This document shows, one piece after another, positions 1-20,773 of a DNA stretch of 20,773 bases. Position 1 is the stretch's first letter; each line of letters begins with the position of its first letter. This DNA is from a virus. The DNA is taken from positions 1 to 20,773 of the IMG/VR virus record IMGVR_UViG_3300047643_000077; one strand, given 5' to 3'. A program made the translations under genes and the position numbers. The notes below the pieces were generated by a model. That model ran no database searches. It worked only from the letters and a program-made list of their open reading frames with translations, and was not told the origin of the DNA.

Positions 1-366
1 TTGAAGCCTCAATTATCAGTTGAAGTCTTTGATGAATACCTGAAAGTTACTATCTCCGGAGATGGGAATCCCTTCGCCCATGTTGCCGATATTAATAACG
101 CAATAATGACCGTCAAAAAGTTGTCAGAGGAAAACAAACGCACAAGAGTTCTTGTCGATGCGTTCAATGTGCCTAATGTGAGGGATATGCAAAAGTTCTA
201 TATCGGCGCGCTGGTTGCCACTATATTCGGAAATAAATTCAAGTTGGTGATGCTTAGAAAGCCGGAGCACATAAACAAGTTTGCCGAGAATATGGCGGTT
301 AACAGCGGAGCTAACGTCCTCGTTGAGAGCAGCGAACAACAAGCGCTTAGCTGGTTATTGGCGTAG
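1..366 (+). CDS. SpoIIAA/STAS-like small protein, possibly partial at 5' end
   Basis: A 121-residue product read from a TTG at the first base of the window; no ribosome binding site can be seen, so the true start may lie outside. The sequence alternates predicted beta strands and amphipathic helices and ends in a pattern typical of SpoIIAA-like/STAS-fold proteins: a strand with VLVDAFNV (about 50-57), a helix with RDMQKFYIGAL, a strand KLVMLRKPE, then INKFAENMAVNSGANV and a terminal helix ALSWL. Known relatives act as small soluble regulatory or membrane-associated proteins, but no partner gene is visible here. It precedes the terminase genes by about 270 bp. Whether it is a phage gene or the last host gene beside a prophage cannot be decided. 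Family assignment is by recognition of the pattern; function is unknown. Confidence 0.6.
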   Translation: MKPQLSVEVFDEYLKVTISGDGNPFAHVADINNAIMTVKKLSEENKRTRVLVDAFNVPNVRDMQKFYIGALVATIFGNKFKLVMLRKPEHINKFAENMAVNSGANVLVESSEQQALSWLLA

Positions 367-469
367 ATTCGTAGGCGATCTTCGCGCCTTTGGAATCGTG
401 ATCCTCAAATCGCTCTTTACGATTTACTGATGCAAAACGTAGTCCGGGTCTTCAGATCCGTTTGACAGC

Positions 470-483
470 GGACATACATGTCC
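470..483. other. Perfect 14-bp inverted repeat
   Basis: GGACATACATGTCC is a perfect inverted repeat of 6-bp arms around AC. It lies in the non-coding stretch before the terminase genes and could be a dimer-binding operator or part of a packaging-site complex. A TTGACA (462-467) overlaps its left side, but no matching -10 box follows at 16-18 bp. Function is inference only. Confidence 0.35.
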
Positions 484-500
484 ACGCTGCGCATCAATTC

Positions 501-540
501 TCACCCGGTCTCACCCAGCCTCACCCGGTCTTACCCGCAA
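501..540. repeat. Four tandem 10-bp direct repeats upstream of terminase (candidate pac/terminase binding site)
   Basis: Four consecutive 10-mers read TCACCCGGTC, TCACCCAGCC, TCACCCGGTC and TTACCCGCAA, about one helical turn each. They end 98 bp before the small terminase start. Small terminase rings recognise repeated or bent DNA near or inside their own gene in several phages, so this is a reasonable packaging-initiation candidate. The repeat is seen directly; the role is inferred. The only reading frame across it lacks an ATG and looks non-coding. Confidence 0.45.
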
Positions 541-603
541 AATATATTGTCAAGTCCTTTAACTGCCGTTTGAGAGCCGCCCAGACCCAACCAGAGCCAG
601 CTA

Positions 604-639
604 AAGAAATCACAAAAATCAGGGCTTATAATGCAGCCA
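604..639 (+). promoter_or_regulatory. Candidate promoter placing transcription start on the terS ATG
   Basis: A perfect TATAAT lies at 627-632, exactly six bases before the ATG at 639, so a sigma-70-type start would fall on the A of that ATG and give a leaderless message. The expected -35 position (604-609, AAGAAA) matches the consensus at only three of six bases, and there is no TG extension. The -10 box is clear but the promoter is uncertain. Confidence 0.3.
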
Positions 640-1091
640 TGAAAAAAGGACGGACTTCCAAACCCGATAAACCCGAAATTCAAAAAGCAATCTGTAATAT
701 GATTGCCGCGTCAAACAAATCTGTCCGCAGTATTCTCAGGGAATTATCAAAATCCATGAATGGCATACCTGATCTGTCCGCATTCATGGAATGGCTCAAT
801 GATAAAGAATTTGCAAAGCAATACGCGCGGGCGAAAGAAGAGCAGTATGCGTTTTTAGCGGAGGAAATACTGGAAATTGCCGACGATGAAAGCCTTGATG
901 TTGCCTTTGACGATAAGGGCAAGCCGTTTGTTGACAAGGAGCATATCACCCGCTCAAAACTCCGCGTGGATGCCCGCAAGTTGATTTTAAGCGAACTAAA
1001 GCCGAAGACATCTCCGGATAAAACAAGCGCGGGGCAAGGCGCGGAGGCAGGTTTAACCGTTAACATTATCGATAAATTCGAGGTTAAATAG
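639..1091 (+). CDS. terS: Phage terminase small subunit (putative)
   Basis: The product has 150 residues from ATG 639, the first ATG of the frame; the frame is open upstream to a TTG at 462 but that part looks non-coding. A basic N-terminus (MKKGRTSKP) leads into a predicted helix-turn-helix region (about residues 15-45, KAICNMIAASNKSVRSILRE), then an acidic central helix containing FAKQYARAKEEQ and ILEIADDES, and a basic segment RSKLRVDARKLILSELKPK. This layout matches Sf6 gp1-like small terminases, which bind packaging-site DNA and pass it to the large subunit. Its stop overlaps the large terminase start by one base, implying translational coupling. No strong Shine-Dalgarno sequence precedes the ATG. 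Identification rests on the domain pattern and its position before the large terminase. Confidence 0.8.
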   Translation: MKKGRTSKPDKPEIQKAICNMIAASNKSVRSILRELSKSMNGIPDLSAFMEWLNDKEFAKQYARAKEEQYAFLAEEILEIADDESLDVAFDDKGKPFVDKEHITRSKLRVDARKLILSELKPKTSPDKTSAGQGAEAGLTVNIIDKFEVK

Positions 1092-2545
1092 TGGAGATTA
1101 CCATCCCTTATAATTACACGCCAAGAAATTATCAAACGGGCCTGTTTAATTGCCTTTCGGGCGGTTATAAGCGCGGGGTTGCCGTGTGGCATAGGCGCTC
1201 AGGAAAAGATAAAACCCTTCTCAATCTTATCGTAAAAGAAGCCCACAAACGCATTGGCGTTTATTATTACTTTTTCCCAACCTACAACCAGGGCAGAAAA
1301 GTTCTCTGGGACGGAATAGACCGCGACGGATTTAAGTACATGGATCATATTCCAGAAGAGCTGCGCGAGAACACTAACCAGGCTGAAATGAAAATCAGAT
1401 TAAAATGCGGATCGCTCATTCAGATTATCGGGACGGATAACATTGACGCGATCATGGGAACTAATCCAGTCGGGTGCGTTTTTTCGGAGTACAGCTTACA
1501 GAATCCTATAGCGTGGGATTTAATACGGCCAATTTTAACGGAGAATGGCGGATGGGCGCTTTTTAATTACACACCAAGGGGAAGGAATCACGGATTTGTT
1601 TTATACGAAATGGCGAAGAATAACAAAGACTGGTTCTGTGAATTGCTGACGGTCGATGATACCGATGTCGTCAGTCCGGGAATGATTCAGGCAGAACGCG
1701 AATCCGGGATGTCCGAGGCGAAGATACAACAGGAATTTTATTGCTCGTTTGAAGCGTCACTTGATACATGTTTCTTTATGGGAGTTCTGGAAGATCATAA
1801 ATATGTGCAGCCTGGAACAACCGGGAGCGTTATTGTTGATAAAAAGACAAAAGATATTGATTTTATCGATAATCCTCAGGGAATGATTGAGTTGTGGCGT
1901 TTCCCGTATTTTCTGACGGATGGGTGGGACCAGCATTACTGGAAATACCGTTATTGCATCGGCTCTGATATCTCCGAGGGATTGCAGCAGGATTACTCCG
2001 TGGCATATGTCTATGACCGCTGCAAAAAAGAGTTTGTCGCCCGCATGCGGTCAAATACTATTGATTCGTATAAGTGGGGGGACAGGCTTTTTCAACTATC
2101 GCGTTATTATGAAAACGCGCTGATCGTTCCGGAGAGAAACGGCGCGGGCATAACCACGATTGACAGACTTATGGCGCTCAAAGCCAATCTGTACGTCAAA
2201 GAGAAAATCGACTCCATCGGGAAGGTTATGACAAAGCAGTACGGTTTTCTTGAGACTTCCGAAGCAAAACAACTTATCTGCGGTTCGCTCAAATCTTATC
2301 TTGCCCAGCATAAGCCTGTCTATTGCCGCCATTTGCTTTCGGAGTGCGCAACTTTCATCAAGGATGAAGAAAAGGAGAAGCTGGGCGCGGATAGCGGATT
2401 TCATGATGATTGTGTAATCGCGGCGGCTCTGGCCCTGCATGGTGATTTTTATCTGCCGCGCTGTGAAAAGATTCCGTTGCCTGCTACCGGTTGGCGGAAA
2501 ATGCTGGCAGAAGAAAAGAAAGAAGGGACGATATGGGCAAGTTAA
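1091..2545 (+). CDS. terL: Phage terminase large subunit (packaging ATPase/nuclease)
   Basis: A 484-residue protein starting with GTG that overlaps the small terminase stop. The N-terminal ATPase has a Walker A-like HRRSGKDKT (34-42), a Walker B region VGCVFSEYS with catalytic Glu133, and a coupling motif NYTPRG (about 159-164). The C-terminal RNase H-like nuclease shows its acidic residues in IGSDISEG (Asp293), VPERNG (Glu348) and SGFHDDCVIA (Asp439/Asp440). The protein powers DNA translocation through the portal and cuts the concatemer. SEY in place of the DE of other families is common in this large-terminase group. Length is normal and all key motifs are present, so the gene appears intact. 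A cluster of palindromic repeats begins five bases after its stop. Confidence 0.96.
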   Translation: MEITIPYNYTPRNYQTGLFNCLSGGYKRGVAVWHRRSGKDKTLLNLIVKEAHKRIGVYYYFFPTYNQGRKVLWDGIDRDGFKYMDHIPEELRENTNQAEMKIRLKCGSLIQIIGTDNIDAIMGTNPVGCVFSEYSLQNPIAWDLIRPILTENGGWALFNYTPRGRNHGFVLYEMAKNNKDWFCELLTVDDTDVVSPGMIQAERESGMSEAKIQQEFYCSFEASLDTCFFMGVLEDHKYVQPGTTGSVIVDKKTKDIDFIDNPQGMIELWRFPYFLTDGWDQHYWKYRYCIGSDISEGLQQDYSVAYVYDRCKKEFVARMRSNTIDSYKWGDRLFQLSRYYENALIVPERNGAGITTIDRLMALKANLYVKEKIDSIGKVMTKQYGFLETSEAKQLICGSLKSYLAQHKPVYCRHLLSECATFIKDEEKEKLGADSGFHDDCVIAAALALHGDFYLPRCEKIPLPATGWRKMLAEEKKEGTIWAS

Positions 2546-2598
2546 AAGTGTGTCCACCTCCATCGCTTCGCGACACCACCGCCAGCGGAGGACATTAA
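2533..2598 (+). CDS. Possible 21-residue peptide with PPPSLRDT motif, encoded across a repeat
   Basis: An ATG at 2533, inside the 3' end of the large terminase gene, is preceded by AAGGG (2522-2526) at good spacing and opens a 21-codon frame. The peptide contains LKVCPPPSLRDTTASGG. A second locus at 17461 encodes LKIFPPPSLRDTSACGG, and the codons for PPPSLRDT differ between the two only at third positions. This could be a real micro-gene, or the coding phase of a mobile palindromic element. Many phages carry a short proline-rich gene right after the large terminase, so a disrupted version of such a gene is another possibility. Translation is unproven. Confidence 0.3.
   Translation: MGKLKVCPPPSLRDTTASGGH
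2551..2594 (+). repeat. 44-bp palindromic element, copy 1 (two-hairpin, peptide-encoding repeat)
   Basis: The 44-bp unit has TGTCC at its left end and GGACA at its right end, a small hairpin TCGC-TTC-GCGA (2563-2573) and a second hairpin CCGC-CA-GCGG (2579-2588). A second copy at 17479-17522 is identical at 35 of 44 positions. Both copies start exactly five bases after a stop codon (counting the alternative-frame stop at 17473). A GCGGAGGACA fragment recurs at 2679-2688. Confidence 0.75.
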
Positions 2599-2599
2599 T

Positions 2600-2655
2600 T
2601 GTAGGGCGCGTTTCCCAAACGCGCCGCTCGGATCGGTCGGAGACCGATCCCTACA
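2600..2655. repeat. 56-bp T-shaped palindromic element
   Basis: Outer arms TGTAGGG (2600-2606) and CCCTACA (2649-2655) enclose two perfect hairpins: a 9-bp stem GGCGCGTTT/AAACGCGCC with loop CCC (2605-2625) and a 9-bp stem GGATCGGTC/GACCGATCC with loop GGA (2630-2650). Together they could form a cruciform-like DNA or branched RNA structure. It resembles dispersed chromosomal repeats seen in many bacteria; that resemblance is from memory and no search was run. Confidence 0.75.
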
Positions 2656-2660
2656 GTATA

Positions 2661-2688
2661 GCGCGTAATGACAGAAGAGCGGAGGACA
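2661..2688. repeat. Fragments of two repeat families
   Basis: CGTAATGACA (2664-2673) matches the right end of the 37-bp element at 2750-2786, and GCGGAGGACA (2679-2688) matches the right end of the 44-bp element at 2551-2594. The arrangement suggests nested insertion or partial loss within the cluster. Confidence 0.5.
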
Positions 2689-2699
2689 GCTAAAAAAAT

Positions 2700-2736
2700 T
2701 GTCATTGCGAGGCGACCCTCGGGAGCCGTGGCAATC
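2700..2736 (-). repeat. 37-bp GAG-loop hairpin element, inverted copy
   Basis: This is the 37-bp element read on the opposite strand: TGTCATTGCGA, 7-base arm GGCGACC, loop CTC (the complement of GAG), arm GGGAGCC, then GTGGCAATC. Two of the seven stem pairs are mismatched, unlike the other three copies. It faces the copy at 2750-2786, so the pair forms a larger imperfect palindrome from 2699 to 2787. Confidence 0.75.
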
Positions 2737-2749
2737 TCGCAAGACATGA

Positions 2750-2786
2750 GATTACCACGCCGCATGAGATGCGGCTCGTAATGACA
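2750..2786 (+). repeat. 37-bp GAG-loop hairpin element, copy before the 2807 gene
   Basis: Order: GATTACCAC, stem GCCGCAT, loop GAG, stem ATGCGGC, then TCGTAATGACA. The 7-bp stem is perfect. The element ends 20 bases before the start codon at 2807, leaving just room for the AGAAGGAGAG ribosome binding site. Confidence 0.8.
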
Positions 2787-2806
2787 AAGTAGAAGGAGAG
2801 AAATCA

Positions 2807-3289
2807 ATGGACAAGTTAGACCGGGATAAAATGAAGCGCACAAAAGAAGTCGTTAAACTTGACGGCCGTTTGCTTGAAGCATGCAACGAACTGAGGCACA
2901 CGGTTGAACATCCGAATGAGAGTGCGGATATTATTATTGCTAAGGGGATTTACCGCAAGAAAGACCCTAACGCGATTATGACGATTGAATGTGACGGTGT
3001 CGTGGTGGGCTATAAAATCAAGGAATGTTCGCCGCTTGAGATCAATCCGTATTACGACCGGTATGTTTACGTGAGGATGCCCGATTATCGTCTGAAGGAT
3101 TTATCAGACAAGGAACTGGCGGCAATAAAATTTACTGTATTGGATGCGTTCTTTGAGCAGCAGCAGGGAGAGATTCACGTTGAAGTTATCGGGGAAGGCG
3201 CTCTTTTGATGTGGCAGCGGTTCATGGTGGCTTTCGCGTACAAGTATCAGAACGCGACAGTGCAGGTCCCAAAGGGACTACCACAATAA
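2807..3289 (+). CDS. Hypothetical protein between terminase and portal genes
   Basis: The product has 160 residues, preceded by a strong AGAAGGAGAG. I do not recognise the family. The N-terminus is rich in Lys and Asp (MDKLDRDKMKRTKE) and is followed by a likely helix (LLEACNELRHTVE). A mixed alpha/beta middle contains the strands IIIAKGIYRK, AIMTIECDGVVVGYKI and YVYVRMPDY, and a C-terminal helix-strand-helix includes LAAIKFTVLDAFFEQQQ and LLMWQRFMVAFAYKYQ. There is no signal peptide or membrane segment. It is flanked on both sides by 37-bp hairpin repeats. Its place between terminase and portal suggests a virion or packaging accessory protein, but nothing in the sequence shows a specific role. 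Confidence 0.85.
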   Translation: MDKLDRDKMKRTKEVVKLDGRLLEACNELRHTVEHPNESADIIIAKGIYRKKDPNAIMTIECDGVVVGYKIKECSPLEINPYYDRYVYVRMPDYRLKDLSDKELAAIKFTVLDAFFEQQQGEIHVEVIGEGALLMWQRFMVAFAYKYQNATVQVPKGLPQ

Positions 3290-3304
3290 GAAAAGGAAAA
3301 GAAA

Positions 3305-3341
3305 GATTGCCACGGAGCGCGAGGCGCTCCTCGCAATGACA
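3305..3341 (+). repeat. 37-bp GAG-loop hairpin element, copy before portal
   Basis: Order: GATTGCCAC, stem GGAGCGC, loop GAG, stem GCGCTCC, then TCGCAATGACA. The 7-bp stem is perfect but has a different sequence from the other copies. It ends 22 bases before the portal ATG, directly ahead of the GGAAGAGGAAG ribosome binding site. Confidence 0.82.
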
Positions 3342-3363
3342 CGACAGGAAGAGGAAGTAATTT

Positions 3364-5307
3364 ATGGATAACGAAGTAACTCCCACTTCGGGAATCAATA
3401 TTCAGAAAATACAGGAATCCGGCGCTGATGACAAGGTTGTGGAAGTCTATCGCCTTTTGAAGCGGTACAAGGAAGACGCTGACCGGCAGGATTGGGAGAA
3501 ACAGGTCTATAAGCGCGGCTGGGAAGTAGCGTGGGGGAAAAAAGACGCTCTATGGTCAGAAGACGAAAAGAATAAAATGATCCAACGCGGACAGATTCCT
3601 ATTGCCATCAATGACGTAAGCAAAGGAATTCAGGGAGCCGCGGCAGTGGCTACAGCCAATAAGCCCGGGATCAATGTCAAACCCATAGGTTCGTCTGATT
3701 TGTACGTAGCGGAGTTGCTCAAGCGTGGGTTTGATTTTGTGTGGGGGCAGAATAACGGCGGGGAAGTCCTGTTTGATGTGGTGAAGGAATGTAAGACGGG
3801 TTCTCTTGGAGTAATTGATGTCAAGTTTGACGAAACAAAAGGCAAGTTCGGGAAGATCATTTTCCTTTCAGATAATCCATTGGATTACTATTTTGATAAA
3901 AAGTCGCGGCTTGCCAGTAAGGCGGATTCCCATATTATCAAGGCCCATCTGATTACGCGGCAGTATGCCAAAGATAATTACGATGTTACGGATGACGACC
4001 TTGATTTTAATATGGTTCCTCAGGATTCGGAGCCGGGTAAATCATCCGCCGGTCATCCTGGAGAAGACGAATATGCCCGTATGAAGACTTCTGAGGAAAA
4101 GGACAGTCGTGTTGAGAACGATCCAGCCGATGATGCTGATGTTTATGAAATCGAAGCGTGGCTTATCAAGAAGGAGAAAGCATACTCCGTGATGACGGTT
4201 AATCCTCAAACGTCTGCCGTCGAGAAGTTTGATTTTGATACGAGCAAGGAAGCCAAGGCAGCGCAGGAAGAATTGAGCCAGTTTGGATTAAAGGCAACGT
4301 GCAAAGAGAATGTTACCGAAGTCAGAAAACAGCGGATCATTGTCGGAAAGAAACTCATCTCCGAAGAAACCAATCCTTACGGTCTGGATTCCGACGGCGA
4401 TCCGGTTATTCCAAAACTGTTAATCGGCCATGACCGGTCTTACAGCGGCTATTTTGTGGGGCCGACGTACAGGGCAATCGAGATCAGCAAGAGCCGCAAT
4501 AAACGCCGCACGCAGACGGTTTATGTCATTTCAAAGAACATTGACGCGCCTGTCATGATGACAGAAGGCTGCAAATGGGAGAATGATCCCAAATACGGTG
4601 ACAGTCTGAAGGTTCCCAAAGACGCGCCGTTTCCGCCTTCTCGATTGCTTCCTGGGACAACGTCTTCAGAGCTGATGGCGATGGAGCAACGGGATGAAGT
4701 GGCGCTCAATGACGAGTTCGATATGCAGGAAGTGATGAAGGGGAAACTACCTCCGGGCGTTGATTCCGGCAAGCTGGTTATCGCCCTTCAGGATCAGGCC
4801 GGAATGATGTCCACGCCATTCTTAGGTGTAGTGGAATCAACTATTGAGAAAACGGCAAAGGTTATATTTTCTTTAATGCTTCGGCACTGGCCCAGACAGA
4901 TGTGGGAGCGTCTGATTGATCCGGATGAAGTAAGCAACTGGCAACCGGAAAAGGACAAACAGATAGACCCGAATACGGGCGATGCCGTACCTCCCGATCC
5001 TAACGATATTCAGGCCAAATGGATTGCGGCAGTCGATCAGGTGCGACCTGCTGACATTACCAAAGACCCTCCGATTGATCTGGAAGGGCTGCATATCAAG
5101 ATTGTTGCCGGTTCCACGACACCGACAAACAGGATGGCTAAACGGCTGGATGCCATGGAAATGGTGAAGGCCGGTATTTATCCGCCGGAGATCGCTCTTG
5201 ATTATATTGATGACCCGAATGCGGATAAAGCAAAGATATTGTTGCAGCAGCAGCGTCAGTCGGAAATGCAGGCAATGGTTGCCCGCAGCGGAAATATCAG
5301 GGGGTAG
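3364..5307 (+). CDS. P22-like portal protein
   Basis: A 647-residue protein, within the size range of P22-like portals. The N-terminal part has the usual helical entry (VVEVYRLLKRYKEDADRQDWEKQVYKRGWEVAWG) split by basic and aromatic residues, then NDVSKGIQGAAAVATANKPGI and a region IDVKFDE...FLSDNPLDYYFD. The middle carries an acidic insertion (about 215-255), and the C-terminal section includes IEISKSRNKRRTQ and the stem/crown helices after SSELMAMEQRDE. The portal forms the dodecameric DNA channel at one capsid vertex, works with the large terminase and later binds the adaptor. The C-terminus is Gln-rich (LLQQQRQSEMQAM). The start is ATG 3364 with a purine-rich site upstream. The family call rests on sequence style and gene order. 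Confidence 0.88.
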   Translation: MDNEVTPTSGINIQKIQESGADDKVVEVYRLLKRYKEDADRQDWEKQVYKRGWEVAWGKKDALWSEDEKNKMIQRGQIPIAINDVSKGIQGAAAVATANKPGINVKPIGSSDLYVAELLKRGFDFVWGQNNGGEVLFDVVKECKTGSLGVIDVKFDETKGKFGKIIFLSDNPLDYYFDKKSRLASKADSHIIKAHLITRQYAKDNYDVTDDDLDFNMVPQDSEPGKSSAGHPGEDEYARMKTSEEKDSRVENDPADDADVYEIEAWLIKKEKAYSVMTVNPQTSAVEKFDFDTSKEAKAAQEELSQFGLKATCKENVTEVRKQRIIVGKKLISEETNPYGLDSDGDPVIPKLLIGHDRSYSGYFVGPTYRAIEISKSRNKRRTQTVYVISKNIDAPVMMTEGCKWENDPKYGDSLKVPKDAPFPPSRLLPGTTSSELMAMEQRDEVALNDEFDMQEVMKGKLPPGVDSGKLVIALQDQAGMMSTPFLGVVESTIEKTAKVIFSLMLRHWPRQMWERLIDPDEVSNWQPEKDKQIDPNTGDAVPPDPNDIQAKWIAAVDQVRPADITKDPPIDLEGLHIKIVAGSTTPTNRMAKRLDAMEMVKAGIYPPEIALDYIDDPNADKAKILLQQQRQSEMQAMVARSGNIRG

Positions 5308-5311
5308 GATA

Positions 5312-5527
5312 ATGGCAGAATTAACCGAATCAAAAAGAAATAATTTACCGTCATCGGCGTTTGTCTTTCCGGATAGCAGAAAGTATCCGATTCATGACCT
5401 TGCTCATGCGCGTAACGCTTTGGCGCGGGTGTCGGAGTTCGGGACGGCTTCGGAGAAATCGGCAGTGAGGGCAGCGGTAAACAGGAAGTATCCGACACTG
5501 AGAAAGAGACAGACGATAAAAGGGTGA
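5312..5527 (+). CDS. Small basic phage protein (DUF6582-like)
   Basis: The product has 71 residues from ATG 5312, four bases after the portal stop, with AGGGGGTAGG as ribosome binding site. The sequence pattern LPSSAFVFPDSRKYPIHD followed by AHARNALARVS and AAVNRKYPTLRKR is familiar from a short domain found alone or fused to phage head proteins, which I recall as DUF6582-like. The predicted form is a compact, helical, strongly basic domain. Placement directly after the portal fits a minor head or scaffold-associated role. Function is unknown; the frame is open further upstream to 5198 but that part overlaps the portal gene and is not credible. Confidence 0.75.
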   Translation: MAELTESKRNNLPSSAFVFPDSRKYPIHDLAHARNALARVSEFGTASEKSAVRAAVNRKYPTLRKRQTIKG

Positions 5528-5555
5528 TTAATTATATTATAAAAAATTGGGGTTG

Positions 5556-5580
5556 TTTGCTGATCTGATCAATCGGCAGA
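5556..5580 (+). ncRNA. Hairpin upstream of the terminator (possible small structured RNA)
   Basis: TTTGCTGAT (5556-5564) can pair with ATCGGCAGA (5572-5580), nine pairs including two G-U, around a 7-base loop CTGATCA. With the terminator that follows it gives a two-hairpin segment of about 85 bases after the 5312 gene. An AT-rich stretch at 5527-5547 precedes it, but no convincing promoter is seen, so it may simply be the 3' trailer of the portal transcript. Confidence 0.35.
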
Positions 5581-5597
5581 CACGCAAGAAATAACTT

Positions 5598-5640
5598 AAG
5601 CGGCTAGTAGGAGCCTACTCTCTTACTTTGCCGCTTTTTT
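5598..5640 (+). terminator. Rho-independent-type terminator after the portal group
   Basis: The outer stem AAGCGGC (5598-5604) pairs perfectly with GCCGCTT (5630-5636), encloses an inner perfect hairpin AGTAGG-AG-CCTACT (5606-5619), and is followed by a T run (5635-5640). It separates the packaging/portal genes from the scaffold and capsid genes, so termination or attenuation here may set their ratio. Confidence 0.7.
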
Positions 5641-5738
5641 ATTTGCCCCATCCGATTATGCCTTCTGGACGGGCTTTAAATGTCCTGAAACCGGTTACCG
5701 TGGCGACCGCAAGGCCATGAGATTGAAAGAGAGGAATT

Positions 5739-6818
5739 ATGGGACTGGGAGATTTCGCAAAAGAGGAATTCAGCAAGGAAGAGTTGGAGGCTTTGGGAGA
5801 GACTCCGGCTACTGTTGAACCAGAGAAAAAGGAACCGGAAAATCCAGAGCAACCGGAAAAGAAGGTTGAAGAACCTGAAAAACCGGAAGCCCAAACCGAG
5901 AAGAAAGAAGAAACTCCGGAATTATCAACAGAGGAAAAAGCAGTTGCAGAACAAGAAGGCGTCAAACTCGTAACAGAGAACGGTAAGCAGTATCTGATTG
6001 ACGATGAAGGCGCGAAAATACCGGTGGAAAGATGGCGCAAGAACTTTGCAAAGACACACGCTGAAGTTGATACCGCCAAAAAAGCCGCCGAAGAAACAAA
6101 CAGAAAATTAAACCTTCTCAAAGAGTTAGGAGCGGAAAAGTATTACGATCTTTATCCCGATGAAAAACCGGCAAACTATGCGCCTCCGGTAAAGAAAGAC
6201 GAACCGGTGGAAGCCGTTGAAGATTTCAATACAATGATTGTCAATGGCGGCAAGTATAACGGCTGGGCTTTAGGAGACGTGGCAAAAGAAGACCCGATAG
6301 CGGCAAGCCTTATGCTCAATAATTATCTGGAGAGCAAACGGGCCGTCGTTGAAAAGGAATCAAAACGCCAGGCGGATTTTCAGCAGAGTTTTGAGCAGGA
6401 AAGGAATCAGTTTTGTTACAGCAGGGCCAAGGAGCTTTTTAACAAGTCCGATAATATCACGGATGCGGAAAAAGCGCAGGTGGTTAAAGTCTACGAGGAT
6501 TTATCCAAGTGGATGATCGCCAACAAAAAGAGCCATTACAACATGGAAGACGCCTATGCCCTGATGAACAAAGACCAGATTATCCAGTCCAAAGTTGCCG
6601 AAGCCTCAAAAGCCGCAATCGAGAAACTTACGGCGCCGGGCGCGAAGTCTATCGGCAATGTTGCCAGCGAAGGCAAACAAACGGGTTTTGAATCCTATTT
6701 AACGATGACGGAAGGCCAGTTGACGGATATCATTGATAATATGACGGATAAAGAATTCAAGATTTTCTTAAAAGACGCTCCGAAAGAATTAAGGGATAAA
6801 TATCCCGGCATATTCTGA
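5739..6818 (+). CDS. Putative scaffolding protein
   Basis: The product has 359 residues from ATG 5739 with AGAGAGGAA as ribosome binding site. The first 75 residues are a low-complexity, highly charged Glu/Lys/Pro stretch with repeats such as EPEKKEPENPEQPEKK. A helical middle follows (KNFAKTHAEVDTAKKAAEETNRKLNLL, then EKESKRQADFQQSFEQERNQF), and the C-terminal region again is charged and helical, ending ELRDKYPGIF. No signal peptide or enzyme motif is present. Length, charge, coiled-coil potential and the place just before the major capsid gene are those of internal scaffolds, which guide procapsid assembly and leave or are degraded. The DNA from 5641 to 5738 is a 98-bp leader with no gene. 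Confidence 0.8.
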   Translation: MGLGDFAKEEFSKEELEALGETPATVEPEKKEPENPEQPEKKVEEPEKPEAQTEKKEETPELSTEEKAVAEQEGVKLVTENGKQYLIDDEGAKIPVERWRKNFAKTHAEVDTAKKAAEETNRKLNLLKELGAEKYYDLYPDEKPANYAPPVKKDEPVEAVEDFNTMIVNGGKYNGWALGDVAKEDPIAASLMLNNYLESKRAVVEKESKRQADFQQSFEQERNQFCYSRAKELFNKSDNITDAEKAQVVKVYEDLSKWMIANKKSHYNMEDAYALMNKDQIIQSKVAEASKAAIEKLTAPGAKSIGNVASEGKQTGFESYLTMTEGQLTDIIDNMTDKEFKIFLKDAPKELRDKYPGIF

Positions 6819-6854
6819 CTTTTTGTGAAGGCCGACACATAAGGAGTTTTAAAA

Positions 6855-7844
6855 ATGGCTGATTTTACATTTACGACAGGCAACGCCCTGACCCGCAAGG
6901 CATGGGCTAAAAAGTGGTGGATGGAAGCAAAGACGACATCGTACTTTTACGAGAACGGTTTTGTAGGAACTTCCGACCAGAATATCATCGTAGAATTCCC
7001 CGATCTTGAAAAAGAACAGGGCGACGTTTTAACCATCGGGCAAATCCGCGAGCTATCAGGAGGAGGCGTGCCCAATGACAATATCATGGAAGGCAACGAA
7101 GAAGCGCCTTCGACTTACGACAATTCAATCACGCTGACCCAGATACGAAACGCGGTTCGTACCGCAGGACGTGAAACCGAAATGCGGCCGGCTGACAACA
7201 AGATCAGGGAATATGCCAAGGAGCTTTTGCAGCGCTGGATGGCGGCAAAGATCGATCAGGACATCTTCACGGCGTTGGGAAATAATCCGACCAAGGTTAT
7301 TTATCCCTCCGGCGCCACGACCACCGCGACAATCGCGGCCGGTAATTATATGACGCTGTCTTTGATCTCTCAATGCGTTACCTACGGACGCAAAGCCAAG
7401 CCTCTGATTATAGGCCCCACGGTCAAAGGAAAGGCGATGAATGGCGTTATCGTTATGTCGCCTGATCAGTCCTATGACCTATCAGAACGGGATGCGGCAT
7501 GGGCACAGGCACAGCGTGAAGCACAGAAACGCGGCGATGATAATCCCATTTTCGGGATAGCCCTCGGCGTTCACAAGAACTGCGCAATTCACGACCACCA
7601 GCGTGTGGCGACTGTCACCAACTGGGGTGCAGGCGCGAATCTGGCAGGCGCAACGGCGCTCTTTATGGGTATCGGCGCGGGTTCAGTGGCTTATTCCAAA
7701 AAGAAAATCTGGGAAGAGAAGACTTTTGATTACCAGAATAAGGCCGGTTTCTGTATCGGCTCGATTTACGGCATGAGCAAGAATGTGTTTAACACTGCGG
7801 ATATCGCGGTGATTGCCGTGCGTACATATAGAACAAACAATTAA
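6855..7844 (+). CDS. Major capsid protein, N4-gp56/DUF4043-like family
   Basis: The product has 329 residues from ATG 6855, preceded by AAGGAG. The pattern is typical of the N4 gp56/DUF4043 capsid group with the HK97 fold: an N-terminal arm (RKAWAKKWWMEAKTTSYF), a glycine-rich turn followed by DNIMEGNEEAPSTYDNSITL, the helix RAADNK-type segment RPADNKIREYAKELLQRWMAAKIDQDIF (about 115-140), then VIVMSPDQSYDL and AQREAQKRGDDNPIFG. The C-terminal beta region includes ATALFMGIGAGSVAYSKKK and ends in ADIAVIAVRTY. It forms the icosahedral shell. A predicted three-way-junction RNA and no further terminator follow it. Family assignment is from memory of its relatives. Confidence 0.88.
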   Translation: MADFTFTTGNALTRKAWAKKWWMEAKTTSYFYENGFVGTSDQNIIVEFPDLEKEQGDVLTIGQIRELSGGGVPNDNIMEGNEEAPSTYDNSITLTQIRNAVRTAGRETEMRPADNKIREYAKELLQRWMAAKIDQDIFTALGNNPTKVIYPSGATTTATIAAGNYMTLSLISQCVTYGRKAKPLIIGPTVKGKAMNGVIVMSPDQSYDLSERDAAWAQAQREAQKRGDDNPIFGIALGVHKNCAIHDHQRVATVTNWGAGANLAGATALFMGIGAGSVAYSKKKIWEEKTFDYQNKAGFCIGSIYGMSKNVFNTADIAVIAVRTYRTNN

Positions 7845-7852
7845 CGGATTAT

Positions 7853-7909
7853 GGCGGCTAGTTTGCACTGGCCGTGCAGACGATAAGGGGGTCTCCCGCC
7901 CCTGCCGCC
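7853..7909 (+). ncRNA. Predicted three-way-junction RNA between major capsid gene and next gene
   Basis: A closing stem GGCGGC (7853-7858) pairs with GCCGCC (7904-7909). It contains two hairpins: TGCAC-TGGCC-GTGCA (7864-7878) and AGGGG, 8-base loop, CCCCT (7886-7903). There is no T run, so it is not a standard terminator. It could block 3' exonucleases to stabilise the capsid message, or regulate the 7944 gene, whose ribosome binding site lies 11 bases from its ATG. Structure was paired by eye. Confidence 0.45.
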
Positions 7910-7943
7910 GCCCGAACACAGGGAGATTGAGGATAATATTATT

Positions 7944-8561
7944 ATGGCAGCACCGAAAAAGATAGACCCGGTCGCGGGAGAAGGGAAACCGAATGACGAC
8001 GTACTCAAAGGAATAGGAGAACTTAATTTTCAGCCGATACCGCTAAAAGCGGCGCGTGTTTCGCGTCCGTTTGACGGCTATCCGATGAAGAAAGTCACCA
8101 TAGGCACAATGGAAACATATCTGGCCTACGTGGTGGCTCTTAATCCTACAGTGGCCGTTCGGTTAGACCCCTCAAACCGGAAAGTGAAAACGAAGGATGG
8201 AACTTTTGAGCAGGTGAAAAATACTCATGCCCGTTTTATCCGGGATTATGAGGAAAATGAAAACACCGAAGTCGTCTTTGACCGCATCATGGAAATCGGC
8301 GGCAAAGAATACTTCTGCGCAATCGTTCCGTCACACAACGTCCGCGCCCAACTCTGCTTTAGATACGAGGATAAAAACAAGCGCATTGTCGTCGATTCCA
8401 ATTATTTATTTCTGGATACGGCACAGGATCAGCACCTTAAGCGCGTATTTGAGCAGATCATCAACCCGAAGCTGCAACTTGAGCGCGAGGCGGCATTTAT
8501 AGCCGGTGAGTCCACCCAGGACGCCGGAGAATCAAAAACTCTGACCGAGGACGAGGTCTAG
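7944..8561 (+). CDS. Hypothetical virion-associated protein after the major capsid
   Basis: A 205-residue protein I do not recognise. The N-terminus is flexible and charged (MAAPKKIDPVAGEGKPNDD); the core has strands and helices such as MKKVTIGTMETYLAYVVAL, TVAVRLDPSNRKVKTKDGTFEQV, HARFIRDYEEN and EYFCAIVPSHNVRAQLCFRYEDKNKRIVVD. The C-terminal tail is acidic (about 180-205, ending TLTEDEV). No signal peptide or membrane helix is present. It starts 99 bp after the capsid gene, with GAGG (7929-7932) as a weak and rather distant ribosome binding site. Position suggests a head-completion or decoration role; this is inference from gene order alone. Confidence 0.82.
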   Translation: MAAPKKIDPVAGEGKPNDDVLKGIGELNFQPIPLKAARVSRPFDGYPMKKVTIGTMETYLAYVVALNPTVAVRLDPSNRKVKTKDGTFEQVKNTHARFIRDYEENENTEVVFDRIMEIGGKEYFCAIVPSHNVRAQLCFRYEDKNKRIVVDSNYLFLDTAQDQHLKRVFEQIINPKLQLEREAAFIAGESTQDAGESKTLTEDEV

Positions 8562-8565
8562 AATT

Positions 8566-9216
8566 ATGGAATCTCAGATAAAACCACAGGGGTTATCCCA
8601 ACGCAACCTTGTTGACCTGCTTTATATGATCGTGGCGGCGATACAGGGGATTTGCACCAAACTCGATGCCGATGCCGGCGTGAATCACAATACGCACGTG
8701 GCGAACTGTTTTACGGCGAAATTCAACGGCAAGATCGTTGATTCGAGAGACAACAAGGTAACGAACTACATAGCAGCCAAAGACCGGTATTGGAACTCTA
8801 TCAAACCGGTAGGCGTTTCAGATAAAGGCCTAAATAGCATACTCTATCAGATATTCGATATGATGAATACGCTGACGGCGCAACTCGACGCAGAAGGCCT
8901 TGGAGATGCCAATTACAATGCTTTAGTCTATGTAGCGATTTATCTCTGGATGGTGACAAATCAGGAAGGTAACACCCTTGGAAACGGCAACACGTATTGG
9001 TTCAATCCGCAGGGGATGACGAATCAGCGGCATTTGATTGATTGCCTGGCGGCGATCGTTCATTCGATTACCGTGCTGACACAGAAGCTTGACGCGGATG
9101 CAACCGTAACAAACACAAATTATACGGCGTTGTGGTACACGGCAACGATTATCATGGTGATTGAAGATTGCCATGGTAATCAGTACGGCAATAACTCCAC
9201 AGCGTACACACCTTAA
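8566..9216 (+). CDS. Hypothetical protein built from three copies of a helical KLDAD-type motif
   Basis: The product has 216 residues from an ATG four bases after the previous stop. Three related segments are visible: residues about 10-47 (LVDLLYMIVAAIQGICTKLD), 84-127 (LNSILYQIFDMMNTLTAQLD) and 151-195 (LIDCLAAIVHSITVLTQKLD). Each ends in a D-A-D/E turn followed by a V/L-x-(D/N)-x-N-Y-like segment. Each unit is a predicted helix, the KLDAD turn, then a second helix with aromatic residues. The 45-residue linkers contain NTYWFNPQGM-type loops. There is no signal peptide. I recall similar repeats in other phages with this capsid type, located next to the capsid gene, but no function. A trimeric or pseudo-trimeric structural protein is plausible. 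Confidence 0.82.
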   Translation: MESQIKPQGLSQRNLVDLLYMIVAAIQGICTKLDADAGVNHNTHVANCFTAKFNGKIVDSRDNKVTNYIAAKDRYWNSIKPVGVSDKGLNSILYQIFDMMNTLTAQLDAEGLGDANYNALVYVAIYLWMVTNQEGNTLGNGNTYWFNPQGMTNQRHLIDCLAAIVHSITVLTQKLDADATVTNTNYTALWYTATIIMVIEDCHGNQYGNNSTAYTP

Positions 9217-9218
9217 AC

Positions 9219-9233
9219 GGCATTTTAAATGCC
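9219..9233. other. Short palindrome between the 8566 and 9253 genes
   Basis: GGCATTTTAAATGCC is a 15-base inverted repeat followed by ATTTTAT. It could be a weak hairpin or attenuator but the stem is AT-rich and lacks a clean T run. Low support for function. Confidence 0.25.
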
Positions 9234-9252
9234 ATTTTATATGGAGGATATG

Positions 9253-10125
9253 ATGAAGAAACAATTTTGGTTAATCAGTTTGATTTTAATGTTGACGGCA
9301 GTCTTTGCGCTGCCTGCCTTCGCGTATAATGATTTTTATGCGCAGGTTGTAAAGCGGGACAACACCGCTACGGGCAATCTTGCTTTAACGCCCATTACCA
9401 CGGGAATAACCTATCAGGTGCTGGATGCAGGAACCAACACCATTTCCACCCTGACAAAATTCGCGGATAATTCCTATACATCGGTCACTAATCCGGTGAC
9501 TCCCACAGTCTTTGCGGCTTCAACCGGCGGCAACGGAAACATTAAGTTCCGGAACGCTAATACAACCGTTGACATTATCGTCACGGACACCAACGGCGGC
9601 TATACGGCTGTGGTGAAGGGATTTTCACTCAACATGCACACCATTGTCATTGATGAAACTCCCAACATGCCTCACCACGGCATTATATGGTTTGCGCCGT
9701 CCACGGCAGAAACGAGTACCGGCGTTTCTTTCGTGCCAGATACTTTTGTCGGGGATGTGCGCGTGCAGGTGATTACAACGGATTCGGCCAAGACTATTTC
9801 TGTAGGTCTGCTATCCACACAGCCAAACGGCAACGCAACCGGTTTTATCACGGGACTTTTGATGACTACCGCCGGATATGTCGCGGACACCTCCGTTTCT
9901 ACCAAAGGAACAAACGGACAGTATTACCCAGCCAGCACCTACGGCTCTTTCCTGTATACCAGTACTACCGGATCGGATTCGGCCAATGTCGATTTGGTGG
10001 GCGGTAAAACCTATCTTGGCTATATCGTAACAGGGTCGAACGCGACAACGATTTCATACACTGGAAGCGGCGGAACAACCACGGCAGCGGGTTATATCCA
10101 TTACTGGTTTACCCGGATGAAATAA
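9253..10125 (+). CDS. Secreted-type beta-rich phage structural protein with signal peptide
   Basis: The product has 290 residues from ATG 9253, chosen because GGAGG (9243-9247) is five bases away; an ATG at 9250 is too close. The N-terminus MKKQFWLISLILMLTAVFAL followed by PAFA is a textbook Sec signal peptide with cleavage predicted after AFA (residue 23). The mature part has an Ig-like strand pattern (about 25-130, ITYQVLDAGTNTISTLTKF), then HHGIIWFAPSTAETSTGVSF (about 142-161), a segment I recall from structural proteins coded next to N4-gp56-type capsid genes, and a beta-rich, Thr/Gly-rich C-terminus ending HYWFTRMK. A virion surface or decoration role fits; the signal peptide is the odd point. 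A 37-bp hairpin repeat follows four bases after the stop. Confidence 0.82.
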   Translation: MKKQFWLISLILMLTAVFALPAFAYNDFYAQVVKRDNTATGNLALTPITTGITYQVLDAGTNTISTLTKFADNSYTSVTNPVTPTVFAASTGGNGNIKFRNANTTVDIIVTDTNGGYTAVVKGFSLNMHTIVIDETPNMPHHGIIWFAPSTAETSTGVSFVPDTFVGDVRVQVITTDSAKTISVGLLSTQPNGNATGFITGLLMTTAGYVADTSVSTKGTNGQYYPASTYGSFLYTSTTGSDSANVDLVGGKTYLGYIVTGSNATTISYTGSGGTTTAAGYIHYWFTRMK

Positions 10126-10129
10126 ACAA

Positions 10130-10166
10130 GATTGCCACGGCGGTTGAGAACCGCCTCGCAATGACA
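10130..10166 (+). repeat. 37-bp GAG-loop hairpin element, copy before lysis module
   Basis: Order: GATTGCCAC, stem GGCGGTT, loop GAG, stem AACCGCC, then TCGCAATGACA. The flanks are identical to those of the copy at 3305-3341 while the stem differs completely, with both arms changed in step. It ends 23 bases before the ATG at 10190. Confidence 0.82.
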
Positions 10167-10189
10167 ATAACTTTTAAAGGGGAACGGTG

Positions 10190-10378
10190 ATGGAAGTTGG
10201 AACGGGCATAGCAATCTCAAGCGCAATATTAGGAATCGTGGCGGTAATTTTCAGGATCTTCTTCCATAAAGATCAGCATTGCGAAGATCATACCGGCATT
10301 TGCGCCGATATTAAAAACTTTACGGCATGGCTCAATAAAATTGAGGCCAAGCTCGATAAGGTAATTGCGGAGAGATAA
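10190..10378 (+). CDS. Small membrane protein with one membrane segment and a coiled tail (lysis module)
   Basis: The product has 62 residues from ATG 10190; AAAGGGGAA at 10176-10184 gives good spacing, better than the GTG at 10187. Residues about 5-25 (GIAISSAILGIVAVIFRIFF) form one membrane helix. Then comes a short His/Cys-rich stretch with His26, His30, Cys31, His34 and Cys38, and an amphipathic, charged helix ending NKIEAKLDKVIAER. It stops two bases before the lysozyme gene. Size, topology and position fit a holin-like or spanin-like/XhlA-like lysis accessory. The His/Cys cluster could bind metal or form disulfides, but this is not shown. The exact lysis role is uncertain. Confidence 0.7.
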   Translation: MEVGTGIAISSAILGIVAVIFRIFFHKDQHCEDHTGICADIKNFTAWLNKIEAKLDKVIAER

Positions 10379-10379
10379 G

Positions 10380-10829
10380 ATGACCATTGAAGATATTATC
10401 AAACCGATTCTTAAGATCAGAGAAGGTTTCAGCCTGAAAATCTACAAAGATTCTCTGGGTTACGACACGATTTATTTCGGCCATAAGGTTGTGCTAGGTG
10501 AAGCTTATCTCTTCACGCAGGCGGACGCGGACGCTTATCTTGAGAAGGATATCACCATTGCGGAAATGCATGCAGGTTTTATCTTTCCCGAATTTAAATC
10601 ATTTTCATTATCCAGACAGGCCGCGCTCGTCATGCTGATATTCAATATGGGCGCCGACAAGATCAAGCGCGGATTCCCCCGATTTGTCCATGATGTAAAT
10701 ATTGGGGATTGGGACAGCGCGGGAAATGAATTGAAATACTCTGACGGTAAGTCTGTTTTAAGCAACTGGTACAAACAGGTTCATCCGGACAGGGCAAACG
10801 AAATTATAAATATGCTGATTCAGGGGTGA
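10380..10829 (+). CDS. T4-type lysozyme endolysin (glycoside hydrolase family 24)
   Basis: The product has 149 residues from ATG 10380, with GGAG (10369-10372) as ribosome binding site; the longer frame to 10365 overlaps the previous gene. The N-terminal motif aligns residue by residue with T4 lysozyme: Glu15 in REGF, Asp24 in IYKDS, Thr30 in DTIYFGH and His35, equal to T4 Glu11, Asp20, Thr26 and His31. The C-terminal part retains the typical AALVMLIFNMGADKIKRGFPRF. It cleaves the glycan backbone of peptidoglycan at the end of infection. No signal peptide is present, so export should depend on a holin. All catalytic residues are intact. Confidence 0.93.
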   Translation: MTIEDIIKPILKIREGFSLKIYKDSLGYDTIYFGHKVVLGEAYLFTQADADAYLEKDITIAEMHAGFIFPEFKSFSLSRQAALVMLIFNMGADKIKRGFPRFVHDVNIGDWDSAGNELKYSDGKSVLSNWYKQVHPDRANEIINMLIQG

Positions 10830-10832
10830 TTT

Positions 10833-11348
10833 ATGAATATATCATTACAGGCGGGCGATGTTTTTGCCACAAGAAACCCTCAATCTTTGGGAAAATTAAT
10901 CACATTCGTTGAAGCCATGAGAGATGAGAGCAAAAGCGCCGAATATTCCCATGCCGGCATCATTCAGGACAGCAATGGAAAAACTCTGGAGGCTGTCTGG
11001 CATATCGAAGAACAAAACATATTTACCGATTACAAAGGAAGCAAAGTCATTATAGCCCGATGGAATAACATGACGGTAGATAATTATCGAAAAGGTTGGG
11101 ACGCCGTCAAAGGCGAAATCGGCATGACGTATCCTTATTATCGTCTTTTGCTGCATCTGGTCGGTTTGGCAAGATTTATCCATTTAGGATCAGATACGGT
11201 TTGTTCTGAGCTTGCCGAGAAGTTCTTAATCAATGCGGGGGCAGTTATGATTGCAGGTAAAAACTGGTGGGGACTGACTCCGCAAGAGTTAGTGGACGAG
11301 TGGAGAATCAGTAAATATTTTGACGTAATTTTCGAGGGTACAATTTAG
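10833..11348 (+). CDS. Permuted NlpC/P60-like (YiiX/YycO-type) papain-fold enzyme
   Basis: A 171-residue protein starting three bases after the lysozyme stop. The pattern is that of permuted NlpC/P60 papain-fold enzymes: an N-terminal strand LQAGDVFATRNP, then a His in SHAGIIQ (His40), an acidic residue in TLEAVW (Glu53), and a Cys placed after them in SDTVCSELAEKF (Cys124) at the start of a helix. The C-terminal NWWGLTPQELVDEW is also typical. These enzymes cleave amide or ester bonds, including in peptidoglycan or lipids. Being sandwiched between lysozyme and a holin-like gene suggests a second lysis hydrolase cutting peptide cross-links. The catalytic triad is inferred; the substrate is unknown. 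Confidence 0.8.
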   Translation: MNISLQAGDVFATRNPQSLGKLITFVEAMRDESKSAEYSHAGIIQDSNGKTLEAVWHIEEQNIFTDYKGSKVIIARWNNMTVDNYRKGWDAVKGEIGMTYPYYRLLLHLVGLARFIHLGSDTVCSELAEKFLINAGAVMIAGKNWWGLTPQELVDEWRISKYFDVIFEGTI

Positions 11349-11365
11349 ACAAAGGAGAAATTAAA

Positions 11366-11620
11366 ATGAAATCGAAACTATTGAGACTGAATTTACAGGA
11401 CTTGGGTCATGGCCTTCTTATGGCCGTGGGCGTGGTGTTTATCGCGCCTCTTTTGCCTATTCTGCAAACCGGTGCTTTCCCGGATACAGCAACCATTAAA
11501 TCGTCTCTGGCGGCTGGACTTGCAGCAGGACTGGTTTATCTTGGTAAGAATCTTCTTACCAATTCAGACGGGGAACTCGGTAAACCGGAAACAGGCAGTT
11601 CTAATAAAATAGAGGGATAA
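11366..11620 (+). CDS. Putative holin with two membrane segments
   Basis: The product has 84 residues with AAAGGAG as ribosome binding site. Hydrophobic stretches at about 16-34 (GLLMAVGVVFIAPLLPIL) and 46-62 (SSLAAGLAAGLVYLGKNLL) suggest two membrane passes. A basic N-terminus (MKSKLLRLN) and a charged tail (about 65-84) complete the shape of a class II holin. Its place immediately after two lysis hydrolases supports the assignment. Holins form the inner-membrane lesions that release the lysozyme. It lacks a recognisable family signature, so the call relies on size, topology and context. Confidence 0.72.
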   Translation: MKSKLLRLNLQDLGHGLLMAVGVVFIAPLLPILQTGAFPDTATIKSSLAAGLAAGLVYLGKNLLTNSDGELGKPETGSSNKIEG

Positions 11621-11623
11621 TCC

Positions 11624-12556
11624 ATGTCTGATTTTTTAACCTTCGCAACGCTGTACTCGGATTGCTGCCGGTTAATCGGCGATCTCAACAAGAGCCGTGT
11701 AAATGAAGTCAAATCCGTCATTAATTCCGTCTATCTGGATGAAATGCTCAATGTTGACGAATTAAGGCCGATGTTCTGGCTTCGGCAGTTTAACGATTCG
11801 ATATTGATGAAACTCTCAGATACGGCGGTTTCTATATCAAACGCAAATCCAGCCGTTATGGTGACAGCAGCGGACATTTACGCGACCAATGATATTGTGA
11901 CGCTTTATAATGTGCAGGTCATGCCGCAATTAAGTAACCGCACGTTCCTCCTTACGCGCACTGCGGCATCGACCTACACTCTTGCCGACATCTACGGGAA
12001 TAATATTAATACGGTGGGAATAAGCGGGTCTACAAGTTCTTATCAGAATGTCGGGCCGGTCAACGGCGTTCAGCACCGTGGAATATCAACCGCGTTTCCT
12101 ATCCGGCAGATTATCCAGATGAATCTGGTCGGTTTTATCAATCAGCTAACCGCGATAAGCGAGCATGATCTTGAGCAGTCGATCACGTGGTGGAGCAACA
12201 GCAAAACACGTCCGTTGCATTATCATCACATAAAGGCGTTTACGAATGCGGGAATTGAGACAAACGTCATTCTTTGGTTCAACTGCAACGATCAGGCCTA
12301 TGGTGTTCGGCTTTGGTATGAGGCAAGGCCGACGCTGCTTGTAAATGACTCTGACGTGCCTTTGTTGCCTCCTCAGTTCCATCATGCAATCGAAGCGGGC
12401 GTAGTTACACGTCTGGGCGAAAACAAGGTGCAGGTGGAGGCCGGGGTTGTCTGGCCGCAGCTTTACAAGGCTCAGTGCGACGCGCTTCGGTCTTACAATA
12501 GCAAACTATGGGCGGATTACGAGAAAAATCAAAGAAGCGAAATATACATGCTATGA
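11624..12556 (+). CDS. Head-to-tail adaptor-like protein
   Basis: The product has 310 residues from ATG 11624, three bases after the holin stop, with GAGGGA at good spacing. The N-terminal helices (FATLYSDCCRLIGDLNKSRVNEVKSVINSVYLDEML) and the C-terminal PPQFHHAIEAGVVTRLGENK with a final helical WADYEKNQRSEIYM resemble P22 gp4/SU10-type adaptor proteins, which sit below the portal. Between them, about residues 60-230, is a beta-rich insertion with an IYATNDIVTLYNVQV strand pattern and a Trp/Tyr-rich segment. Its stop overlaps the next start by four bases (ATGA), so the two products are probably made together. The assignment is moderate: it rests on remembered terminal motifs and on gene order. 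Confidence 0.65.
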   Translation: MSDFLTFATLYSDCCRLIGDLNKSRVNEVKSVINSVYLDEMLNVDELRPMFWLRQFNDSILMKLSDTAVSISNANPAVMVTAADIYATNDIVTLYNVQVMPQLSNRTFLLTRTAASTYTLADIYGNNINTVGISGSTSSYQNVGPVNGVQHRGISTAFPIRQIIQMNLVGFINQLTAISEHDLEQSITWWSNSKTRPLHYHHIKAFTNAGIETNVILWFNCNDQAYGVRLWYEARPTLLVNDSDVPLLPPQFHHAIEAGVVTRLGENKVQVEAGVVWPQLYKAQCDALRSYNSKLWADYEKNQRSEIYML

Positions 12557-15138
12557 AAAGATTATTAACGATCATCTTTTTATTGTTATTTTCGGGAGTG
12601 TGTCTGGCCGATGATCTTGTGCCTTATTCTTTCCCGTTTACCGGAAAGTGGAATCCGACTGAAAACCCGATGTTGTTGGATGATTACGGATTGCAGGATA
12701 TTCAGAATCTTCGCAAATGGGGAAAACATTTCAGAGGCGTTAAGGGTCATAGCAAGATAAATACAGCGGCAATAACCACCACTGGATGGGGTGCTTCGCC
12801 TGCTATAGTTAATGGTTTTCATTTCCGAAAAGGTAATCCGGTGGAATCCCACATTTTTGCTCAGAGACATTACGGCTTTACGTTGTACAAATCGAATAAT
12901 ACAGCGGCAGTCCCTAATCAGGATACTTTCTCAACTTTCATTAATTCAATGGGGGATACCGTTAATTTTTCAAACGCGCCGGACGGCTCGATGGTCGCCC
13001 TCGACGGCACGACCAATTATATCTGGGGAGGGAATGAAGCACGCTGCGCTTCGTTTTTAAATTTTGACGCTGTTTCGTCATCATTCCTTTATGATTTCAC
13101 GACACAGGTTAATAACACCGCTGTCAATGCCAATAATATTGCGACTCTTACGGCGGATGCCAGCGGTAACACGTCTTTGTATATCGGCTCTATCAGGCCG
13201 TTGAAAGGCGTTAAGTTCTATATTCAAACAGCCAATACGACAACGGCCACAGCAGGGGTAAAAGAGTGGAATGGCACGGCGTGGAGTTCCGTTTCTTCTT
13301 TGGTTGACGGAACGGCTGTTTCCGGAAAGACTATGAATACGACCGGTGAAATATCATGGTCAAGCACGGTTTCAACGTCAAAGCTCACGGTCATCAATAA
13401 TATCGCACTGTATTATTACAAATTCACGTTTATCGGCATGCCAAGCGGCGTACAGGTTTCTTTTTGCACGGTTGACGCTCCGGTTCAGCCTATTGTGGAT
13501 ATCTGGGACGGCTCGGAGAGAACGCTTGTAGCCGGAGTAAATTATAATTCAACCAATGGCTATACAGACTATACAACAAGAATCCTGAAAAGGGATTATG
13601 ACCAAAACAACGGCAATACCTGGTGGAATTGGTATAAGGGCGGATCAGGAACAAGCGATTGCCTGATGCTGGCATTTACAGAGCCTGTTATGGGATTTGT
13701 AATTGAGTTCAATAACGGTTTTTACAACGGGAACGCTGGCGCGAACATGACGGTGCAGTATTGGAACGGTGCCGCATGGGTAAGTGTTTCTTCGTTGGTT
13801 GATGGTACGGCAGGAGGCACTTCTTTACAGCACAGCGGCAATGTCATGTGGCAGCAACAATCTCCTTCCTCTGAATTTCAGACTAAACTTAATCAGGAGG
13901 GACCGTTTTACTGGTATCGAATCTATTGGAGTGCTCCGATATCATCTAATCTTACAGCTGCCGGAGAGGTCAGGATTGATTATGTTGCCGGTATTCCATG
14001 TCAGAAGCAACTTCACCCTTACCGGTTTGCGGCCACGTGGCAGGGGCGCCTGTGGCTTTTCAACGATCAGGTACAATACAATAATTCGGCCATTTATACG
14101 GCACTTAATACTTCCAATGTTTTCAATGGGACGGATTCAGGGACGTTACAGTTCGGCGATCAGACACCGGTTATAGCCGCAGCCGCTATTTATAATATGT
14201 ATTATATGTACAACGGCCTTGAACAGCTTATCGTCACCAAAGAGAATGAAACATATCGCGTGACAGGCACAAAGCCGTCCGACTGGGTGGTGCAGAGAAT
14301 ATCCGCAAATGTCGGTTGCGTGGCTCCTCTTTCAATGGTGTCGGCTGACGTGACGGTTGTGGATAATGCCCGAAAGCATGTGGCTATATGGATGGGAGAC
14401 AAAGGCGTTTATATTTCCGACGGCGCAACAGTGACGCCAATTTCGGATGATATCAGATGTTATTTCAATCCTAACGATATCCGGTATATTCCGACGTCCA
14501 TGCAGTCAAAAAGCGTTGGTTGGTATGATCCGTCCATCAAGTCTTATAAACTTCTGATAGCCTCCGGAGCAGGGGCGACCACGTTAAACACGGAGCTGGA
14601 ATATTCCCTTCAATATCAGGAATGGACAAAGATTGTCCGGCAGATCGGCTCGGGTGGTGCGGCGAATAATCCCCTTCAATCCGGCTGGCAGGTTTACGAT
14701 ACTAACGGAATCAGCTACACCTATGGCGGCGATACCAACGGATTTATTTATCGGTTGGAAGATACAAACCGTTGGGACGGCACAAGCATAACGTCTTATT
14801 TAAAGACGAAAGACATTCTTCCCGAACCGTCCGCGCCGCTTTTGCATGACTCGACCATCGAATATCTTCAGGTGGCTTATCTTAAAAAGCAGACGGGTCA
14901 GATTACGATTCAGCATTTCGGGGACGGCACGGCTACCACCGATCAAATTAACGGACAATCTGGGCCGGCAAACATATCCGCGACTGACGCTTTAGGCTCC
15001 GGTTATAACACGCAGTCGGTTCTTCTGGGGCCGAATCTTTATCATTCGTTTTTATTTCAGGCCACAACCAATGTTGATGACGGTTTGGAATTGACCGGAT
15101 TTTCCTTCTATTACGATAAACACACGGCGATAAGGTAG
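12553..15138 (+). CDS. Large P22 gp10-like stopper/tail-hub protein with signal peptide and duplicated domain
   Basis: The product has 861 residues from ATG 12553, which overlaps the adaptor stop by four bases; no strong ribosome binding site is seen, so coupling is likely. The N-terminus MKRLLTIIFLLLFSGVCLA is a clear Sec signal peptide, cleavage after Ala19. Residues 23-160 form a beta-rich first domain. Two homologous domains follow at about 215-300 and 375-465, each with a WNG-AW-SVSSLVDGTA motif and a C-terminal aromatic FYWYRIYWS-type segment. From about 480 the sequence is propeller-like with GLEQLIVTKENETYRVTG, VAIWMGDKGVYISDG and ISDDIRCYFNP, which I associate with DNA-stabilisation/stopper proteins such as P22 gp10. 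It probably closes the portal channel and carries tail parts. The exported N-terminus does not fit this role easily. Confidence 0.72.
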   Translation: MKRLLTIIFLLLFSGVCLADDLVPYSFPFTGKWNPTENPMLLDDYGLQDIQNLRKWGKHFRGVKGHSKINTAAITTTGWGASPAIVNGFHFRKGNPVESHIFAQRHYGFTLYKSNNTAAVPNQDTFSTFINSMGDTVNFSNAPDGSMVALDGTTNYIWGGNEARCASFLNFDAVSSSFLYDFTTQVNNTAVNANNIATLTADASGNTSLYIGSIRPLKGVKFYIQTANTTTATAGVKEWNGTAWSSVSSLVDGTAVSGKTMNTTGEISWSSTVSTSKLTVINNIALYYYKFTFIGMPSGVQVSFCTVDAPVQPIVDIWDGSERTLVAGVNYNSTNGYTDYTTRILKRDYDQNNGNTWWNWYKGGSGTSDCLMLAFTEPVMGFVIEFNNGFYNGNAGANMTVQYWNGAAWVSVSSLVDGTAGGTSLQHSGNVMWQQQSPSSEFQTKLNQEGPFYWYRIYWSAPISSNLTAAGEVRIDYVAGIPCQKQLHPYRFAATWQGRLWLFNDQVQYNNSAIYTALNTSNVFNGTDSGTLQFGDQTPVIAAAAIYNMYYMYNGLEQLIVTKENETYRVTGTKPSDWVVQRISANVGCVAPLSMVSADVTVVDNARKHVAIWMGDKGVYISDGATVTPISDDIRCYFNPNDIRYIPTSMQSKSVGWYDPSIKSYKLLIASGAGATTLNTELEYSLQYQEWTKIVRQIGSGGAANNPLQSGWQVYDTNGISYTYGGDTNGFIYRLEDTNRWDGTSITSYLKTKDILPEPSAPLLHDSTIEYLQVAYLKKQTGQITIQHFGDGTATTDQINGQSGPANISATDALGSGYNTQSVLLGPNLYHSFLFQATTNVDDGLELTGFSFYYDKHTAIR

Positions 15139-15143
15139 GAACT

Positions 15144-15455
15144 ATGGATTATGATAATTTTATTCAATCCTTAAGGGATGCACGAACAGCAGCGCAGGCG
15201 CATGGTCGGCCTCTATCGGCAGAAGAAGCACAGGCGCAAACGCAGCCGATCTTCCAGCAGCAGGGAGCGCAACAGCTTCAAAGCCAGGCCTTGAACACTG
15301 ATTACGACCGGCTGGCGCAGGACCGCTGGCGGACGATGGCGATGATGAACGCGGCGGATCAGACGAACCGTAATATGTTGTGGCAGAATATGATCAAGAG
15401 TGGCGGATCACTTGCCATGATGAATTATTATAACAACCCATTCAAGGGGGATTAA
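15144..15455 (+). CDS. Small Gln/Ala-rich protein, paralogue of the next gene's N-terminus
   Basis: The product has 103 residues, with GTAGGA overlapping the previous stop as ribosome binding site. It is rich in Gln, Ala and Met and almost entirely helical. Its whole length aligns with the first 95 residues of the 15458 product: GRPLSAEEAQAQTQ against GKPLTDQETQGLTQ, RLAQDRWRTMAMMNAA against QLAQNRWATQAQIDAA, and SGGSLAMMNYYNN against TGGSMVGMNWLKN. The pair therefore arose by tandem duplication. Such soluble, low-complexity helical proteins after the stopper gene resemble the ejection proteins of short-tailed phages, which leave with the DNA and form a conduit into the cell. No enzyme motif is present; role inferred. 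Confidence 0.78.
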   Translation: MDYDNFIQSLRDARTAAQAHGRPLSAEEAQAQTQPIFQQQGAQQLQSQALNTDYDRLAQDRWRTMAMMNAADQTNRNMLWQNMIKSGGSLAMMNYYNNPFKGD

Positions 15456-15457
15456 AT

Positions 15458-16621
15458 ATGAATTTGGATTTATCAGGATTATTAAACGAAGCAAGGCGGC
15501 AGGCATTATTGACCGGAAAGCCTTTGACGGATCAGGAAACGCAGGGATTGACGCAGGGATGGCGAAACGCGACATTAAATTTGACCAATGAGCAGCGGCA
15601 GAATCAGCTTGCACAGGATCAACTGGCCCAAAACCGCTGGGCAACTCAGGCACAGATTGACGCGGCCGGAAAAGCGCAGAATAACCAAATGTTCGGAAAT
15701 CTGATCAATACGGGCGGTTCGATGGTGGGGATGAACTGGCTAAAAAATAAGCAGGCCGGAACGCCGGACAATTCCTTGATTTCAAAGGGATGGAGCGGCG
15801 CAAAGGATTTGTTTAATAATGGTATGGATAAAATGGGGAATCCGTTCGGATTCGGGACGCCTGCACCGACTCCCGATTATACGGGCATGGGCAGTTTAAG
15901 TATGCCTGCTGCTCCCGCAGAGGGAGGAATGCCGGGCGTGGGAGGCTCAGTTCCGGCTATGATTCCGGGTGCGGTTCCCAACGCGGCACCGGCAATAGGA
16001 GACGCCGGTAATTTTGCAGGGTCGTTATCTTTCAATCCGGCTCCGGCTGCGGATATTACATCTTCTTTGACTCCAACTGCCACACCTGCGATAGCTGATA
16101 TTGGCACTGATGTTGGTACAACCGCGACAACCGACACAGGAGCAGGTATGGGACTTGGCCCTTATGGGATGATAGCGGGTGCTTCCGACCTTGTTGATAG
16201 AAGTCTTGTTAGACCGGCGATTAAAGGTCTTGGAGACACTGGAAAGGTTGTAGAGGATATTCTTAATCCCCTTGGAGCGGTCCATGACCTTGTCGGTACA
16301 TGGATTTGTACGGCCACGGCCAAACATTCCACCATGACCCACGCCGAAGAATCGATCATGAGCAAACTAAGAACCTACGCTCAAAAGAATCATCTCGGAT
16401 GGTGGGATTCGTATTTTAAAAACGGCACTCGTCTGGTCAAGGAAATCGCCAGTCAGGAAGATGATTTGCCGAAGTTCTACGACAATATACGTAAAATTCT
16501 CGTAGAACCGGTTGTAATAACTTTTGACGCTGACCCTGAAAAAGCGTTCCAGATTTACCTTTTTATCACACAGACGCTATTCAAGGCATATATGCCGGAA
16601 TTTGAATTTAAGGAGAATTAA
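15458..16621 (+). CDS. Putative ejection protein with CFI-box-like C-terminal domain
   Basis: The product has 387 residues; AAGGGGG precedes the ATG. Residues 1-95 match the upstream small gene. Residues about 100-240 are Ala/Gly/Pro-rich and probably disordered (APTPDYTGMGSLSMPAAPAE). The C-terminus (about 280-380) is a helical domain beginning WICTATAKH, with LRTYAQKNHLGWWDSYFKNG and LVKEIASQ. This pattern recalls the CFI-box C-terminal domain of Desulfobacterota exoproteins (CFIATAxYG followed by LRxFRD and YYxxSP), though the match is loose. There is no signal peptide. Gene order and the flexible, helical nature suggest a DNA-ejection or internal virion protein; the C-terminal domain's function is unknown. 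Confidence 0.78.
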   Translation: MNLDLSGLLNEARRQALLTGKPLTDQETQGLTQGWRNATLNLTNEQRQNQLAQDQLAQNRWATQAQIDAAGKAQNNQMFGNLINTGGSMVGMNWLKNKQAGTPDNSLISKGWSGAKDLFNNGMDKMGNPFGFGTPAPTPDYTGMGSLSMPAAPAEGGMPGVGGSVPAMIPGAVPNAAPAIGDAGNFAGSLSFNPAPAADITSSLTPTATPAIADIGTDVGTTATTDTGAGMGLGPYGMIAGASDLVDRSLVRPAIKGLGDTGKVVEDILNPLGAVHDLVGTWICTATAKHSTMTHAEESIMSKLRTYAQKNHLGWWDSYFKNGTRLVKEIASQEDDLPKFYDNIRKILVEPVVITFDADPEKAFQIYLFITQTLFKAYMPEFEFKEN

Positions 16622-16623
16622 CA

Positions 16624-17355
16624 ATGGAATCTAACAACCCTTTTTATGTACCGCCTGCAATACCGGACATGAGCAATCAGGTTATGCAGTTCGGCGAAAT
16701 GGGAATCAAAAACGATCAGCTTGCCGCCCAGCGTGCCATAGAAATACAGAAGATGAATAACGAAAAGCAATATCAGGACACGATGGGTGCCGCTGCCACT
16801 ACAAGGGCTAATGCACAGACGGCGCACGTGCAGGCACAGACACCCCCGTCAAAACAAGACTGGAATCAGGATCAATTTGACAAACTAAAAACAAATCTTG
16901 CCATGAAAGGACTGTCTGTAGATTCACTGGATGCGGTTTTAACGCCTATTTCACAAATGGCGAATAATCCGGCCATGAAAAGAGGGGATGTGGCTAATGC
17001 TATTCAACAAAATTGGAGCAATCCAGTTGACCCCGCAGATCCATCAAAAGGTGCAACCGGATTTCAAACTGATTTGAATAATGGCCTGCAAACTAAAATC
17101 ATGTCTCTGGCGCAAAAAGCTGCGGGACTACAGGATAATGATCCGCATAAAAAACCGTTAATGGATCAAATCAATAAATTGCAGACTATTAAAGCGCAAT
17201 TCAATACGATAGGACCCGATGATGTGAAGGGGGCTTTTTTCCCAGATGTAGCTCAGGAAGAGGCAAATACGAAGGCGGCTCTCGAAGCGGGAAAATATAC
17301 AGCGAGAAATCAGACAATTGCGCCTGCCAGAAACGTTTCCAAAAACGCACCTTGA
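16624..17355 (+). CDS. Putative third ejection-type protein, possibly frameshifted at its 3' end
   Basis: The product has 243 residues from ATG 16624 with AAGGAG. The N-terminus (PFYVPPAIPDMSNQVMQFG) is followed by Gln/Ala-rich helices (AIEIQKMNNEKQYQDTMGAA) and a helical C-terminal half containing NQDQFDKLKTNLAMKGL and GVDSLDAV-like turns, then PHKKPLMDQINKLQTIKAQFN. There is no recognisable domain. It belongs to the same low-complexity group as the two genes before it. The frame ends at TGA 17353-17355 in CCT-TGA, but the +1 frame stays open to 17473 and looks coding. The annotated end may therefore be the product of an indel or of programmed +1 frameshifting; see the separate entry. Confidence 0.75.
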   Translation: MESNNPFYVPPAIPDMSNQVMQFGEMGIKNDQLAAQRAIEIQKMNNEKQYQDTMGAAATTRANAQTAHVQAQTPPSKQDWNQDQFDKLKTNLAMKGLSVDSLDAVLTPISQMANNPAMKRGDVANAIQQNWSNPVDPADPSKGATGFQTDLNNGLQTKIMSLAQKAAGLQDNDPHKKPLMDQINKLQTIKAQFNTIGPDDVKGAFFPDVAQEEANTKAALEAGKYTARNQTIAPARNVSKNAP

Positions 17356-17473
17356 TGCTTATTTAACAACGCCGCAAAGCAAAGAAAGTGCGAAAGCCGT
17401 ATCCACAAAACTATATTTCCCAATAGGCCTTTTTAATAAAGGCATGGAGGGGATAGAAAATTGGCAGTTTTGA
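17354..17473 (+). other. Coding-like +1-frame extension of the 16624 gene
   Basis: Beyond CCT-TGA (17350-17355), the frame one base later continues without a stop to TGA 17471-17473. It would add about 39 residues, including DAYLTTPQSKESAKAVSTK and YFPIGLFNKGMEGIENWQF. The codons look like the rest of the genome and no independent start with a ribosome binding site is seen. CCT-TGA is a plausible +1 slip site because a slow stop codon follows a proline codon; a simple indel is equally possible. The 44-bp repeat begins five bases after this alternative stop, as it does after the large terminase stop. Confidence 0.4.
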
Positions 17474-17556
17474 AAATATTTCCACCTCCGTCACTACGTG
17501 ATACCTCCGCCTGCGGCGGACAGATAAAGAAGGAGAGAGGTTTTGAAAATGGTTAA
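17461..17556 (+). CDS. Possible 31-residue peptide with PPPSLRDT motif, encoded across a repeat
   Basis: A TTG at 17461 is preceded by GGAGGGG (17446-17452) at normal spacing. It opens a frame of 31 codons that includes LKIFPPPSLRDTSACGG and ends in the first codons of the tail fibre gene. It parallels the 21-residue frame at 2533; the two share L-K-x-x-PPPSLRDT-x-A-x-GG, with only third-position changes in PPPSLRDT. It could be a micro-gene or a coincidental open frame of a mobile repeat. Translation is unproven. Confidence 0.25.
   Translation: MAVLKIFPPPSLRDTSACGGQIKKERGFENG
17479..17522 (+). repeat. 44-bp palindromic element, copy 2
   Basis: The second copy differs from the copy at 2551-2594 at nine of 44 positions. 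Hairpin TCAC-TAC-GTGA (17491-17501) replaces TCGC-TTC-GCGA with a compensated base pair, and CCGC-CT-GCGG (17507-17516) keeps its stem while the loop changes. It ends 26 bases before the tail fibre ATG. Confidence 0.75.
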
Positions 17557-19588
17557 ACGATATCTGATTTTCTTGGTGTGGCTGTTTATATTCCTTCCGA
17601 TTCCGGCAACTGCGGATTATCTTGTAGGGGGCGCGGCTAATTATCCATTCAGCGTTGATCCCGATCTGGGCTCATCGGATACAACGGTGAGCAGCCAGAA
17701 CGCCGTCAAATCGTATGCGGATAATCATTTTTGCCCTGTCAACGGGTATCTTATCACCACTCAGAATGTGCCGTCATTAACAAATTCTACAAATCTGGGG
17801 AGCCTTGCCAGCGGCCTTTTGAAAATGACTGTTTCGGGCGGAGCAGCCGTATTATCTACGGCCATACCGGGCACGGATTACATGACAAGCTGCCCAAGCG
17901 ATTCTTACGCCAGTTTATCATCGCATTATCTGATGTTGCAGAATGACGCGACTTTGCCGAATTCATTTAATCTGGGTTCGTTATCTACGGGACTTTTGAA
18001 GGTCATTGTTTCCGGCGGCGTGGCCGTTCCCTCGATTGCGGTGGACGGCGTGGATTATCTGACCATTGGCAGTTTGACGAATTACAATACTAATTTAATT
18101 TACTGGGCAAGTTTTATGCCTTCAAACGATGTTAAAACGCTCGTTAATGAGGCAAATATAGTAGAAATAAAAGCCTTTCTTGGTTATTATACTTCAGGCG
18201 ATACTATCTCAGGGACTTTTTCGGGTAATCTGATAGGCAATGTCAAGGGCAACGCTTCAACAGCCACGGCGTTTGCCGCAAACCCGACCTACTGCGCAGC
18301 CGGTTATGCTGCTTCGGGAGTGGACGTTTTAGGAAATGCAATTGGCTGCTGGCAGCCTATTGCATCAAATGCTAATTTATTATCTCTATCCGGCTTATCT
18401 TACGCCGCACCATCTTTTGTAAAAATGACTGGCGCGAATACATTTGCCATGGATACTGCCTTATATCAGCCTCTTTATCCGTTTACAATTACGGGCACAA
18501 GCGGCCATACTTATAATCTTGATAGTTTGCGCTCAGACGGATCATCATTCGATCCTGCAACGCCTGGGCCCATCGGCGGCACAACACCATCGACCATTAC
18601 CGGCACAACCATAACGGGATCATCTTTTGTTTCTTCATTGGGAAACGGTTATCATTATGGCGACTTTTCAAATACCGCCTCCTGCCCGACGCTGACAGGC
18701 GTTACAACGAATCCGTTATGCGTTAATAATAACAGCGGCAATCCGAAAATTCAGATATGGAATGGCTCTAACGCATGGGTGGATTACGGTAACGGTATAG
18801 GAAACGGATCGATCCTCGGCACGATAGCCGCGAGTTCAAATTATATTACCACCTCCGAAGGTGTGGCAAATACCATACAATCTTCAACCTGCACCATTGA
18901 TTCGGACGGCACCATGTTTTGTCCCGGCCATCCCTGGATTAATTACGTAACTTCGGCCTCAACGCCTGCTTCTTCATGGTGGATGGGCGAAGATGACACG
19001 ACAGGCTATTTCTGGTTTGGAACGGGAACAACTTACCTTACAGGTGGGCTGGTTTCTATCGATACATCAGGAAATGTGAATATCCCGACAGGCGCGAAAT
19101 ATAAAATAAACGGGACGGCACTTTCCGCAAGCGATGTCGGGGCGGCTCCGGCTACAGGTTCAACAAGCATTGTAACTATCGGCGCGGCGACTGCCACATC
19201 GCTTGCCGCGACAGGCGTGGTAGACGGACTGGTTAATATCGTACTATCTACGGCCACATCTGCAACGACTGTCAGCAGCACAACCTATAAGACCGCATAT
19301 TTTTTCAATCAGGGAAACAGCGCGGCAAATTCTATTTACACCCTTCCCACGGCGGCGGCAGGACTTCAATACTGCGTAAAAAATTATACGGGAATAACAC
19401 AAGTTTTGAAATTTAAAACTTCGGCAAGCGGCCAGTATATAGATTTAGGAGGAACGCTTTCCAGTTCCGGCGGTGGTGTTCAAACCGGAGGCGCTGCCGG
19501 TGACGGCATGTGTGTTATCGGAGTTGATACAACACATTGGGTAGCTTATTGCTCAGCAGGAACATGTTCATTCGTTATAAACTGGTAA
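17549..19588 (+). CDS. Tail fibre-like repeat protein with signal peptide
   Basis: The product has 679 residues from ATG 17549; a TTG at 17543 with AAGGAG is an alternative and would add two residues. The N-terminus MVKRYLIFLVWLFIFLPIPA followed by TA is a Sec signal peptide, cleavage after Ala22. SSQNAVKSYADNH (about 48-60) is a common tail-fibre motif. Two repeats follow, about residues 76-113 and 134-172, with NLGSL-x-x-GLLK-x-x-VSGG-A-V. Later come SGNLIGNVKGNASTATAFAA (about 225-245) and NPTYCAAGYAASG, also typical of phage fibres and bacterial fibre-like exoproteins. The C-terminus (about 560-679) is a compact beta domain with four Cys. It probably forms a trimeric receptor-binding fibre; the exported N-terminus is unusual for one. 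Confidence 0.78.
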   Translation: MVKRYLIFLVWLFIFLPIPATADYLVGGAANYPFSVDPDLGSSDTTVSSQNAVKSYADNHFCPVNGYLITTQNVPSLTNSTNLGSLASGLLKMTVSGGAAVLSTAIPGTDYMTSCPSDSYASLSSHYLMLQNDATLPNSFNLGSLSTGLLKVIVSGGVAVPSIAVDGVDYLTIGSLTNYNTNLIYWASFMPSNDVKTLVNEANIVEIKAFLGYYTSGDTISGTFSGNLIGNVKGNASTATAFAANPTYCAAGYAASGVDVLGNAIGCWQPIASNANLLSLSGLSYAAPSFVKMTGANTFAMDTALYQPLYPFTITGTSGHTYNLDSLRSDGSSFDPATPGPIGGTTPSTITGTTITGSSFVSSLGNGYHYGDFSNTASCPTLTGVTTNPLCVNNNSGNPKIQIWNGSNAWVDYGNGIGNGSILGTIAASSNYITTSEGVANTIQSSTCTIDSDGTMFCPGHPWINYVTSASTPASSWWMGEDDTTGYFWFGTGTTYLTGGLVSIDTSGNVNIPTGAKYKINGTALSASDVGAAPATGSTSIVTIGAATATSLAATGVVDGLVNIVLSTATSATTVSSTTYKTAYFFNQGNSAANSIYTLPTAAAGLQYCVKNYTGITQVLKFKTSASGQYIDLGGTLSSSGGGVQTGGAAGDGMCVIGVDTTHWVAYCSAGTCSFVINW

Positions 19589-19606
19589 TTAAATTAAGGA
19601 GAGATT

Positions 19607-20773
19607 ATGAAAAAACTTATATTTATATTTTATTTAATCGGTTTATTTACAACGTCAACGCTTTGGGCTACAGGTTTATCAGGCATAATAATAGCCGGAG
19701 GCGGTGGAAGTATTGCCACCGTCCCATCAGCCCCGACAGGGGTTTCCGCAACTGCCGGTAACGCACAAAACACAGTAACCTGGACGGCTTCAAGCGGTTC
19801 GACAAGCTGCAATCTTTACTGGAAATCAGGATCTTCGATGTCGGGGAATTGCACCGGAAACGGGACGAAAGTTACTGGCGTGACCTCTCCCGATGTTATA
19901 GGTTCGCTGACAAATGGAACGGCTTATTATTATATGGTGACCTGCCAGAATTCAGCCGGTGAAAGTGCCTGTAGCGCCGAAGTAAATGCCACGCCGACCG
20001 GTGTAACGGCTCCCGGCTCTCCAACGTCAGTAGCAGCCGTGGCAGGGAATACTCAATTTACCCCTACATGGGCAGCCCCATCTTCGGGAGGCACACCCAG
20101 TCAATATAATGTCTGGTATTCAACATCATCCAATACTGAGCTATCAGGCACGGAAGTTGCCAACACAACTTCTGGTACGCCAGTCACCGGATTAACAAAC
20201 GGCACAACCTACTATATCAAGGTGCAAAGCCAAAACAGTGCAGGAACTACTTTGTCAAGTGAAGTTTTGGCAACGCCAGTACCTGTTCCCGTTCAGCAAG
20301 GCGGCTATTCAGGAACTTTAACAGCGTCAACTATTGGCGATGTTAATCAAGGTGGAAGTGGTACCGATTTTATTATGCAAAATTATCCTCTAACTGCCTC
20401 TACGATTACAGAGGCAAAAATAGAAAATTATCGAGCAACTAGCACAACGGCTTGGATAGCTTTTAAAGTATGGCGACTAAGTGGCGGCATCTATACACTT
20501 ATAGGCGACACAGGCCACATATCAATGCAAACAACGTCTGGTATTCAAACCTATACATTTACAGGAATAACTTGCCAGACAGGTGACTTGATAGGATATG
20601 CAACAAATGCTGGGGGCGGACCATCTCCTTATGGTCAAATCGATGCCCTTTCTGGATCAGGCAATCGCTATTACAAGGCAAGTAGCGATATTACTAGCGG
20701 AGCAATTACCCAAGGCAGTATGACATTGCTCACAACATACGCTAATGTGCAAATACAGTTTTTCGGGAATTAA
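19607..20773 (+). CDS. Secreted two-Fn3-domain protein with a distinct C-terminal beta domain
   Basis: The product has 388 residues with AAGGAGAG as ribosome binding site; the stop codon is the last base triplet of the window. The N-terminus MKKLIFIFYLIGLFTTSTLW followed by ATG is a Sec signal peptide, cleavage near Ala21. A Gly-rich linker leads to two fibronectin type III domains: about 40-130 (PSAPTGVSATAGNAQNTVTW, then LTNGTAYYYMVTCQNSAGES) and 135-223 (PGSPTSVAAVAG, then LTNGTTYYIKVQSQNSAG). Residues about 233-388 form a jelly-roll-like domain (WIAFKVWRLSGGIYTLIGD) that may bind a ligand or carbohydrate. The last 450 bases use more A/T-rich codons than the Fn3 part, suggesting module exchange. 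A receptor-binding or adhesin role fits; it could also be a lysogenic-conversion surface protein. Confidence 0.8.
   Translation: MKKLIFIFYLIGLFTTSTLWATGLSGIIIAGGGGSIATVPSAPTGVSATAGNAQNTVTWTASSGSTSCNLYWKSGSSMSGNCTGNGTKVTGVTSPDVIGSLTNGTAYYYMVTCQNSAGESACSAEVNATPTGVTAPGSPTSVAAVAGNTQFTPTWAAPSSGGTPSQYNVWYSTSSNTELSGTEVANTTSGTPVTGLTNGTTYYIKVQSQNSAGTTLSSEVLATPVPVPVQQGGYSGTLTASTIGDVNQGGSGTDFIMQNYPLTASTITEAKIENYRATSTTAWIAFKVWRLSGGIYTLIGDTGHISMQTTSGIQTYTFTGITCQTGDLIGYATNAGGGPSPYGQIDALSGSGNRYYKASSDITSGAITQGSMTLLTTYANVQIQFFGN

Follow-up and report, generated by a model that had tools for sequence, protein, structure and literature searches.

A probable mobile CGTC/TGTC-tagged REP element between the virion genes of a P22-like phage and in bacteria of about 20 phyla

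What are four hairpins with a common outline and different stems doing among the head and packaging genes of one phage? The question is raised by a viral stretch of 20,773 nucleotides (IMG/VR record IMGVR_UViG_3300047643_000077), hereafter the window, in which the pattern ATTGCCAC-N7-GAG-N7-TCGCAATGACA occurs at exactly four sites: 2700–2735 (−), 2751–2786 (+), 3306–3341 (+) and 10131–10166 (+), each 37 bp long with the leading G. The search bears out the four 37-bp copies with a common frame reported by the initial annotation, and the chance resemblance which it had allowed for finds no support in 100 shuffles, where 0 sites are expected. All four copies are intergenic and lie within the head/packaging gene block of a P22-like phage, whose capsid protein is at most ~32% identical to those of named phages. 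No DNA similar to the 2546–2806 cluster was found among the INPHARED phages, and an Rfam scan of the window gave zero matches at the gathering score. The features are as follows.

462–1091: small terminase
1091–2545: large terminase
2700–2736, minus strand: copy 1 (inverted), loop GAG, with the TGTC tag at 2700–2703 on the plus strand; upper stem GGCTCCC/GGGTCGCC with tandem T·C/C·T (on the tag strand, G·A/A·G)
2737–2749: dimer spacer of 13 nt, TCGCAAGACATGA, kept with the dimer in the related phages L008, L250, L251 and L252
2750–2786, plus strand: copy 2, foot ATTAC/GTAAT (compensated), upper stem GCCGCAT/ATGCGGC, loop GAG
2700–2786: head-to-head dimer of copies 1 and 2, TGTC tags outside, resembling a REPIN-like mobile unit
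3305–3341, plus strand: copy 3, stem GGAGCGC/GCGCTCC, between gene 3 (stop 3289) and the portal gene (start 3364)
3364–5307: portal, P22-like
6855–7844: major capsid
10130–10166, plus strand: copy 4, stem GGCGGTT/AACCGCC, 4 nt past the stop codon at 10125

The stems of copies 2, 3 and 4 are perfectly paired, as first described, and three further statements of that description hold in part. The flanks are constant except in copy 2, where the foot ATTAC/GTAAT replaces ATTGC/GCAAT; since this change is compensated, the flanks covary too. The two mismatches of the inverted copy are present, but they are a tandem TC/TC motif common to the subfamily rather than decay, and the same imperfect stem recurs in related phages and in four genomes of the probable host order (G052, G079, G021, G095). 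Finally, the 37-bp length and the GAG loop are fixed in the window lineage only. In other lineages the same frame spans 27 to ~50 bp, and the two properties characterize a lineage subtype, not the whole family.

The frame that recurs across lineages is RGATTGC-NNC-hairpin-TCGCAATGACA, or, on the other strand, 5'-(T/C)GTC-ATTGC-GA-upper hairpin-GNN-GCAAT-CY, and conservation of the columns stops abruptly at RGATTGC...GCAATGACA. The GTC beside the foot is nearly invariant, with a T preceding it in 87% of the sampled copies and a C, giving CGTC tags, in genome G184. On this tag strand the stem starts with AT (ATTGC...GCAAT) and is followed by a short unpaired tail, CY(C); a foot of 5 bp leads through the internal loop into an upper stem of 2 to ~13 bp, closed by a loop of usually 3–4 nt. 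Judged by its sequence, the element read on the tag strand is a CGTC/TGTC-tagged REP. The unit extends from the unpaired (T/C)GTC tag to the short tail past GCAAT. Its foot, ATTGC/GCAAT, is constant and leads into an internal loop that is asymmetric, while the upper hairpin is free in sequence and length provided that it is paired.

The element usually occurs as head-to-head dimers with the tags outside, which are able to fold into one long hairpin. The genome of Mucilaginibacter sp. dw_454 (G012) holds ~340 copies, mostly as heterodimers with a conserved spacer, and among 100 matches listed there are 36 tag-outside dimers versus 0 tag-inside, with spacers mostly of 17–26 nt. The sequenced dimers of this genome have the frame and spacer in common but not the flanks, which delimits the unit as TGTC...GACA. 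Sampled stretches of G184 give 15:0 in favour of tag-outside dimers, plus 10 head-to-tail pairs, and tag-outside dimers also outnumber tag-inside ones at mixed loci. Target duplication and replication-strand bias were looked for as direct traces of single-stranded transposition and none was shown, any strand bias being cancelled by the dimers; an apparent strand bias in G184 was likewise rejected, its sampled stretches containing 60 plus-strand and 55 minus-strand copies.

Could the hairpins nevertheless serve the operon in which they lie? A cis-acting RNA hairpin acting as mRNA stabiliser, processing site or attenuator, its folding selected at each junction, would suit copies that stand between co-directional genes, one of them just past a stop codon and three of the four in the same orientation; effects on mRNA stability have been proposed for other REPs (Di Nocera et al. 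2013, PMC3733652). Against this, phage relatives about 88% identical to the window lack copies or carry them elsewhere. The homologue of the 2700–2786 dimer follows the portal gene in related phages, versus the terminase in the window. The copy 3 junction is empty in L251 and L262, and copy 4 recurs in L251 and L008 at the equivalent position with its stem unchanged, the junction being without a copy in L266, L265 and L250. One relative, L254, even carries a copy inside a coding sequence: at 8652–8687 an in-frame insertion of 13 codons adds EIATAPKGRLAMT to gene 7, the homologue of window gene 7944–8561, a situation in a virion-block gene that is reminiscent of the Rickettsia palindromic elements. 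Comparison of these genomes establishes that copies occupy differing sites in close relatives. Like intrinsic terminators, the copies can be GC-rich hairpins past a stop codon, but they are mobile, have their frame in both orientations and are followed by no T-run, and a terminator scan found none on the plus strand at any copy. What looks by eye like an ordinary intrinsic terminator, GCGGC...GCCGC with a T-run behind it, stands at 5590–5640 of the window, where the portal region gives way to gene 5739.

The kind of pairing bears on the same question. The earlier proposal that the hairpin itself is maintained is upheld: in 83 distinct GAG elements the arms are Watson–Crick paired at 83.6% of positions versus 51.5% with reshuffled arms (maximum 57.5%). 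The unpaired positions in this set are non-random: T·C and C·T account for 57/95, and many of these form a tandem TC/TC at pairs 4–5 or 2–3. This tandem, which is GA/GA on the opposite strand, is present in 22 of the 83 elements, including homologous copies of related phages, and its reverse is never seen. Over all families, G·A mismatches lie on the TGTC-starting strand in 73 loci versus 4 on the other, and GNA triloops on the tag strand in 69 loci versus 1, which argues that the tag strand is the folded one. All four bases are found at N of the Mucilaginibacter loop (GTA, GCA, GGA, GAA); the GAG subtype of the window phage is without the GNA triloop. For the GNA loop the best-known example is d(GCGAAGC), a DNA mini-hairpin of extraordinary stability that resists nucleases (as cited in PMC10527192).

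Is the folded strand DNA or RNA? The orientation of the tag strand relative to genes shows no bias (57:51), and the GAG set contains G·T and A·C mismatches in similar numbers (11 versus 14), leaving no wobble signature of RNA; together these observations favour DNA over RNA. Strand asymmetry in the absence of an orientation bias points to recognition of a single-stranded DNA hairpin rather than an RNA, although an RNA copied off the tag strand would account for the asymmetry as well, and the missing orientation bias is the sole counter to it. Folding energies do not separate the two, since both strands fold well and the tag strand is favoured under RNA and DNA parameters alike, a preference which in part reflects the constant foot. 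Both strands folding well suits an RNA of the operon, but with the missing bias and wobble signature added to the shifting sites in relatives, we consider the cis-acting RNA hairpin unlikely. A secondary effect on RNA is possible, many copies being near gene ends.

How do the stems come to differ while remaining paired? The initial annotation suggested that the stem may be rewritten whenever the element moves, and the four window copies do have unrelated stems. Identical stems, however, stand at unrelated loci: four genomes have AACGCCT/AGGCGTT, GACGCCT/AGGCGTC occupies 8 places in the genome G079, and most copies that share a stem lie in unrelated surroundings, both within and between genomes. 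Sites with 79–98% identical flanks retain the stem, once together with a shared mismatch (AACGCCT/AGGCTTT in two genomes, flanks 98% identical), and dimers at differing junctions retain the imperfect arm. Writing of the stem anew at each insertion is already refuted as a general rule, and we give it almost no credence. At one pair of orthologous sites the stems differ by a single uncompensated base, and the homologous dimers in relatives have GCCGCGC/GCGCGGC versus GCCGCAT/ATGCGGC in the window, with two compensated pairs changed. Because stems recur, are kept by orthologues and show compensated changes in homologous dimers, we infer that a new copy inherits its stem and that stems then drift from one copy to another. 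Stems in multiple copies have fewer mismatches than single-copy stems, weak evidence (p = 0.03) of the kind expected if only folded copies spread.

A mutational process alone might also keep the arms paired: template switching between the two arms, in which one arm is rewritten from the other as in the correction of quasi-palindromes, would need neither selection nor an enzyme. It would account for stems of any sequence and for the two changed pairs of the homologous dimers, which are adjacent and lie at the stem tip. The uncorrected AACGCCT/AGGCTTT mismatch that lasts at orthologous sites speaks against such correction, as does the TC/TC tandem, retained and not corrected, and the process explains neither copy number nor dimers, nor why the GA and GNA motifs are specific to one strand. 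We therefore regard this explanation as improbable.

The distribution of the element is far wider than the phage. When bacterial genome contigs were searched for nothing but the frame (GATTGCNAC, gap 8–34, CGCAATGACA), a paired core was present in 94 of 117 contig stretches among the matches listed, in about 20 phyla, some of whose labels may be wrong because most records are metagenome bins. The phyla among these matches include Pseudomonadota, Bacillota, Bacteroidota, Chloroflexota, several Patescibacteria, 'Deltaproteobacteria', Nitrospirota, Atribacterota, Melainabacteria, Elusimicrobiota, Spirochaetota, Campylobacterota, Verrucomicrobiota and Actinomycetota, among others. Copy numbers in 20 whole genomes range from 8 to 522 per genome versus 0 for a reversed-pattern control, so that the many copies with paired but varied stems anticipated for a mobile REP-like element are indeed there, and that interpretation is supported. 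In a draw of 61 Bacteroidota genomes (centre included) the element was present in 14. The 37-bp GAG form was found in 20 viral stretches and in 35/155 genomes from the order to which HGW-Deltaproteobacteria-1 belongs. Viruses and this order have three sequences exactly in common, among them the 3305 copy, whose 34-mer recurs exactly at G054:C30:115531; the phage thus shares elements with the order, which probably includes its host.

Among known repeats, the closest are the CGTC-tagged REPs, which according to Di Nocera et al. (2013, PMC3733652) include Neisseria dRS3 and Rickettsia RPE-4 and RPE-6, have a single stem of 8–9 bp with loops of 4–5 nt, and come from 5 phyla. Both groups have an unpaired CGTC (often TGTC) tag at one end, a stem starting with AT and a short tail; both form predominantly head-to-head dimers (tail-to-tail rare), are mostly intergenic with some intragenic copies, and have no dedicated transposase. 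The present element differs in its 5-bp foot, conserved asymmetric internal loop, upper hairpin of variable length and loops of 3–4 nt, and in its occurrence in about 20 phyla and phages; as the four published families were compared by description, it may prove identical with one of them. We therefore treat it as a variant of the CGTC-tagged REPs: tag, AT start, tail, dimer type and lack of a transposase match, and stem/loop geometry differs. What is new is a CGTC-type REP in a phage and a spread far beyond that described. A literature search did not find a paper describing the RGATTGC-NNC-hairpin-TCGCAATGACA frame, and searches with sequence fragments returned primer noise only. MITEs are likewise short, non-coding, palindromic and mobile in trans; the present element is far shorter, no transposon-like terminal inverted repeats with target duplication were seen, and a cognate transposase was not found.

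What could mobilise such an element? A classical REP moved in trans by a RAYT (TnpAREP, a Y1 transposase) would have the same architecture, with a 4-nt tag, a foot, a bulge or internal loop, an upper stem free in sequence and REPIN-like inverted dimers as the mobile unit (PMC8266576; PMC3733652). The tag here, however, is TGTC/CGTC and not GTAG or GTRG (GTGG), and the nearby Y1 transposase envisaged by the initial annotation did not appear: in 20 element-bearing genomes, 28 of 30 Y1 (PF01797) loci have no element in flanks of up to 1.5 kb, and the two that an element adjoins are both sub-threshold matches. A Y1 match is absent from 9 of the 20 genomes, several of them element-rich, though draft genomes may miss genes. 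Mobilisation by a RAYT accordingly seems to us quite improbable. IS110, a candidate partner by analogy with dRS3, was also rejected, its genes (PF01548) being few and none adjoined by an element. Thus neither of the two transposase families examined adjoins the element, and PMC3733652 describes the CGTC repeats without a mobilising enzyme and reports no transposase for them. The nearest experimental parallel comes from E. coli TnpAREP, for which the tag, lower-stem bases and the unpaired bulge are required but the upper stem and the loop can be swapped for others (PMC8266576); the pattern seen here is what would be expected from an enzyme with a similar footprint.

We hypothesize, and consider it probable, that the hairpins are a non-autonomous mobile CGTC/TGTC-tagged REP, whose single-stranded tag strand folds and is copied by an enzyme acting in trans while the paired stems drift. 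The tag strand (5'-TGTCATTGCGA...) would be exposed as single-stranded DNA during replication or repair and would then fold. A putative cell enzyme would read the tag, foot and internal loop and, as the pattern of change suggests, ignore upper-stem sequence; a new intergenic site would then receive a copy of the hairpin or dimer. As only well-folded copies would spread, stems would drift by stepwise compensated changes with the foot fixed, and the phage would swap copies with its host lineage and tolerate them between virion genes. A more tentative extension, possible but rather doubtful, supposes a single conserved enzyme system, independent of RAYT, that either exists throughout about 20 phyla or has passed between them many times, and that uses phages as carriers. 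It would copy hairpins of single-stranded DNA with a CGTC/TGTC foot and leave the upper stem unread, and tandem sheared G·A pairs and GNA triloops on the tag strand would be its structural signature.

With one foot common to Patescibacteria, Bacteroidota and phages, the idea of a shared enzyme can be put to a direct test. Within the phage genus, close relatives differ in which sites are filled and which are empty, the strand specificity of the motifs indicates which strand is read and as what, and Mucilaginibacter (G012) provides a good cultured-genus model for the mobilising enzyme. Such hairpins between phage genes should not be taken for operon-specific RNA regulators.

Other repeats occupy the intergenic gaps of these phages. 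A second hairpin family, TGTCCACCTCC...GCCAGCGGAGGACA, at 2551–2594 and 17480–17522 of the window, likewise starts with TGTC, and in related phages its frame stays fixed around an inner hairpin that varies; matches to its core came from 11 viral stretches, nearly all relatives of the window phage. A third palindrome, TGTAGGGCGCG...CCCTACA at 2600–2655, has homologues at other junctions of related phages, and arrays of the short repeats ACGGGTCTAAAGACCCGGACTACGAAAGATTAA and GTGAAGGGTGAA/TTCACCATTCAC lie in intergenic gaps of L251, L252 and L265 (for example L252 15750–15860).
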